Made by a program: the position numbers and the translations under genes. This document shows positions 1 through 64,000 of a stretch of DNA of 64,000 nt, in pieces (the stretch's first letter is position 1; every line of letters begins with the position of its first letter). The stretch covers positions 310,001-374,000 of the forward strand of contig NZ_QENZ01000003.1 in assembly GCF_003096835.1 (NCBI RefSeq), written 5' to 3'. This DNA comes from Balneicella halophila. GTDB taxonomy: Bacteria; Bacteroidota; Bacteroidia; Bacteroidales; Balneicellaceae. Below the pieces are notes generated by a model. It saw only the letters and a list, made by a program, of their open reading frames with translations. It did not search any database and was not told the DNA's origin.

Positions 1-1
1 G

Positions 2-49
2 ACAGCTAAGGAACGTAAAGCCCTGTTCAAATCAAGCTATAAGAAATGA
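2..49 (+). CDS. C-terminal tail of an upstream gene (partial)
   Basis: An open frame runs in from the left edge and ends at TGA 47-49, giving only 15 residues ending FKSSYKK. Its stop lies 3 nt before the ATG of the next gene, so the two are probably co-transcribed. The tail is too short to assign. From memory, rhomboid-family membrane proteases often precede this endonuclease-family gene in Bacteroidetes, but nothing in the 15 residues proves it. Confidence 0.5.
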   Translation, partial: TAKERKALFKSSYKK

Positions 50-52
50 TCA

Positions 53-1084
53 ATGATTAAGCGTCTTGTATTACTTCTGAATATCGTATGTGTCTTAGGT
101 TTATTAATGGCATATCTTTCTCCATATATTCCACCAACTGTTTGGTATATTCCACAACTTTTTGGTCTCTTTTATCCTTATTTTCTCTTTTTTAATGTTT
201 GCTTCTTAACTTTCTGGCTAGTATTCAAAAGAACTTATGCAATTTATTCTTTCATTACTATTCTTATGGGTTTTGGATTTATCTCAAGAGTCTATAAATG
301 GAACGATATACCAGTTCCCGAGAGTAATGAAGTAATTAAACTTCTGTCTTACAATGTCAAAAAGTTTGGCACTTCATCTGAGGGCAAGACAGTAAACCCC
401 AAGCCTCTTTTTGAATTTGTAAGTCAACAAAACGCTGATATTTCCTGTTTTCAAGAATACAGTAACTCTCGATACGTAAAATATGGGAAGTCTGTATTGG
501 AAGATCTTTATACTTATGCTCATTTCAATGGAGAATTAGCTACATTCAGTAAGTTTCCCATACTCAAAAAACAAAATATTTCATTTTGTAAAAACCATTA
601 TGCAAAGGGAATAATTACAGATATACTCATCGAAAAGGACACCTTGCGGATAATTAATGTACACTTAGAGTCCAATCAACTTTCCTCTAAGAATAAGAAA
701 GATTTGGAAGAAGTTGTGAATAAAAAGCAAGGTTTTGAAAAGCTAAGATCAATCGCAGGTAAACTAAAGCGGGCATCTTTTCATAGGGTCATTCAGGTAG
801 AGAAAATAGTGGATATTGTTGAAGAATCACCCTATAAAATAATTGTCTGTGGCGATTTTAATGACATCCCTCTTTCTTATTCATATGGAAGAATTAACAA
901 ACTGCTAGATGATAGTTTCGTAGAAGCCGGAGAAAATTTTGGACTTACATTTTCAGAAGGGAATATAAATGTTAGGATTGATTATATCTTTTCCAAAACT
1001 CCTTTCTATAAGCACGAAGCCCACTCAATAAAACACTCTGACCACAAACCAATTACGGCATTTACTAAAATAAATTTAGAATGA
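53..1084 (+). CDS. Membrane-anchored endonuclease/exonuclease/phosphatase family protein
   Basis: 343 aa. Three hydrophobic segments fill the first ~90 residues, followed by an EEP (DNase I / sphingomyelinase-like) metal-dependent phosphodiesterase domain. Visible family motifs, in order, are the metal-binding Asn in SYNVKKFG (~residue 98), QEY, the VHLES strand, the catalytic CGDFND (~270) and the terminal HSDHKPI. The substrate (nucleic acid, phospholipid or inositol phosphate) cannot be told from sequence. The N-terminal hydrophobic block indicates membrane anchoring, with the catalytic domain probably outside the cytoplasm. The ATG at 53 follows the upstream stop by 3 nt, indicating an operon with the upstream gene. 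Confidence 0.85.
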   Translation: MIKRLVLLLNIVCVLGLLMAYLSPYIPPTVWYIPQLFGLFYPYFLFFNVCFLTFWLVFKRTYAIYSFITILMGFGFISRVYKWNDIPVPESNEVIKLLSYNVKKFGTSSEGKTVNPKPLFEFVSQQNADISCFQEYSNSRYVKYGKSVLEDLYTYAHFNGELATFSKFPILKKQNISFCKNHYAKGIITDILIEKDTLRIINVHLESNQLSSKNKKDLEEVVNKKQGFEKLRSIAGKLKRASFHRVIQVEKIVDIVEESPYKIIVCGDFNDIPLSYSYGRINKLLDDSFVEAGENFGLTFSEGNINVRIDYIFSKTPFYKHEAHSIKHSDHKPITAFTKINLE

Positions 1085-1125
1085 TTCTTTATTAAACTTT
1101 AATGTTCTAAAACATTGAAAGCCTA

Positions 1126-1141
1126 TCGAAATCGATTTCGA
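1126..1141. promoter_or_regulatory. 16-bp perfect palindrome upstream of the 2-oxoacid oxidoreductase operon
   Basis: TCGAAATCGATTTCGA reads identically on both strands. It ends 7 bp before the -7 box at 1149-1156, so it covers the part of the promoter where the -33 element should be. The position fits an operator for a dimeric regulator. The regulator is unknown. Confidence 0.5.
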
Positions 1142-1148
1142 AAGTATT

Positions 1149-1156
1149 TATTTTTG
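1149..1156 (+). promoter_or_regulatory. -7 box (TATTTTTG) of the 2-oxoacid:ferredoxin oxidoreductase operon
   Basis: Exact match to the Bacteroidetes -7 consensus TAnnTTTG, 33 nt before the ferredoxin-subunit ATG at 1190. No clear TTG -33 element is seen; that region holds the 1126-1141 palindrome instead. Confidence 0.55.
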
Positions 1157-1189
1157 TAACACGATTAAAAATAACCAAAAAGAAATATT

Positions 1190-1432
1190 ATGGCTAAAGT
1201 AAAAGGAGCTGTGGTAGTTGACATAGAGAAATGTAAAGGCTGTGGCATTTGCATTGATGACTGCCCAACAGATACACTCGCATTTGAAAGAGCTGTTAAT
1301 GGTAAAGGATATCATTATGCTTACATGAAGGCACCTGAACTTTGCATCGGTTGTTCAAACTGTGCAATCTCTTGTCCAGATACCGTGATAACAGTGTATA
1401 GAGTAAAACCAGAAAGAAAGAAAACATCTTAA
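1190..1432 (+). CDS. 2-oxoacid:ferredoxin oxidoreductase, ferredoxin-like (delta) subunit
   Basis: 80 aa with two 4Fe-4S motifs, CKGCGICIDDCP and CIGCSNCAISCP, separated by about 30 residues. In this enzyme family the delta subunit passes electrons from the TPP-bound oxidation of a 2-oxoacid to ferredoxin. It is first in a tight four-gene operon (2 nt before the alpha subunit). Cluster order delta-alpha-beta-gamma matches the VOR/KOR complexes common in anaerobic Bacteroidales. Whether the substrate is 2-oxoglutarate or branched-chain 2-oxoacids cannot be read from this subunit. Confidence 0.9.
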   Translation: MAKVKGAVVVDIEKCKGCGICIDDCPTDTLAFERAVNGKGYHYAYMKAPELCIGCSNCAISCPDTVITVYRVKPERKKTS

Positions 1433-1434
1433 TT

Positions 1435-2520
1435 ATGTCAGACGTAAAACTACTCAAAGGTAACGAAGTTATTGCTGAAGCAGCAATTCGTTGCGGTTGT
1501 GATGGATATTTTGGGTACCCAATTACCCCTCAATCAGAAGTAATGGAAACCCTCATGGAAAGAGCTCCATGGAATACTACAGGAATGGTTGTACTTCAAG
1601 CAGAAAGTGAAGTTGCAGCAATAAATATGGTCTATGGCGGAGCATGTTGTGGCAAAAAAGTAATGACCTCTTCTTCAAGCCCAGGTGTGAGTTTAAAACA
1701 AGAAGGAATCAGCTACTTATGCGGTGCAGAATTACCTTGTCTTATTGTAAATGTGCAAAGAGGAGGTCCTGGATTAGGAACCATACAACCTTCACAAGCT
1801 GATTATTTCCAAACAGTAAAAGGTGGTGGTCATGGTGACTACAAGCTCATTGTATTAGCACCAAACTCAGTTCAGGAAATGAATGACTTTGTTGATTTAG
1901 GATTTGAACTTTCTTTCAAGTACAGAGTTCCTGCAATGATTTTGAGCGATGGTATGATAGGACAAATGATGGAGAAAGTAACCTTAAGTCCTAAAAAACC
2001 ACGCCGAACAGAGGAAGAAATTATTAAAGAAGATGGTGACTGGGCTACTACAGGAAAAACTGCTGATAGAGAGCAAAATGTAATTACTTCATTAGCTCTA
2101 AAAGCTGAAGAACAAGAAGCTACTAACCTCAGACTTCAAGCTAAATATAAAGAGATACAAGAAAATGAGGTAAGATATGAAACCTATAAAGCAGATGATG
2201 CTGAATATCTTTTAGTTGCATTTGGGTCTTGTTCAAGAATTTGTTCTAAAACAGTAGATACAGCCAGAGAAGATGGTATCAAATTAGGTATGATACGTCC
2301 AATCACGTTATTCCCATTCCCTACAAAACAAATTAAAGAATTTGCTAAGCAAGTCAAAGGATTTATGACGGTAGAGATGAATGCCGGACAAATGGTTGAA
2401 GATGTGAGATTAGCAGTGAATGGTGAAAAACCTGTAGAATTCTACGGACGTTTCGGTGGAATTATTCCGAGTCCTGAAGAAATTAGAGTTGCTTTAGAAA
2501 AACAACTATTTAATAAGTAA
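1435..2520 (+). CDS. vorB: 2-oxoacid:ferredoxin oxidoreductase alpha subunit (VorB/KorA type)
   Basis: 361 aa. N-terminal pyrimidine-binding TPP domain with the family signature GYPITPQSEVMETL near residue 27, then the transketolase C-terminal-like domain containing GMIRPITLFPFP. This subunit forms half of the active site that oxidatively decarboxylates a 2-oxoacid to acyl-CoA with reduction of ferredoxin. In Bacteroidales such proteins are often named VorB (3-methyl-2-oxobutanoate dehydrogenase subunit); 2-oxoglutarate is an equally possible substrate. The operon context with all four subunits supports an intact enzyme. Confidence 0.88.
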   Translation: MSDVKLLKGNEVIAEAAIRCGCDGYFGYPITPQSEVMETLMERAPWNTTGMVVLQAESEVAAINMVYGGACCGKKVMTSSSSPGVSLKQEGISYLCGAELPCLIVNVQRGGPGLGTIQPSQADYFQTVKGGGHGDYKLIVLAPNSVQEMNDFVDLGFELSFKYRVPAMILSDGMIGQMMEKVTLSPKKPRRTEEEIIKEDGDWATTGKTADREQNVITSLALKAEEQEATNLRLQAKYKEIQENEVRYETYKADDAEYLLVAFGSCSRICSKTVDTAREDGIKLGMIRPITLFPFPTKQIKEFAKQVKGFMTVEMNAGQMVEDVRLAVNGEKPVEFYGRFGGIIPSPEEIRVALEKQLFNK

Positions 2521-2532
2521 AAGGAAAAAACA

Positions 2533-3294
2533 ATGGATGTTAAAGAAATAATTGCAAAAGGAGATCTTGTTTACGAGAAAACAAAGGTCCTCACAGATAA
2601 AGAAATGCACTACTGCCCTGGATGTACGCATGGAACAGTGCATAAAGCCATTGCTGAAGTTATTGAAGAAATGGGAATCCAAGAAAAAACGATTGGAATA
2701 TCTCCTGTAGGTTGTTCTGTATTTGCTTACGAATATTTACATATCGATTGGCAACAAGCTGCCCATGGACGTGCTCCCGCTTTAGCTACAGCAACAAAAC
2801 GATTGATGCCAGAAAAGTATGTATTTACATACCAAGGTGATGGAGATATCGCATCTATCGGATGTGCTGAAGCAATACACGCTTGTAACCGTGGAGAAAA
2901 TATCTTAATGATTTTTATCAATAATGGTATTTATGGGATGACAGGCGGTCAAATGGCTCCAACAACACTTGACGGAATGAAAACAGCAACTTCTCCTACA
3001 GGAAGAACTGTTGAACAGAATGGATATACTCTTGACCTTACTAAAATGATAGCTCCCCTACCTGGAGTATGCTACGTAGCACGTCACTCTGCAGACACAG
3101 CAGCGGCAACACGTAAACTAAAAAGAGCACTGAAAAAAGGTTTTGAAAACTCAATGAAGAATAAAGGAACTTCCTTTGTAGAAGTAATTTCTACTTGTAA
3201 TTCTGGATGGAAAATGTCTCCCGTAGCTGCTAACGAGTGGATGAGAGAGAATATGTTTCCAGTATTCCCATTAGGAACTATTAAAGACGAATAA
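2533..3294 (+). CDS. 2-oxoacid:ferredoxin oxidoreductase beta subunit, TPP-binding
   Basis: 253 aa. The TPP/Mg2+ motif is visible as GDGDIASIG followed by NNGIYGMTGGQ, and the CPGCTHG motif near the N-terminus is typical of beta subunits of this family. It partners the alpha subunit upstream (12-nt gap) and the gamma subunit downstream (3-nt gap). Length is normal for a KorB/VorA-like subunit. Confidence 0.9.
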   Translation: MDVKEIIAKGDLVYEKTKVLTDKEMHYCPGCTHGTVHKAIAEVIEEMGIQEKTIGISPVGCSVFAYEYLHIDWQQAAHGRAPALATATKRLMPEKYVFTYQGDGDIASIGCAEAIHACNRGENILMIFINNGIYGMTGGQMAPTTLDGMKTATSPTGRTVEQNGYTLDLTKMIAPLPGVCYVARHSADTAAATRKLKRALKKGFENSMKNKGTSFVEVISTCNSGWKMSPVAANEWMRENMFPVFPLGTIKDE

Positions 3295-3297
3295 GAC

Positions 3298-3849
3298 ATG
3301 AATGAAGAAATTATTATAGCAGGTTTTGGAGGACAAGGTGTCCTTTCTCTCGGAAAAATTATTGCCTATTCAGGGATTATGGAAGGTAAAGAGGTATCTT
3401 GGATGCCTTCTTACGGACCGGAAATGCGTGGTGGAACGTGCAACGTTACGGTAATTATCAGTGATAATAAAATCAGTTCTCCTGTAGTACAACGTGTTGA
3501 TACAGCTGTAGTACTTAATCAGCAAGCTTTAGATAAGTTTGAAGAGGAAGTAAAAGAAGGAGGGACTCTAATATATGACCCTAATGGTATCACAAGACAT
3601 CCTGAACGTAAGGATATCAATATCTACAAAGTAGATGCAGCTCGTTTAGCCGTAGAATTAGGAAACCCCAAAATCTATAATATGATTATTATGGGAGCTA
3701 TTCTAAAAGCAAGACCCATCCTAAATGATGAGAATGTAGAACTTGGACTGAAAAAATCATTACCAGAACGCCACCACAAATTAATTCCATTGAATATGGA
3801 AGCAGTGAAGAGTGGCTCCAAGGGTGTGGAACAAGTCCATAGCATTTAA
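3298..3849 (+). CDS. 2-oxoacid:ferredoxin oxidoreductase gamma subunit
   Basis: 183 aa, starting with the family signature GFGGQGVLSLGK and continuing with PSYGPEMRGGTCNVTV, both diagnostic of the gamma (CoA-binding) domain. It closes the four-subunit operon, which is followed by a structured region and a strong terminator. All four subunits are intact. Confidence 0.9.
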   Translation: MNEEIIIAGFGGQGVLSLGKIIAYSGIMEGKEVSWMPSYGPEMRGGTCNVTVIISDNKISSPVVQRVDTAVVLNQQALDKFEEEVKEGGTLIYDPNGITRHPERKDINIYKVDAARLAVELGNPKIYNMIIMGAILKARPILNDENVELGLKKSLPERHHKLIPLNMEAVKSGSKGVEQVHSI

Positions 3850-3874
3850 TAAAAGAAAATAACCTAAATTTTAT

Positions 3875-3951
3875 AAAGAGCTTAGTACACGACCTATTTT
3901 CATAAACTCACATTTCCTTTTACAGCTAAAATAATCGTGTATTAGCTCTTT
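3875..3951 (+). other. Strongly structured intergenic element (3' UTR or small RNA)
   Basis: AAAGAGCT (3875-3882) pairs with AGCTCTTT (3944-3951), AGT (3884-3886) with ATT (3941-3943; one G-U), and ACACGA (3887-3892) with TCGTGT (3935-3940). This makes a nearly continuous 17-bp stem with one bulged T and a ~42-nt AT-rich loop. It lies after the oxidoreductase operon and 5 nt before a rho-independent terminator. It is too long and regular for a simple terminator. No known riboswitch class was recognised. Confidence 0.45.
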
Positions 3952-3956
3952 GCCTT

Positions 3957-3998
3957 AATAGGCTTATGCAATAATCTATTTGTATAAGCCTATTTTTA
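3957..3998 (+). terminator. Rho-independent terminator of the 2-oxoacid oxidoreductase operon
   Basis: AATAGGCTTATGCA (3957-3970) pairs with its complement at 3981-3994 (14 pairs, one G-U), with a 10-nt loop and a T tract at 3993-3997. Confidence 0.8.
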
Positions 3999-4057
3999 TG
4001 GACTCCAAAATTGTTTATAAGTAAATTTTAATGAGCATTTTATCCTAACTCAAAAAA

Positions 4058-4077
4058 TGTTACTTTTATCCGTAACA
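4058..4077 (+). promoter_or_regulatory. Putative guaC core promoter with overlapping inverted repeat
   Basis: TACTTTTA (4061-4068) matches TAnnTTTG in all but the last base and lies 30 nt before guaC. It sits inside the inverted repeat TGTTAC-N8-GTAACA (4058-4077). A repressor bound there would block the core promoter. The promoter match is imperfect. Confidence 0.35.
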
Positions 4078-4098
4078 AATAAAAAAAACGATTAGTGC

Positions 4099-5139
4099 AT
4101 GAGATTAGAATATGAATTAAAATTGGGGTTCAAAGATGTAATGTTCAGACCAAAAAGGTCTACATTGAATTCAAGGTCTCAAGTAGATCTAGAAAGAGAA
4201 TTTATTTTTAAACACACTTTAAAAAAATGGAAAGGTGTACCTATCATTGCAGCCAATATGGATACAGTAGGTACATTTAAGATGGCTGAAAGTCTTGCTA
4301 GGGATAAAATAATGACTGCTATTCATAAACATTACACCACTAATGAATGGGAAGAATTTTTAGCCGATAAACCAACTGAATTTTATCAATATATTACTCT
4401 AAGCACAGGTACAGGAGAAAAAGATGAAGAAAAATTGTCTAAGTTGCTTTCTCAGCACCCAAAGCTTGAATTTATTTGCATCGATGTAGCCAATGGCTAT
4501 TCTCAGCATTTCGTCGATTTTGTGAGAAAAATAAGAGCTCAATATCCTGACAAAATTATTATTGCGGGAAATGTAGTTACTGGAGAAATGGTTGAAGAAC
4601 TTCTTTTGTCTGGTGCAGATATTATAAAAGTAGGCATAGGTCCAGGTTCTGTTTGTACAACTAGAGTAAAAACGGGCGTGGGATATCCACAACTTTCTGC
4701 AATTATCGAATGTGCGGATGCGGCTCATGGATTAGGTGGTCATATTATCAGTGATGGCGGTTGTAAAATTCCTGGTGATGTTGCTAAAGCTTTTGGAGGC
4801 GGTGCAGACTTTGTAATGCTGGGCGGTATGCTTGCAGGACATGACGAAAGTGGCGGAGATGTGGTTGAAGAAAATGGAAAGAAATTTCGCTTATTCTATG
4901 GAATGAGTTCACAGACAGCAATGAAGAAACATGCTGGAGGAGTCGCAGACTATCGGGCTTCGGAAGGAAAAACCGTTAAAGTACCTTATAGAGGCAGTGT
5001 ACAAGAAACAGTTAAGGATATATTAGGAGGAATACGATCAACTTGTACGTATGTTGGTGCTTCCAGACTGAAAGAACTTTCAAAACGAACCACTTTTATC
5101 CGAGTACAAGAACAACATAATCAAGTATTTGGCGATTAA
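4099..5139 (+). CDS. guaC: GMP reductase
   Basis: 346 aa, the usual GuaC length. It converts GMP to IMP with NADPH, returning guanine nucleotides to the adenine branch. The catalytic loop [18 protein letters not shown] places the catalytic Cys at residue 186, the position in E. coli GuaC. The phosphate-binding [15 protein letters not shown] and [12 protein letters not shown] segments are also present. No CBS domains are present, which separates it from IMP dehydrogenase. It appears monocistronic: a terminator lies upstream and a separate promoter candidate precedes the next gene. Confidence 0.95.
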
Positions 5140-5173
5140 TATTTATCCTTAATTCATCAAAATTGCAAGATAT

Positions 5174-5201
5174 TTGTAGCTAGATAAATTTTATAACTTT
5201 A
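5174..5201 (+). promoter_or_regulatory. Putative promoter of the PPOX-family gene
   Basis: TTG (5174-5176), a 17-nt spacer and TAACTTTA (5194-5201; one mismatch to TAnnTTTG), 17 nt before the ATG at 5219. Confidence 0.35.
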
Positions 5202-5218
5202 AATAGCCTAAACATATT

Positions 5219-5725
5219 ATGAGTACAAAAAATTTATACAATAAAGAAGCTATCGACAAATTAAAGGAACTTGTGGAAGATGCTCGATTCTGTATGATGT
5301 CAACTATTTTAAGTGGACAAACGCCACTTCTTGCCCGCCCTATGACGGTACAGGAAGTCGATGATGAAGGAACACTTTGGTTTTTCAGCAGTAAAGACGG
5401 GGATCAAGAGTATAAGGTTAATACAAACTCTGACATGCAATTATTCTTTTCTAATACAGACAAACAAGAATATCTTTCTATTTACGGAAAGGCAACGATT
5501 CACACCGATAAGGAGACTATTGAAAAACACTGGTCTAAGATGGCTGATGGGTGGTTTGATGGAAAGAATGACCCAAACATCACCGTAATTGCCATACACC
5601 CTGAAGATATCAAATATTGGGAAACAAAACATGGAAAATGGATGAGTAGTGCCTTGTTATTGTATTCAGCACTTACTGGGGACGATGAAGTCAATCCTGG
5701 AATATCTGGAAAATTAAAAATCTAA
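5219..5725 (+). CDS. Pyridoxamine 5'-phosphate oxidase-family protein (general stress protein 26-like)
   Basis: 168 aa with the split-barrel flavin-binding fold of the PPOX superfamily. The order CMMSTI, ARPMTVQEVDDEGTLWFFSS, KVNTNSDMQLFFSN and YLSIYGKA resembles B. subtilis GSP26-type proteins rather than true PdxH. Expected cofactor is FMN or F420-like, but the reaction is unknown. It is followed 11 nt later by a tiny lipoprotein gene and probably shares its transcript. Confidence 0.8.
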   Translation: MSTKNLYNKEAIDKLKELVEDARFCMMSTILSGQTPLLARPMTVQEVDDEGTLWFFSSKDGDQEYKVNTNSDMQLFFSNTDKQEYLSIYGKATIHTDKETIEKHWSKMADGWFDGKNDPNITVIAIHPEDIKYWETKHGKWMSSALLLYSALTGDDEVNPGISGKLKI

Positions 5726-5736
5726 TAATTAATCTT

Positions 5737-5919
5737 ATGAAAAAAGCAAACATTAAATTACTTGTACTAAGTGTACTACTTATGCCACTTTTGACTTCTT
5801 GTGAGTTATTTGAAGGCGTTTTTAAAGCAGGAATGTGGTCAGGAATCCTTATTGTGGTAGCTATAATTGTTTTGATTATATGGTTGCTATCAAAATTATT
5901 CTCAGGAAGAAAGAAGTAA
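5737..5919 (+). CDS. Tiny membrane lipoprotein
   Basis: 60 aa. A signal peptide with lipobox LLTSC (Cys ~22) is followed by a short linker and one transmembrane segment (GILIVVAIIVLIIWLL), ending in a basic tail GRKK. Similar mini-proteins are found across Bacteroidetes and are sometimes mislabelled phosphatidate cytidylyltransferase. Nothing here supports an enzyme. Function unknown. It ends about 30 nt before a terminator. Confidence 0.7.
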   Translation: MKKANIKLLVLSVLLMPLLTSCELFEGVFKAGMWSGILIVVAIIVLIIWLLSKLFSGRKK

Positions 5920-5946
5920 GCAATTTCTATTTTCTTAGTAATACAC

Positions 5947-5982
5947 AAAGGAAGAATACTTAAAAGGTTTCTTCCTTTTTTT
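5947..5982 (+). terminator. Rho-independent terminator after the PPOX/lipoprotein pair
   Basis: AAAGGAAGAA (5947-5956) pairs with TTCTTCCTTT (5969-5978), 12-nt loop, T tract 5976-5982. It lies between convergent genes. Confidence 0.8.
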
Positions 5983-6011
5983 GTACTAATTAATTCGTTG
6001 CTAAACTCTAT

Positions 6012-7244
6012 TTAATGAAAGAATAAATACCCTATAATGATAGCAGCGATAATGCCTACAAAGTCAGCAAACAAACCGCAAGTAACAGCATAGCGGGTAT
6101 TCTTAATTCCTACGGAGCCGAAATAAACCGCTATAACATAAAAGGTAGTATCCGTTGCTCCTTGCAGTGTTGATGCCAAACGCCCTACAAATGAATCAGC
6201 TCCGTGGGTTGCCATAGCATCTACCATCATGCCGCGCGCTCCACTGCCACTTAATGGTTTCATGAGTGCTGTAGGCAGTGCCTCTACAAAGTCAGTATTT
6301 ACACCTAATGCCGTAAACAGGTACCGAAAGCCATCCATTAGTATTTCCATACCTCCTGAAGCTCTGAACACACCGATAGCTACTAATATAGCAATAAGGT
6401 AAGGAATAATTTTTACGGCAATTCCGAAACCGTCTTTCGCACCATCAATAAATGCATCGTAAACATTCACTTTACGCCATGCTGCGAGTCCTACAAAAGC
6501 AATGATAATTCCAAAAAGAATGATACTGCTTGCTTGCCTAGAAACTTCTGCAATAGCATCTTGACTCATTTGAGAAAAAAGATAGATCAATCCGACGATA
6601 AATAATGTCATTCCACCGAGATATGCCATCACAACCTTATCCCAAATTTTCAATTTCTGATAAAAAGCCACAATTAACAGACCTGCAATTGTAGAAAAAA
6701 AAGTAGCCAACAAGATGGGAATAAATATATCTGCTGGGGAAACAGCTCCAGCTTGTGCTCTATAAACCATAATGGAAACAGGAATCAGTGTTAATCCTGA
6801 GGTGTTGAGTACCAAAAACATAATTTGTGGATTAGAGGCTTGGTCTTTCTTTGGATTTACCTCCTGCATTTGCTCCATAGCTTTTAATCCCATGGGTGTA
6901 GCCGCATTATCTAGTCCTAGCATATTTGCCGCTAAATTCATGATGATAGAACCATGTGCGGGATGTTCTTTTGGAAGCTCAGGCATCAGTCTGGTAAACA
7001 ACGGAGAAATAAGACGTCCCAGAATTTTAATAACTCCACCACGTTCCCCTATTTTCATAATGCCCAACCATAAAGATAAAACGCCAGTAAGGTATAATGA
7101 TATTTCAAAACCTGTCTTTGCCGTTTCAAAGGTAGAATCCATTATTGCCGGGAAAACAGCTAAATCTCCCATAAAAACAAGCTTAACTAATGCTATTACA
7201 AAGGCAATAACGAAAAATCCTATCCAAATATAATTGAGAACCAT
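6012..7244 (-). CDS. Nucleoside-recognition (SpmA/SpmB-like fused) membrane protein
   Basis: 410 aa polytopic membrane protein. The N-terminal half carries the SpmA-type signature MNLAANMLGLDNAATPMGLKAM, the C-terminal half the SpmB-type segment MKPLSGSGARGMMVDAM, so it is the fused form usual in Bacteroidetes. These Gate/nucleoside-recognition domains occur in spore-maturation proteins and CNT-like transporters; the transported or sensed molecule is not known in non-sporulating bacteria. It follows the ten-repeat protein gene by 10 nt and is probably co-transcribed with it. Confidence 0.85.
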   Translation of the reverse strand: MVLNYIWIGFFVIAFVIALVKLVFMGDLAVFPAIMDSTFETAKTGFEISLYLTGVLSLWLGIMKIGERGGVIKILGRLISPLFTRLMPELPKEHPAHGSIIMNLAANMLGLDNAATPMGLKAMEQMQEVNPKKDQASNPQIMFLVLNTSGLTLIPVSIMVYRAQAGAVSPADIFIPILLATFFSTIAGLLIVAFYQKLKIWDKVVMAYLGGMTLFIVGLIYLFSQMSQDAIAEVSRQASSIILFGIIIAFVGLAAWRKVNVYDAFIDGAKDGFGIAVKIIPYLIAILVAIGVFRASGGMEILMDGFRYLFTALGVNTDFVEALPTALMKPLSGSGARGMMVDAMATHGADSFVGRLASTLQGATDTTFYVIAVYFGSVGIKNTRYAVTCGLFADFVGIIAAIIIGYLFFH

Positions 7245-7254
7245 ATATTTATAT

Positions 7255-9954
7255 TTATTCTTCTATTTCAATCAAATTCCCTGAAGTAATAATATCCAAT
7301 TCTTTCAGCTTCGTAAATAATTCTAGTGAAGGTTTCACTATATATGCCTGTCTATAATAAGCTTTTGCAAAAGGAATGTTACCAGCTGATTCTTCTTTTT
7401 GAGCTTTCAGCATCAACTTATCGTATTTAATTTCATCGGGCTTAGTCGCATCAATGTTTTTCACATATCGCTGTTCTTTCTCATATTTTGGCTCTATTCT
7501 TTTGTAATATTTTACCTCTTGTAATTTATTCACTTCTAGTACTTTATAGAATTGCTTTTCTACAGTGTCTGTAACCACTGCTTTTTTATAGTATTGATTA
7601 TTCTCCTCTTGTTTTTGTTTTACAAGCTCATCAATTTTGTCTAATTTATCTTTAGGGTATTGTTCTCTAGGCAGTATCGTGAGTGCTTTACGGTAGTGAA
7701 CTTTTGCAAAAGAATAACGTTCTCCCCCGAACTCTTTATCTCCTTGAGCAATTGCTTCATCATAAACTTTTCGTTTTAGTGCTTGCTCTTTTGCTTTTCG
7801 AGCTTCCTCTCTGGCTAATTCCTCCGCAGAAATCTTTCCCCTTATAAGTTCAATCTGAGTTTTCGGATAGGATTCATTAGGTTTAATGTCCAGAGCTTTA
7901 TCGTACATAGCAATAGCAGGTAACCATTCTGAACGCCCATAAAGATTATCAGCTTCAGCTAGAGCAACATCGTAAGCTTTTTGCTTTTCTTGCTCTTTCT
8001 CAATTTCTTTTATTCTATCATTGATTTTTCGAATCTGACTCTTAGGATAAGTTCCTTCAGGCTTTATTTGTAATGCCCCTTCATAATTTGCTAAAGCGTT
8101 ATCCCAACTTTCTGACTTAAAAGCAACATCCCCATCAGCAATGAGACCATTGTATTTATCTTCCTTTTCTTGAGCCGTTTGTCGCTCCAATTTTTCTTTC
8201 AAGAAGTGTTCTATCTTTTTTATTTGTGCTTTAGGATAATTCTCAGAGGGTCTCATCTCAGAGGCAACTCTATAATTAGCTATCGCTTCATTCCACTGTT
8301 TTTGGTCATAATGCAGGTCAGCTTGTTTTAGTTTCTCATTATATCGATTTTCCTCTTCCTGCTTTTCTCGCAATGCAGCCAATCTTTCTTCAACAATTTC
8401 AAGTCTATCTTTAGGATAAATCTCCTCAGGTTTTACTTTCAATGCATCAAAATAGGCTTCTTTAGCCTTTTCCCAATCTTCGGTTCTGTAGGCTCTATCA
8501 CCTTTAGCAAGTGCATTTGTATAAGCGGTATCTTTGGCTTTTTGCTCGGCAAGTAAAGCTAATTTATCTTCTATTTTCTTGATTTGTTCTTTCGGATAAG
8601 TTTCCAAAGGTTTTATACTCAAAGCATCTTCATAGAACTCTTGAGCCTTATCCCAATTTTCTCTCTCAAACTGTGTATCAGCTTTTGTGATTGCCTCATT
8701 ATATTGACTTAATTCTTTCTCTTGCGACTTTAATAATTTATCAATCGCTTTTATTTTTTCTTTTGGATAACGTTTGTCAGGAAATATATCAGAAGCTTTC
8801 TCATAAGTCATTCGAGCATCTGTCCAATTCTTCTTATGAAAAAGGTTATCTGCTGCTTCTATGAAATTATTGTAATTATCATTCTTTTCCTTCTCGCTTT
8901 CCAAATCCGAAAGTAAGCGCTCTATACGTTTTATTTGTTCCTTTGGATAAGGTTCATCTTCTCGCATAGCAATAGCTTCTTCATAGGAATTTCTTGCAGG
9001 CTTGTATTTTTTCTCTTGAAAATATTTATCTCCTAAGTCAACTGCATTATCATACTTTCTTTGTTCAGCATCTCTATCAGCAATTATTTGGTCTATCAGT
9101 TTTATCCTATCTTTCGGATGTTGCTGATCAGGCTTTATTTCTGTCGCTTCTACGTAGTATGAACGTGCTTGGGAATATTTTTTCTCATCAAACAATACAT
9201 CTGCCTTATCAATAAGTGCATAATAAGCAACATTTTGTTCTTTTTGTTTCTCCCGCTTGGCAAGATCTGCCAATATTTTATCAATCAATTCTATCCTGAT
9301 TTTGGGATATTCTTCTGCGGGCTTTATGTAAAGTGCTTGGTCGTAAGTCTTCCGTGCAGCATTGTAACTTTTTACATCAAACTCTTTATCTGCTTTTTTT
9401 ATTAGAGCTTCATATTGCAACGAGCTTTTGTCAACTTTTGGTTTTACAGGAGCTCTAACGATGTCAGCTTCTACAGCTTTTATTTCCTCTTCGATTTCTG
9501 CGTTATAAGCTCTATCAAAATCAAAGTCATCCAACTCTTTATCATAAATAACCATCGCTACGGGCTCGTCAAAAATAGAATAATCACCACCCTCTACACG
9601 GCGAAAGAGCTCTACTTCTATTTTGAAAGGAGGAAAATCGCTATTACTTTCTAACACACGCTCAGGAACATCTGTAGAAATTACGACCTTTTTGGTAATG
9701 TATCCTGATTTTGAGAAAGAAAGTTCATACTGATTATTGAACTTTAGATCATACTGAAATTTGCCATTTCCTGTTACATTGCTACTTTCTTTAATGCCAT
9801 TGCGTAGCAACCGAATTTGTACGCCATTCGTTTCGCCACCATTTACCTTATAAGTCCCATAAATTTGAATGCCATCTTTAGCATACAAGGTAACACTCAC
9901 TAGACAAAACAGTAAGGATAGACCAAAATGCAGCGTTTTAGAAGTCCATTTCAT
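7255..9954 (-). CDS. Secreted TPR-like protein with ten ~65-residue repeats
   Basis: 899 aa from the ATG at 9954, chosen because it opens a clean signal peptide (MKWTSKTLHFGLSLLFC...LYA) and because a -7 box lies just upstream; a start at 10029 would place that box inside the gene. After the signal come a ~110-residue carboxypeptidase-regulatory/Ig-like domain (YGTYKVNGGE...KSGYITKKV), an acidic linker, and ten repeats marked by a Y/H-PK-x-(Q/R/K)-(I/L) motif and by KADxxFxxxxWxxAxxxY and ALxIKP. A lysine/tyrosine-rich linker and a final TPR-like unit (KAYYRQAYIVKPS) follow. TPR-like units usually bind proteins; periplasmic or surface location is inferred. It is encoded just upstream of the nucleoside-recognition gene. 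Confidence 0.8.
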   Translation of the reverse strand: MKWTSKTLHFGLSLLFCLVSVTLYAKDGIQIYGTYKVNGGETNGVQIRLLRNGIKESSNVTGNGKFQYDLKFNNQYELSFSKSGYITKKVVISTDVPERVLESNSDFPPFKIEVELFRRVEGGDYSIFDEPVAMVIYDKELDDFDFDRAYNAEIEEEIKAVEADIVRAPVKPKVDKSSLQYEALIKKADKEFDVKSYNAARKTYDQALYIKPAEEYPKIRIELIDKILADLAKREKQKEQNVAYYALIDKADVLFDEKKYSQARSYYVEATEIKPDQQHPKDRIKLIDQIIADRDAEQRKYDNAVDLGDKYFQEKKYKPARNSYEEAIAMREDEPYPKEQIKRIERLLSDLESEKEKNDNYNNFIEAADNLFHKKNWTDARMTYEKASDIFPDKRYPKEKIKAIDKLLKSQEKELSQYNEAITKADTQFERENWDKAQEFYEDALSIKPLETYPKEQIKKIEDKLALLAEQKAKDTAYTNALAKGDRAYRTEDWEKAKEAYFDALKVKPEEIYPKDRLEIVEERLAALREKQEEENRYNEKLKQADLHYDQKQWNEAIANYRVASEMRPSENYPKAQIKKIEHFLKEKLERQTAQEKEDKYNGLIADGDVAFKSESWDNALANYEGALQIKPEGTYPKSQIRKINDRIKEIEKEQEKQKAYDVALAEADNLYGRSEWLPAIAMYDKALDIKPNESYPKTQIELIRGKISAEELAREEARKAKEQALKRKVYDEAIAQGDKEFGGERYSFAKVHYRKALTILPREQYPKDKLDKIDELVKQKQEENNQYYKKAVVTDTVEKQFYKVLEVNKLQEVKYYKRIEPKYEKEQRYVKNIDATKPDEIKYDKLMLKAQKEESAGNIPFAKAYYRQAYIVKPSLELFTKLKELDIITSGNLIEIEE

Positions 9955-9960
9955 AAGAAA

Positions 9961-9968
9961 CAAAGGTA
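9961..9968 (-). promoter_or_regulatory. -7 box (TACCTTTG) of the ten-repeat protein gene
   Basis: Perfect TAnnTTTG on the minus strand, only 6 nt before the ATG at 9954. Transcription would begin at or almost at the start codon, suggesting a leaderless mRNA. Confidence 0.55.
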
Positions 9969-10007
9969 CAATAATTTTAAGAATGAGTACATCAAACTTT
10001 ATTCCAT

Positions 10008-10035
10008 AAAAAAGGTCACCATTGGGCAACCTTTT
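10008..10035 (-). terminator. Rho-independent terminator of the DUF2752-TM2 operon
   Basis: On the minus strand AAAAGGT, a 12-nt loop and ACCTTTT followed by further Ts. It lies about 70 nt after the stop of the 56-aa gene. Confidence 0.6.
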
Positions 10036-10105
10036 ATCGTTTGACTATATATAACGACTTATACAACCAATGAGTTTCATTAAAAACAAGATGCTTTTGA
10101 AACTA

Positions 10106-10276
10106 CTATTTTCTCTTTTTTGTTAAAAAACCTATAACATTCAGGATAAAACCTACTGGAATTAGCATCCCTGAAATTAATTGTAGTCTTCCAGAATCTG
10201 GATATTCTATACTTAATGCTATTGCTCCGATTAGAATAATTAAACTCACAATGTAAATAATAGTGCTTGTTTTCAT
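10106..10276 (-). CDS. Small two-helix membrane protein (56 aa)
   Basis: ATG at 10276 to TAG at 10106-10108. The product has two hydrophobic segments, IIYIVSLIILIGAIAL and LISGMLIPVGFILNVIGF, and a basic end LTKKRK. It starts 30 nt after the stop of the TM2-domain gene on the same strand and is followed by a terminator, so it is the last gene of the DUF2752-TM2 operon. I do not recognise a named family. Standard length cut-offs would miss it. Confidence 0.65.
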   Translation of the reverse strand: MKTSTIIYIVSLIILIGAIALSIEYPDSGRLQLISGMLIPVGFILNVIGFLTKKRK

Positions 10277-10306
10277 TTTCTTATAGTTAAAAGGTTGGTA
10301 ATATTT

Positions 10307-10672
10307 TTATACTCTGTGAGGATTATTTCCCATCATCATTAAAACCTCTTGAATTTTTTGTCTGTTGTAATTTAGTGTAATTGATTTGTAATTCACTAAA
10401 TCTACAATAGTTCCAATCCAACATAGACCTGCAGTAAGCAGATAAACGATACCTAAACCAATATCACCTATTACAAAACGATGGATTCCTGCGATACCAA
10501 CAAATCCGAGTAATGTAAATATAAGGATGTTCATAGAATCCTGACGACGACCTTGGTAAATCATCAAAAACTTCTGTTTTTGTTCATCAGTTAAACCCTG
10601 AATCGCGTTTTCAATCATAACACGCTCTTCATAATCGATACCTGGAAGCATATTAAATAAGTTATTGTCCAT
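10307..10672 (-). CDS. TM2-domain membrane protein
   Basis: 121 aa. A ~45-residue soluble N-terminus (GLTDEQKQKFLMIYQGR) precedes the TM2 domain: first helix ILIFTLLGFVGIAGIHRFVIGD, then GIVYLLTAGLCWIGTIVDLVN. TM2 domains are paired helices with a tight turn, found in eukaryotes and bacteria; no enzymatic role is known. It overlaps the DUF2752 gene by 11 nt, and the two families are often neighbours in Bacteroidetes. Confidence 0.88.
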   Translation of the reverse strand: MDNNLFNMLPGIDYEERVMIENAIQGLTDEQKQKFLMIYQGRRQDSMNILIFTLLGFVGIAGIHRFVIGDIGLGIVYLLTAGLCWIGTIVDLVNYKSITLNYNRQKIQEVLMMMGNNPHRV

Positions 10673-11000
10673 AATTTTCTGTATTTTTTAATTCTGTTAT
10701 TAAGTTTCTAAATAATTTCAAAATGTGAAAAAGCAAAATGCCCAGTGCAACTATTCCAAGATAGTGATAGCTCCAAGAGAGCTCAAAATCTCCATGCATA
10801 GCTGCCGTAATTGAGTGCCCCAACCCACAGCCTGGGCAGTTCTCAAATCCGAGATGACTTGGAATACATAACGTAAAGTCCGTATGCAAATCAGCTCTAT
10901 AAAGCATTACTAAAGCCAGTATCCAGAAAAACAATTCCCTATGTCGCCATAATCGTTTTAAAGTTAATCTTTTCTTTATATTTATTGCACTTGTTAGCAT
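10662..11000 (-). CDS. DUF2752 membrane protein
   Basis: 112 aa. The DUF2752 signature CPGCGLGHSI sits between two transmembrane helices; a third hydrophobic segment (YLGIVALGILLFHILKLF) follows. The conserved Cys pair could bind metal or form a disulfide, which is unproven. First gene of a three-gene operon (DUF2752, TM2, 56-aa protein). Confidence 0.82.
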   Translation of the reverse strand: MLTSAINIKKRLTLKRLWRHRELFFWILALVMLYRADLHTDFTLCIPSHLGFENCPGCGLGHSITAAMHGDFELSWSYHYLGIVALGILLFHILKLFRNLITELKNTENYGQ

Positions 11001-11068
11001 CGCTTTTATTGCTTTTTCTACTTTTAAGACGCTGTTTATTCCAAAAAGGTTACAATCAGTTATGATGT

Positions 11069-12433
11069 TTATTCTGTCAATTCCCGAATTTCTTTAGCAA
11101 ACTCTTTCAGTGAAATACCGTCGAAATTACCGGAACTCATCAATAATAACACTTTATTATCCCATGACATCCCTTTGAGTAAACTTTGTAATTCTTGAGA
11201 ATCATTATAAACCAACAAATCTTCTCTTCCGAAAGATTCTTTCACTTGCTCAATAGAAATTGGCTCAAGCCGTTTATGCTCAATTGTATGAGGATTGAAA
11301 TAGACAATAGCTGTATCAGCTTTCTCCATAGTATCTTTGTAATGCGAGAGAAACTTTGCACTCAAACTGCTGAACGTATGCAACTCCATACATGCAACGA
11401 GGTGCTTATCATTATACTGTTCTTTTACTGCTGATGTAGTCGCCTTTAGCTTGGACGGAGAGTGGGCAAAATCCTGAAAAACGGTTACCTTATTATTTTT
11501 CTCTAAAAGCTGTAAACGTTTAGAGGCTCCGCCAAAAGATTCCATTGATTTGTAAAAATCATTATCCGAGATGCCTAACTCTTTACAAACGTAATATGCT
11601 ACTTGGATATTTTGCATATTGTGTGTTCCAAACACTTTAAGGGGTGTTTCTTTATCATCATGTAACAAGCGAGTATCTTCAGGAGTCACCTTATTAGGAT
11701 GGGCTTCATAAGCTTTTACATCAATATGCGTTGCTTTCTCTGCCATTTCTTTTAAGACGGAATCTTCACTACAATAGAAGAGTTTTCCTCCAGGCTTAAT
11801 CATTTTTATAAAATCAGCAAACAACTCCTCATACATATCCAAAGTAGGGAATACATTAATGTGATCCCATGCAATCCCTGTAATAATAGCTATGTCAGGA
11901 TGGTACCAATGAAATTTCGGACGACGATCAAGGGGCGACGAAGGATACTCATCACCTTCTATAACGATGATTTCAGCAGCATCAGAAAGCCTAACCATTA
12001 AGTCAAAACCTTCCAGCTGTGCCCCTACCAAATAGTCAAAGTTTACACCTTGTTCTTTGAGCACATGCATTATCATAGACGTCGTTGTGGTTTTCCCGTG
12101 ACTTCCGCCAACTACTACACGCTTTTTATCTTTAGACTGTTCGTAAACATACTCCGGGAAAGAATAAATCGGAATATTCAATTCTTTAGCCTTAGCAATT
12201 TCAGGATTATCAATTCGTGCATGCATACCGACAATAACCGCATCAAGGTCAGCCGTAATTTTCTCGGGAAACCAACCCCACGATTCAGGAAGTAAGCCTT
12301 TTGCCTCCAATCGTGATTTAGAGGGGTCATAGATTTCGTCATCAGAACCTGTAACTTGATACCCTTTATTTGACAAGGCGATTGCTAAGTTGTGCATTAC
12401 TGCACCGCCGATAGAAATGAAATGTACTCGCAT
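11069..12433 (-). CDS. mpl: UDP-N-acetylmuramate:L-alanyl-gamma-D-glutamyl-meso-diaminopimelate ligase (Mpl)
   Basis: 454 aa Mur-ligase fold protein. The Rossmann start HFISIGGAVMHNLA, the ATP loop GGSHGKTTTTS (~residue 110) and the central DEYPSSPLDRRPKF and HINVFPT segments fit Mpl rather than MurC. Mpl joins the recycled tripeptide to UDP-MurNAc, bypassing MurC-MurD-MurE, and so salvages peptidoglycan fragments in the cytoplasm. The genes for lytic MltF and an LD-carboxypeptidase elsewhere in the window belong to the same broad process. Divergent from the metallo-beta-lactamase gene. Confidence 0.9.
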   Translation of the reverse strand: MRVHFISIGGAVMHNLAIALSNKGYQVTGSDDEIYDPSKSRLEAKGLLPESWGWFPEKITADLDAVIVGMHARIDNPEIAKAKELNIPIYSFPEYVYEQSKDKKRVVVGGSHGKTTTTSMIMHVLKEQGVNFDYLVGAQLEGFDLMVRLSDAAEIIVIEGDEYPSSPLDRRPKFHWYHPDIAIITGIAWDHINVFPTLDMYEELFADFIKMIKPGGKLFYCSEDSVLKEMAEKATHIDVKAYEAHPNKVTPEDTRLLHDDKETPLKVFGTHNMQNIQVAYYVCKELGISDNDFYKSMESFGGASKRLQLLEKNNKVTVFQDFAHSPSKLKATTSAVKEQYNDKHLVACMELHTFSSLSAKFLSHYKDTMEKADTAIVYFNPHTIEHKRLEPISIEQVKESFGREDLLVYNDSQELQSLLKGMSWDNKVLLLMSSGNFDGISLKEFAKEIRELTE

Positions 12434-12438
12434 TTTTG

Positions 12439-12446
12439 TATTTTTG
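12439..12446 (+). promoter_or_regulatory. -7 box (TATTTTTG) of the metallo-beta-lactamase-fold gene
   Basis: Perfect TAnnTTTG between the divergent mpl and hydrolase genes. It is 26 nt before the ATG at 12473 and only 8 nt before an in-frame ATG at 12455, which favours 12473 as the start. Confidence 0.5.
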
Positions 12447-12472
12447 TGAAATTAATGGCTAAGATACGAAAA

Positions 12473-13315
12473 ATGGAAATACATCTTCTCGAAAATAAGA
12501 CATTCAAAGCAGACGGCGGTGCACTTTTTAGTGTTGTCCCTAAATTCATGTGGGAGCGGAAATATCCCACCATAACTGATAACCTTTGTCCCGTTGCCAA
12601 CCGCAGTTTATTGATAAAAACTGACGAACGCATCTATCTTTTTGATTGCGGGATTGGTTCAAAATTGGATGAAAAAGCAGGGAAATTTCATGGAATTTCT
12701 GGTGAAAACACTTTAGAAAGCAGTTTAGCACAACATAACTTGGCACCAGAAGACGTTACCGATGTTATCTTAACACATTTGCACTTTGACCACTGCGGAG
12801 GCGTTACGAAATTTAACGACCAAAAAGAACCTATTCCTACCTACCCGAATGCCCGCTATTGGGTATCTCCTGAGCAGTGGGCTAATTACTTGAATCCGAA
12901 TGTTCGTGAGGCTGATTCATATTTCCCTGAAAATATGATGCCTATCTATGAAAGAGGAATGTTGCATTTTGTGACTCCAGAAACCTCATTTTTCCCAGAA
13001 TTGTCATTTTTTGTTGCCAATGGTCACACTACAGGCTTGCTTATTCCGATTGTGAAATACCAAGGTAAAGCGATTGCATTTACAGGCGACCTGATTCCCA
13101 ATACCGGGAATATTCCATTAAAATGGCTGGCAAGTTATGATATTGAGCCTTTGAAGAGCTTGGAAGAAAAAGCTCGGTTTTTAGAAAAAGCCGTTGAAGA
13201 AAATTATGTTCTCACTTTCCAACACGATTATTATACCGAATGTGCAACCCTTCAAAATGTTGATGGACGCATTAAGCTAAATAAGAAGTTAAAATTTAGA
13301 GAGTTATTTGAATAA
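12473..13315 (+). CDS. Metallo-beta-lactamase-fold hydrolase (lactonase-like)
   Basis: 280 aa from ATG 12473. This start is chosen because related proteins begin at MxIH...GG and the -7 box lies upstream; 12455 is an alternative. The zinc motif THLHFDHCGG (HxHxDH) is followed by GHTTG, FTGDLIP and a late HDYYTE, matching the metal ligands of the superfamily. The domain layout resembles N-acyl-homoserine-lactone lactonases, but the family also covers many esterases and thioesterases, so the substrate is open. Divergent from mpl. Confidence 0.82.
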   Translation: MEIHLLENKTFKADGGALFSVVPKFMWERKYPTITDNLCPVANRSLLIKTDERIYLFDCGIGSKLDEKAGKFHGISGENTLESSLAQHNLAPEDVTDVILTHLHFDHCGGVTKFNDQKEPIPTYPNARYWVSPEQWANYLNPNVREADSYFPENMMPIYERGMLHFVTPETSFFPELSFFVANGHTTGLLIPIVKYQGKAIAFTGDLIPNTGNIPLKWLASYDIEPLKSLEEKARFLEKAVEENYVLTFQHDYYTECATLQNVDGRIKLNKKLKFRELFE

Positions 13316-13332
13316 TGAACTTTCTTCTTTTT

Positions 13333-13374
13333 GTAGCAGAATACGTTAGATGACACAGTAAAACGTTCCGCTAC
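13333..13374. repeat. Imperfect inverted repeat between convergent genes
   Basis: GTAGC (13333-13337) and ACGTT (13343-13347) face AACGTT (13362-13367) and GCTAC (13370-13374). The unpaired bases and weak T tract make terminator function uncertain, but the position between two converging genes fits one. Confidence 0.3.
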
Positions 13375-13401
13375 CAAATTAAAAATACACGTAATTCTGC
13401 A

Positions 13402-15051
13402 TTATTTCGTCTTTATTTCTATCGTTTTTGCATAAGTTAATGCATCTTCGAACGAATTAAATATATCCTTCTCGTTTATAAGCTTGAGAATATTATGCTT
13501 TTTGAATTCTTCTAAAACATTGGGTTGTACACCTGATAGGATGATACGCGTATTTTCATCACGAAGACTTTCAATGGTGTCTTTAAAGTTTTTAATACCT
13601 GTAAGATCTACAAAAGGCACATGCCTCATCCGTATTATGAGTATTTTGCTTTTCATGCCCAAGTCCTCAATAATCTCCGCATAGCGACGTGCTGAAGCAA
13701 AAAACAGAGGTCCGCTAATTTCATAGATATTAATATACTTAGGAACCAGTGAGTAGTCTTCTAAAACATCACGATCTACCGGATTATCAATATTTTTATC
13801 TGACATATCTGCCATTCTTTTCATAAACAACAACGCCGAAAGTACTACACCAACTTGTATTGCTACAGTTAAATCAACCCAAACCGTTAATACAAAAGTG
13901 GTCAGTAAAATAATGCTATCAAAGAACGAATTTTTTAATATCGCTTTGAATGAACGCCATTCGCTCATATTGTAAGACACCACAATCAAAACACCTGCGA
14001 GAGCAGACATGGGTATCAATTTTGCCCATTTGCCGAGGAAAAGCATGATTAGCAGAAGCGTAACGGCATGTACAATGCCTGCTATCGGTGTACGCCCTCC
14101 GTTTTTTACATTGGTAGCGGTTCGCGCGATGGCTCCAGTAGCGGGTATTCCTCCGAAGAAAGGAGTTACGATATTTGCAACTCCTTGTGCAATAAGCTCT
14201 GTATTAGAACGATGTTTCCCACCAATCATCCCATCAGCAACTACGGCAGAAAGCAAGGATTCAATACCTCCTAATAACGCAATAGTCATAGCCGGAACTA
14301 CATAATTTCCCAAATCAGCCCATTCAACATGAGGAATACTGAAATTAAAGCTATTGGGAATCTCACCAAAAAATGAAGCAATATTCGTAACCGGCAATTG
14401 GAAAAGTTGTACTGCTAAAGTACATAATAATATTGCTAAGAATGCTCCTGGAATTTTCTTAAATATTTTTTGAGAATAAATGGTAATTATTATCGTAGCT
14501 AAGGTCACTGCAATGGCATACCAATTAACAGTATGAATTTGCTCAAAATAGGTAAGCAATTTTTGCCCAAAGGCAGAAGGAACTTTTTCAATATCTAGAC
14601 CAAGTGCATCTTTTACTTGCGTAGAGAATATAACCAATGCGATACCACTCGTGAACCCAACAATCAATGGATGCGGAAAATATTTAAGTAAAGAACCCAA
14701 TTTCAGTAAGCCAAAACCGACTAACATAAAACCTGCCATAACGGTTGAAATAATCAATCCATCGATGCCATAGTTCTCTACAATCCCATAAACAATAACA
14801 ATAAAAGCACCTGTAGGACCACCAATCTGCACCCGACTTCCTCCTAAAAAGGAAATCAAGAATCCTGCAACTATCGCAGTAATTAGTCCACGTTCTGGCG
14901 AGACTCCTGAGGCTACAGCAAATGCAATCGCCAAGGGTAAAGCCAAAACACCAACCACAACTCCAGCTAAACTATCAGCAATAATTTGCTTGCGAGTAAA
15001 TCCCCTTTTGAATAAAGTGAAAAATTTCGGTTTAAATAGTCTTTGCATCAT
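13402..15051 (-). CDS. SulP-family inorganic anion transporter with STAS domain
   Basis: 549 aa. The first ~400 residues form the polytopic SLC26/SulP core, with the signatures ADSLAGVVVGVLALPLAIAFA and GSRVQIGGPTGAFIV. A C-terminal STAS domain occupies ~430-545 (ILIIRMRHVPFVDLTGIKNF). Family members carry sulfate, bicarbonate, C4-dicarboxylates or halides. No carbonic anhydrase or sulfate-assimilation gene is adjacent, so the substrate is unknown. An alternative start is the second Met. Confidence 0.92.
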   Translation of the reverse strand: MMQRLFKPKFFTLFKRGFTRKQIIADSLAGVVVGVLALPLAIAFAVASGVSPERGLITAIVAGFLISFLGGSRVQIGGPTGAFIVIVYGIVENYGIDGLIISTVMAGFMLVGFGLLKLGSLLKYFPHPLIVGFTSGIALVIFSTQVKDALGLDIEKVPSAFGQKLLTYFEQIHTVNWYAIAVTLATIIITIYSQKIFKKIPGAFLAILLCTLAVQLFQLPVTNIASFFGEIPNSFNFSIPHVEWADLGNYVVPAMTIALLGGIESLLSAVVADGMIGGKHRSNTELIAQGVANIVTPFFGGIPATGAIARTATNVKNGGRTPIAGIVHAVTLLLIMLFLGKWAKLIPMSALAGVLIVVSYNMSEWRSFKAILKNSFFDSIILLTTFVLTVWVDLTVAIQVGVVLSALLFMKRMADMSDKNIDNPVDRDVLEDYSLVPKYINIYEISGPLFFASARRYAEIIEDLGMKSKILIIRMRHVPFVDLTGIKNFKDTIESLRDENTRIILSGVQPNVLEEFKKHNILKLINEKDIFNSFEDALTYAKTIEIKTK

Positions 15052-15078
15052 TTTTAAACATTACTACAAAATGAACTG

Positions 15079-15111
15079 CAAATGTAGTATAAACTCCCTA
15101 AATGTAAACAA
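15079..15111 (-). promoter_or_regulatory. Promoter of the SulP transporter gene
   Basis: Minus-strand TACATTTG (15079-15086) is a perfect -7 box, with a TTG (15109-15111) 22 nt upstream. The start codon at 15051 lies 27 nt downstream. The promoter overlaps the trxB terminator. Confidence 0.55.
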
Positions 15112-15142
15112 AAAATAGGTTACCTATAGAGCAACCTATTTT
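15110..15142 (-). terminator. Rho-independent terminator of trxB
   Basis: On the minus strand AAAATAGGTT and AACCTATTTT (plus-strand arms 15133-15142 and 15112-15121) form a 10-bp stem with an 11-nt loop, followed by a T tract. Confidence 0.75.
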
Positions 15143-15172
15143 ATCATTATCAACTAAAATTTTTATTGATCT

Positions 15173-16123
15173 TTAGTCTCTTGTTACTAAATATTTTTCA
15201 GCATCTAAGGCCGCTTTACACCCTGAGCCAGCAGCTGTAATGGCTTGACGATATCGACTGTCATGAACATCGCCGGCAGCAAAGACTCCAGGGATATTTG
15301 TCTGGCTGGTATTTCCTTTGGTTACGATATAACCATTTTCATCCAAATCAATATAGTCTTTGAAAATATCCGTATTTGGTTTGTGTCCTATCGCAATAAA
15401 AACTCCATCTACTTTTAAATCTACGATTTCCTCATCTGGTTGCCCTTTACGTTTGTATAGCTTCATTCCTTCTACAACGCCATCACCATAAATCTCTTTA
15501 GTAGAATGCTCAAACAAAACCTCTAAGTTATCTGTTTGCATGACGCGTGCTTGCATCACTTTAGATGCTCGCATATAATCTTTTCTTATAATCAAATACA
15601 CTTTTTTACAGAGCCCGGCTAGGTAGGTTGCTTCCTCAGCAGCCGTGTCGCCTCCACCCACTACGGCAACTTCTTTTTCTTTATAGAAAAATCCGTCACA
15701 AGTGGCGCAAGCAGAAACTCCAGATCCCTTATATTTTTCTTCTGATGGTAAACCAAGGTATTTTGCTGTAGCTCCCGTCGCAATAATTACTGTATCGGCA
15801 TGAATTTCTTTTTCATCATCAATAATTACTTTCTTCGGACAAGCTTCAAAATCGACAGAGGTAGCCATCCCCCAACGGCAATCAGCACCAAAACGCTCTG
15901 CTTGTTGCTTGAACTCTTGCATCATTTCAGGACCTGTAATGCCTTCGGGGTAGCCAGGGAAGTTTTCAACGTCGTTCGTTGTAGTTAATTGTCCGCCTGG
16001 CTCCAAGCCTTCGTAAAGCACTGGTTTTAAATTAGCACGTGAAGCATAAATTGCAGCGGTATATCCTGCTGGTCCTGAACCTATAATTAGGCATTTTACT
16101 TGTTCAATCTTCTCTTCAGTCAT
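15173..16123 (-). CDS. trxB: Thioredoxin-disulfide reductase
   Basis: 316 aa, normal for low-Mr TrxB. FAD-binding IIGSGPAGYTAAIYASRA at the N-terminus, redox-active CATC (C139, C142), NADPH-binding VVGGGDTAAEEATYL, and the closing FAD motif GVFAAGDVHDSRYRQAITAAGSG. It reduces thioredoxin with NADPH in the cytoplasm. Its own promoter and terminator suggest a monocistronic unit. Confidence 0.96.
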   Translation of the reverse strand: MTEEKIEQVKCLIIGSGPAGYTAAIYASRANLKPVLYEGLEPGGQLTTTNDVENFPGYPEGITGPEMMQEFKQQAERFGADCRWGMATSVDFEACPKKVIIDDEKEIHADTVIIATGATAKYLGLPSEEKYKGSGVSACATCDGFFYKEKEVAVVGGGDTAAEEATYLAGLCKKVYLIIRKDYMRASKVMQARVMQTDNLEVLFEHSTKEIYGDGVVEGMKLYKRKGQPDEEIVDLKVDGVFIAIGHKPNTDIFKDYIDLDENGYIVTKGNTSQTNIPGVFAAGDVHDSRYRQAITAAGSGCKAALDAEKYLVTRD

Positions 16124-16147
16124 CTTCTTTTCATTTTAGTTTAGATG

Positions 16148-16155
16148 CAAAAATA
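16148..16155 (-). promoter_or_regulatory. -7 box (TATTTTTG) of trxB
   Basis: Perfect TAnnTTTG on the minus strand, 24 nt before the trxB ATG at 16123. No clear -33 TTG. Confidence 0.45.
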
Positions 16156-16237
16156 CAATTTGTTAATCTATATTTCCCTTCATTCTCATAGATTTTAACT
16201 ATTTGAATATTATGGATATATAAAAAATAAAGCCTCG

Positions 16238-16600
16238 CTATAGAGTCTTAGATCCTCTTATTTTATTCTCCTCATCTACGAAAATAACTTTGGGCTCTAT
16301 TTCTTTTGCTTCTTCAGGGGTCGCATAAGCGTAAGAAATAATGATAACGACATCTCCTTTTTGTACGCGACGTGCTGCAGCTCCATTCAGACAAACCGCA
16401 CCAGAACCTCTCTCGCCGGGAATAATATAGGTCTCAAAACGCTCGCCATTGTTGTTATTCACAATTTGTACTCGCTGTCCCTCAACCATGCCGGCAGCAT
16501 CTACCAAATCCATATCAATGGTAATACTGCCTATATAATTTAAGTCAGCGCCCGTGACCACTGCTCGATGAATTTTTCCTTGTAAAACTTGTATAAACAT
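16238..16600 (-). CDS. panD: Aspartate 1-decarboxylase
   Basis: 120 aa pyruvoyl enzyme making beta-alanine from aspartate. The self-cleavage site is Gly24-Ser25 in NYIGSITID; Ser25 becomes the pyruvoyl group, as in E. coli Pan[13 protein letters not shown] is also conserved. Last gene of coaBC-panB-panC-panD, 8 nt after panC. A short hairpin overlapping the stop codon and followed by Ts may end the operon. Confidence 0.96.
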
Positions 16601-16608
16601 AAGTATTG

Positions 16609-17448
16609 TTATTCTATTAAAATATTGTCTATCAATCTTGCTTTCGAGAATTTTACCGCCATAGCAATCAAAGTTTTGCCTTCGATTCTTTCAATGGGCT
16701 CTAAGGTTTCTTTATTCAAGATTTCTACATAATCGACCTCTCCTGAGGTGTTGTTATTTATTCTATCAATAATATTTCTTTTTATAAGTAATGCATCACG
16801 TTCTCCACCATCAATCTGCTCTTTGGCTTCTAATAAAGATTTACGAAGCATCGTAGCTTCTTTTCTTTCCTGCTCACTAAGATAAACATTTCGGGAACTC
16901 ATCGCCAGACCGTCTTCTTCTCTTACGATAGGACAAACATTAATCGTTACATCCATATCTAAATCTTTGACCATCTTTTCAATTACGATAGCTTGTTGTG
17001 CATCTTTTTCCCCGAAATAAGCTTGGTCGGGATGTACGATGTTGAACAACTTCGTTACTACAGTCGTCACTCCATCAAAATGCGTCGGTCTAGACAATCC
17101 GCAAAGCTGTTGAGTTAAGTGCTCGACCTTTACAGTAGTCAGTGCATTATCATACATTTCCTCTGGTGTAGGAATAAATGCAACTTTTGCACCTACTTCT
17201 TCAGCCAACTCAATATCGCGTTTCTCATCACGAGGATACGAAGCTAAATCTTCATTAGGTCCAAATTGGGTAGGGTTTACAAAAATAGAAATCACTGTAA
17301 TATCGTTTTCTTTTACAGAGGCTTCTATCAGAGATAAATGCCCTCTATGCAAATAGCCCATCGTTGGAACAAAACCTATTTGCTTACCAGAGTATTGCAG
17401 TGGACGCAGATGAGTTTTTAGTTCTTTTATTTTTCTAAATATTTTCAT
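16609..17448 (-). CDS. panC: Pantothenate synthetase
   Basis: 279 aa. Condenses pantoate and beta-alanine with ATP. The nucleotidyl-transferase motif [15 protein letters not shown] (HIGH-type) opens the protein, and [13 protein letters not shown] and GEKDAQQ follow. It overlaps panB by 4 nt (ATGA) and precedes panD by 8 nt, so the products make all inputs except ketopantoate reduction within one operon. Confidence 0.96.
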
Positions 17449-18257
17449 TTCTTTTGATAAAAACTATGTTCTTTATCCGGAAAAATTCCAGACTTCACAT
17501 CGGAAACGTAATTTTCTATTGCTTTTGTGGTTATATCTTTTAACTGAGCATATTGTTTTACAAATTGAGGAATATAGCCATGAAAAAGTCCTACAACATC
17601 ATGGAAAACCAAGACTTGTCCATCTGTATCTTTGCCTGCGCCAATTCCAATAACAGGAATTTCTAAAGCTTCTGTAATTTCTTTCGCAACATCAGCAATT
17701 ACAGACTCTAAAGTCAAAGCAACGACACCCATCTCTTGCAATTTAAGTGCATCATTCTTCAATTTCTCAATCTCTTTTTCTTCCTTACCTTTAATAAAAT
17801 AACCGCCTTCTCTTAATACTGATTGAGGCAATAAACCTAAATGCCCAACCACAGGAATATTAGCATCAATTACGTGCTGAATAGTTTCAAACATGACGCT
17901 ACCGCCTTCCATCTTTACAGCATCTGCTAATCCTTCTTGGATAAGAATACCTGCATTTCGAACAGCTTCTTCTTTACTAATATGATAAGATAAATACGGC
18001 ATATCTGCGACTACAAATGCACGCTCTACGCCACGTGTTACTGCTTTAGTATGATGTAATATATCAGCAGTGGTTACTCTTGTTGTATTTTCATAACCCA
18101 AGACAACCATTCCCAGTGAATCACCTACCAATATGCAATCGACTCCAGCTTCGTCTAATAACTTAGCTGTCGGGTAATCATAAGCTGTTAACATAGTGAT
18201 TTTCTCACCCTGTTGCTTCATTTTACGAAGGCTATGTACTGTTACTTTCTTCTTCAT
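17445..18257 (-). CDS. panB: 3-methyl-2-oxobutanoate hydroxymethyltransferase
   Basis: 270 aa TIM-barrel enzyme converting 2-ketoisovalerate to ketopantoate with methylene-THF. Family motifs LTAYDYPTAKLLDEAG, GDSLGMVVLGYENT and the catalytic-region VKMEGG are present. It starts 9 nt after the coaBC stop. Confidence 0.96.
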   Translation of the reverse strand: MKKKVTVHSLRKMKQQGEKITMLTAYDYPTAKLLDEAGVDCILVGDSLGMVVLGYENTTRVTTADILHHTKAVTRGVERAFVVADMPYLSYHISKEEAVRNAGILIQEGLADAVKMEGGSVMFETIQHVIDANIPVVGHLGLLPQSVLREGGYFIKGKEEKEIEKLKNDALKLQEMGVVALTLESVIADVAKEITEALEIPVIGIGAGKDTDGQVLVFHDVVGLFHGYIPQFVKQYAQLKDITTKAIENYVSDVKSGIFPDKEHSFYQKK

Positions 18258-18266
18258 TCTTTCTTT

Positions 18267-19424
18267 CTATTCGAATATACTTTCCAATATTCGAAAAGCC
18301 AATGTTGGTTTTGGTCCATCGTACTCCCAAGACGTTCCTGACTTGGATAATAAGATGACGCTATTTGTTTCGGAGGCAAAGTTACTAATATCATTGATTA
18401 CGATATAATCTAAGTTCTTTTTCTTCAATTTTTCTTTGCCATATTGTACTAAATTATCGCTCTCAGCAGCAAAGCCTATCAACATCTGGTGCTTCTTCTT
18501 CTCCCCTAAAAGCTTTAAAATATCTGTAGTACGCTCCAATTCTAAAGATAGATTTCCATCTTGTTTTTTCATCTTCCCTTGATGTTTTACTTTTGGACGA
18601 TAATCGCCAACAGCTGCAGACATAATGACAACATCCGTATCATCATAATAATCCAAAACAGCATTTTTCATATCCTCTGAAGTATGGCTTGTAATCATTT
18701 TAACACCTTCAATTGGAGGTAATGGCGTAGCTCCTGTAATTAATGTAACCTCAGCACCTAATTGTTGAGCTGCACTCGCTAACGAGCTTCCCATTTTACC
18801 GCTTGATGTGTTGGTAATGAAACGTATTGGATCAATATATTCACGAGTAGCACCAGCAGTTACTAGTACTTTTTTTCCATTCAGCAACTTAGGAATATTT
18901 AGTGAATTATCAATAGTTGCCAGTATCAAATTCTCATCTTGCAACTTCCCGTTACCTACATCACCACAGGCAAGAAGTCCCTCAGCAGGAGTAATAAATT
19001 GGTAGCCAAACTTTTCTAAGGTTTTTTTATTTTTCTCAAATATAGGATTCTCATACATATTCGTATTCATCGCAGGTGCAAAAAAGACTTTCCCGGGATA
19101 AGCGCTTACCATCGTCGTTAACATATCATCGGCGATACCATTGGCCACTTTCCCAATAACGTTGAAACTTGCTGGTGCAATGAGCATTGCTGAGGCTCCT
19201 TTTGTCAAATTAATATGCTCGACTTTCGTATGATCATCATCTTTAAACATATCTACAAAGACTTTATTTTGAGATAACACTTCAAAAGTTATCGGGTTGA
19301 TGAATTTTGTTGCTGACTTAGTCATTACAACGTGTACATCATAATCTTTCTTTTTAAATAATGATACGAGATTTGCTGCTTTGTAAGCTGCTATTGAACC
19401 TGTGACACCTATTATTATTTTCAT
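18267..19424 (-). CDS. coaBC: Bifunctional phosphopantothenoylcysteine decarboxylase / phosphopantothenate-cysteine ligase
   Basis: 385 aa from ATG 19424, which begins right at the flavin-binding motif KIIIGVTGSIAAYKAA; a longer frame to 19511 would contain the promoter. CoaC half: APAMNTNMYENP and the LACGDVGNGKL flap region. CoaB half (from ~190): VLVTAGATREYIDPIRFITN and GFAAES. Together they make 4'-phosphopantetheine from phosphopantothenate and cysteine. First gene of the operon, coupling CoA synthesis with pantothenate supply. panE and coaA/coaX are not in the window. Confidence 0.95.
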   Translation of the reverse strand: MKIIIGVTGSIAAYKAANLVSLFKKKDYDVHVVMTKSATKFINPITFEVLSQNKVFVDMFKDDDHTKVEHINLTKGASAMLIAPASFNVIGKVANGIADDMLTTMVSAYPGKVFFAPAMNTNMYENPIFEKNKKTLEKFGYQFITPAEGLLACGDVGNGKLQDENLILATIDNSLNIPKLLNGKKVLVTAGATREYIDPIRFITNTSSGKMGSSLASAAQQLGAEVTLITGATPLPPIEGVKMITSHTSEDMKNAVLDYYDDTDVVIMSAAVGDYRPKVKHQGKMKKQDGNLSLELERTTDILKLLGEKKKHQMLIGFAAESDNLVQYGKEKLKKKNLDYIVINDISNFASETNSVILLSKSGTSWEYDGPKPTLAFRILESIFE

Positions 19425-19454
19425 TTTTTCGCTTGTGAATATTTTAATAATAAT

Positions 19455-19462
19455 CAAAGATA
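19455..19462 (-). promoter_or_regulatory. -7 box (TATCTTTG) of the coaBC-panBCD operon
   Basis: Perfect TAnnTTTG, 30 nt before the coaBC ATG at 19424. No good -33 TTG. Confidence 0.5.
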
Positions 19463-19539
19463 CATATTTCAAAAATGATGCCTCAGTTTTATTGTATTTG
19501 TTAAAAAACATTTACAACTCAGAATTGCTGGAAATTCCT

Positions 19540-19547
19540 TACTTTTG
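19540..19547 (+). promoter_or_regulatory. -7 box (TACTTTTG) of the DPP-IV gene
   Basis: Perfect TAnnTTTG, 24 nt before the chosen ATG at 19572. It overlaps an upstream in-frame ATG at 19545, which rules that codon out as the start. Confidence 0.5.
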
Positions 19548-19571
19548 AAGTTAAAAATAAAAAATAAAGCT

Positions 19572-21698
19572 ATGAAATTTCGACTTTTATTATTACCCAT
19601 TCTTTTTATTTTAAGTTTCCAAGGAATTGCACAAAAGAAACAATTAACTTTAGAAGATGCCATTATCAATCGTTATGGAGATTTGGCTCCAGATAGACTT
19701 GAACAACTTCAATGGTTAGCTAATGACCACGTTTGCTCTTATGTGAAAGATAATCAGCTTTACAAGAATTATACTTATGGTTTAGAAAAAAAGCTTTTCA
19801 AGTTAGATGATTTGAATAAACTATTAGGAGATTCTTTGAAAAGTTTTCCCTATATGACTTGGGTTAAAAATAATGCATTGTCCTTCTATTATAAAGGTGA
19901 TAATATTACAATCAATGATAAAGCACGAAAAATACTTGCCCGAGTTCCTGTGCCGAAAAAAGGTAGTAATTTTGATTATTGTAAGGAAAATGGCACTTAT
20001 GCCTTTACAAAGGAAAATAATCTATGGCTTTCAAAAGGGAAAGACGAAATAGCTATAACTCAAGATGAGGATAAAAACCACGTTTACGGACAATCTGTTT
20101 CCCGAAATGAGTTTGGAATATCAGGCGGAACATTTTGGTCTCCCAAAGGAAATTTCTTAGCCTTTTATAAAAAAGACGAATCAAAGGTATCTAACTATCC
20201 TCTAGTTGATTATATGGGAAGAGTTGCAGAACATACCCCTATAAAATACCCAATGGCTGGCATGCCAAGCGAGCATGTTGAAGTAGGTATCTACAGCATG
20301 ATAACAGAGAAAACCATGTATCTTCAAAAACAAGGAGAGCCGGAGGATTATATGACAAATTTAACTTGGTCTTTGGATGAAAAGTACTTGTTTGTACAGG
20401 AGCTTAATAGGGCACAAAACCACATGAAACTCAATCAATATGATGCCATTACAGGAAGATTCATAAAAACGGTTTTGGAAGAGAAACATCCTACATATGT
20501 AGAGCCTCAACATCCTTTATTTTTCTTGCCTAATGAGCCGAATGAGTTTTTTATGTTTAGCAATTGGGATGGATATGCCCGCATTATGCACTACAATACT
20601 GATGGGAAATTTATTCGCCAATTGACTAAAGGAGATTGGGAAGTTACTCGATTTGTAGGCTATGATGCCGGAGAGGAACTCCTCTATGTGGAAGGAACAA
20701 AAGACAGTCCTCTCGAAAGACATCTGTACAAAATAAATGTTCGCAACGGTGACATCACAAAGATAACTCATGGTAGCGGTGTGCACTACACAACTATTAG
20801 TCCTGATAATAAATATTTTATAGATCATTATCAATCAACAGATATTCCAAATGTAACGACTGTTATTTCAAATGGTGGTAAAAAATTACGAACTTTGAAT
20901 ATTTCCAATGATAACGCAGCCGATTATCAATTTGGAGAGAATAAAATCATAGAACTTCCTTGTAAAGACGGTAAAAATACACTCTATGCTCGCATTATTC
21001 TGCCTCCAAACTTTGATGCTACTAAAAAGTATCCTGTCATTTTATATGTTTACGGAGGTCCTCACTCACAATTAATTACAAGAAGTTGGAAAAACAGTGC
21101 AAGGTGGTGGCAATATTATATGGCACAAAAAGGTTATATTGCTTTTACATTAGACAATAGAGGTACACCCAACAGAGGGCGGGATTTTGAAACGGTTATT
21201 CATCGTCAACTTGGTGTACATGAAATGGAAGACCAAATGACGGGAATTGAATACCTGAAATCTCTACCATACGTAGATGCTGAAAGAATTGGGGTTCATG
21301 GCTGGAGCTTTGGCGGTTTTATGACAACGAATCTAATACTCACCCATCCGGATACCTTCAAAGTTGGTGTCGCCGGCGGTCCCGTAATTGACTGGAGTAT
21401 GTATGAGGTCATGTACGGTGAACGTTATATGGATACTCCACAAGAAAATCCAGAAGGCTATGAAAACAGTAATTTGCTAAATAAAGTGCAAAATCTTGAA
21501 GGTCGTTTACTCATTATCCATGGTGTGCAAGACCCAACTGTAGTAATGCAACATTCTATGAAATTTCTTAGAAAATGTGTAAAAGAGGGCAAACAAGTTG
21601 ATTTCTTTGCTTATCCAACGCATCCTCATAACGTAAGAGGTAAAGACCGAGTACACTTAATGGAAAAAGTAAGTCGATATTTCGAAGATAATTTATAA
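19572..21698 (+). CDS. Dipeptidyl peptidase IV-type S9 serine peptidase
   Basis: 708 aa from ATG 19572, which opens the signal peptide MKFRLLLLPILFILSFQGIAQ. An N-terminal DPP-IV beta-propeller (~40-460) is followed by the alpha/beta-hydrolase domain. The catalytic triad is visible: Ser579 in GWSFGG, Asp654 in GVQDPT and His686 in HPHNV. It removes X-Pro or X-Ala dipeptides from peptides, probably in the periplasm, as in peptide-fermenting Bacteroidales. Ten nt before the DUF2891 gene. Confidence 0.92.
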   Translation: MKFRLLLLPILFILSFQGIAQKKQLTLEDAIINRYGDLAPDRLEQLQWLANDHVCSYVKDNQLYKNYTYGLEKKLFKLDDLNKLLGDSLKSFPYMTWVKNNALSFYYKGDNITINDKARKILARVPVPKKGSNFDYCKENGTYAFTKENNLWLSKGKDEIAITQDEDKNHVYGQSVSRNEFGISGGTFWSPKGNFLAFYKKDESKVSNYPLVDYMGRVAEHTPIKYPMAGMPSEHVEVGIYSMITEKTMYLQKQGEPEDYMTNLTWSLDEKYLFVQELNRAQNHMKLNQYDAITGRFIKTVLEEKHPTYVEPQHPLFFLPNEPNEFFMFSNWDGYARIMHYNTDGKFIRQLTKGDWEVTRFVGYDAGEELLYVEGTKDSPLERHLYKINVRNGDITKITHGSGVHYTTISPDNKYFIDHYQSTDIPNVTTVISNGGKKLRTLNISNDNAADYQFGENKIIELPCKDGKNTLYARIILPPNFDATKKYPVILYVYGGPHSQLITRSWKNSARWWQYYMAQKGYIAFTLDNRGTPNRGRDFETVIHRQLGVHEMEDQMTGIEYLKSLPYVDAERIGVHGWSFGGFMTTNLILTHPDTFKVGVAGGPVIDWSMYEVMYGERYMDTPQENPEGYENSNLLNKVQNLEGRLLIIHGVQDPTVVMQHSMKFLRKCVKEGKQVDFFAYPTHPHNVRGKDRVHLMEKVSRYFEDNL

Positions 21699-21708
21699 CG
21701 ATTATACT

Positions 21709-22785
21709 ATGAAAAAGTCTATTATTGTATTACTCACCCTAATAATAAGTTGTGCTACTGTCGCACAAACAAAGAAATTGTTGACAGATTCCATGGCTTT
21801 GGAATTGTCAAAAATGCCATTGCTTTGCATAGATCAGGAATATCCTAATAAGCCGGGGCATACCTATAGTTCAGCTGATGAAGTTAATCTATCACCCAAA
21901 GATCTACATCCTTCATTTTTCGGGTGCTTCGACTGGCACAGCAGTGTTCATGGACATTGGATGCTTTTACGAGTATTTAGGCATTCTTCCAATTTAAAGA
22001 ATAAAGAAGAAATACTTCATACATTAGCTGATTCTTTTCGAAAAGAAAAACTCCTTGTTGAGGCTGATTATTTCTCAAAATATGAACATGCTAATATTTT
22101 CGAACGAACTTACGGCTGGGCGTGGGTGCTTAAATTAGATGAAGAGTTGCAACGTAGCACTTTATCAGAAGCAGAACAATGGCACAAAAATATGAAACCC
22201 CTCACTGACACTATCGTAAAACTATGGAAGGCATATTTACCAAAACAAACCTATCCTAATCGCACGGGAGTACATCCTAATTCTGCTTTTGCATTGGGAT
22301 TTGCTATCGATTGGGCAAGACAAGTAGGCGATACTGCATTTGAAAAAGCATTGGTGGCTAAAGCGATTGATTTTTATGAAAACGAAAAAGACACTCCGGC
22401 GTATTTGGAGCCTAACGGTTCGGACTTTTTCTCTCCGTCGTTAGAAATTGCCGAACTGATGAGTCGTATTTATGAACCTGAGCAATTTCAGGTGTGGTTT
22501 CAAGATTTTCTAAATGATAAAGGCTTACAAAACGTAAGTGAAATTCCTATTGTAAGCGATTTGTCCGATTATCAAACTGTACATTTGGTGGGTCTTTCAT
22601 TTTCGAGAGCTTGGTGTATGCAAAATATTGCTAAAAAACTACCTGAGGGAAATCCTCGAAAAAATTACCTAAAACAAACAGCACAAAAGCTTATTGAAAA
22701 CGGGCTACCACAACTTTTTCAAGGAAACTACGGTGGCGGTCACTGGTTAGCGTCTTTTGCAATGCTTTCTTTGGTGGATGAGTAA
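21709..22785 (+). CDS. DUF2891 secreted protein
   Basis: 358 aa. The N-terminal signal is LIISC (possible lipobox) or cleavage after VAQ. The body resembles an alpha/alpha-barrel, with FFGCFDWHSSVHGHWML near residue 70 and GGGHWLASFAML at the C-terminus; both are hallmarks of DUF2891. No enzymatic activity is established for the family. Cotranscription with the upstream DPP-IV gene is likely (10-nt gap). Confidence 0.8.
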   Translation: MKKSIIVLLTLIISCATVAQTKKLLTDSMALELSKMPLLCIDQEYPNKPGHTYSSADEVNLSPKDLHPSFFGCFDWHSSVHGHWMLLRVFRHSSNLKNKEEILHTLADSFRKEKLLVEADYFSKYEHANIFERTYGWAWVLKLDEELQRSTLSEAEQWHKNMKPLTDTIVKLWKAYLPKQTYPNRTGVHPNSAFALGFAIDWARQVGDTAFEKALVAKAIDFYENEKDTPAYLEPNGSDFFSPSLEIAELMSRIYEPEQFQVWFQDFLNDKGLQNVSEIPIVSDLSDYQTVHLVGLSFSRAWCMQNIAKKLPEGNPRKNYLKQTAQKLIENGLPQLFQGNYGGGHWLASFAMLSLVDE

Positions 22786-22825
22786 TAACCTATTTCACCA
22801 AAGTATATTTCAAATAATATTTGTA

Positions 22826-22848
22826 TTTGCATACTATTTTTATGCAAA
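22826..22848. repeat. Inverted repeat downstream of the DUF2891 gene
   Basis: TTTGCATA (22826-22833) and TATGCAAA (22841-22848) with a 7-nt loop, 40 nt after the DUF2891 stop. There is no following T tract, so it is either a weak termination or RNA-stability element, or a protein site. Confidence 0.35.
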
Positions 22849-22911
22849 CCTTAGCGTTCTTCAAATAGGATTTTAGGAGAATAAACTGTTATTTTGCAGT
22901 ATATTTATTTA

Positions 22912-22919
22912 TAAATTTG
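22912..22919 (+). promoter_or_regulatory. -7 box (TAAATTTG) of trpS-malQ
   Basis: Perfect TAnnTTTG ending 9 nt before the trpS ATG at 22929, so the 5' leader would be only a few nucleotides. Confidence 0.5.
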
Positions 22920-22928
22920 ACAGAAGAT

Positions 22929-23918
22929 ATGGATACAGTAGTTAGTGGCATACGTTCCACAGGAAATTTACATTTAGGAAATTATTACGGAGCTATCAAG
23001 AACTTTTTGCGAATGCAAGAAGAAAACAATTGTTACTTTTTCGTAGCAGATTGGCATTCCTTAACTACACATCCTACACCAGAGCAACTTTACGTAAATT
23101 CAAGAACTATTTTGGCAGAATATTTAGCTTGTGGATTAGACCCTGAGAAATCTGTGATATATACTCAAAGCGATGTTCCTGAGATTGCAGAGTTGTATTT
23201 GTTGATGAATATGAACGCTTACATCGGCGAACTGGAGCGCACCACATCATTTAAAGATAAAGTTCGTAAAAATCCTGAAAACGTAAACGCTGGTTTACTG
23301 ACCTACCCCGTACTGATGGCAGTAGATATCATTATTCACAAAGCAAAATATGTACCTGTAGGTAAAGACCAAGAACAAAATTTGGAAATGGCACGCAAGT
23401 TTGCCAAACGCTTCAATACTTTATACAAAGAAGACCTTTTCCCTATTCCACAGCCCTACAGCTTTAGCGGTGAGATGATAAAAGTTCCAGGATTAGACGG
23501 TTCAGGCAAAATGGGAAAATCGGAAGGAAATTGTATTTATCTAATTGATGACCCTAAAGTGATTCGGAAAAAAGTCATGAAAGCTGTATCTGATAGTGGT
23601 CCAACTGAGCCAAATCAACCAATGGCAGAACCTATTCAGAATCTTTTTACATTGATGAGCATTGTTTCCGAAAAAGACACTTTAGATTTTTTCACTGAAA
23701 AATATAACAATTGCGAAATTCGCTACGGTGATATGAAAAAGCAATTAGCTGAGGACATTATTGAAGCAACAGCTCCAATGAGAGAACGTATAGAAGCTAT
23801 CACTGCAGATGAGGAATATCTAGTAAAAGTCATGAAACAGGGTGCCGAGAAAGCACGGGAAAGTGCCCATAAAACCCTCCAAGAAGCCCGTCGATTGATT
23901 GGCTTTAAAACGCATTAG
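22929..23918 (+). CDS. trpS: Tryptophan-tRNA ligase
   Basis: 329 aa from ATG 22929. This start is preferred over the TTG at 22917 because TrpRS proteins begin MDTVVSGIRxTGNLHLGN and the TTG lies within the -7 box. Class I motifs: GNLHLGNY (HIGH) and KMGKSEGN (KMSKS). It charges tRNA-Trp in the cytoplasm. malQ follows after 17 nt, so an unusual trpS-malQ transcript is likely. Confidence 0.95.
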   Translation: MDTVVSGIRSTGNLHLGNYYGAIKNFLRMQEENNCYFFVADWHSLTTHPTPEQLYVNSRTILAEYLACGLDPEKSVIYTQSDVPEIAELYLLMNMNAYIGELERTTSFKDKVRKNPENVNAGLLTYPVLMAVDIIIHKAKYVPVGKDQEQNLEMARKFAKRFNTLYKEDLFPIPQPYSFSGEMIKVPGLDGSGKMGKSEGNCIYLIDDPKVIRKKVMKAVSDSGPTEPNQPMAEPIQNLFTLMSIVSEKDTLDFFTEKYNNCEIRYGDMKKQLAEDIIEATAPMRERIEAITADEEYLVKVMKQGAEKARESAHKTLQEARRLIGFKTH

Positions 23919-23935
23919 TAATTAAACTATAAATT

Positions 23936-26599
23936 ATGAGAGTAACCTTCAATATCGATTTTCATACCCGAATGGGGCAGCAAGTCTTTATAATAGGTTC
24001 CGTTCCTGAACTGGGAAACTGGGATGAAAGTAAAGCTTTAGGATTAGAATTCAATAACGGACGTTGCGAGCAAACCATAAAATTACGTAGATACAAATTA
24101 ATTAGCTACCGTTATTTCGTTAAAGATTTTCATTCTGGAGAATTGGTCTATGAGAAAGGGAATATTAGAGAGTTAGCTTTACCACGCAAAACAGATAGCC
24201 TCTTTGTCAAGGATTACTGGAAACAGTTTGATGGAAACAAGGCGGTTTACAATTCTTCATTATTTACCAAAGTATTGCATGAGCGTAAAAATCCTCATCT
24301 TTCAACAAAGAAAGGAGATTTTAAACTTCAAATCTATGCACCACAAGTAAAAACGAACGAAAAATTATACGTTACGGGTAATCACCCACAATTGCACAAT
24401 TGGTCTGAGGAACGAGCATTGGAACTTTCAGACAATAACTTTCCTATCTGGTCAATCAAATTGCCAAGCAATATTTTAGATACTCCTTTAGAATATAAAT
24501 ATCTTATAAAAACTGATGATGGGAAGATTATTTGGGAAGAAGGAGACAATCGTACAATTCTTCAAAAGCCAAACACAGAAGGGTGCATTTTTACAGATGA
24601 AAATCTAAGAACTCCCAACAAGCTTTGGCGAGGAGCTGGTGTAAGCATTCCTGTATTTTCCCTTCGCACAGAAAAGAGCTACGGAGTAGGCGAATTTTCA
24701 GACCTTAAAGAAATGGTGGATTGGGCAAGTCGTGTTGGGCTGAACATGATTCAAGTATTACCGATAAATGATACAACTATCACGCATACCTGGTTAGACT
24801 CCTATCCATATAAGCCAATTTCAGTATTTGCCTTGCATCCTATGTATCTCAATATTGAGAAGTTAAAGCGGATGACGGGTATTGAAAAACAACAATACCA
24901 AAAAGAAAAAGTAGAGCTAAATTCATTAGAAGAAATTGATTATGAACTGGTTAATCAACGTAAATTAACGTATGCTCATAGCTTTTTCAGCAAACAGAAA
25001 AAACGATTTTTAGCCAGTTTAGAATTTCAAGAATTTTTTACGAAGAATAGAGAATGGCTACAACCCTATGCTGCATTCTGTTATTTGCGTGACGTGAACC
25101 AAACTGCTGATTTCACTAAATGGGGAGAATATGCTCAATTCAGCAAAAAGAAAATAGCAAAACTTACAGCTGATGATAGCAAAGAATATCATAAGGTCTC
25201 ATTTTATTATTACCTGCAATTCCATTTAGACAAACAACTAAAAGAGGCAGTAAGCTATGCAAATAGCAAAAACGTTGCTCTGAAAGGTGATATACCAATA
25301 GGAATAGGTGGGGAGAGTGTTGATGCATGGCAACAGCCACAATTATTTAATTTAGGCACGAGTGCAGGTGCTCCTCCTGATGCTTTTGCTGTCAAGGGTC
25401 AAAATTGGGGATTTCCAACCTACAATTGGGAAGAGATGGAGAAAGATAATTTTGACTGGTGGAAACGACGGTTTCAAAAGATGTCTGACTATTTTAATGC
25501 TTACCGTATCGACCATATTTTAGGATTTTTCCGTATCTGGGAGATTCCCGAAGATGCTAGTTGGGGACTTCTAGGACATTTTAATAAAGCCTTGCCCTAT
25601 AGTAGGGAAGAGTTAGCAAGCAATGGATTCTTGCTGGATTATGACAGACATTGCAAACCGTATATCCGAGAACATCTGCTGTATGAGATTTTTCAAGAAT
25701 ATACTGAATCCGTAAAAGAAAAATTCTTGAATGTGTCGGGATTTGAGCAATTCGAATTAAAATCTGAATTCAATACGCAAAAAAAGATTGAAGCTCATTT
25801 TGGGAATGAAGAATTATCACTTGATGAAAAGATGATAAAAGACGGTTTGATGAGTTTGCTCGCAGAGGTCTTGTTCTTACCTGACCCTGTAAATCCTGCG
25901 ATGTTTCATCCGCGAATTTCTTTACATCATAGTTTCTCATATCGTGATTTAGATACAGGAACAAAGGAAGTATTGAATAAAATATATGTTGACTTTTTCT
26001 ACCATCGCCATAATGACTTTTGGTGGCACCAAGCTATGGCAAAACTGCCAACAATAGTTGCGGCAACCAATATGTTGGTTTGCGGTGAAGACCTTGGTAT
26101 GGTTCCTGATTGTGTACCAGATGTTATGTGGCAGTTAAAGATCCTAAGTCTTGAGATTCAGCGTATGCCTAAGAAATCAGAAATCACTTTCGGGAATCCA
26201 ATGTCTGCACCTTATCTTTCAGTTTGCACGACCTCTACGCATGATATGTCTACTATACGTGCTTGGTGGGAAGAGGATAGGACAGCCTCTCAAGAGTTTT
26301 ATAATTCCATATTGCAACAAGAGGGAGACGCTCCTTATTATGCAGAACCTTGGCTTTGCGAAATGATTTTGAACCAACATCTTCATTCTCCAGCCATGTT
26401 GACTATCTTCCCATTACAAGATTTATTAGCTATTGATGAAAATCTGCGAGTAGAAAATCCAGAGAGTGAAAGAATCAACGTTCCCAGTAATTCAAAACAT
26501 TACTGGAGATATCGTATGCATTTAACATTGAAGGAATTGAGTAAATCAACAGACTTTAATGCACATTTAAAAAATCTTATCGAGAAAGCGAACAGATAG
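23936..26599 (+). CDS. malQ: 4-alpha-glucanotransferase (amylomaltase) with two CBM20 starch-binding domains
   Basis: 887 aa. Two N-terminal CBM20 modules (~1-105 and ~125-225; VPELGNWDESKAL and HPQLHNWSEERAL) precede a GH77 catalytic domain. Catalytic residues fit the family: nucleophile Asp526 in YRIDH, acid/base Glu718 in GEDLG and transition-state Asp770 in STHDMS. It disproportionates maltodextrins and intracellular glycogen-type glucans. There is no signal peptide, so the enzyme is cytoplasmic. CBM20-fused GH77 is typical of Bacteroidetes and of plant DPE2. Confidence 0.95.
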   Translation: MRVTFNIDFHTRMGQQVFIIGSVPELGNWDESKALGLEFNNGRCEQTIKLRRYKLISYRYFVKDFHSGELVYEKGNIRELALPRKTDSLFVKDYWKQFDGNKAVYNSSLFTKVLHERKNPHLSTKKGDFKLQIYAPQVKTNEKLYVTGNHPQLHNWSEERALELSDNNFPIWSIKLPSNILDTPLEYKYLIKTDDGKIIWEEGDNRTILQKPNTEGCIFTDENLRTPNKLWRGAGVSIPVFSLRTEKSYGVGEFSDLKEMVDWASRVGLNMIQVLPINDTTITHTWLDSYPYKPISVFALHPMYLNIEKLKRMTGIEKQQYQKEKVELNSLEEIDYELVNQRKLTYAHSFFSKQKKRFLASLEFQEFFTKNREWLQPYAAFCYLRDVNQTADFTKWGEYAQFSKKKIAKLTADDSKEYHKVSFYYYLQFHLDKQLKEAVSYANSKNVALKGDIPIGIGGESVDAWQQPQLFNLGTSAGAPPDAFAVKGQNWGFPTYNWEEMEKDNFDWWKRRFQKMSDYFNAYRIDHILGFFRIWEIPEDASWGLLGHFNKALPYSREELASNGFLLDYDRHCKPYIREHLLYEIFQEYTESVKEKFLNVSGFEQFELKSEFNTQKKIEAHFGNEELSLDEKMIKDGLMSLLAEVLFLPDPVNPAMFHPRISLHHSFSYRDLDTGTKEVLNKIYVDFFYHRHNDFWWHQAMAKLPTIVAATNMLVCGEDLGMVPDCVPDVMWQLKILSLEIQRMPKKSEITFGNPMSAPYLSVCTTSTHDMSTIRAWWEEDRTASQEFYNSILQQEGDAPYYAEPWLCEMILNQHLHSPAMLTIFPLQDLLAIDENLRVENPESERINVPSNSKHYWRYRMHLTLKELSKSTDFNAHLKNLIEKANR

Positions 26600-26668
26600 C
26601 TTACTAAGAATTCAATATTTTGAGATTTTTGTATATTTTGCATAAAATATAAAATATATTTAAATGCT

Positions 26669-26887
26669 ATGGAATTAATCACTTTAGAAACTGTCTATAC
26701 CAACGAAGTTGATGCTAGTCTAATAAAACACAAGTTAGAAAATAACGATATTCCCTGTGTTCTTATAGACACTAATATGGTAGGGCTATACTCTATTTAC
26801 AATCCTGCAATTGGTGGCATTAAGATAAAAGTACGTAAAGAAGATTATGAGAAAGCCTTAAAGATTATTGAAGAAGTAAGTGAGTAG
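26669..26887 (+). CDS. DUF2007 putative signal-transducing protein
   Basis: 72 aa, single DUF2007 domain (ferredoxin-like fold): ETVYTNEVDASLIKHKLENNDIPCVL at the start and IKVRKEDYEKALKII at the end. Related to PII-like small proteins by fold; the ligand is unknown. Monocistronic appearance, 69 nt after malQ, convergent with the asparaginase gene. Confidence 0.82.
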   Translation: MELITLETVYTNEVDASLIKHKLENNDIPCVLIDTNMVGLYSIYNPAIGGIKIKVRKEDYEKALKIIEEVSE

Positions 26888-26904
26888 TCTTTTCATTAAA
26901 TTTC

Positions 26905-27897
26905 TTAGTCTTCCTTAAAAATTGCAATTCCTCTTTCTCCATTAGAGGTAGAAAATGCTCTAAACATTCCTGAAGAATTAAATGAAAGGTGGACATTTCC
27001 CTTTTTATCAACCGAGATGATTCCACCTTCACCATTTACTTCTACTAATTTCTTTTGAACTACTTCATCCGCAGCCTCTTCTAAGGATAATCCTTTATAT
27101 CCCATTAAAGCTGAAATATCATGGGCAACGGTATAACGAATGAAGTATTCACCGTGACCTGTTGCTGATACTGCACATGTTTTATTATTTGCATAAGTTC
27201 CAGCACCAATAATAGGAACATCACCTACTCTACCATATCTTTTATTTGTCATTCCACCAGTAGAGGTTGCTGCAGCTAGATTCCCTTTTTTATCTTTAGC
27301 TACGCAACCGACAGTTCCCATCTTTTTATCACGTTCAAGAGCTTTCTGTAGCGATTGAAAGCGTTTTTCTGTATAGAAGTATGAACTATCTACTATTGCT
27401 ATACCATTTTTTTCAGCAAATAGTGAAGCACCTTTTCCTATCATCATTACGTGCGGTGAAGCTTCCATTACTTTTCTAGCTGCGGAAATAGGATTTTTGA
27501 TATCTCCTACACCTGCAACGGCGCCTGCTTGTAAATCTATACCAGACATTATAGCTGCATCCAATTCGTTCTTCCCGTCATTAGTAAATACAGCTCCTTT
27601 CCCTGCGTTAAAAAGCGGACAATCCTCCAAATGATTTACGACTTTCTCCACAGCATCTAATGAACTGCCTCCATTTTTTAAAATATTCTCTCCTATAGCT
27701 AATGCTTTCCCCAATTCAGTTTTAAATTCTTGTATTTGCTCTTCGGTATAATTCTCCGGTTGCATAGCTCCTGCACCTCCATGAAGTGCGATTGCCCAAT
27801 CATTTACCTTTTCTACAGGTGGTTTATTTTTATCCTTTTGACAGGAAGAAAATAATAGTGCACTGAATAGAATAAAAAGTTGTAGAATATTTTTCAT
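26905..27897 (-). CDS. Isoaspartyl peptidase / L-asparaginase-type Ntn hydrolase, lipoprotein
   Basis: 330 aa. Lipobox LFSSC puts the lipidated Cys at residue 19. The asparaginase-2 domain shows ALHGGAGAM near the N-terminus and the autocleavage nucleophile Thr195 in GTVGCVAKDKKG, followed by TSTGGMTNKRYGRVGD. Precursor cleavage before Thr195 is expected to give alpha and beta subunits. It degrades isoaspartyl dipeptides or asparagine in the periplasm. The alpha/beta-hydrolase gene lies 22 nt upstream on the same strand. Confidence 0.9.
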   Translation of the reverse strand: MKNILQLFILFSALLFSSCQKDKNKPPVEKVNDWAIALHGGAGAMQPENYTEEQIQEFKTELGKALAIGENILKNGGSSLDAVEKVVNHLEDCPLFNAGKGAVFTNDGKNELDAAIMSGIDLQAGAVAGVGDIKNPISAARKVMEASPHVMMIGKGASLFAEKNGIAIVDSSYFYTEKRFQSLQKALERDKKMGTVGCVAKDKKGNLAAATSTGGMTNKRYGRVGDVPIIGAGTYANNKTCAVSATGHGEYFIRYTVAHDISALMGYKGLSLEEAADEVVQKKLVEVNGEGGIISVDKKGNVHLSFNSSGMFRAFSTSNGERGIAIFKED

Positions 27898-27919
27898 ATG
27901 TTGAAGTATCTTTTGTTAT

Positions 27920-29008
27920 TTAATATTTATACCCGGCTTTGTGCAATTCCTTCAGTGATTTTATAGGTTTCTCCGGACGGAGGTATTTAGTAAGAAATTT
28001 GTACATTTTTAAGCGAATTTCCTTTGCTTTTTTGGTATCCATACGGTCAAAGGAATGGCCACCTGGAACAGCTTCATAGACTTTATAATCAAACTTTTTG
28101 TTGTCTGCTTTCAATGATTTTATTAAATGTTCAACTTCCAAAACATTCACATCATCATCTATAGTATTGGTGGTAATCATGAGTGGTGTATTTCCCATCT
28201 TATGAGTATTCCAAGCTGGCGAGCGTCTGCGGTACTCTTGCAGATTATCCTGTGCCGATGCTCCAATATGGTGGTCTGCTTCGTACAAATCTCTGTAATC
28301 TTGGTCCATATATCCCATACGTGAAACAAGGTCCGATACAGGGACTCCAGCATAGGCAACTTTATAATCATCAGGATGATTAAAAATATTCATTAGTGTA
28401 AGAAGTCCACCATGGCTCCAACCGATAATTCCCACTCTATTAGTATCCAAAAAGTCATAATTTTCTAGCATATATTCTTTAGAGGCAAAAACATCTTCTA
28501 TTTCTAAGCCACCATAGTCTATTTTTTTATAATGACCTTCTCCATAGCCTGTACTTCCTCTGTATTCTGCAGCTACGACAACATAATTTTGACTCACTAA
28601 TTCTCTAATTATATGAGTATAATAAGTCGTAAAATCACCATGAACGCCCCCGTGAGGAAACACAATAAGCGGATATTTCTTCGAGGTATCTAAATCTTTC
28701 GGAATAAATATGTAAGACCAAAATTTTACAGGATTTCCAGCGCCTAAGGCATTTGGATTTTCCTCTTTCCATTTAGGCGGACCGTACATATAGACTTTAT
28801 CAACGTATGCAATATCTCCTACACGCTCAAACCAAGTGATATCGTCTATCTTCTTAAAAAGTTTGTCTAACTGATGATTTAGGCTCTCATTGTAGGCTCT
28901 TAGGGCTGCAATTTCTGCTTTTAAGTCTTTGTCCTGAGCCTTAGAGCTGGTTGTAAAACTCACACAACAGAGTATTGTGAATAAAATAATTTTAGAATAG
29001 GTTTTCAT
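27920..29008 (-). CDS. Secreted S9-type alpha/beta-hydrolase (prolyl oligopeptidase-like)
   Basis: 362 aa with signal peptide (MKTYSKIILFTILCCVSFTTSSKA), a short coiled-coil stretch (DLKAEIAALRAYNESLNHQLDKLFKKI) and a catalytic domain lacking a beta-propeller. Nucleophile Ser in GWSHGG, probable Asp in TIDDDV and His in PGGHSFD. Without a propeller, larger substrates may be accepted; it could be a peptidase or an esterase. Probable operon with the downstream Ntn hydrolase gene. Confidence 0.82.
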   Translation of the reverse strand: MKTYSKIILFTILCCVSFTTSSKAQDKDLKAEIAALRAYNESLNHQLDKLFKKIDDITWFERVGDIAYVDKVYMYGPPKWKEENPNALGAGNPVKFWSYIFIPKDLDTSKKYPLIVFPHGGVHGDFTTYYTHIIRELVSQNYVVVAAEYRGSTGYGEGHYKKIDYGGLEIEDVFASKEYMLENYDFLDTNRVGIIGWSHGGLLTLMNIFNHPDDYKVAYAGVPVSDLVSRMGYMDQDYRDLYEADHHIGASAQDNLQEYRRRSPAWNTHKMGNTPLMITTNTIDDDVNVLEVEHLIKSLKADNKKFDYKVYEAVPGGHSFDRMDTKKAKEIRLKMYKFLTKYLRPEKPIKSLKELHKAGYKY

Positions 29009-29123
29009 AGTTTTAAAGGTAATAATAAAAGTACTGTTGCTAAAAGTACAAAAGTTTAAGCGAAAAAGAAAAGCTTATGAATAAGACTTAAAGTTAATTG
29101 ACAGTTTACTATTAAAAATAGAG

Positions 29124-29678
29124 CTATTTTTTCTGCCAATCATCTTTTAAAATGCTATAATATATAGTATCTCGTCTTCGGTTGTTAGTCATTAAAGTAT
29201 GACTTCTCAATACCCCTTCTTCAACGAGTCCAACCCTTTCCATTGCTTTTCTCGCAGGAATATTTAGAACATCGGTTTTAAATTCAATTCTCAAGGTATT
29301 TGTTCCCGTAAACAGATAATCAAACAGCAATCTTTTCACATGTCCATTAATACCTGTTCCTTGATATGGTTTTGATATCCAAGTCCAGCCAATCTCCACT
29401 CTGCTATTTTTTTCTGAAATGTTTCCAATTCTTGTAGTTCCAATAATTTCTCCATTCCTAATATCAACAATAGTGAAAGGCAAAGCGGTACGATTTTCAA
29501 GTTCAGTAATGGCAGTTTGAATCCATTGTTTTAGAATAGTTTTGTCTGAAAGATCATCAGTGAAATAATACCACATTTCTGAATCAGCAGTCAAACTTTT
29601 CATTTTTCCGAAGTCGTCAATTTTCATGGGTCTGAGGATAACCTTGTCGGATTGTATTATTTTTTGAAAATCCAGCAT
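29124..29678 (-). CDS. GNAT-family N-acetyltransferase (RimJ/RimL type)
   Basis: 184 aa. Acetyl-CoA-binding region GWTWISKPYQGTGINGHVKRLLF, then FKTDVLNIPARKAMERVGLVEEG, typical of RimJ/RimL-like acetyltransferases. The acceptor (ribosomal protein, amino sugar or small molecule) is unknown. Preceded by a 28-codon open frame. Confidence 0.85.
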   Translation of the reverse strand: MLDFQKIIQSDKVILRPMKIDDFGKMKSLTADSEMWYYFTDDLSDKTILKQWIQTAITELENRTALPFTIVDIRNGEIIGTTRIGNISEKNSRVEIGWTWISKPYQGTGINGHVKRLLFDYLFTGTNTLRIEFKTDVLNIPARKAMERVGLVEEGVLRSHTLMTNNRRRDTIYYSILKDDWQKK

Positions 29679-29694
29679 TCTTTCAATTTTCGTT

Positions 29695-29781
29695 TCAGCT
29701 TAAAAAATTTCTATCATTAAAATAAATGGCAAGAAAAAGCTCATCTAGTTTTTGATTTTCAATATTCGAAGATATCTTCAT
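29695..29781 (-). CDS. Short open frame, possibly a truncated gene start
   Basis: 28 codons, ATG at 29781 to TGA 29697-29695. The product begins MKISSNIENQKLDELF and continues with LAIYFNDRN. The LFLAIYFND segment resembles the first helix of larger ankyrin-type proteins seen in Bacteroidetes, so it may be a remnant. A real small peptide or chance is equally possible. Confidence 0.25.
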   Translation of the reverse strand: MKISSNIENQKLDELFLAIYFNDRNFLS

Positions 29782-29801
29782 TTTGTAATTATTCCTTTAG
29801 A

Positions 29802-30392
29802 CTATCCTGCAACTTCTTTGAGCATTTCGTAAATAGTTGCGGTGGGTAAACCCACTATGTTGGAGTAGGAACCGTCTATACGTTCTATGGCTACATAGCC
29901 TATCCATTCTTGTACGCCATAGGCGCCTGCTTTATCAAGCGGTTCAAACTTTTCTATGTAGTAGTCAATTTCCTCGTCGCTCAATGGTTTGAAACTTACT
30001 TTTGAACTTACAGACTTTGAAACCTGCCCATGCTTGGTCGTAATGCAAACACCACTAATCACTTCGTGTGTTTGTCCTGAAAGTTTGTGAAGGAGCTTTT
30101 TAGCCTCTTTCTTATTCTTCGGTTTGCCAAGCAGTTCGTTGTAGAGAATCACTACCGTATCGGATGTTACTACGATTTGCTTGTCTTGAATGTTTTTTAC
30201 AAAAGGTTCTGCCTTTTTCTTTGCTAAATATTCAGGCACTTGCTCCAACAATAATTCTTTAGGGTAGGATTCGTCAATAGATAAAGGAATGATATCAAAT
30301 TGTAAGCCGAGTTGCTTCATAAGCATCTCTCTACGTGGAGACTGGGAAGCCAAGATCAATTGATAGCCTTTTAGTTTTTCGTGTAATAACAT
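29802..30392 (-). CDS. maf: Maf-family nucleoside triphosphate pyrophosphatase
   Basis: 196 aa. The family opens with LILASQSPRREMLMKQLG and continues with SDTVVILYNELLGKPKNKKEA and GSYSNIVGLP. It hydrolyses non-canonical or modified dTTP/UTP and may act in septum inhibition. Directly follows kdsC (12-nt gap), an arrangement common in Bacteroidales. Confidence 0.93.
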   Translation of the reverse strand: MLLHEKLKGYQLILASQSPRREMLMKQLGLQFDIIPLSIDESYPKELLLEQVPEYLAKKKAEPFVKNIQDKQIVVTSDTVVILYNELLGKPKNKKEAKKLLHKLSGQTHEVISGVCITTKHGQVSKSVSSKVSFKPLSDEEIDYYIEKFEPLDKAGAYGVQEWIGYVAIERIDGSYSNIVGLPTATIYEMLKEVAG

Positions 30393-30404
30393 GAGTTCTA
30401 ATTT

Positions 30405-30935
30405 TTAGCTGTTAGCAAGATTTTTCATGTCTTGAAATTTCCACTTTTTTTGTGCGCGCAAGGTTTGCTCTATCACATCGCGTACGCAACCTTGTCCTCC
30501 TTTTAGGTCTGAAATGTATGAGGCTACAGCCTTTATTTGGTGTACGGCATCTTTAGGACAAGTAGGCATGCCTACAGCTTGCATCACTTCATAGTCTGGC
30601 AAATCATCACCCATATAGAGAATTTCATCACGTGAAACTCCAGTTTTTTCTATAAAGTCTGCCAAGTCTGCTTTTTTATCCTTGGAGCGTAAATAGATAT
30701 GCTCAACTCCTAAATTGCGATAGCGTGTTGCTACACCTTCGGAATTGCCTCCTGTAATAATCCCCACCGGAAATCCTTGTCTTATGGCAAATTGCAACGC
30801 AAAACCATCTTTAGTATTCGTAGTTCGTAATAATTCTCCTTGCTCGTTCAGTAGTATTTCGCCTGCTGAAAGCACTCCATCAACATCAAATACAAACGCT
30901 TTTATTTTAGCAATATCTTCTTTAAAAAATCCCAT
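30405..30935 (-). CDS. kdsC: 3-deoxy-D-manno-octulosonate 8-phosphate phosphatase
   Basis: 176 aa HAD-superfamily protein of class C0 (no cap): nucleophile Asp17 in FDVDGVLSAGE and the downstream YMGDDLPD motif. It dephosphorylates KDO-8-P in LPS core synthesis. Length and motifs fit KdsC. Confidence 0.92.
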   Translation of the reverse strand: MGFFKEDIAKIKAFVFDVDGVLSAGEILLNEQGELLRTTNTKDGFALQFAIRQGFPVGIITGGNSEGVATRYRNLGVEHIYLRSKDKKADLADFIEKTGVSRDEILYMGDDLPDYEVMQAVGMPTCPKDAVHQIKAVASYISDLKGGQGCVRDVIEQTLRAQKKWKFQDMKNLANS

Positions 30936-30960
30936 ATTTTATGTTCTTTATCTTCTTTTA

Positions 30961-30968
30961 CAAATGTA
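30961..30968 (-). promoter_or_regulatory. -7 box (TACATTTG) of kdsC-maf
   Basis: Perfect TAnnTTTG on the minus strand, 25 nt before the kdsC ATG at 30935. Confidence 0.45.
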
Positions 30969-31035
30969 TAGAAATTTATAGAATAGCGTTATATAAGAAT
31001 TGGAATGCGAGTCACTTTTTTGAGTGATAATAGTA

Positions 31036-31090
31036 ACGTGAAATGCTTCCCGGAGTTTATCCTGAGCAAAGCCGAAGGGTTCAACATGAC
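31036..31090 (-). repeat. REP-like intergenic repeat unit
   Basis: The minus-strand sequence GTTGAACCCTTCGGCTTTGC, continuing into TCAGG, is a type of string I recall as repeated in intergenic regions of many Bacteroidetes genomes. It translates into a spurious frame (HVEPFGFAQDK). Its copy number in this genome cannot be checked here. Confidence 0.4.
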
Positions 31091-31192
31091 AAAAAACGGC
31101 TGTCTTTCTGATTGCAATGAAGAAACCCACGCTAAGAAATTTTTCTTTATTATTCATTTTAGCTTGACCCAAAACGAATCAAAAACTCAAAA

Positions 31193-31220
31193 CCCTGAGA
31201 CTCTTCGCTCTGCTCAAAGA
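31193..31220 (-). repeat. Second REP-like unit
   Basis: The minus strand reads CTTTGAGCAGAGCGAAGAGT, then CTCAG. It shares the 'GAGCxxAGxCGAAG' flavour with the unit at 31036-31090 in opposite orientation and probably belongs to the same class of dispersed repeat. Confidence 0.35.
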
Positions 31221-31260
31221 AACTATTGCAAAATAAATACGGACAAAGCCTGAACATTAG

Positions 31261-31336
31261 TCCCGATTGCAGTGGTTATCCTTTTTTGCGAAAGGAATTC
31301 GTGTGAAAGCAAAAAAGATTAAAATGAAAAGCGGGA
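31261..31336. repeat. Foldable intergenic element with nested stems
   Basis: Outer arms TCCCG (31261-31265) and CGGGA (31332-31336) enclose a perfect 9-bp stem CTTTTTTGC / GCAAAAAAG (31281-31289 and 31309-31317). A similar 'TCCCGATxGxAGxGG...GCGGGA' arrangement recurs, from memory, in flavobacterial intergenic regions. Function unknown. The whole stretch 30936-31549 has no credible gene. Confidence 0.4.
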
Positions 31337-31386
31337 CTTCCCTCGCAAACACTGAAAACATAGCGCTCTATATAAAAAAACACCTC

Positions 31387-31421
31387 AAAAAAAGACTCCC
31401 CTAATGAAAAGAGAAGTCTTT
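31387..31421 (-). terminator. Probable terminator of dnaG
   Basis: The minus strand reads AAAGACT, TCTC, an AT-rich loop, GGGG and AGTCTTT, followed by Ts: a 7-bp stem plus extra G-C pairs with a mismatch. It lies ~130 nt past the dnaG stop. A second imperfect hairpin (31461-31492) lies between. Confidence 0.55.
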
Positions 31422-31549
31422 CTGGTTTTAAATAACCACTAACCTAACTTATGAAATAAATACGAAGGGGAAAGATACAACCCTTATTCGTACAGTGCGA
31501 AAATAGTGACTATTATTCAAACTAAAAAGATGTTATTAAACAACCTTGT

Positions 31550-33436
31550 TCAGACAATAATTCTATTACCAATGATTTCCAGAACTTGTTTTTTGATAAT
31601 ATCAAGGTTTTTTTTCTCTTGAAGTAGCGAAAATAACTCTTGGTCGTCAGTGCATTGCGAGATTCTATCCATGATTTCTTTTTGTAATTCCTTGATTAAT
31701 TTGAATTTGTACTGATAGACCACTTTAGGAACGATAGTAGCGAGACAATGTTCCTCCAATTCTATTTTATTTTTATTTTTAGTCCAAATTTGACTCAATT
31801 TATAAGGTTCGCTGAGTAAATCAAGGGCGAGCTTGGCAATTTCTTCATCAGGATGATCGCGGAAATACGTCTTAGGATGAAAATCATCATTATCCAGTCC
31901 TTTTTTAAAATCTTCCACAATTTGCTGATAAATAGGATTTGGGAAAACGATTTCGTCATTTTCCAACTCTTCCAAAATATAAGTTCCTGTAAGCAGTTGC
32001 TCATCAGAATTCTCAATCATATATTCTGTGCCGTAGTTCAGCAAGAGTCTCAACAAAGCTCTCTCTTCATAATCTTTATCACTTACCTCCTTAGGCTTTG
32101 CAATTTCTGGTTTCTGATAGGAAGTTTGTCCGCGTTTTTGAGCTATAAGTTTGCTTACTTGGTTGTATAAGACAGATTCTTGAATATCCAAGATGTTACT
32201 GCAACTTTTAATGTAAACAGAACGATTGATGCTATCGGGGATTACCGAAATGCTTCGTACAATTTCCCTAATGAGATTCGCTTTTTCAACGGGGTCATTT
32301 TTAGCATCTTTCAGAAGAAGTTTCGTTTTGAAATGAATAAAATCTTCTTCATTTTCTTTGATATATTCTTGAAGTTCTGTGGCGCTGTGTGACTTGGCAA
32401 ATGAATCAGGATCTTCACCATCAGCAAGGAGCAAAACTTTGATATTCATTCCCTGCTCCAAAAGCATATCGATACTACGAAGCGATGCTTTGATACCTGC
32501 CGCATCACCATCGAAAAGTACGGTAACATTCGGCGTAAAGCGTTTGATTAAAAGTATCTGCCCAATGGTAAGTGCTGTTCCTGATGAAGCTACCACATTT
32601 TCAATACCGGCTTGGTGCATCGAAATCACATCTGTATAGCCTTCAACAAGAAAGCATTTATCCTGTTTTACGATACTCTTTTTGGCAAAATACAATCCAT
32701 ACAGCACTTTACTCTTATGGTAAATTGTGGATTCTGGAGAGTTCAAGTATTTAGCTGCTTTAGCATCATTTCTCAATATTCTACCTCCAAAACCTACTGT
32801 ACGTCCTGAAACGCTATGGATTGGAAAAATAACTCTTCCTCTGTATTTGTCAATGAGTCCTTTCTTCCCCTCGATACTTAGTCCTGTATCTACCAAATAT
32901 TTTTTTTCATAACCATCTCTCAGAGCTTGTTCAGAAAAAGAAGCCCAATCGTCTTTACAATAACCTAAATGAAATTTTTTGATAACCTCAGGTCTGAATC
33001 CTCGTTGTTTTAAGTAAGTCAAGCCCACACTCATTCCCTCAGTATCTTGATGTAAGGTTTCTTCGAAATACTTCTCCGCATAGGAAGTAACAATCATCAT
33101 ACTCTCCCGCTCATTTTTGGCAATACGTTCTTCCTCAGACTCCTCTCGTTCTACGATTTCAATGTGGTATTTTCTTGCCAAGAATTTCAGAGCTTCCACA
33201 TAGGTCATTTGCTCATGCTCCATAATAAAATTGACAGCATTACCACCTTGTCCGCAACCGAAGCATTTACAAATCCCTTTAGATGGGGAAACGGTAAATG
33301 AAGGAGTTTTCTCATTATGAAAAGGACACAGACCGATGTAGTTCACGCCTCTTTTCTTGAGGGTAACAAAGTCAGAAACCACTTCTACAATGTCAGCAGT
33401 ATCTAAAATTCGTTGTACGGTCTCTTGGGGTATCAT
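31550..33436 (-). CDS. dnaG: DNA primase
   Basis: 628 aa from ATG 33436 (MIPQETVQRI), the conserved start of bacterial DnaG. The CHC2 zinc ligands are C37, H40, C58 and C61; the catalytic RNA-polymerase and TOPRIM segments show GGRILRNDAKAAKYLNSPES, FLVEGYTDVISMHQAG and VLFDGDAAGIKA. The C-terminal domain (~430-628) would bind DnaB helicase. The enzyme primes Okazaki fragments. Surrounding genes do not form an rpsU-dnaG-rpoD operon. A -7 box lies only 4 nt before the ATG. Confidence 0.96.
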   Translation of the reverse strand: MIPQETVQRILDTADIVEVVSDFVTLKKRGVNYIGLCPFHNEKTPSFTVSPSKGICKCFGCGQGGNAVNFIMEHEQMTYVEALKFLARKYHIEIVEREESEEERIAKNERESMMIVTSYAEKYFEETLHQDTEGMSVGLTYLKQRGFRPEVIKKFHLGYCKDDWASFSEQALRDGYEKKYLVDTGLSIEGKKGLIDKYRGRVIFPIHSVSGRTVGFGGRILRNDAKAAKYLNSPESTIYHKSKVLYGLYFAKKSIVKQDKCFLVEGYTDVISMHQAGIENVVASSGTALTIGQILLIKRFTPNVTVLFDGDAAGIKASLRSIDMLLEQGMNIKVLLLADGEDPDSFAKSHSATELQEYIKENEEDFIHFKTKLLLKDAKNDPVEKANLIREIVRSISVIPDSINRSVYIKSCSNILDIQESVLYNQVSKLIAQKRGQTSYQKPEIAKPKEVSDKDYEERALLRLLLNYGTEYMIENSDEQLLTGTYILEELENDEIVFPNPIYQQIVEDFKKGLDNDDFHPKTYFRDHPDEEIAKLALDLLSEPYKLSQIWTKNKNKIELEEHCLATIVPKVVYQYKFKLIKELQKEIMDRISQCTDDQELFSLLQEKKNLDIIKKQVLEIIGNRIIV

Positions 33437-33440
33437 TCTA

Positions 33441-33448
33441 CAAAAGTA
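33441..33448 (-). promoter_or_regulatory. -7 box (TACTTTTG) of dnaG
   Basis: Perfect TAnnTTTG with 4 nt (TAGA) between it and the ATG. Since DnaG starts are well conserved, the mRNA should be leaderless. Confidence 0.55.
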
Positions 33449-33485
33449 GCGAAACAAAACAAATTTTTATATAGATAATCTTTTG

Positions 33486-33493
33486 TATCTTTG
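33486..33493 (+). promoter_or_regulatory. -7 box (TATCTTTG) of the DUF4252-oxyR operon
   Basis: Perfect TAnnTTTG, giving a leader of about 80 nt. This leader contains the hairpin at 33513-33557. Confidence 0.45.
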
Positions 33494-33512
33494 AGTAAGA
33501 AATATATTAAAT

Positions 33513-33557
33513 GGAGCTGTGAATTGTCTGATTTTGATTGTACGAATTGCTCCTTTT
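33513..33557 (+). promoter_or_regulatory. Terminator-like hairpin in the leader of the DUF4252-oxyR operon
   Basis: GGAGC (33513-33517) pairs with GCTCC (33549-33553), and AATT (33522-33525) with AATT (33545-33548), followed by TTTT. It lies between promoter and gene, so it could act as an attenuator. Pairing is short. Confidence 0.3.
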
Positions 33558-33580
33558 ATAATCCACAACAAAAGAAATAA

Positions 33581-34111
33581 ATGAAAAAAATCATCATTAT
33601 ATTATCTGTTGCATTTACGTTACTAAGTTGTGCGCCAAATATTTATCAAGTTTATGACAAGTATGACGAAGATCCAAGTTTACAACATACTAAAATAGAC
33701 GGCAAACTGATGCAACTCACCAGTTTTATGATTCCGAAAGATCAAAAAGCAACTCGGTCACTAATAAAATCCATAAGCTCTGTAGATATTGTAAGCTATT
33801 CAGGAGAAAACAATATGAATTTTCAAAAAGATATCTTGAAGAGTCTTAAAAGAAATGGATATAGAGAAGTGATGAAAAATAGTAATCCTGAACAAGGCAC
33901 TACTTTTTTTGTGAAAAAAGGACTAACTAGAGTGCGAGAATTTCACGTACTTAATTACGAGGATGGTGATGTCTCTGTTTTTTCAGTCAATGGGAAGTTC
34001 GCTATAGGAGATTTAGAAAAAGCATACCGATTGATAAAAAAACAAGAGGGAGTGAAAGATTTCATGGATAGTTTTGAATTGAAAGATAGGTATATTAAAG
34101 AAGATAACTAA
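33581..34111 (+). CDS. DUF4252 lipoprotein
   Basis: 176 aa. Lipobox LLSC puts the lipidated Cys at ~17; the rest matches the DUF4252 outline (LMQLTSFMIPKDQ, IKSISSVDIVSYS, FSVNGKFAIGDLEKA). No function known. Its stop overlaps the oxyR start by 1 nt (TAATG), so translation is coupled and it may be an envelope part of the OxyR response. Confidence 0.72.
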   Translation: MKKIIIILSVAFTLLSCAPNIYQVYDKYDEDPSLQHTKIDGKLMQLTSFMIPKDQKATRSLIKSISSVDIVSYSGENNMNFQKDILKSLKRNGYREVMKNSNPEQGTTFFVKKGLTRVREFHVLNYEDGDVSVFSVNGKFAIGDLEKAYRLIKKQEGVKDFMDSFELKDRYIKEDN

Positions 34112-35040
34112 TGACATTACAACAATTACGATACATAGTAGCACTGGATAATTATAGGCATTTTGCTACAGCTGCTGAGAAGTGCTACGTGGCGCAACCA
34201 ACGCTTACATTGCAAGTAAAAAAGTTAGAAGAAGAGCTGGGAACTATTATTTTTGATAGAAAAAAACATCCGCTTACTCCAACAGATTTAGGTGAGAAAA
34301 TCTTACTAAAAGCTCGACAGATATTACGTGAGGCTGAAGGCTTGGAGTCCTTGGTCTCTTCGGATAAATTGCAAATGGAAGGACATTTTAATGTTGGCGT
34401 TATCCCAACAGTTGCTCCCTACCTAATGCCTTATTTCTTAAAAGAATTTTCTGAAAAGCACCCCAATACACATTTAGTCATCCACGAAATGCAGACCAAA
34501 TCAATTATCGATGGACTAAATAGAAATACTCTTGATGTTGGTATTCTAGCAACACCATTGAAGGAGAAAAATATCAGAGAAATTCCTCTTTATCAAGAAG
34601 CCTTTTTGGTCTATAGTGACACAAATGATCCTTTGCACAGAAAAAAAGCTATTAAATACACGGATATTCAGTCTAATTGCTTGTTGGTACTTACTGAAGG
34701 GCACTGTTTCCGTTCGCAAGTACTGCAAATTTGTGGAGAAGAGCTGGGGGAGCATAAAGGGTTTACCTATCAAGTGGGAAGTATTGAGACTTTAAAGAGA
34801 CTGGTTAAAGCTGGATTAGGATTTACTTTAGTCCCTGAGCTCTCTACTTTACATATCAAAGAAGATCAACCCTATTTGATTCGTTTTGAAGAACCACAGC
34901 CAACACGGGAAGTGAGTCTTGTTGTGCATCATAGTTTTTCAAAAGAGGCACTTTTAGATGCTCTTCGTGATTGTATTCAAGAGAATCTTCCTAATGTGGT
35001 AAAAAAGAAAAAGCATTTTGTAAGAGTGAAATGGCGCTAG
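34111..35040 (+). CDS. oxyR: Hydrogen-peroxide-sensing LysR-type regulator
   Basis: 309 aa LTTR. The N-terminal winged helix (MTLQQLRYIVALDNYRHFATAAEKC) is followed by a ligand domain with GHCFRSQVLQIC. The cysteines fall at residues 199 and 208, the positions of the redox disulfide in E. coli OxyR. It should activate peroxide defence genes upon oxidation. TrxB is encoded in the same window, though not adjacent. The start ATG overlaps the DUF4252 stop. Confidence 0.93.
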   Translation: MTLQQLRYIVALDNYRHFATAAEKCYVAQPTLTLQVKKLEEELGTIIFDRKKHPLTPTDLGEKILLKARQILREAEGLESLVSSDKLQMEGHFNVGVIPTVAPYLMPYFLKEFSEKHPNTHLVIHEMQTKSIIDGLNRNTLDVGILATPLKEKNIREIPLYQEAFLVYSDTNDPLHRKKAIKYTDIQSNCLLVLTEGHCFRSQVLQICGEELGEHKGFTYQVGSIETLKRLVKAGLGFTLVPELSTLHIKEDQPYLIRFEEPQPTREVSLVVHHSFSKEALLDALRDCIQENLPNVVKKKKHFVRVKWR

Positions 35041-35051
35041 GAAGCTACTAC

Positions 35052-36170
35052 TTATTGCATTAAGAAATATGCAGTTATCATGAGTAGAATTGCTAGAAAC
35101 ACAGCAGCTATAACTTTCCATTTCGAATAGGGACGTTCTCCTGCAATAGCTCCTGTTTGTCCATTTACATAAAAGTGATATACTTTGCCTTTATATTTAT
35201 AGGAACTGATGTAAACAGGCAACAGAATATGTTTGAACGTCTGCTCTGTAAGGTTTACCTTAATATCGCTAATTTGTTGTCTATCACCACCGATATCACG
35301 TTTTGCCCAAACACTAGCAATCCGTTTCGCTTCATGGACAGAGCTAAGGTGTGCATCTTTTAGAGGTATCGTATATTTTTGAGTTACAAATCCTGCCAAA
35401 TATTCATTTCGGAAAGTCACTAAAGCATCTAAATTCCAATGACTGATGGATGGAGGTATGGTATTCTCCGGTTGCGAAGACGCTTTTATTAAGGTATCAT
35501 CAATAAAGCCTTTGATATTTCCAGTGACATACTGCCAACGGATACGTCTTTCTCTTCGTTGCTCTGTCACCGTTTTTCCATCTCTCGTATATGTATAGGG
35601 AACAGTTACGTAATAATAGTCACCACGATGTCCTTCATAGTCAGCATATAGCCGGGCATCAAATGTCCAATAGGGAAGATACAATCCTTTAGTATATTGA
35701 ATGTCTAAGCTTGCCTTTTTCAATTTATTTGGAGCAAGCCAAAGACCTTTTACCCACTTACTAAAAATTTGATGTGTTTTTTTGTTGTCTAATTGAAAAG
35801 GTAAAATAGCTCCCGGTAAAATCCATTGTTCTGTTTTAGCATCATCGATGATTAAAGGAGCTGCACAATAGACGCATTTCAGAGACTTGTAGCGTTCCTC
35901 AATATGCTGATTAGCGCCACAATTCCTGCATTCAATCATTGCAATTTCTTGAGAATGAGACTGTGACCCCATCTTTTCCAAATAGGGTTTTAGTTCCAAT
36001 TCTAAGAACTTTACATTTTCATTATTCTTTAGGATTTTTTGCGTATATCCACAATATTCACACGAAATAGAAGGACTTCCAGGCAAGTATTTAAGTTCAG
36101 CACCACAGTTTTCACATGCCATTTTCTCATTCAACGGCACATTCCTGGGTTGCTTTTGATTCATTGTCAA
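35052..36170 (-). CDS. Double zinc-ribbon protein with C-terminal transmembrane anchor
   Basis: 372 aa. Two zinc ribbons at the N-terminus (CENCG...CEYCG and CRNCG...CVYC), a large beta-rich middle domain (YWTFDARLYADYEGHRGDYYY) and one final TM helix (VIAAVFLAILLMITAYFLM). Such proteins are sometimes misnamed primosomal protein N' or helicase; no helicase motif is present. It sits 19 nt after an SPFH-GYF gene. In B. subtilis a similar pairing (YdjG/YdjH with YdjI) anchors envelope-stress complexes, so a membrane scaffold role is inferred. Confidence 0.72.
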   Translation of the reverse strand: MTMNQKQPRNVPLNEKMACENCGAELKYLPGSPSISCEYCGYTQKILKNNENVKFLELELKPYLEKMGSQSHSQEIAMIECRNCGANQHIEERYKSLKCVYCAAPLIIDDAKTEQWILPGAILPFQLDNKKTHQIFSKWVKGLWLAPNKLKKASLDIQYTKGLYLPYWTFDARLYADYEGHRGDYYYVTVPYTYTRDGKTVTEQRRERRIRWQYVTGNIKGFIDDTLIKASSQPENTIPPSISHWNLDALVTFRNEYLAGFVTQKYTIPLKDAHLSSVHEAKRIASVWAKRDIGGDRQQISDIKVNLTEQTFKHILLPVYISSYKYKGKVYHFYVNGQTGAIAGERPYSKWKVIAAVFLAILLMITAYFLMQ

Positions 36171-36189
36171 CGATATTTATATGAAAAAC

Positions 36190-37323
36190 TTATTTTTTTG
36201 GTAGAGGTGGTGGTGTATTTCCCCCAAGAAATGATTTAAGCTCTTCTACATTCTTCAAAGGTTGCCAATCAGCCATTCCTTGCTTCCAAACCAAAGTCTC
36301 TTTATTCACGGTTCTATTCGCAAATAGCTTCTGCAATTGCTCAATTGTTACAGGTCCCTTTTGCTGGTTCTCACTGGCATAAAAATAAGAGGATTGCGAA
36401 AGAATCGGCGGAGGCGATACTTGAGTGCCAGTAGCTTGTGAAGCTGTAGCTACAGTAGGATTAGTCATAGAACCCGCCATCTGTTGTGCCAATACAAAAC
36501 CCATACCCATACCCATACCCGCACCTGCAGTTCCTCCTTGATTCTGTGCAGCATCTTCAATAGCTTGTGCTGTTTTAAATTGGGTTAATTTATTCAAGTC
36601 TAATTTATCAATTCGAGTATATTCAAAGATTTCTTTTTTCAAATCCTCAGGCATCGACACATTTTCAATGAAGAATTTTTCTAAAGAAATACCCACAAAA
36701 TCAAACTCTGGTTGCATTACTTCTAAACAGGTTTCGGATAATTCTGACACATTGGCAGCATAAAGCTCTATCGGAATATTTGCATTACCTACAGTATTCG
36801 TAAACTTTGTAGAAATGAGGCTCCTAAGATGTTCATTTATCTCAAAATTGGTGAAGTTGGGGTCTGTACCCACAATCTTAGTAATAAATTTGCCTGCGTC
36901 TTTTATTTTAAACGCATAAGTACCAAATGCCCGTATTTCTACTAATCCAAAACGTTCATCATTTAAGATAATAGGACTTTTAGTTCCCCATTTTTCGTTG
37001 GTAAATAGATGGGTGTTGACAAAATATACCTCTGCTTTAAAAGGACTATTAAAACCGTACTTCCATCCTTTAAGTGTGGTTAATATCGGTAGATTTTGCG
37101 TATCCAGTGTATAAGTTCCTGGCTGAAATACATCTGCTAACTTTCCTTCGTTAAGGAAAACCGCCATTTGTCCTTCTCTAACTATGAGTTTTGCTCCGTT
37201 TTTTATTTCATTTTGGTAGCGCTCAAAGCGATGCACCAAGGTATCATCACTATAATCAAGCCACTCAATAATGTCTATAAATTCGTGCTTCAGCTTCGTT
37301 TTAATTGAGTCAAAAAATCCCAT
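36190..37323 (-). CDS. SPFH-domain protein with C-terminal GYF_2 domain (virion-core/YdjI-like)
   Basis: 377 aa. An SPFH/Band-7-type domain covers ~30-250 (LIVREGQMAVFLNEGKLADVF, GTYAFKIKD). A Gly/Met-rich linker (GAGMGMGMGFVLAQQ) with low-complexity codons at ~36490-36530 follows, and a GYF_2/DUF4339 domain ends the protein (YFYASENQQKGPVTIEQLQKL...WKQGMADWQPL). No TM helix. It probably assembles under the membrane, recruited by the adjacent zinc-ribbon TM protein, as proposed for YdjI. Third gene of an OmpA/TapB-like/SPFH/zinc-ribbon operon. Confidence 0.78.
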   Translation of the reverse strand: MGFFDSIKTKLKHEFIDIIEWLDYSDDTLVHRFERYQNEIKNGAKLIVREGQMAVFLNEGKLADVFQPGTYTLDTQNLPILTTLKGWKYGFNSPFKAEVYFVNTHLFTNEKWGTKSPIILNDERFGLVEIRAFGTYAFKIKDAGKFITKIVGTDPNFTNFEINEHLRSLISTKFTNTVGNANIPIELYAANVSELSETCLEVMQPEFDFVGISLEKFFIENVSMPEDLKKEIFEYTRIDKLDLNKLTQFKTAQAIEDAAQNQGGTAGAGMGMGMGFVLAQQMAGSMTNPTVATASQATGTQVSPPPILSQSSYFYASENQQKGPVTIEQLQKLFANRTVNKETLVWKQGMADWQPLKNVEELKSFLGGNTPPPLPKK

Positions 37324-37357
37324 CTTCTCTGTATAAATTGTTTATTGTAGGATAAAG

Positions 37358-38074
37358 TTAATAATTTACAGCTGTAAGTACATTGTAAAACAATAATTTT
37401 CCTTTTTTATTATAAACTTCTGTTCGGATAGGCAGGCTACCATCGTAATACCAATCTATAACTTTAGATTTAAATGTTAAAAAGGAAGTTTTCATAATTA
37501 CATCACAACTAATCTTATGGCATTTATATGTTCCTGCTGGAGTCTCAACCTCTTCAATAGCAAGTACTTTTCTATTTGTTAAAGTACATTTCGTTTCCAT
37601 TGGAGGTAGTAAACTATTGTCATGGGTTGTCGTAAATTTTATAAAAGCATCCTCCAAAGAGGCTCCTGCAGGAGTGTCGTTAATTGGAAGTTCCGCAGGA
37701 TATTGTTCAATATCTATGGAAACATCTTTAGTTTCTTTATTCTTATCAAATGCTGCATTTATTTCTCCAGCTAAAGCATTAACATCCATATAGAATTTTC
37801 CATCTTGGCAAACGAATTTGAATTCCAAAGGATCACCTTTCTCTAGCTTATCCTTTTTATCATACGCTAAAGTCTCAGTTATATATATTTTCTTACCATC
37901 TTCTTGTTTGATTTCCTTAACTGTAGCGATTGATTTACCTGTTTTTTTACCTTTTTTGTTATAGCTGGTCACTTCCCAAGATGACCCAACTTTTAGTTTA
38001 TCAGGACAAGTCTGGGAATAGGAGACAGTGCTGAATACTATTAGAGAGATAATTGCTAAAATAATTTTTTTCAT
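37358..38074 (-). CDS. Secreted TapB-like / DUF3108-type protein
   Basis: 238 aa. Signal peptide MKKIILAIISLIVFSTVSYS precedes a beta-rich domain of lipocalin-like outline. The end ETPAGTYKCHKISCDV...IDWYYDGSLPIRTEVYNKKGKL is typical of TapB/DUF3108 proteins. No catalytic motif. Periplasmic or surface location inferred. Gaps of 28 nt to the OmpA gene and 34 nt to the SPFH gene suggest one operon. Confidence 0.65.
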   Translation of the reverse strand: MKKIILAIISLIVFSTVSYSQTCPDKLKVGSSWEVTSYNKKGKKTGKSIATVKEIKQEDGKKIYITETLAYDKKDKLEKGDPLEFKFVCQDGKFYMDVNALAGEINAAFDKNKETKDVSIDIEQYPAELPINDTPAGASLEDAFIKFTTTHDNSLLPPMETKCTLTNRKVLAIEEVETPAGTYKCHKISCDVIMKTSFLTFKSKVIDWYYDGSLPIRTEVYNKKGKLLFYNVLTAVNY

Positions 38075-38102
38075 GATATTTAAAGTTTTTGGAGTTAAAT
38101 AT

Positions 38103-39434
38103 TTAGAGTTTAGTGAATTCTACGCGTCGGTTTTGGGCTTTGCCTTCTGCCGTTTCATTAGTAGCTATGGGGTCGCTCTCTCCTTTACCAACGCACATTA
38201 GGTTGTTTGCATCAATTCCGAATTTCTCAACAAGATAATTTTTAACAGCAGTAGCTCGATCTTGTGACAATTTTTGGTTTGCACTATCGGAACCATCACT
38301 ATCAGTATGTCCAATGATTAAGAACCGAGCATCAGGTGCTGACTTCATTGCTACGCCAATTTCATTTAAAATAGATGCTGAAGATGGTTCAATTTTATCA
38401 GAACCACTGCTAAATAAAATGTCATTTGTTGTAAACGCTCCTTTTTCTAATAACTCCTTCTCCACTAAACTTCGCTTGTCAATGCCAGACTCAGCGACAA
38501 TAAAATTAGAAACATAAAAGGTATTCATCTTACTTTCCTCAGCACCACTTGTTGTTGCATTAAAGAAGAATGATTTTGCCATATAAGGTTTGAAACCACG
38601 TGGAGCGTCAACTATTTTAACGCCATCTAAATATAAACGGATTCGTTGATGATTGTTCACTGCAATCCCGACGTGTATGGGCTTGTCTAATGGACTAGTA
38701 TAAGTCTTTCCAAATCGTCTATAATTATTTTCTCCCCTCATCCCAAACTCCAAAGAACTCTCATGCTTTTTACTACGGCTTCGTGAATTTATCATAAAGG
38801 CATAAGCACTCTTATCTGCAAGTACATAATCAAGTCGCTTAGGTTTTTCGTTGAAGGCAAAGGTCGCCATCCGGTAAGATATTGATGACGGAATAATCAA
38901 GTCAAACTCAATGGTAAAATTAGGTGGTAATGGTTTCGATAAATCTAAACTTACTACCGAGTTGGCAGGGATTTTCAACCACTTTTCATCATAACCTTTG
39001 AGTTTCTTTAATACACCACCTTGCTGCGAATTCCACTTTGCTGGAAAATCGCCTACGGCATCTTTACTGAAATCATCCTTATAAAGAATGATGTTTCCAC
39101 GCTTAAAGTCAGTATCTGTGTCTTCCTCTTCTAAAGATGTTGTAGCCGTTTCTTCTAATCCTTGAGGAGGTATGTTTTCAGGTGGAATAGAATCAGGATA
39201 AACAGGATCGGGAAGGTTTTGAGGATTAGATCCGTCTGGATTTAATACAGTATCAAGTACATTAGCAGTCGTTTTGGAAGATTTTTTATAAACCTTATCT
39301 TCCGCAGTTCTAGAAACTCCTTCCTCTATGCCTTTTTTTACAGATTTCTTTATTTTTTTTAATAAGTGAGCTTCTGCATTTCCAGCAATAGAAATGGATA
39401 ATAGAATAAGGATTATGAGTCTAATTGCTTTCAT
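38103..39434 (-). CDS. OmpA-family outer-membrane protein with lectin-like domain
   Basis: 443 aa from ATG 39434, which opens the signal peptide MKAIRLIILILLSISIAGNAEA; a longer frame to 39494 has no signal. A Lys-rich N-terminus, Pro-rich linker (PDPVYPDSIPPENIPPQ) and a ~200-residue beta-sandwich (concanavalin-like LYLDGVKIVDAP) lead to a C-terminal OmpA peptidoglycan-binding domain (LIIGHTDSDGSD...RRVEF). It likely links outer membrane and cell wall. First gene of the operon leading to the SPFH and zinc-ribbon genes. Confidence 0.82.
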   Translation of the reverse strand: MKAIRLIILILLSISIAGNAEAHLLKKIKKSVKKGIEEGVSRTAEDKVYKKSSKTTANVLDTVLNPDGSNPQNLPDPVYPDSIPPENIPPQGLEETATTSLEEEDTDTDFKRGNIILYKDDFSKDAVGDFPAKWNSQQGGVLKKLKGYDEKWLKIPANSVVSLDLSKPLPPNFTIEFDLIIPSSISYRMATFAFNEKPKRLDYVLADKSAYAFMINSRSRSKKHESSLEFGMRGENNYRRFGKTYTSPLDKPIHVGIAVNNHQRIRLYLDGVKIVDAPRGFKPYMAKSFFFNATTSGAEESKMNTFYVSNFIVAESGIDKRSLVEKELLEKGAFTTNDILFSSGSDKIEPSSASILNEIGVAMKSAPDARFLIIGHTDSDGSDSANQKLSQDRATAVKNYLVEKFGIDANNLMCVGKGESDPIATNETAEGKAQNRRVEFTKL

Positions 39435-39620
39435 ATCTGGGGTATTTATTAAATTATTAACGAAGGAATGATGATAATAAAACAATAATAACAACCAAGC
39501 CTAAAGATATGATTATCAAAATAGTAACAATTAGATAACATTAAAATACCCTAATCATAAAGATGCTTTAAATTAAACTATTCTCAAGTGCAAGCTATAA
39601 CTTCAAATTAATAATGAGTG

Positions 39621-40421
39621 TCATAGTTTTTCTGCAACTATGGATATTGCCTGCATATGTTTTTCATTTTTCACAAAAGAAGCTCTCACTTCTTTGATAC
39701 GTTTCCTAGCTTTTGCGTGAGTCAGCGTATTGAACCCAATCTTTAATGCTCTAAATAGTCCCTCATCGTTAATAATACGTCCAGGCTCTAATAAATGCAT
39801 TGGATTGTAGGCAACTTTAACCAGCTTAAATCCTGCTTTTTCGAATAATTCAGTCCATTCTTTTGTAGTCAGTGGTCTTGCATTTACTTTAATTCCATGC
39901 GCCAAATCTTTCTGTATACCAAGTTTGATTTCCGGTGATATTTTGTCAGATTTCAAGGAAATCTCATGAACACCATAGCGTCCACCTTTCTTTAAGATCC
40001 GATAGGCTTCATTAATTATTTGCATTTTCTGCTTATCATTTTGCATTGTCAGCATCGCTTCTCCATATACTTTATCAGCACTGGCATCAGGAAGTTTGGT
40101 ATCCATAGCATTTCCGATAATAATCTTCTGATTTTCTTTATCAAAGATATTTTTCAACCGATTGGCTGCTTCATCATTCAGCTCAACGGCAGTATATGTT
40201 TTAGGATTTTTCTTATTAACGATCTCAGCAGTAAAGCCCATTCCTGGTGCAAACTCAACGACCTCATCATCTTTGGTTATGTTGAGATTGTCAATCATTT
40301 TCTTAGTAAGTTCTTTACCTCCTGGTCTCAACACACGCTTTCCCATTCGTGCCAAAACCCAATGCCCGGGTGCTATTGTTATATCTGTTTTTGTATCCAC
40401 ATCTAAATTACTGTTTTGCAA
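39621..40421 (-). CDS. SAM-dependent class I methyltransferase
   Basis: 266 aa. SAM-binding motif I VVEFAPGMGFTAEIV, then AVELNDEAANRLK and the motif YGEAMLTMQ, with an unusual N-terminus HWVLARMGKRVLRPGGKEL. Substrate unknown. It overlaps the cupin gene by 14 nt, so the two are translated together; the cupin/methyltransferase pairing suggests a small-molecule modification or stress function. Confidence 0.78.
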   Translation of the reverse strand: MQNSNLDVDTKTDITIAPGHWVLARMGKRVLRPGGKELTKKMIDNLNITKDDEVVEFAPGMGFTAEIVNKKNPKTYTAVELNDEAANRLKNIFDKENQKIIIGNAMDTKLPDASADKVYGEAMLTMQNDKQKMQIINEAYRILKKGGRYGVHEISLKSDKISPEIKLGIQKDLAHGIKVNARPLTTKEWTELFEKAGFKLVKVAYNPMHLLEPGRIINDEGLFRALKIGFNTLTHAKARKRIKEVRASFVKNEKHMQAISIVAEKL

Positions 40422-40746
40422 CTTTTATAACTCTATTTACTTGGTCTGATTTTGATAATGAAAGTCTAACAATACTATCTTTTAAGGCTTTTAAATTGTG
40501 AGGAACTCCACCTTCCAATGAAAGAATATCTCCTCGGTTAATTATATATTGTTCACCATTGACTCCAAAATCAATTTCACCTTCAAAAATTTCTACGGTT
40601 ATAGGATAGGAGGTTTTATGTTCTTTCATTTCTTGACCTTCTCTCATAAGAATACGAACCTCTTTCGTGTTTTCAGTTTCGAACAACACAGAAATAGCAG
40701 GCTTATCGCCATAAGTCAAATTTTCTATTATTTTAGCTGTTTTCAT
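40408..40746 (-). CDS. Cupin-domain protein
   Basis: 112 aa, one small cupin barrel. Motif 1 appears as HKTSYPITVEIFEGEIDFGVNG and motif 2 as LSLEGGVPHNLKAL. Only part of the usual His/Glu metal ligands are present (H in motif 1, H in motif 2), so metal binding is plausible but not certain. First gene of a two-gene operon with the methyltransferase. Confidence 0.75.
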   Translation of the reverse strand: MKTAKIIENLTYGDKPAISVLFETENTKEVRILMREGQEMKEHKTSYPITVEIFEGEIDFGVNGEQYIINRGDILSLEGGVPHNLKALKDSIVRLSLSKSDQVNRVIKVAKQ

Positions 40747-40781
40747 TTTGGTATATTTTGAGTTAAACTTTTCAATTGGAA

Positions 40782-40789
40782 CAAATATA
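40782..40789 (-). promoter_or_regulatory. -7 box (TATATTTG) of the cupin-methyltransferase operon
   Basis: Perfect TAnnTTTG on the minus strand, 35 nt before the cupin ATG. No TTG near -33, which fits an activator-dependent promoter. Confidence 0.5.
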
Positions 40790-40827
40790 AAAATAATAAA
40801 AGAATTTTTAGTCTTTTATTGTTAAAT

Positions 40828-40845
40828 ATACCTAGATGTAGGTAT
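40828..40845. promoter_or_regulatory. Palindrome ATACCTA-N4-TAGGTAT upstream of the cupin operon
   Basis: Perfect 7-4-7 inverted repeat. Its centre lies about 61 bp upstream of the start predicted from the -7 box at 40782-40789, the class I position for CRP/FNR-type activators. The regulator is unknown. Confidence 0.45.
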
Positions 40846-40892
40846 GTCTTAAATTACAGCATCATGACAAAATTTACACTGACATAATGACA

Positions 40893-40917
40893 TTTTATAA
40901 GAAAGTTTTATAAGAAA
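40893..40917 (+). repeat. Tandem 12-bp direct repeat upstream of groES
   Basis: TTTTATAAGAAA occurs twice with one base between (40893-40904, 40906-40917), about 105 nt before the groES ATG. No CIRCE element is found, so this may be part of heat-shock control. Confidence 0.4.
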
Positions 40918-41021
40918 TTGTCAGAAAAAAACACTTGGCACAGATTGTGAAATAGGACAAAGCGTATCATAATTAGATACAAGAACAAGAAGATTATAAT
41001 AATAATTAAAATAGTAGCAAA

Positions 41022-42954
<1,933 letters not shown>

Positions 42955-42980
42955 AATAATACATCCCATTATAAAAACGG

Positions 42981-43011
42981 AAAAGGAACGGCAATTTGTC
43001 GTTCCTTTTTT
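42981..43011 (+). terminator. Rho-independent terminator of groESL
   Basis: AAAAGGAACG (42981-42990) pairs with CGTTCCTTTT (43000-43009), extended in the loop by G-U and C-G pairs, followed by Ts. Confidence 0.85.
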
Positions 43012-43032
43012 AGTACAAGTTATTTTTACAAT

Positions 43033-45681
43033 TTATTTTTTCTCTTCGTTCTTTTTCAGAAGATTATTAAAAATATCTTTTACTCCTTCTTTAATAACGT
43101 CTTCTTTCTTAGGCTTCTTTTCCTCTGTAGCTGTATTAGATTTAGTACTATCAATACTATCAACTATAGTTGTCGCGGTTGTTGTCGTAGCGGAAACATT
43201 TTCTTTACTAGACTCTCCTCCTAATAGTTTATCAAAAACTTTATCTATAGCTTTTTCTTTCTGATTATTAATCAACTTAGAAGCTACATTCTTTACTGCT
43301 GATTCTAAATCTGTAGTAACTTGTGGATTTGAGAAACTACCACCTATGATTGCAGTGACCGGTACCGTCATATTCTGAGTCTCTGTCTTATTTCCCAACA
43401 ATTTAGTAACCTCAGAACCAAGATATTTAGCGGGTACATTGAATACCATATTGTAATTCATCTCATTTTCAAAGCTATGTGTTCCACCTAATGATATATC
43501 AATATCACGGTATTTAAAATTAAATGGCTTTACATTTACTTTTCCATTTTCAAAAGTCAAGTTGGTCTTTAAATTATCTAAATTCAGTTTATTAAAATCA
43601 ATAAAATTCAATTTATTATCAAGCAGTTGCATCGCTTTTGATTCATCAGGATTTAAACTTTTAGTTACAACTTGTGCAAAAGCTTCCCCAGCTATTGTAG
43701 AGAGTTTTGGCGATAACTGATTGTCTAAATAACCATTTAAATTGATTTCAGTATTTAATTTTCCATCAAAAATAGTAGCTATAGGAGCTAACTTATTGAG
43801 CATTTCTATACTATTTACTGAAGATTTAATATCAAAATCTTTAATGCCTAATTTCATATCAAAAGATGACTCTTTAGCTTTCGTATCGATACCTCCATTC
43901 AATGATAGAGTCCCGCCAAACATATTTGCATTTACATTGCGGAGTACAGCTTGTTGATCTTTTAATATCATCACTCCCGCTACATTAGCCAATTCAAGGT
44001 TATCATAAATAACCTTTTTAGCACTCACATTTGCTGTAATATCAAGGAATGAAGGAACTTTCAACTCACCTTCTGAAGCAGTGGATTCTTGGTCCTTATC
44101 TTTTGATGAAGTCTCAGTCTCTTGCACAAAATCACCTACTACAAATTTATTGGAATTTAGATTAAAGTTTCCTCTTAAGTTTTGATTATCCACAAGTAAA
44201 AATGCCAAAATATTATGAAGTGTTCCTGAAGCGTGCAAGTCTGTAGAGCCGGTTTTAGCATCAAAATTTTTTAATTGAACATGAGTAGGTTCCATTACTA
44301 ATTCTGCGGTACTGATATGTAAAGGATTCATCATTTCTTTTGAATCAAACTCAAAATTATTGACTGTAAAAAAACCGCTTGTTTTGATTCGGCTAACTAT
44401 ATTCTTTTCAATCGCCTCCATATCGAACTGTGCTTCCAAATCAGCATTAACAAGACCACTAAGCTTATTTTTCATATCCAAAGGATATACCTTATCTATA
44501 TGTGCTAAGTCAAGCTTTCCTTTTGCTTTACCATGAACTACAGGATTATTAGTCAAGTTGGTAATTCTTGCGGTTGCATCAACAGCATTTTCATCGATTT
44601 TAAATGCTAATCTTTTGATATCTACTAAGGTATTTTCAGTAATTCCTGTAGTATTTAATATTCGAGAATCAATATAAATATTTCTAATGCTTTTAGGTAA
44701 TTCCGGGAATTTAAACGAAGCATTATTCGATTTTATACTGATATTCATTTTAGGAATATGTTTATCATCAACAATTCCGGCAATTTTACCATCTACCACG
44801 AAATCACCAGTAGTTTTTACATCTTCGATATTTTTCGCATAACTTTCTGGAACTAAAGCCAAGAAATTCTTAAAATCCGATGATGGTGTTTTAAAGCTGA
44901 TATATACTTCTTGGTTACTTTCATTTACTTTTACGAAACCATCAAAAGTAAGTGGTAGCTGGTTCAGTTTCGCTTCATTTTCCAAAAAGGAAAACTTCAT
45001 ATTTTCTAAATCTAAGTCGAGCAAAGCATCAAGCTCGATAGAAACACTATCTAGATAGGATTGCTTATCCATAATAAAAGAAACAAAACTTTTAGTTTCG
45101 GTATCCAGTTTGGTAATTTTAGCAGATAAATCTCCTGAACCGGAATGATTAAAATCATTAAATAGTAATGTTATTCCATTTTCATCGATGTACGATATTT
45201 TAGAGTCATTAATCTCGTAACTTTTTATATTTACTGAAGCATTGCTATTTTCATCCTCCTTAACTGATTCTTCTTCATTATTTTTATCAATCGCAATATC
45301 ATAGTTGGTTACTCCATTTTTATTAATGAATATATTCACCAATCCATGATCTACCGTAAAAGAATTTATACTTAATTTTTCGCCTTTAATAATGTCCATC
45401 AGAGGAACGTCAATAGCTACGCTCTCGCCATAGAATAAAGTATCTCCTTTAAATGGTTCATAATTTATAACAGCTAAATCACTTAACTCTACAGAGCCAT
45501 TAGGAAAACTTCTGAAAAAGCTAAAATCTGCATCACTAAAGGTAACTTCTGCATTTACATTCTTATTGATTTCTTTTTTGACTATATCAATGATTTTACC
45601 TTCGAAAAGTATTGGAATTAAGAATAATCCTAATACAATGATAATAAGTAAAATACCGATAATTTTCAATGATTTTTTCAT
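43033..45681 (-). CDS. AsmA-family protein
   Basis: 882 aa. An N-terminal TM helix (IGILLIIIVLGLFLIPILF) is followed by the AsmA N-terminal domain (ADFSFFRSFPNGSVELSDLAV), long beta-rich repeats, and an AsmA-like C-terminal region (TIFDGKLNTEINLNGYL, KPFNFKYRDIDISLGGTHSF). AsmA relatives form periplasm-spanning grooves that move phospholipid to the outer membrane. The Lys/Glu-rich tail is cytoplasm-like in composition but probably periplasmic. Confidence 0.86.
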   Translation of the reverse strand: MKKSLKIIGILLIIIVLGLFLIPILFEGKIIDIVKKEINKNVNAEVTFSDADFSFFRSFPNGSVELSDLAVINYEPFKGDTLFYGESVAIDVPLMDIIKGEKLSINSFTVDHGLVNIFINKNGVTNYDIAIDKNNEEESVKEDENSNASVNIKSYEINDSKISYIDENGITLLFNDFNHSGSGDLSAKITKLDTETKSFVSFIMDKQSYLDSVSIELDALLDLDLENMKFSFLENEAKLNQLPLTFDGFVKVNESNQEVYISFKTPSSDFKNFLALVPESYAKNIEDVKTTGDFVVDGKIAGIVDDKHIPKMNISIKSNNASFKFPELPKSIRNIYIDSRILNTTGITENTLVDIKRLAFKIDENAVDATARITNLTNNPVVHGKAKGKLDLAHIDKVYPLDMKNKLSGLVNADLEAQFDMEAIEKNIVSRIKTSGFFTVNNFEFDSKEMMNPLHISTAELVMEPTHVQLKNFDAKTGSTDLHASGTLHNILAFLLVDNQNLRGNFNLNSNKFVVGDFVQETETSSKDKDQESTASEGELKVPSFLDITANVSAKKVIYDNLELANVAGVMILKDQQAVLRNVNANMFGGTLSLNGGIDTKAKESSFDMKLGIKDFDIKSSVNSIEMLNKLAPIATIFDGKLNTEINLNGYLDNQLSPKLSTIAGEAFAQVVTKSLNPDESKAMQLLDNKLNFIDFNKLNLDNLKTNLTFENGKVNVKPFNFKYRDIDISLGGTHSFENEMNYNMVFNVPAKYLGSEVTKLLGNKTETQNMTVPVTAIIGGSFSNPQVTTDLESAVKNVASKLINNQKEKAIDKVFDKLLGGESSKENVSATTTTATTIVDSIDSTKSNTATEEKKPKKEDVIKEGVKDIFNNLLKKNEEKK

Positions 45682-45733
45682 GACGATTTTTTGAATTTTA
45701 ATTGAAGACTACTTAAGATTTTACTATCACTGC

Positions 45734-45741
45734 CAAATTTA
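45734..45741 (-). promoter_or_regulatory. -7 box (TAAATTTG) of the AsmA-family gene
   Basis: Perfect TAnnTTTG on the minus strand, 52 nt before the ATG at 45681. Confidence 0.4.
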
Positions 45742-45764
45742 TGCCACGATAGTTTAATAGTACT

Positions 45765-45805
45765 AAAAAAGAGGTTATTACACAAAAATTTGTAAAACCT
45801 CTTTT
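45765..45805 (-). terminator. Rho-independent terminator of rpiB
   Basis: On the minus strand AAAAGAGGTT and AACCTCTTTT form a 10-bp stem (plus-strand arms 45796-45805 and 45767-45776), with extra ACAAA/TTTGT pairing in the loop and Ts following. Confidence 0.75.
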
Positions 45806-45822
45806 AAAAAATCTGAACTATA

Positions 45823-46254
45823 TTATGAACAAGCTATTTTATTAACTCTTCGTTCATGGCGTCCGCCTTCAAAATCTGTAGTAAAAAATACTTCTGTGAT
45901 TTCTTCCGCTAATTCATAAGCAATAAATCGAGCAGGGAGTCCAAGCACGTTTGCATTATTATGCTGACGGGCTAATTCTGCCAACTGTTTACTCCAACAC
46001 AATGCAGCCCTCACATTTTGATGCTTGTTAACAGTCATCGTAATACCATTCCCACTACCACAAATGACCACTCCTTTATCACAAACACCATCATCTATAG
46101 CTTTCCCCAACTGATGTGCAAAGTCTGGATAATCTACAGAATCAGTACCATTTGTACCAAAATCCGTCACATCAAATCCTTTATTTTCAAGGTATTTCTT
46201 TATTTTATCCTTATAACCTACTCCTGCATGATCAGCAGCTATTCCTATTTTCAT
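45823..46254 (-). CDS. rpiB: Ribose 5-phosphate isomerase B
   Basis: 143 aa RpiB/LacA family. AADHAG at the start (Asp8, His9), catalytic Cys65 in VICGSGNGI and the phosphate-binding GGRHERRV near the end. It interconverts ribose 5-phosphate and ribulose 5-phosphate in the pentose phosphate pathway. The upstream flank is the candidate oriC. Confidence 0.94.
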   Translation of the reverse strand: MKIGIAADHAGVGYKDKIKKYLENKGFDVTDFGTNGTDSVDYPDFAHQLGKAIDDGVCDKGVVICGSGNGITMTVNKHQNVRAALCWSKQLAELARQHNNANVLGLPARFIAYELAEEITEVFFTTDFEGGRHERRVNKIACS

Positions 46255-46310
46255 AATTTTATTTTTTTGTTAATGAATTCCTTTTTAATGTTACCAAATT
46301 GTTAACGGAT

Positions 46311-46626
46311 TGTGCATAAATAATCATAAGATTTGAAAAATATACTTGCTAAATTCAAATAAAAGTATAATCTAAATTTACTTTCATTCTATGCTGTTCA
46401 AAAACTACATTTTTACACAAAGTTCTTCCCGCTCTTATCCACAATAAAAAGACAAAATATAATCAAATTTTATACACAGTGTTAAGATATCAACATTGTT
46501 TATAACTTTTCTATTTATCTATATAGTAAGGATTTAATTTTATAATAAAGTGTAAATATACTCCATAATTCATTTCATATCAATATTTCAAAAAATATTC
46601 TGTAAAAGTTATTATTGTAATTCACA
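46311..46626. other. oriC: Candidate chromosomal replication origin (DnaA-box cluster)
   Basis: Within a 594-bp gene-poor AT-rich stretch, matches to the DnaA box TTATNCACA occur at 46435-46443 (TTATCCACA), 46470-46478 (TTATACACA) and, on the minus strand, 46311-46319 (TTATGCACA). One-mismatch versions lie at 46411-46419 (TTTTACACA) and 46618-46626 (TAATTCACA). Runs of A/T suitable for unwinding follow at ~46500-46690. dnaA is not in the window, but in many Bacteroidetes oriC is not beside dnaA. Confidence 0.5.
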
Positions 46627-46741
46627 GCCTATATACATCATCATTTTTTCTTTTTAAATTTAAAAAAATAAATACATATAATAGTATAATGTGTATTGAT
46701 AACTTCTTTGAAGGATTTACTCTTTTCTCTAAACGAATCTC

Positions 46742-46749
46742 TAACTTTG
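46742..46749 (+). promoter_or_regulatory. -7 box (TAACTTTG) before a 50-codon open frame
   Basis: Perfect TAnnTTTG on the plus strand at the edge of the candidate origin, 24 nt before the ATG at 46774. Confidence 0.4.
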
Positions 46750-46773
46750 TAGTAACAAATTAAAACTAAAATT

Positions 46774-46926
46774 ATGACTTCTTCCTACACTCCTAATTCT
46801 GTATTTTATAAGACTACTGAAATTGATTCTAAAAATATAAGTTTTATTCTATATGATCACAAAAGATTGATAATCAGAAACTTCAAGTTTGATATGTCTG
46901 CCAAAGAAAAGAGGGTAATTTTCTGA
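46774..46926 (+). CDS. Possible small protein overlapping the 3' end of the LD-carboxypeptidase gene
   Basis: 50 aa frame (MTSSYTPNSVFYKTTEID...) with a -7 box 24 nt upstream. Its second half overlaps the opposite-strand carboxypeptidase gene by 78 nt. No family recognised, no signal peptide. The first 75 nt are free of overlap and have normal-looking codon use. It could be a small protein, an antisense transcript or chance. Confidence 0.3.
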   Translation: MTSSYTPNSVFYKTTEIDSKNISFILYDHKRLIIRNFKFDMSAKEKRVIF

Positions 46927-47748
46927 AATATGGCCTGCAGGAAAATCAAAAATTACTGGAAAGTCGTAGGAAGAAATGCAATCGTAAATGATTTGATGAA
47001 TAGACTTTCCAAACTCCGGTTCGTAGTCAATATCTGTAAAACTACCAACTATCAATCCTTTTAAGCAGGATAAGCTCCCGGATAGTTTTAAAGAAGTCAT
47101 CATCTGGTCAATTTTATGTATAGGTTCACCAACATCTTCAATAAACAATATTTTATTTTTCATCTCATAGCTAAAATCTGTACTCAAAATATTAAAAAAT
47201 GTTGCTAGATTTCCTCCAATCAATTCTCCTTCGGTCTTGCCTAACTTAGTGAGTTTGTTTGACGTTATTTTATACTCTAACGATTCTCCAAATAGTGCTT
47301 TACGGAAATATTCTAGGGTTTGTTGAGATGTATCTTCTTTTGATAAGTTCACCGGCATAGGAGCATGTAGCGTTTGACATTTTAAAACGCGATTAAAATA
47401 GCTGTGAAAAACGCTAATGTCGCTAAAACCAATGAGCCATTTCGGATATTTTTTGAATTGTTCAAAACTCAATTTGTTGATAAGATGAATACAACCATAA
47501 CCTCCGCGATTACACAAAATAGCTTTGGCTTCAGTATCATCCAGTGCCATTTGCATATCACTTAAGCGTTCTTCAATGGTACCAGAAAAACGGTAATATT
47601 CATCAAAACAATTAGGTGTAATTTTCACTTTCAGTCCCCAACTTTCTAGGATTGATACTGTTGGAATAACTTGCTCTTTAGAAATTTTTCCTGCTGGTGA
47701 TACCAATATTATTGTATCTCCTTTTTGTAAATGATTCGGTTTTATCAT
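46849..47748 (-). CDS. Muramoyltetrapeptide (LD-)carboxypeptidase, S66 family
   Basis: 299 aa. Family motifs: ILVSPAGKIS at the N-terminus, ILCNRGGYGC, the nucleophile Ser in GFSDISVFHS, IEDVGEPIHKIDQM (catalytic Glu) and DFPAGHISEN (catalytic His). It trims the terminal D-Ala from murein tetrapeptides during recycling, giving the tripeptide used by Mpl (11-12 kb in this window). There is no signal peptide, so it is cytoplasmic. Confidence 0.9.
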   Translation of the reverse strand: MIKPNHLQKGDTIILVSPAGKISKEQVIPTVSILESWGLKVKITPNCFDEYYRFSGTIEERLSDMQMALDDTEAKAILCNRGGYGCIHLINKLSFEQFKKYPKWLIGFSDISVFHSYFNRVLKCQTLHAPMPVNLSKEDTSQQTLEYFRKALFGESLEYKITSNKLTKLGKTEGELIGGNLATFFNILSTDFSYEMKNKILFIEDVGEPIHKIDQMMTSLKLSGSLSCLKGLIVGSFTDIDYEPEFGKSIHQIIYDCISSYDFPVIFDFPAGHISENYPLFFGRHIKLEVSDYQSFVII

Positions 47749-47844
47749 AAAACATAAAAATATAAAAATTTTATAGAAAGTAGAGAAATTCTCTTATTTA
47801 ATAAGGTTTAACACCTTTTTTAATAACTTAAGAAGTTTCTGCAA

Positions 47845-47852
47845 TATATTTG
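47845..47852 (+). promoter_or_regulatory. -7 box (TATATTTG) of a possible small RNA or early rluA leader
   Basis: Perfect TAnnTTTG, ~60 nt before the hairpin at 47910-47943. The gene start at 48000 has its own -7 box at 47967, so this promoter may serve a separate short transcript. Confidence 0.35.
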
Positions 47853-47909
47853 TATCATAAAATAAAAAAATAAGTTTTTTCATAGTTTAGTAATTTAGTT
47901 TTAAGGTTT

Positions 47910-47943
47910 AGAACCCTATTCAGGACACTGAGTAGGGTTCTTT
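47910..47943 (+). terminator. Terminator-like hairpin upstream of the rluA-type gene
   Basis: AGAACCCTATT (47910-47920) pairs with AGTAGGGTTCT (47931-47941; one G-U). The following T tract is short (CTTTAG). No plus-strand gene precedes it, so it would end a small RNA or act in a leader. Confidence 0.45.
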
Positions 47944-47966
47944 AGTTACTATAGATTATAAAGCAG

Positions 47967-47974
47967 TATCTTTG
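47967..47974 (+). promoter_or_regulatory. -7 box (TATCTTTG) of the rluA-type gene
   Basis: Perfect TAnnTTTG, 25 nt before the ATG at 48000 and 13 nt before the alternative ATG at 47988. Confidence 0.45.
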
Positions 47975-47999
47975 CATTAAATATCTAATGTGTAAAACA

Positions 48000-48692
48000 A
48001 TGAAAAGTTTAGACGTATTATACGAAGACAACCATATCATAGCTGTTAATAAACCGGCGGGTGTACTTGTACAAGGTGATAAGACAGGTGATGAGCCGTT
48101 GTCAGAAAAAGTTAAGGCATATATCAAGAAAAAATATAAGAAACCCGGTGATGTTTATTTAGGAATACCTCATCGTATAGATCGTCCTGTGAGTGGAGTT
48201 GTTGTTTTTGCACGTACCAGTAAGGCTTTAACACGGTTGAATAAAATGTTTCAAGCCAAGGATAAAGAGATTCAAAAGATATATTGGGCTATTGTAGAAA
48301 ACACCCCACGTGAAGATGAAGAAGTACTACAAAATTATCTTCGTAAAAATCCGAATCAAAATAAGTCATACGTTTGTGCAACGGCTAAAGATGGTGCTAA
48401 ATTGAGTACTTTGGAATATAGGTTATTAGCACACTCACAAAAATATTTTTTATTGGAGGTAAAATTACATACAGGTCGTCATCATCAGATAAGATGTCAA
48501 TTGGCAGCTATTGGAAACCCCATACGCGGTGACTTAAAGTATGGTGCTAAACGTTCTATTGAAGGAGGAGGTATCGGATTACATGCACGTGTGCTTAGAT
48601 TTATACATCCTGTTAAAAAAGAGCCTATAGAAATTGTTGCTCCAGTCCCTAAAGAGAATATTTGGCAAGATTTACAACAAATCGTCGGTTAA
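48000..48692 (+). CDS. RluA-family pseudouridine synthase
   Basis: 230 aa from ATG 48000 (MKSLDVLYEDNHIIA); an ATG at 47988 adds four residues. The catalytic loop is HRIDRPVSGVVVFA with the essential Asp, and the RluA-type KPAGVLVQGD and HHQIRCQLAAIG are present. No S4 domain, which separates it from RluC/RluD. It modifies rRNA or tRNA uridines; the exact site is unknown. It overlaps the convergent cdd gene by 4 nt. Confidence 0.9.
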   Translation: MKSLDVLYEDNHIIAVNKPAGVLVQGDKTGDEPLSEKVKAYIKKKYKKPGDVYLGIPHRIDRPVSGVVVFARTSKALTRLNKMFQAKDKEIQKIYWAIVENTPREDEEVLQNYLRKNPNQNKSYVCATAKDGAKLSTLEYRLLAHSQKYFLLEVKLHTGRHHQIRCQLAAIGNPIRGDLKYGAKRSIEGGGIGLHARVLRFIHPVKKEPIEIVAPVPKENIWQDLQQIVG

Positions 48693-49168
48693 TCCATCGC
48701 AGACTTATCAAAGAAGAAAGGAAGTAAGAATTTCACATTAGGTATTACGATAATCTTTTTAGATCCGTATAAAATAACTGTGATGGGTTTATTGTATCTG
48801 TCTTCTGTTTCTAAAAGCACTTGCCGACAGGCACCGCATGGTGCTGCTGGATAAGGTAAAAATCCGTTAGTACTTTTGGCGACTATAGCAATGGCTTCTA
48901 CACTGTTTTCCGGATAATTGGCATTGGCATAAAACATTGCTACACGTTCTGCACATAGACCAGAAGGAAAGGCTGCATTTTCTTGATTATTTCCAGTTAT
49001 TACTTTATCATTATCTAAAAGAACAGCAGCTCCTACTTTAAAATTGGAATAATCAGCATAAGCATTTTCTGTAGCTTTTTTAGATGCTAAAACAAGCTTT
49101 TTATACGTTTCAGAAAGTTCGTTTTCTGAAGAATATTCTTGATAATCTAATTGAATTTTCTTTTCCAT
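48689..49168 (-). CDS. cdd: Cytidine deaminase
   Basis: 159 aa. Zinc ligands and catalytic Glu: Cys72 and Glu74 in GLCAERVAM, Cys111 and Cys114 in PCGACRQVL. It deaminates cytidine/deoxycytidine for pyrimidine salvage. It overlaps the RluA-type gene by 4 nt (convergent) and is divergent from rlmB with interleaved promoters. Confidence 0.93.
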   Translation of the reverse strand: MEKKIQLDYQEYSSENELSETYKKLVLASKKATENAYADYSNFKVGAAVLLDNDKVITGNNQENAAFPSGLCAERVAMFYANANYPENSVEAIAIVAKSTNGFLPYPAAPCGACRQVLLETEDRYNKPITVILYGSKKIIVIPNVKFLLPFFFDKSAMD

Positions 49169-49186
49169 AATTCATTTGTACTTATT

Positions 49187-49215
49187 CAAATATAAGTGTT
49201 TCTTTTGGAAATCAA
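49187..49215 (-). promoter_or_regulatory. cdd promoter
   Basis: Minus-strand TATATTTG (49187-49194) with TTG (49213-49215) 18 nt upstream. It is 18 nt before the cdd ATG at 49168. It interleaves with the rlmB promoter. Confidence 0.6.
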
Positions 49216-49234
49216 TAAATTCGACCTACTTTTG
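49205..49234 (+). promoter_or_regulatory. rlmB promoter
   Basis: TTG (49205-49207), 19-nt spacer, TACTTTTG (49227-49234): a textbook Bacteroidetes promoter, 24 nt before the rlmB ATG at 49259. It settles the start, since the longer frame from 49196 would include the promoter. Confidence 0.7.
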
Positions 49235-49258
49235 CTATCAACAATAGAAAACAAAATC

Positions 49259-50002
49259 ATGGAATCAAAACAAAAAGATGATTATATCTACGGTATTAGG
49301 TCCGTATTGGAAGCGATAGAAGCTGAGCAGGAAATTAATACCATTTTTGTAAAAGAAGGATTGAATGGAGAGTTAGCTAGTAAACTGATGGGTACTATTA
49401 AAAATTTAGAATTGAAGTACCAATATGTGCCAGTCCAAAAATTGGTTTCCTTAGGTGCTAAAAACCACCAAGGCGTTGTTGCGTCTATAGCACCGGTTAG
49501 ATACCATGATTTAAAGGAATTGTTACCCCAATTATTAGAAGAAAAAGCGAATCCTTTAATTCTATTGTTAGATAGAATTACCGATGTTCGAAATTTTGGC
49601 GCAATTGCACGTAGTGCAGAATGTGCAGGTGCAGATGCTATTATTATTCCAATCCGAAATGCAGCAAAGGTTTCCGCTGATGCTATTAAAACTTCTGCTG
49701 GTGCACTATATACACTGCCTGTTTGCAGAGAGCTGAATATGAAGAAGACCGTAAAAAATCTTTTAAAGTCAGGTTTTAAAGTCGTGGCAGCAACTGAAAA
49801 AGCAGAACAATTATATACAGAGGTAGATTATAACTTTCCAACTGTTATAGTAATGGGTTCTGAGGATACTGGTATTGATGAAGAAATACTACGATTTGCA
49901 ACAGAAGAAGTAGCCATTCCATTAAAAGGTAAAATTAGTTCCCTAAATGTAGCAGCTGCAGCTACTGTATTGCTCTATGAAGTCGTGAGACAAAGAGGAT
50001 AA
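49259..50002 (+). CDS. rlmB: 23S rRNA (guanosine 2'-O) methyltransferase, RlmB/TrmH family
   Basis: 247 aa from ATG 49259 (MESKQKDDYIYGIRSVLEA). The N-terminal substrate-binding domain is followed by a SPOUT fold with the knot motifs LDRITDVRNFGAIARSAECAG, VMGSEDTGIDEE and IPLKGKISSLNVAAAATVLLYE. RlmB methylates a G in 23S rRNA; a tRNA target is possible for relatives. Monocistronic appearance. Confidence 0.9.
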   Translation: MESKQKDDYIYGIRSVLEAIEAEQEINTIFVKEGLNGELASKLMGTIKNLELKYQYVPVQKLVSLGAKNHQGVVASIAPVRYHDLKELLPQLLEEKANPLILLLDRITDVRNFGAIARSAECAGADAIIIPIRNAAKVSADAIKTSAGALYTLPVCRELNMKKTVKNLLKSGFKVVAATEKAEQLYTEVDYNFPTVIVMGSEDTGIDEEILRFATEEVAIPLKGKISSLNVAAAATVLLYEVVRQRG

Positions 50003-50012
50003 TTGTTCACTT

Positions 50013-50027
50013 TGCAATAGTATTGCA
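50013..50027. promoter_or_regulatory. 7-1-7 inverted repeat (Fur-type) before the P1B-4 ATPase
   Basis: TGCAATA-G-TATTGCA, a perfect 7-1-7 repeat. This geometry is typical of Fur/PerR/Zur operators. Its end is 12 bp before the -7 box at 50040-50047, i.e. over the -33 region, where binding would repress. Confidence 0.5.
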
Positions 50028-50039
50028 TAGAGTATTACT

Positions 50040-50047
50040 TAATTTTG
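50040..50047 (+). promoter_or_regulatory. -7 box (TAATTTTG) of the P1B-4 ATPase gene
   Basis: Perfect TAnnTTTG, 28 nt before the ATG at 50076; the -33 region is occupied by the 7-1-7 repeat. Confidence 0.5.
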
Positions 50048-50075
50048 CACTTAGTAACATAAAATATAGCTACTT

Positions 50076-52040
50076 ATGTGTAATAAAAGTGAACATAATC
50101 ATATACACAATCATCCTCAATTTAATATTTTTGGAAAGAATACAGAATTGTATTTTGCGATTCTATCAGGTATTTTTTTAATTCTGGGATATGCTTTATC
50201 ATTTACATCGAAGATAGACGATTATCTCGTTATTATCTATCTCATTTCATTTTTCTTTGGAAGCTTTTTTGCTATCCAAGAAGCTTTCTTAAAACTATTA
50301 AAAGCTAGGTTCGAGATTGATTTGTTAATGGTTGTAGCCGCATTTGGGGCTGCATATTTAGATAAATGGGCTGAAGGTGCATTACTTCTCTTTTTATTTA
50401 GCTTAGGACATGCGTTAGAACATTATGCTTTAGGTAAAGCGGAAAAAGCGATTAGTGAGTTAGGAAAATTAATGCCAGATGTGGCACTAGTAAGAAAAGG
50501 TAATGAATTTGTTGAAGTACCTACTTCTGAACTTGTTGTAGGTGATACTGTGCTAGTAAAAGCACACGAGCAAATTGCCGCTGATGGTGTAGTGATAGCT
50601 GGAGAGAGTAGTGTGAATCAAGCATCGATTACCGGCGAGAGTATGCCCGTTGATAAATCTGAAATGAAAGGAGAAAGTAAAATTTCATTTAATGATATTC
50701 CCGCCGAACATAGGGTTTTCGCAGGAACTATTAATGGTGAGAGTCCTTTGGAAATTAAAGTTATGCGTTTAGCTTCACAATCTACTGTTTCCAGAATGAT
50801 TGAAATGGTGAGTGAGGCAAAAGCTAAACAATCTCCCACTCAGCATTTAACTAAGAAAATAGAAAAATATTATGTTCCTGCTGTACTTCTGCTGGTTATA
50901 ATTCTTGGTTTCGTTTTCCTCACTGGAATTGAGACACTTGAAGATAGTTTGTATAGAGCTCTCACAGTATTGGTAGCTTCTAGTCCATGTGCTTTGGCCA
51001 TATCGACACCAGGTACTATATTGAGCGGTATTGCAAGAGGTGCTAAAAAGGGAGTGGTTTTCAAAGGTGGCGCTGCACTCGAGGATTTAGGAAGCGTAAA
51101 AGCCATAGCTTTTGATAAAACGGGAACACTTACTGAAGGGAAACCTCAAGTTGTAGATTTTGTTTTAAATACTATCACAAAAGAAGATTTCTTTGCTCTG
51201 GCTATGAGTATAGAATCTTTTTCAAGCCATCCCTTAGCACAATCCATCATTAGTTATTCGGAACAATTTACCGGACCTATTGAAATTGACAAAAATGATG
51301 TTGAAGTAGTTAATGGTAGTGGCATAGAAGCTATTGTAAATGATAAGAGAATACAAATAGGTAGAATTTCTTATTTAATTGCGAAAGTGCCGTTGGAGAT
51401 ACAAAAAAAGATAAATGTATTTGAAGAGAAAGGTTATACTTTGGTAGGTATGGGAAGTGATTCACAGTTTTTAGGTGTGATTGCTTTGCAAGATAAACCC
51501 AAACATACGGCTAAGAAAATGATTAAACGACTAAGAAAACTTGGTATCAAAAAGATAGTTATGCTTACCGGAGACCAACAAGCAGTAGCTAATACTGTTG
51601 GTAAAGAATTAAATATCTCAGAAGTTTTTGGAGGGTTATATCCCGAAGACAAAGTAAAAGCGATAGAAGATTTGAACAAAAGATATGGAAAATCCGCTAT
51701 GATAGGTGATGGCGTAAATGATGCACCCGCTATGGCAACAAGTACAGTTTCTGTGGCTATGGGAGCAGCCGGATCTGATGTAGCCTTAGAAACTGCTGAT
51801 ATAGCTCTGTTATCTGATAAAATAAGCAAAATACCTTTTGCTGTAGGATTAAGCAGAAGTGCAGAAAAAATTATAAAACAAAATCTTTACATTAGTTTAG
51901 GAAGTATAGCCGTGCTTATTCCTATGGCTTTGTTTGATATAACTGGTATCGGAGCGACTATCGTTTTACATGAAGGTACTACTGTATTTGTGATATTAAA
52001 TGCACTAAGACTTTTGTCATATAATCTAAAGGAAGAATAA
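50076..52040 (+). CDS. P1B-4-type heavy-metal translocating ATPase
   Basis: 654 aa. The N-terminus is His-rich (HNHIHNH) and lacks a CxxC metal-binding domain. TM6 has SPC (S303-P304-C305) instead of CPC, and the last TM pair has HEGT at ~632; both are hallmarks of P1B-4 pumps (CoaT/CtpD/PfeT-like). Phosphorylated Asp347 in DKTGTLTEG, SSHPLAQSI, and hinge GDGVNDAPA are present. P1B-4 pumps export Co, Zn or Fe(II); the 7-1-7 operator suggests Fur-family control. Exact metal not determined. Confidence 0.9.
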   Translation: MCNKSEHNHIHNHPQFNIFGKNTELYFAILSGIFLILGYALSFTSKIDDYLVIIYLISFFFGSFFAIQEAFLKLLKARFEIDLLMVVAAFGAAYLDKWAEGALLLFLFSLGHALEHYALGKAEKAISELGKLMPDVALVRKGNEFVEVPTSELVVGDTVLVKAHEQIAADGVVIAGESSVNQASITGESMPVDKSEMKGESKISFNDIPAEHRVFAGTINGESPLEIKVMRLASQSTVSRMIEMVSEAKAKQSPTQHLTKKIEKYYVPAVLLLVIILGFVFLTGIETLEDSLYRALTVLVASSPCALAISTPGTILSGIARGAKKGVVFKGGAALEDLGSVKAIAFDKTGTLTEGKPQVVDFVLNTITKEDFFALAMSIESFSSHPLAQSIISYSEQFTGPIEIDKNDVEVVNGSGIEAIVNDKRIQIGRISYLIAKVPLEIQKKINVFEEKGYTLVGMGSDSQFLGVIALQDKPKHTAKKMIKRLRKLGIKKIVMLTGDQQAVANTVGKELNISEVFGGLYPEDKVKAIEDLNKRYGKSAMIGDGVNDAPAMATSTVSVAMGAAGSDVALETADIALLSDKISKIPFAVGLSRSAEKIIKQNLYISLGSIAVLIPMALFDITGIGATIVLHEGTTVFVILNALRLLSYNLKEE

Positions 52041-52121
52041 ATTTTCAGCATTAGGATTTTCATTTCTAATTTTCAGTACAATTTTTGTATATTGTTTGCA
52101 CGTCTTTAAAAAGCTTTTACT

Positions 52122-52754
52122 GTGCAATTATTAGATAACTTGGATAATGTCATTTCGTTATTAAAAGAAAGCTTAGCGACACCTTTGCCTGGACCAAAAG
52201 CGCAAGAGTTGATGGCACCCTCTTTTCGTAATGAATATAAATCTGATAAAAATCTGTTAACTCAAAGTGGTGTGTTGCTATTGCTCTATAATAAGAATGA
52301 GATTCCTCATTTTGTTTTGATGAAGCGAAGCAGTAAACTACGAACTCACAGTGGACAAATTGGGCTTCCAGGAGGAAAAACAGAACAATCGGATACTTCC
52401 TATTATCACACAGCTATTCGAGAAACTTATGAAGAGTTAGGCATTTCTCATAACTTCATTACTTTATTAGGCAAGTTAACACCACTTTATATTCCTATAA
52501 GTAATTTTATGGTACATCCGTTTATTGCTTATGCAACAGAAACCCTGCATTTTGTTGCGAATGATGATGAAGTGGATGAGATTTTGGAAATACCTTTAAG
52601 ACACTTATTGAGTGAAAAAAGTGTGACTGAAGATATTTGGGAGAAAAGTGGTAAAGAGTACAGGCGTCCATTTTTTGCTGTAGGAGAACATAAAGTATGG
52701 GGAGCAACAGCAATGATTCTAAGTGAATTTCGGGAATTACTCTTTAGGAAATAG
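52122..52754 (+). CDS. NUDIX hydrolase, CoA pyrophosphatase type
   Basis: 210 aa, start GTG at 52122; no in-frame ATG until residue 31. The NUDIX core IGLPGGKTEQSDTSYYHTA and RETYEELGI has the extended spacing of CoA-pyrophosphatases, and LPGPKAQELMAP is a conserved N-terminal feature. It probably cleaves CoA or oxidised CoA. Overlaps the convergent mltF gene by 18 nt. Confidence 0.82.
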   Translation: MQLLDNLDNVISLLKESLATPLPGPKAQELMAPSFRNEYKSDKNLLTQSGVLLLLYNKNEIPHFVLMKRSSKLRTHSGQIGLPGGKTEQSDTSYYHTAIRETYEELGISHNFITLLGKLTPLYIPISNFMVHPFIAYATETLHFVANDDEVDEILEIPLRHLLSEKSVTEDIWEKSGKEYRRPFFAVGEHKVWGATAMILSEFRELLFRK

Positions 52755-54128
52755 ATTTTTATAATCTTGATAGATGCTTATTACTCTGTTTACGTGGTTT
52801 ATAGTTTCTTTGCCTCTAAAGTATCCGTGTTTTACAACTTTATCATTATAATATTTAGGTTTGTTTAATAACGTAACATAAGGTGCGACCTCACTCCAAG
52901 AGTCTTTGTCTTTACCTTCTTTTTTGGCCAATTCTCTGGCATCTAAAATATGTCCTGAGCCAGAATTGTACGAAGCCAGTACAAAAAGTTTTAAGTCTTT
53001 TCTCTCTATCATATCTTGTGCAAATTTTTCTTCCAGATATTGGAGATATTTCCTTCCTGCAGTTAATTGTTCTTGAGGAGAGGAATGTCTTGATGCACCG
53101 AAATTTTTAGCAGTTATCGGCATCATTTGCATCAGTCCAAAAGCACCTGCCCAAGAAACTTGTGAATGATCAAAACGTGATTCTGTATAGATAAGAGCTG
53201 CTAATAGTCTCCAATCCCAATTTAAAATTTTTGCTTCTTTTTTGATGTATTTATCATAGCGAGACAGCGCTTTAGTTGAAGCTAATTTTCCTTCTTTATT
53301 TCGAACGATGCTTTTCTTATTTCTAAAATATTTGGTGTATAATGTTCTGTATTTCTTGGATTTTCTGAAGACATTGATCCAGTCATTGATATTACGTTGT
53401 AGTTCGACACCATTTTTATTAATAGCCCACGCCATATTGTGAGGCAAGCCGGCATTGATACTGATATCCAATTGAGGATAATATGTTTTTGCCACCTTAG
53501 CAACCAATTTGTCTGCTAATGTAGATGCTATACTATCCTCAGCCACCATATCAATCAGTTGCTCTTGATCCACATTGGCATAAAATTCGGTGTTTATACA
53601 CAAACCAAGATTTTCTTCAATATTCTGTATGATTCTTTCACTGGCAGACTCTTTAGGAATTGTAATTTTTATTGTGTCCGTGTCTAACCAATCTTCAATA
53701 TACTGTTTATTACTTTCCTTATTTTGTACTAATACAGGATTAGAGCGCATAAAAGGCTCAGAAAATAACATTCTCTTTTTCCGCGAGCCGGTAATGTTAA
53801 CATTTGAAGCTAACATGTGTCCTTCCCCACTTTCTAAGAGCTCTAAAGCATTTTCATAATCAGGAGCAACAATTAACGTTAAGCTGACACCAAAATCCTT
53901 TGTATACTCTTTTATTAATTCATAATGAAAGCCCATCGGAGTACCTTTGTAGGTAAAATAATCTACGGAGTTGTTAATGATAATAACCTTAAGCTCATTA
54001 TTTTTGATAATATTTTGAAAAATATCAACCTGCTCTTGCTGTGCGTTTTGTTTTGTTTCTTGCTTACATCCTAATAAATTGATAATTAGAAATATAAGAA
54101 AGATGTGTAGGAATGTATTTTTAGTCAT
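52737..54128 (-). CDS. mltF: MltF-type membrane-bound lytic murein transglycosylase
   Basis: 463 aa from ATG 54128, which opens a lipoprotein signal (MTKNTFLHIFLIFLIINLLGC). A periplasmic substrate-binding-like domain (~40-270; VAPDYENALELLESGEGHML) precedes an SLT domain with the catalytic Glu in ALIYTESRFDHSQVS and GAFGLMQMMPITA. It cleaves glycan strands to anhydromuropeptides. Overlaps the porin gene by 8 nt (co-transcribed) and the NUDIX gene by 18 nt (convergent). Confidence 0.92.
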   Translation of the reverse strand: MTKNTFLHIFLIFLIINLLGCKQETKQNAQQEQVDIFQNIIKNNELKVIIINNSVDYFTYKGTPMGFHYELIKEYTKDFGVSLTLIVAPDYENALELLESGEGHMLASNVNITGSRKKRMLFSEPFMRSNPVLVQNKESNKQYIEDWLDTDTIKITIPKESASERIIQNIEENLGLCINTEFYANVDQEQLIDMVAEDSIASTLADKLVAKVAKTYYPQLDISINAGLPHNMAWAINKNGVELQRNINDWINVFRKSKKYRTLYTKYFRNKKSIVRNKEGKLASTKALSRYDKYIKKEAKILNWDWRLLAALIYTESRFDHSQVSWAGAFGLMQMMPITAKNFGASRHSSPQEQLTAGRKYLQYLEEKFAQDMIERKDLKLFVLASYNSGSGHILDARELAKKEGKDKDSWSEVAPYVTLLNKPKYYNDKVVKHGYFRGKETINHVNRVISIYQDYKNLFPKE

Positions 54129-56127
54129 AGAAGTACCATCTGACTCCATATTTTAGGATATGAGGAGTAATTGGATAATGTAGAGCTGAGAAATATTCAT
54201 TATCAGAAATTAAATTGTTGATATGTTCATATTTCATAAAAAATGTTGCTCGTTTAAATTGGGCAACGAAATAGGCATCGAGTTTAGGATATCCTCCTAA
54301 CTCTTTTTCTTTTTGTAGAAAAAACTGTCCAGTAGCCGGCATATAATCAGGCGCATACCACTTGGTATAGAATCTAGCATCAATTCCTACGCGCAATCGA
54401 ATAGCTTTCTGGAATAAATCACTTTCAAAGTATGTATTGGCATAGGCAGAAATCATAGGCAATGGCAGTAGATCTTCATTGCTGGATTGTTGCCAATATA
54501 CGGTGGGTTCAAAATGCATTTTCCACCAATGAAAGTTTTTTTTAGCATAGGCAGTAAAAACGACAATTTCATCTGAGCTTTGTTGCGGTAAGGCATTTTC
54601 CCCAAAAAAAGTATAGTTTTTCAACGCTTGCCAATATCCCCCAGCCTCAAGCTTCCACGCTTTGTTGTGATAATAGCCTCCCAATTTTATTTGAGTTTCC
54701 TTATTTAAATCTTTCTTCCAGTAAATATGATTTGAAAAATACTGATTCCACAACAATGAAGGCGTTTGGTTCGTCATTTTAAAATCCACTTGCAACTTAT
54801 GATTTCTAAGGGAATCATTACCAAGATAATGAGTATAATGTGCTTTTGCTTCAGTGTCGCCACTTCTGTAACCTGAAAAATAAGTTCGCCAATGAGCTGC
54901 CCAGTTTGTTTTCTCTGTGGAGCTATAAAATGCTCCAACTTCTAAGGAAAGATTATCTTGTTTTATTTCTTTCATTCCTAGATCCCAGTTATTTGGGAAT
55001 ACAGGTTTCAATGCTGGCAACTCATATTTAATTTTTTCATAAGAAACCTCAGCTCGCAACCCATATTTGAACCAGTTAAAATAGCCTTCATTAAGTACAA
55101 CTTGGGCACTATTCTTTAAGTTTTGGAAGGTCGTTTTTTCTTCTATAGGCGTATTAAAAGCATAGATAAAATTTTGATAGTAGTCATCTGTGTTTTCTTG
55201 ATCGTAGTATTTCCTAGAGCTTTTATCAAGGTGGAGCGTATGAACAATTTTTATTGGATACACTTGTGTAGTATCTCCAAACAGTACTCTCTCCCTCATT
55301 TCGCCAATGTTATATTGATGACTTAGAAAATAATTAAAATTATGTATAGATGCGCCGGTATCAAAAAGTCGAACTTCCATGTTGGGCGCTTCTATGGTTG
55401 TATCAGCTTTTAAAACATTATCATCTGCTATACCCCCATTTTCTTGTAATTTGATACGGTTATGGTTGAGATATCCATACAGTTTATAGTGTCCTTTTTC
55501 ATAGCTTGAAAAAACTGTAAAATCATAAACCTTATGCTTTTGATTTTGATATTGACCGTCGCTTGAAATTAGGTTGTATTCTAATCCTACATTCCAATCT
55601 TTATTGATATTTTGTGTAACGAGTACATTTAAAATATTCTCTTCACGATTGTTATTTCCGCCAGTAGAATAATTTAATTCTGAATAGGGCGTGCGTGTAT
55701 CAATAAACTTATGTGTTTCAGGTCTGCTGATATATACTTCATAGGGTTGAAGAAAAAGAAACTCCTGAACAGGTTCTCTGTGTATGAAAAGTGCACTTTG
55801 ATTGGCAGCCCCAGCATTTCCTGTAAATGTATTAGCAATACTTTTCTTAAAATTAGGATAAAGTATTTGCCGGTCCATATCAGTGGTATCTCTATAATGT
55901 CGAACTTTATAAGCTCCATCGGCTTCGAGTTGCCATAATTTTACAAGTGGCTCTATTTTGTTTGCTTTAAGACTATCTTGCAGTTTTCGATATTCCTCAC
56001 GACTTATATGTCCTCCTGAAGTTCCACCATCACCTTCTCGCGATTGCCCCCATGTGAAGGAACCAGTAAGAAGAAAAATTCCTATAAGAATAAATTTGGT
56101 ATGATGAGTACTAAGTAATTTAGTCAT
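54121..56127 (-). CDS. Putative outer-membrane porin
   Basis: 668 aa from ATG 56127; ATG 56142 is an alternative 5 residues upstream but leaves only 8 nt to the -7 box. Signal peptide FILIGIFLLTGSFTWGQ, then many amphipathic strands with aromatic pairs and a final YGVRWYFYD ending in an aromatic/acidic residue, typical of a beta-barrel. It fits the putative porin family seen in Bacteroidetes. Located downstream of a two-component system; regulation by it is inferred. Confidence 0.75.
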   Translation of the reverse strand: MTKLLSTHHTKFILIGIFLLTGSFTWGQSREGDGGTSGGHISREEYRKLQDSLKANKIEPLVKLWQLEADGAYKVRHYRDTTDMDRQILYPNFKKSIANTFTGNAGAANQSALFIHREPVQEFLFLQPYEVYISRPETHKFIDTRTPYSELNYSTGGNNNREENILNVLVTQNINKDWNVGLEYNLISSDGQYQNQKHKVYDFTVFSSYEKGHYKLYGYLNHNRIKLQENGGIADDNVLKADTTIEAPNMEVRLFDTGASIHNFNYFLSHQYNIGEMRERVLFGDTTQVYPIKIVHTLHLDKSSRKYYDQENTDDYYQNFIYAFNTPIEEKTTFQNLKNSAQVVLNEGYFNWFKYGLRAEVSYEKIKYELPALKPVFPNNWDLGMKEIKQDNLSLEVGAFYSSTEKTNWAAHWRTYFSGYRSGDTEAKAHYTHYLGNDSLRNHKLQVDFKMTNQTPSLLWNQYFSNHIYWKKDLNKETQIKLGGYYHNKAWKLEAGGYWQALKNYTFFGENALPQQSSDEIVVFTAYAKKNFHWWKMHFEPTVYWQQSSNEDLLPLPMISAYANTYFESDLFQKAIRLRVGIDARFYTKWYAPDYMPATGQFFLQKEKELGGYPKLDAYFVAQFKRATFFMKYEHINNLISDNEYFSALHYPITPHILKYGVRWYFYD

Positions 56128-56150
56128 TGAAGTAATATTCATTGTTTTTG

Positions 56151-56158
56151 CAAAAGTA
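56151..56158 (-). promoter_or_regulatory. -7 box (TACTTTTG) of the porin-mltF pair
   Basis: Perfect TAnnTTTG on the minus strand in the 41-nt gap after the response-regulator gene; it allows separate expression of porin and mltF. Confidence 0.45.
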
Positions 56159-56168
56159 TAGGAATTAT

Positions 56169-56840
56169 CTATTCTTCAAACTTATATCCGACTCCTTTAA
56201 CAGTTTTTATGTAGTCTTCTCCTATTTTTTCTCGCAATTTTCTGATATGCACATCAATCGTTCGGTCTCCTACTACAATATTGTTGTCCCACACATTTTT
56301 AAATATATCTGAACGACTAAAGACCTGCTGAGGAGTTGAGGCTAGCAAACTAAGAATTTCAAATTCTTTTCGGGGAAGAATGATTGTTTGCCCATCCTTT
56401 TTGACATGATACTTTTCTCTATCAATTATCATGTCCTTCGTGGTAATTACCTCAGAATCTTTACCCAAATCGATGCGACGCATAAAAGCATTTATTCGAC
56501 TAATAAAACTTTTGGGTTTTATGGGTTTGGTAATGTAATCATCAGCTCCGGATTCAAAGCCCTCAATTTCGGAATATTCCTCTGATTTTGCTGTTAAAAA
56601 GATGATGATACTTTCTTTCAATTCTACATATTGGCGTAGTTGTCTGCATGTTTCGTAGCCATCCATTATCGGCATCATCACATCTAATACTATGATATGC
56701 GGTTTGAATTTCCTTGCTTCTTTGATTGCCTTTACGCCATTTTGTGCAGTTACCACCTTGTAGCCTTCTTTCTTTAGATTGTAGCTGAGAAATTCAAGAA
56801 TATCCTTTTCATCATCAACTATTAAAATACGTTTTTCCAT
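56169..56840 (-). CDS. OmpR/PhoB-family response regulator
   Basis: 223 aa. Receiver domain with acidic pocket (IVDDEKD), phosphoacceptor Asp53 in VLDVMMPIMDGY and conserved TAKSEE, then a winged-helix effector domain (LPRKEFEILSLLAS, VDVHIRKLREKI with TVKGVGYKFEE). PhoB-like in layout. It follows its sensor kinase by 2 nt and precedes the porin gene. Confidence 0.93.
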   Translation of the reverse strand: MEKRILIVDDEKDILEFLSYNLKKEGYKVVTAQNGVKAIKEARKFKPHIIVLDVMMPIMDGYETCRQLRQYVELKESIIIFLTAKSEEYSEIEGFESGADDYITKPIKPKSFISRINAFMRRIDLGKDSEVITTKDMIIDREKYHVKKDGQTIILPRKEFEILSLLASTPQQVFSRSDIFKNVWDNNIVVGDRTIDVHIRKLREKIGEDYIKTVKGVGYKFEE

Positions 56841-56842
56841 AA

Positions 56843-57865
56843 TTATTTAAGTGCTTTTTCTAAGGAAAACTGAAAACTAGTTCCTTCTCCAAAGGTACTT
56901 TTTACTGATATTGTTTCATTATGTGCCTCTAAGATATGCTTCACTATGGCTAATCCGAGTCCAGAGCCACCTTCGTTGCGAGATCTGCTTTTATCTACTC
57001 TATAAAATCTTTCAAAAATTCGTGGCATATCCTCTTTTTTTATGCCGATACCGTTATCCTCCACCTTAATCCAATATTTGTTAGATGCCTTTTTGTGTTT
57101 GATTGAAATTTCTGTTTTACCCCCTTTTTTTCCATACTTTAAAGAATTGGAAATAAGATTAATAAGCACTCTCAAAATATGATTTTTTTCAGCTATTACC
57201 CAAATATCTTCCTTTGGCTTCTGGTAGCGTATTTTTATATCTTTTTCTAAGGCTCTCATTTCAACCTCGTCAATAGCTTCTTCGATTACCAGCGATAAAA
57301 GAAAGCGCTTCTTTGTCAAAACAAGTGTGCCTGATTCAATTTTGGTAATCAAATCCAAATCTTGCACCATATGAATCATACGGTTGATATTTTTTTGAGC
57401 TTTGCGAAGGTATTTCTTATTGATAGTTTCATCGTACAATCCCCCATCGATTAAAGTAAATATATAGCCTTGAATATTAAAAATAGGAGTTTTCAGTTCA
57501 TGAGCTACATCACCAATAAATTCTCGACGAAATTTTTCTTGAGCCTTAAGTTGTCTTATAATGGGTTCTTTCTCTTGACTCCATTTTATCACTTCTTTTT
57601 CTACTCTGCCGATATTCACATTCTTATCAGATAGCTTTTTATCTCCTGAGGCATACATCAGTTTGTACAAAGTATCTAAACGACTGTAAATATTTCTATT
57701 CAAAAGATAAACAATGACACCAAAAGTGAGAGCAAATAATACAACTAAAGATAAATAGAGATTGATATTATTCGTAAAATGCATCCAATGAAAGAGCAGT
57801 GCAAATACTACTGCAATAATAGCTGCAAATAATGCTACAATAACAACCGCTTTATGCTTGAACAT
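56843..57865 (-). CDS. Sensor histidine kinase (PhoR-like)
   Basis: 340 aa. Two TM helices (~6-28 and ~36-57) with almost no periplasmic loop, a short linker, a DHp domain with phosphoacceptor His122 in GDVAHELKTP, and an ATPase domain (N-box LISNSLKYGKKGG, G1 DNGIGI, G2 GGSGLGLAI). The minimal sensor resembles PhoR of Bacteroidetes; the stimulus is unknown. Pairs with the response regulator downstream. Confidence 0.92.
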   Translation of the reverse strand: MFKHKAVVIVALFAAIIAVVFALLFHWMHFTNNINLYLSLVVLFALTFGVIVYLLNRNIYSRLDTLYKLMYASGDKKLSDKNVNIGRVEKEVIKWSQEKEPIIRQLKAQEKFRREFIGDVAHELKTPIFNIQGYIFTLIDGGLYDETINKKYLRKAQKNINRMIHMVQDLDLITKIESGTLVLTKKRFLLSLVIEEAIDEVEMRALEKDIKIRYQKPKEDIWVIAEKNHILRVLINLISNSLKYGKKGGKTEISIKHKKASNKYWIKVEDNGIGIKKEDMPRIFERFYRVDKSRSRNEGGSGLGLAIVKHILEAHNETISVKSTFGEGTSFQFSLEKALK

Positions 57866-57901
57866 AGTTCTTTATGTTTATGAAATATTTATTCCTGTGT
57901 G

Positions 57902-59020
57902 CTAAATTACAAAAAACTTAGCAATAAGATAATCAGAACGTAAGAACCTCTCTGGTTTTAATAATAGTGTAGTGTTTTTGAGCACGAAATCTTCCTTGTT
58001 TTCTTTTAGCACTTTCTTTACATTTTCAAGATAAAAATTTCCGAAAGTTTTTTGTACATACTCTAAATCAATTCCCCATTTTGTGCGCAACCGAACCATT
58101 ATATAATCATTGAATTTATCCTTAACAGATAATTCTTCAGATTCAGCAGGAAGATCCTCTTTTTCAATACCAGTGATGTATTTTTTTAAATTAGAGATAT
58201 TCCATTGGCGCATTTCTTTATTATATGAATGTGCAGAAGGACCTATTCCCAGATAGGGTTTTTGCATCCAGTAATTGGTGTTGTGCTGTGATATTTTCCC
58301 GCTTTTACAAAAGTTTGATATTTCATATTGTTCGTAACATTGTTTTTGTAAATATTCAACCAAAAATAAATACTGTTTTTCACTGTTTTCATCAGCTATT
58401 TCGTGTAGTTTTCCTTTCTTCTTTAGATGCCCAAACGGTGTCCCTTGCTCTATAGTTAAATGATAAGCAGATATGTGCGTGGGTTGTAATTCACATAGTT
58501 GCCTTAAATTTTCTTTTAAATACTCAACATCACTATTTGGAATACCGTATATAATGTCTAGAGAAAGATTATCGAAGCCAGCTTGCTTAGCATTTTTCAC
58601 GCAACGTATAGCTTCCTCCGCTGTGTGTCTTCGATTCATAAATTCCAGAACTTTATCATCAAAAGATTGGATGCCGATACTTAGCCGGTTTACTCCTATG
58701 TTTTTTAATCCTTGCAGATATTCCTTCGATAAATCATCAGGGTTGGCTTCGAAAGTAAGCTCAATGTTTTTTGAAATTTCAAAATTATCATAAATAGTTT
58801 GTAATAGATTTTCTACCTCTGCAATTTTTAAAATACTAGGTGTACCTCCTCCAAAATAAATGGTTTCAATAGGTTCGTTAAGATAATTCTTCCGTAGAAA
58901 AATCTCTTTTTTCATTGCTTTCAAAAGTGGTTCTTTGTGTTTTAAGGAAGCATTTTTGAAAAAATCACAATAACCGCAGACTTTCCTGCAAAAAGGAATA
59001 TGAAGATAGATACCAGCCAT
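57902..59020 (-). CDS. hemW: Radical SAM heme chaperone HemW
   Basis: 372 aa. The radical-SAM motif is C11-x3-C15-x2-C18 in HIPFCRKVCGYCDF, the HemW-specific form rather than HemN. GGGTPSIL and GIQSFDD follow, and the conserved HemW C-terminal domain (NYWMQKPYLGIGPSAHSY) is present. HemW inserts heme into client proteins; it is not a coproporphyrinogen oxidase. 5 nt after yraN. Confidence 0.92.
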   Translation of the reverse strand: MAGIYLHIPFCRKVCGYCDFFKNASLKHKEPLLKAMKKEIFLRKNYLNEPIETIYFGGGTPSILKIAEVENLLQTIYDNFEISKNIELTFEANPDDLSKEYLQGLKNIGVNRLSIGIQSFDDKVLEFMNRRHTAEEAIRCVKNAKQAGFDNLSLDIIYGIPNSDVEYLKENLRQLCELQPTHISAYHLTIEQGTPFGHLKKKGKLHEIADENSEKQYLFLVEYLQKQCYEQYEISNFCKSGKISQHNTNYWMQKPYLGIGPSAHSYNKEMRQWNISNLKKYITGIEKEDLPAESEELSVKDKFNDYIMVRLRTKWGIDLEYVQKTFGNFYLENVKKVLKENKEDFVLKNTTLLLKPERFLRSDYLIAKFFVI

Positions 59021-59025
59021 AAGAA

Positions 59026-59391
59026 TTAAATATCCAAAGCGTTAAAAGCATTTTCAATATGCTCAATTTCGATAGTTGATGGAGACTTTGTGAGTGCTAA
59101 CAGATCAAAGCGAACTTCTTCCGGTCTGTTAAACATCGTAACATAAGCATCGGCAGCTTCAATAAGAAAACGCATCTTGCTTTTAGTGATACATTCACGA
59201 GCATTTTGCATACCTCCGAAAGAGCGAGTCTTTACCTCTACAAACACAAGGATATCATTTTTTAGTGCAACTAAATCTATTTCTTTGTGTTTGTATCTCC
59301 AGTTGGTATGAAAAATAATGTAGCCCTTTGACTCCAAATATTCTTTTGCTTTTATTTCCCCAACTTTTCCTAAAGTATTATGCTCTGCCAT
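59026..59391 (-). CDS. YraN-family endonuclease-like protein (UPF0102)
   Basis: 121 aa. Restriction-endonuclease-like fold: GEIKAKEYLESKGYIIFHTNWRY, the acidic/Lys motif EIDLVALKNDILVFVEVKTRS and the later VRFDLLAL. Proposed roles in DNA processing remain unproven. A -7 box lies only 4 nt before the ATG. First gene of a minus-strand cluster reaching mltF. Confidence 0.9.
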   Translation of the reverse strand: MAEHNTLGKVGEIKAKEYLESKGYIIFHTNWRYKHKEIDLVALKNDILVFVEVKTRSFGGMQNARECITKSKMRFLIEAADAYVTMFNRPEEVRFDLLALTKSPSTIEIEHIENAFNALDI

Positions 59392-59395
59392 CTTG

Positions 59396-59403
59396 CAAAG
59401 ATA
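59396..59403 (-). promoter_or_regulatory. -7 box (TATCTTTG) of yraN-hemW
   Basis: Perfect TAnnTTTG followed by CAAG and then the ATG at 59391, suggesting a leaderless transcript. Confidence 0.5.
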
Positions 59404-59415
59404 ATTGATTCAAAG

Positions 59416-59446
59416 AAAAAGGTCACTCTCACACAGAGAATGACCT
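59416..59446 (-). terminator. Rho-independent terminator of floA
   Basis: On the minus strand AGGTCATTCTC and GAGAGTGACCT form an 11-bp stem (one G-U) with a 5-nt loop and a T tract. It lies 28 nt after the floA stop. Confidence 0.85.
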
Positions 59447-59473
59447 AGTCTCTTTTAATACTTCTATCGTATA

Positions 59474-60448
59474 TTATTTTTTGTCTTTATCGTCAGTAGA
59501 GCGAGAAATAGAATCGCGCATCTTGGTGTCGGCATCTACATTTTTCATTTTATAATAATCCATAATGCCTAAATTTCCAGTTCGGAATGCCTCTGCCATA
59601 GCCTGTGGCACCTCAGCCTCAGCTTCTATCAGTTTTGCTTTCATATCTTGAGTCTTAGCACGCATCTCTTGTTCGTGAGCTACAGCAAACGCTCGTCTTT
59701 CTTCAGCTTTTGCTTGTGCAACTTTCAAGTCAGCTTCAGCTTGGTCAGTTTGCAATTCAGCACCTATATTTTTACCTATATCAATATCGGCAATATCAAT
59801 AGAAAGAATTTCAAAAGCGGTACCTTGGTCAAGCCCTTTGGTTAAAACAGTTCTAGATATATTATCAGGATTCTCTAGCACTTCTTTGTGTGAATTTGCA
59901 GAACCTATAGAAGATACAATTCCTTCACCAACACGCGCAAGAACGGTATCCTCACCCGCTCCTCCGACCAATCTTTCAATATTGGCACGAACGGTAACAC
60001 GAGCTTTAGCAATTAACTGAATACCATCTTTAGCTACTGCAGTTACTGGTGGTGTGTCAATCACTTTAGGATTTACACTCATTTGCACCGCCTCGAATAC
60101 GTCACGTCCAGCTAAGTCTATAGCTGTAGCCATTTGAAAGGGTAAATCAATATTTGCTTTGGATGCAGAAACTAAGGCATGCGTTACGCTAGAGACATGA
60201 CCGCCAGCAAGATAATGTGCTTCCAGGGCATCACGGTCTAGGTCTATTCCCGCCTTTTTAGCTTCTATCATTGCTGTAACAATAGTGCGTGGAGGCACTT
60301 TACGAATACGCATAAAAAATAGTTGCAAGAGATTAATTCGCACTCCTGTAACCATTGCTTGAAACCATAACCCAATGGGGAAATATCGTAGGATAATGAG
60401 CAGTACAAGTATTGCCAAACCTACCATTATCAAAGTCATTACTTCCAT
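59474..60448 (-). CDS. floA: Flotillin-like protein FloA (UPF0365)
   Basis: 324 aa. Two short hydrophobic stretches at the N-terminus ([20 protein letters not shown]), then an SPFH-type body with signature [13 protein letters not shown] and a long Glu/Ala coiled coil ([20 protein letters not shown]). Flotillins organise membrane microdomains. Divergent from the sigma-54-type activator, with separate promoters between them. Confidence 0.92.
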
Positions 60449-60483
60449 AGTAGAAAAAAGATTTTTAGTGAAAAATTACCTTA

Positions 60484-60491
60484 CAAATATA
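60484..60491 (-). promoter_or_regulatory. -7 box (TATATTTG) of floA
   Basis: Perfect TAnnTTTG on the minus strand, 35 nt before the floA ATG at 60448. Confidence 0.5.
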
Positions 60492-60533
60492 AACTAAACT
60501 TTCTGATAATTCCCTAATTCCAATCAAATTATG

Positions 60534-60541
60534 TAATTTTG
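60534..60541 (+). promoter_or_regulatory. -7 box (TAATTTTG) of the sigma-54 activator gene
   Basis: Perfect TAnnTTTG, 26 nt before the ATG at 60568. The expected start site lies within the 18-bp palindrome. Confidence 0.5.
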
Positions 60542-60557
60542 TCAGTATATACTGACA
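60540..60557. promoter_or_regulatory. 18-bp perfect palindrome at the sigma-54 activator start
   Basis: TGTCAGTATATACTGACA is its own reverse complement. It overlaps the last two bases of the -7 box and the start-site region, a classic place for autorepression, perhaps by the Fis-type HTH of the encoded activator. Confidence 0.5.
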
Positions 60558-60567
60558 GGAAATATTT

Positions 60568-61779
60568 ATGAAACACAACATACAAAGTATAAAACAGCGA
60601 TTTGGTATTATTGGCAATTCAGAAAGTCTAGAAAGAGCTATAAATATTGCAGTGCAGGTAGCTCCTACTGACTTGTCTGTATTGGTTACTGGCGAAAGTG
60701 GTGTGGGTAAAGAGTTTTTCCCTCAAATAGTGCATCAATACAGTAGCAGAAAGCATAACCCGTATATAGCTGTAAATTGCGGTGCGATTCCTGAAGGAAC
60801 AATAGATTCCGAACTGTTTGGACACATCAAGGGCTCGTTTACAGGAGCATTATCAGATCGTAAAGGCTATTTTCAGCATGCTGATAAAGGAACTATCTTT
60901 TTAGATGAAATAGCAGAGCTTCCATTAGCCACTCAAGCCCGACTTTTAAGAGTATTAGAATCAGGAGAATATATAAAGGTGGGTAGCTCACAGGTAGAAA
61001 AGACTGATGTTCGTATTGTGGCAGCCACCAATGTGCAACTTGAGGATGCCGTGAAGCATGGAAAGTTTCGTGAAGACCTCTATTATCGTTTAAATACCGT
61101 ACCTATTGAGGTGCCTGCACTTAGAGATAGACCTGAAGATATTCCTATTCTTTTTAGAAGATTTGCTGTAGATTTTGCCGATAAATATCAGATGCCACCT
61201 ATTCGTCTCACAGAGGATGCTATTCTTTTGTTAAAGAAATACCGTTGGCAAGGCAATGTGAGACAACTCAAAAATATCACGGAACAAATTTCTATTATAG
61301 AAAAAGACAGAAGTGTGAATGCCTTGACTCTTACGAGATATCTGCCCGAAAACACTACCCTTTTACCTGCATTAGCTCAGCAAAAAACAGACAGTAGTAC
61401 AGCTGACTTTTCTAATGAAAGGGAAATTCTCTACAAGGTGCTTTTCGATATGAGAAAAGATATGAATGATTTAAAAAAATTAGTTTATGATTTAATGGAA
61501 AATAATACCGATATTAATGCTAAAGAGTTTGATAATTCGGTATTGACACGCCCAACTGATGATCGTGCCTATCCCATAACTTCCTATGCTGATGATTTTG
61601 ATGACATAGAGGAAACCACTGAAATCATAGAAGAATCTCTATCTTTGCAAGAACGTGAGAAAGAAATCATAATCAAAGCATTAGATAAACACAATGGGAA
61701 ACGAAAGAAAGCAGCCGAAGAATTAGGAATTTCAGAGAGAACATTGTACAGAAAGATTAAAGAATATGAAATTAATTAA
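60568..61779 (+). CDS. Sigma-54-type enhancer-binding regulator without receiver domain
   Basis: 403 aa. The AAA+ domain starts almost at the N-terminus (Walker A GESGVGKE at ~42-49); the sigma-54 contact loop reads GSFTGA (residues 89-94) instead of the usual GAFTGA. Walker B TIFLDEIAEL and the sensor region RLLRVLESGEY follow, and a C-terminal Fis-type HTH (KRKKAAEELGISERTLYRKI). No receiver, GAF or PAS domain, so activity must be set by partners or level. Overlaps lptE by 14 nt, making it the head of the lptE-secG operon. Confidence 0.9.
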   Translation: MKHNIQSIKQRFGIIGNSESLERAINIAVQVAPTDLSVLVTGESGVGKEFFPQIVHQYSSRKHNPYIAVNCGAIPEGTIDSELFGHIKGSFTGALSDRKGYFQHADKGTIFLDEIAELPLATQARLLRVLESGEYIKVGSSQVEKTDVRIVAATNVQLEDAVKHGKFREDLYYRLNTVPIEVPALRDRPEDIPILFRRFAVDFADKYQMPPIRLTEDAILLLKKYRWQGNVRQLKNITEQISIIEKDRSVNALTLTRYLPENTTLLPALAQQKTDSSTADFSNEREILYKVLFDMRKDMNDLKKLVYDLMENNTDINAKEFDNSVLTRPTDDRAYPITSYADDFDDIEETTEIIEESLSLQEREKEIIIKALDKHNGKRKKAAEELGISERTLYRKIKEYEIN

Positions 61780-62284
61780 GGCAATAATCATTGTTGCTAG
61801 TCTATTGGCATTTAGCTCATGCGGGCTTAGTACGATAAAATATAGTAGTAACGGTGCATCAATACCTGTTGAGGCTAAAACGTTTTCCGTCGATTATATT
61901 GAGAATAGAGCAGCTTATGTAGATCCCATTTTGAGTAATGAATTGACAGAAGAGCTCAAAGATAAGTTCCGAAGCGAAACAAATCTATCAGAAGTTTTAG
62001 ATGGAGATGGGGATTTACATTTTGAAGGTGAAATCGTGAAAGACTTTCTACGCCCTGTTAATATTACAAGAGACGAATATGCTGCTGCAACACGGCTGAC
62101 TATTGTCGTGAAAGTAAAATACGTAAATCGTCTTGATGATAAATTTGATTATGATACGCAATTTTCTGCCTATCGAGACATGGCTGAAACACAAGATCGT
62201 ACAACGGTTGGAGAATCTTTAGTAAAGGAGATTATTGAACAAATTGTTGAGGATATATATAATAAAGCTGTAGTGAATTGGTAA
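61766..62284 (+). CDS. lptE: LPS-assembly lipoprotein LptE-like
   Basis: 172 aa. Lipobox FSSC (Cys ~19), then the LptE-type domain (KTFSVDYIENRAAYVDPIL...TRLTIVVKVKYVN). LptE plugs the LptD barrel for LPS export. The start overlaps the activator gene by 14 nt and the next gene begins 3 nt after the stop, so transcription is shared with secG. Confidence 0.85.
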   Translation: MKLIKAIIIVASLLAFSSCGLSTIKYSSNGASIPVEAKTFSVDYIENRAAYVDPILSNELTEELKDKFRSETNLSEVLDGDGDLHFEGEIVKDFLRPVNITRDEYAAATRLTIVVKVKYVNRLDDKFDYDTQFSAYRDMAETQDRTTVGESLVKEIIEQIVEDIYNKAVVNW

Positions 62285-62287
62285 AAT

Positions 62288-63064
62288 ATGAATAAGGATT
62301 CTTTTTATAATATTTTATCTCATCCATACTCTATCACATCAGAGGATAAAGAGTTTTTGGATGAAATACTTGAAGAATATCCTTTTTTTCAAGCGGGACA
62401 AACTTTGCGTCTGCAAAATGCTTATGGAACTGATAAGTATGAACGTCTTTTGCAACAAAATGGCATTCATATTCCTGATCCTAAATATTACTATCGCAAA
62501 TTGATGCTGAATAAAATGTATGTCCAGACAGAGGTGTTGGATGAAGAAATATTGCCGACTGAAAAGGATGTTGTTGATGAGGGACGAAAAGATACTAAAG
62601 GACGTTTTACAGAGGCAGAAAACAAAGAAAAAGATAAAAAAGAGCGTGAAACCTTACAATATGCACCTTCTTTTTATAAAATTGAGGAATCTAAAAATCC
62701 ATCACCTGATCTTCAAAAGGAATCTCATAACTTTACCGATTGGTTAAATGTTCTTGATCAAAGTGCCCAAAAAGAATCAGCTATTGAAAATCCTAAGGCC
62801 AAGAAAACGGCAGCTACTATTTCACAGTTTATTGATAAAGATAAAAAGCCAATAAAAAAGCCAAAGGCTACAGTAACCAAAGAGAAAGAAAAAGACTATT
62901 CTCCAGAACAACTTATGAGTCAAACATTGGCGGAAATCTACGTAAAACAAAAGCTATATGATAAGGCAATTGCTATTTATGAAAAATTAGATTTGAAGAG
63001 TTCAGAAAAAAATGCTACTTTTGCCCGTCGAATTGACGAAATTAACGAATTAAAGAATAATTAA
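62288..63064 (+). CDS. Conserved TPR-like protein between lptE and secG
   Basis: 258 aa. The N-terminus (FLDEILEEYPFFQAGQTLRL) and C-terminal TPR-like helix (SQTLAEIYVKQKLYDKAIAIYEKLD) are conserved in Bacteroidetes proteins at this locus; the middle is Lys/Glu-rich and low complexity. No signal peptide, so cytoplasmic. Function unknown. Confidence 0.75.
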   Translation: MNKDSFYNILSHPYSITSEDKEFLDEILEEYPFFQAGQTLRLQNAYGTDKYERLLQQNGIHIPDPKYYYRKLMLNKMYVQTEVLDEEILPTEKDVVDEGRKDTKGRFTEAENKEKDKKERETLQYAPSFYKIEESKNPSPDLQKESHNFTDWLNVLDQSAQKESAIENPKAKKTAATISQFIDKDKKPIKKPKATVTKEKEKDYSPEQLMSQTLAEIYVKQKLYDKAIAIYEKLDLKSSEKNATFARRIDEINELKNN

Positions 63065-63067
63065 GAT

Positions 63068-63406
63068 ATGTTTACTTTTTTAGCTGTGTGCATAATTATA
63101 GTGTGTATTCTCCTTGTGATAATTGTTTTGGTACAAAACTCTAAAGGTGGAGGATTGGCTTCTACTTTTGCCGGGTCAAATCAAATAATGGGAGTGAAAA
63201 AGACAGGAGATTTCTTAGAGCGAACTACTTGGGGCCTTGCAATTATCCTGTTTGCACTTTGTTTAGCTTCAACAGCATTTATGCCTACTAGAGGTGGAGA
63301 ACAAGAAATAGAGAATATTGGTGATAAAATGCAAGAAAAAGTTGAAACACCTGTGATTCCTGCAACTCCTATTAACGAAGGAACTGCAACAAATACAGCT
63401 CAGTAA
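63068..63406 (+). CDS. secG: Preprotein translocase subunit SecG
   Basis: 112 aa. First TM helix FLAVCIIIVCILLVIIVLVQ, then the SecG signature NSKGGGLASTFAGSNQIMGVKKTGDFLERTTW, a second TM helix (LAIILFALCLASTAF), and an acidic/Pro-rich tail. Part of the SecYEG channel. Last gene of the operon, followed by a terminator. Confidence 0.93.
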   Translation: MFTFLAVCIIIVCILLVIIVLVQNSKGGGLASTFAGSNQIMGVKKTGDFLERTTWGLAIILFALCLASTAFMPTRGGEQEIENIGDKMQEKVETPVIPATPINEGTATNTAQ

Positions 63407-63431
63407 GCATTCTAAAGAGAAAATGAACGAT

Positions 63432-63467
63432 AACACCTTTTCCTTAATCTGGGAGAGGTGTTTTTTT
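63432..63467 (+). terminator. Rho-independent terminator of the lptE-secG operon
   Basis: AACACCT (63432-63438) pairs with AGGTGTT (63456-63462), inner TCC/GGG pairs possible, followed by a T7 tract. Confidence 0.8.
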
Positions 63468-63473
63468 GTATAG

Positions 63474-63505
63474 AAATAAAAGAGGTTCAAATTTGAACCT
63501 CTTTT
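63474..63505 (-). terminator. Terminator of frr, perfect 28-nt palindrome
   Basis: AAAAGAGGTTCAAA with its complement (63478-63505) is a perfect palindrome. On the minus strand a T-rich tract follows. It may work in both directions. Confidence 0.7.
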
Positions 63506-63537
63506 GAGTTTTTCATAGTTTTGTATAAGATAAGGAA

Positions 63538-64000
63538 TTAAATCTTCATAATATCTTTTTCTTTTTGATCTAACAGCTCATCAATCTTTTTATTGAAATC
63601 GTCAGTTAGTTTTTGAACATCATCTTCAGCATCATGACGTAAATCTTCTGATAATCCATCTTTCTCCATCTTTTTTAATTCCTCATTTGCGTCTCTGCGT
63701 GAGTTACGAATACTGATACGAGTATTTTCTCCTTCATTTTTAGCTTGTTTTACCAACTCTTTACGACGCTCTTCAGTCAATGGAGGAACATTTACTCTTA
63801 CAACTTCCCCATTATTATCAGGATTGAAGCCTAAGTTTGCATTGAGTATGGCCTTTTCAATCAAAGGAATGGTGCTTTTATCCCATGGTTGAATAGCAAT
63901 GGTATGTGCGTCAGAAGCAATTATATTAGCCACTTGATTCAGTGGAGTTAAATTTCCATAATAATCTACTTTTACACCTTTCAGCATAGAAGGATCAGCT
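63538..64000 (-). CDS. frr: Ribosome recycling factor (5' end outside the window)
   Basis: 154 complete codons visible; the frame stays open past the internal Met at 63987 with ADPS before it, matching the conserved (A/G)xPSMLxGxxVxYYG context. The N-terminal ~30 residues are beyond the window. Domain II (TPLNQVANI...AIQPWDKS) and the C-terminal helix (RRDANEELKKMEKD, DDVQKLTDDFNKKIDELLDQKEKDIM) are clear. RRF splits post-termination ribosomes with EF-G. Confidence 0.95.
   Translation of the reverse strand, partial: ADPSMLKGVKVDYYGNLTPLNQVANIIASDAHTIAIQPWDKSTIPLIEKAILNANLGFNPDNNGEVVRVNVPPLTEERRKELVKQAKNEGENTRISIRNSRRDANEELKKMEKDGLSEDLRHDAEDDVQKLTDDFNKKIDELLDQKEKDIMKI

Follow-up and report, generated by a model that had tools for sequence, protein, structure and literature searches.

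A DnaA-box cluster upstream of rpiB as the probable chromosomal replication origin of Balneicella halophila

The rpiB–LD-carboxypeptidase intergenic region

The assembly of Balneicella halophila comprises 2,089,523 bases in 11 contigs (C1–C11). The window analysed here is the 64,000-nucleotide stretch C3:310001-374000 of contig C3 (1,085,555 bases), and positions given without a contig refer to this window. The sugar-metabolism gene rpiB and an S66 LD-carboxypeptidase gene flank an intergenic stretch that carries six DnaA-box or DnaA-box-like sites (Table 1). The first-pass annotation had described this gap as AT-rich with three exact matches to TTATNCACA, and both points hold. It had also counted two one-mismatch sites within 320 bp; the clustering stands, in that all six sites (three exact and three one-mismatch) span 46311-46626 (316 bp), whereas the number of one-mismatch sites is three rather than two. 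Two stretches near the boxes are particularly A+T-rich (86% and 90%), and the entire gap is AT-rich too (79% A+T).

Table 1. Features of the proposed oriC and its flanking genes (window coordinates)
Feature	Position	Strand	Basis or remark
rpiB	45823..46254	-	Pfam PF02502, E=6.4e-57
Intergenic stretch, proposed oriC	46255..46848		594 bp, 21% G+C; flanked by rpiB and the LD-carboxypeptidase gene
DnaA box, exact (TTATGCACA)	46311..46319	-	motif search
DnaA-box-like, one mismatch (TTTTACACA)	46411..46419	+	one-mismatch scan
DnaA box, E. coli consensus (TTATCCACA)	46435..46443	+	motif search, exact
DnaA box, exact to TTATNCACA (TTATACACA)	46470..46478	+	motif search
DnaA-box-like, one mismatch (TTATAAACA)	46497..46505	-	one-mismatch scan
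Candidate unwinding element beside box core	46501..46550		86% A+T; assigned from composition only
DnaA-box-like, one mismatch (TAATTCACA)	46618..46626	+	one-mismatch scan
Second candidate unwinding element	46651..46700		90% A+T; assigned from composition only
S66 LD-carboxypeptidase gene	46849..47748	-	Pfam PF02016 and PF17676

A 50-codon open reading frame (46774-46926, plus strand) lies partly in the gap and overlaps, in antisense orientation, the 3′ end of the gene for LD-carboxypeptidase; it has no Pfam match. Upstream of it, at 46742-46749, is TAACTTTG, which we take to be a Bacteroidota -7-like element. Regulatory RNA in the gap region was considered and rejected, as an Rfam search of 45700-47100 gave no match at E<=1. 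Iteron-like repeats in the gap were likewise rejected, only short AT-rich pairs being seen. Five plasmid records show similarity to 45800-48000, all of them inside rpiB and none in the gap, which sits on a 1.09-Mb contig with housekeeping genes.

Box density was scored by counting 2 for each exact TTATNCACA site and 1 for each one-mismatch site, summed per 320-bp window of sequence. The complete listing for the 2.09-Mb genome contains 130 exact sites; three of them fall within 500 bp of one another in the gap cluster only, and pairs within 500 bp occur at four other places. When 130 sites were placed uniformly, regardless of base composition, an equally tight triple arose in 125 of 20000 simulations. 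The window as a whole holds 10 exact sites against 3.34 expected, and at least 10 were reached in 1 of 100 shuffles. The sample scored in this way covered 957,553 bases, or 46% of the genome, with the window among them; its highest 320-bp score is that of the gap cluster (9), and the best score elsewhere in this sample is 6, at C5:197,031 (L057:17031). A similar box density in many other intergenic regions, which according to the first-pass annotation would speak against an origin, was thus not found: there is no second exact triple in the genome, and nothing as high-scoring in the sampled 46%.

The genome encodes DnaA, as a DnaA-dependent oriC requires. A profile search of the genome returned a single Bac_DnaA_C match (C4:323435, E=2.8e-26). 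The gap, at C3:356 kb, is far from both ends of C3 and dnaA is on C4, so that the arrangement with oriC beside dnaA does not apply. A weaker box cluster of score 5 (one exact and three one-mismatch sites; L036) is present at C4:322069-322388, where it lies near the inferred dnaA start and possibly serves autoregulation.

GC skew and chromosome layout

Skew was measured at fourfold-degenerate sites on sampled contig stretches, with plus-strand and minus-strand genes taken apart so that gene orientation is not mistaken for replication strand. On C3, a basin at C3:325-420 kb marks the change of the orientation-corrected skew from minus to plus, and the proposed origin, at C3:356.3 kb, is inside it. 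Between C3:180-300 kb and 420-500 kb, the fourfold skew rises from -0.137 to +0.113 in plus-strand genes and from +0.004 to +0.146 in minus-strand genes. Left of the window on C3, it is negative in both gene orientations in four of the six sampled stretches, and from 420 kb on the mean of the two orientations is at least 0 in 12 of 12. A GC-skew minimum far from the site, which had been named as evidence against an origin, is therefore not what C3 displays.

The cumulative-skew check proposed in the first-pass annotation places a basin around the site but does not single out the gap within it. The cumulative curve is flat over ~95 kb (about 325-420 kb), with no sharp minimum, and the raw skew minimum at C3:377,744 is 21 kb from the proposed origin. 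Pinpointing the origin by change-point likelihood was given up as ambiguous: there are two optima, at C3:334.5 kb and 418 kb, neither of them at the gap, and the proposed origin is 3.9-4.7 lnL units lower. Past inversions about the origin may be one cause of the flat basin.

Elsewhere in the genome, C4 has a positive two-orientation mean skew in nine of nine sampled stretches, with no turn. Skew on C5 passes from positive to negative at about 200-240 kb, opposite to the turn on C3 and as expected of a terminus. The remaining contigs, all small (C1, C2 and C6–C11; about 131 kb together), are unplaced; of those measured, the two-orientation mean is positive in C6 and C11 and negative in C7–C10, several of these values coming from few sites. 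With C4 on the other arm, the arms from the gap would measure, by the lengths of the contigs, about 0.95 and 1.0 Mb, a hypothetical contig order with which the data are only compatible. The rpsL-rpsG-fusA genes and the ribosomal-protein genes next to them, recognised by eye at C3:791.9-800 kb on the plus strand, are co-directional with a rightward fork. A leftward fork would run head-on into groEL (41317-42954, plus strand), which is 3.3 kb to the left of the gap.

Boxes and skew upstream of rpiB in other Bacteroidota

Within the order, the comparison upstream of rpiB used a set of 60 genomes including B. halophila; a search recovered RpiB from 54 of the 59 relatives, and 29 of these gave loci. 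A score of at least 5 within 600 bp upstream of rpiB occurs in 6 of the 29 loci (five of the 29 upstream regions being incomplete): L086 (11), L065 (8), L078 (8), L068 (7, upstream incomplete), L072 (6) and L090 (5). The other 23 score below 5. The strongest same-order cluster, that of L086 (G048:C291, 23233 onwards), reaches its score of 11 in 600 bp with 17% G+C.

In named Bacteroidota, the best 80 of 584 RpiB loci were taken, a choice that favours RpiBs of high similarity; 76 of these had at least 600 bp upstream and were used, and four were dropped. Among these loci of the best 80, a score of at least 5 is found upstream of rpiB in 18 of 76 versus 2 of 831 upstream regions of other genes in the same loci, and a score of at least 6 in 13 of 76 versus 0 of 831. 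When only upstream regions with at least 250 noncoding bases are compared, the proportions with a score of at least 5 are 18 of 35 for rpiB versus 0 of 130 for other genes, again in the best 80 of 584. The loci scoring at least 5 in this sample include Psychroflexus, Lentiprolixibacter, Kordia, Chryseobacterium, Crocinitomix and Flavobacterium. Psychroflexus aurantiacus (L157) has the strongest rpiB cluster of the best 80 (score 14), and its 700 bp upstream of rpiB contain six exact TTATNCACA boxes. Over the same 700 bp, the score is 0 in Bacteroides heparinolyticus, Muribaculaceae and Capnocytophaga, 2 in a Bacteroidaceae MAG and 0-1 in five of five Paludibacteraceae loci; given these low scores, the rpiB linkage is not phylum-wide. 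In all 10 named genomes tested, dnaA and rpiB are on different contigs. Among 16 loci whose neighbourhoods were inspected, all of them chosen for having rpiB, the genes on the far side vary: 10 have an rnr-like gene (recognised by eye) near rpiB and six have other genes.

Local skew was computed for the 47 of the 80 loci (best 80 of 584) that have full 10-kb flanks. A raw minus-to-plus flip at rpiB is present in 10 of 14 boxed loci (score of at least 5), 5 of 11 intermediate loci and 5 of 22 unboxed loci, one of the 10 flipping boxed loci doing so only barely (left value -0.000). The raw minimum is at most 1.5 kb from the rpiB start in 6 of 14, 4 of 11 and 2 of 22 loci, respectively. The left-right skew difference is larger at loci with a score of at least 4 (n=17) than at those with 0-1 (n=22), with p=0.0007 for raw skew and p=0.049 at fourfold sites. 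The four boxed loci without a local flip are those of Psychroflexus aurantiacus, Lentiprolixibacter, P. halocasei and Kordia.

Wider skew sampling covered seven named genomes. In F. circumlabens there is a clear turn at rpiB, and the raw minimum of 60 kb is 692 bp from the rpiB start. Flavobacterium sp. HSC-32F16 has a raw turn at rpiB, with fourfold values uneven on both sides, and its raw minimum of 60 kb is 703 bp from the rpiB start. In Kaistella, the turn is between about 315 and 336 kb, with rpiB at 356 kb, and the raw minimum within 60 kb is 39.5 kb from rpiB. No clear turn at rpiB was seen in the boxed Psychroflexus aurantiacus and Lentiprolixibacter, nor in the unboxed Capnocytophaga and Cyclobacteriaceae. 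For box density within 60 kb, the rpiB upstream region is tied for top in HSC-32F16 (5), top in Kaistella (4) and second in F. circumlabens (4, behind a score of 5 at a site that overlaps rpiB itself). In genomes G028, G055 and G039, raw skew is negative to the left and positive to the right of rpiB, with a contribution from gene orientation and no clear turn at fourfold sites. The flip in G003 (score 4) is confined to raw skew; neither G059 (score 1) nor G005 (score 3) has a skew turn at rpiB, and the skew of G048 comes from one stretch.

Proposed origin function, alternatives and known origins

Four findings come directly from computation: the box cluster, its standing as the sole exact triple in the genome, the skew transition in which it lies and the repeated association with rpiB. 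From them we conclude that the rpiB–LD-carboxypeptidase gap is very probably the chromosomal oriC, opened by DnaA. The candidate oriC away from dnaA proposed in the first-pass annotation thus gains support from the boxes, the C3 skew basin and the rpiB-upstream clusters of relatives. DnaA binding, melting and firing at the gap are predicted by analogy with the established DnaA/oriC mechanism: DnaA from the sole dnaA gene found, on the other contig, would bind the box core (46311-46505), melt an adjacent AT-rich stretch (46501-46550 or 46651-46700) and load the helicase, with two forks as the outcome.

The boxes might instead form a DnaA-responsive promoter or a titration site of the datA/DARS type, with the true origin elsewhere in the 325-420 kb basin. 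Compatible with this are the ~95-kb width of the skew basin and the likelihood maxima off the gap; moreover, the score-5 cluster at C4:322,069 near the inferred dnaA start implies that boxes need not mean an origin. We nevertheless consider this explanation improbable. C3:325-420 kb was scanned in full, and apart from the gap cluster nothing in it exceeds score 5; in addition, a titration site would not explain why the raw skew minimum of 60 kb falls at the region upstream of rpiB in two Flavobacterium genomes. Mere chance, by which an AT-rich rpiB promoter region happens to hold DnaA-box-like 9-mers, is more improbable still, to a point where we give it very little credence: the gap has the sole triple among 130 exact sites, the relatives with at least 250 noncoding bases show the same enrichment at rpiB over other genes, and few of the simulations match the triple, although these were uniform and blind to composition, A+T makes up 79% of the gap and the consensus itself is AT-rich.

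It is likely, in our view, that oriC has an ancient and conserved location upstream of rpiB in much of Bacteroidota. This location would probably extend to many Flavobacteriia and several families of Bacteroidales, and oriC appears to have been kept beside rpiB though dnaA is elsewhere and other neighbours have changed. That oriC is away from dnaA in Bacteroidetes is already described; it is commonly far from dnaA, according to PMC4755523, which cites DoriC. The recurring rpiB–oriC linkage was not found in the literature searched, the scope of which lay outside DoriC and Table S2 of Ori-Finder 2022. The portion of the Ori-Finder 2022 report dealing with lineage-dependent indicator genes refers to that table (PMC10225481), and rpiB may already be among them. 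If the linkage is true, rpiB is a usable oriC marker gene for Bacteroidota draft genomes, which, as in B. halophila, often have no clean skew minimum and in which a conserved neighbour gene helps to place the origin. Once the origin is placed in a draft, growth rates could be estimated from read depth, origin plasmids could be built and DnaA control could be studied. The linkage also raises the question of why the origin stays with rpiB.

The basal unwinding system of the B. subtilis oriC, as set out in the relevant part of PMC8287927, resembles the gap in having DnaA boxes beside an AT-rich stretch. The gap differs from it in that dnaA is not adjacent and there is no DnaA-trio array above chance. 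In a search by the trio definition given there (PMC8287927), with an assumed orientation relative to the box, 36 of 200 Markov resamplings scored as high as the best match in the gap, and no DnaA-trio stands beside any of the three exact boxes; the same account gives 15% as the share of genomes in which DnaA-trios were not found (PMC8287927). Blattabacterium strain Bge likewise has a Bacteroidota origin that is not beside dnaA and was placed by skew, but its genome is described as being without dnaA and DnaA boxes, and its origin is in dapB rather than at rpiB (PMC2768785). Flavobacterium sp. HSC-32F16 (L144) and F. circumlabens (L170) share with the gap box-like sites directly upstream of rpiB (scores 6 and 4, respectively); unlike the gap, neither has an exact TTATNCACA box within 700 bp upstream of rpiB, and both have an rnr-like gene on the other side, at most 3 kb away. 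The predicted oriC of Prevotella intermedia OMA14, as outlined in the origin passage of PMC4755523, is also from Bacteroidota, with DnaA boxes at a skew transition and dnaA distant, although that genome, unlike that of B. halophila, has two chromosomes. The predicted oriC of Elizabethkingia meningoseptica G4076 (Flavobacteriaceae) is 649 bp long according to PMC8994065 and contains three DnaA boxes and AT-rich DUEs; it lies at 740.7 kb and dnaA at 2613 kb, away from dnaA like the gap.
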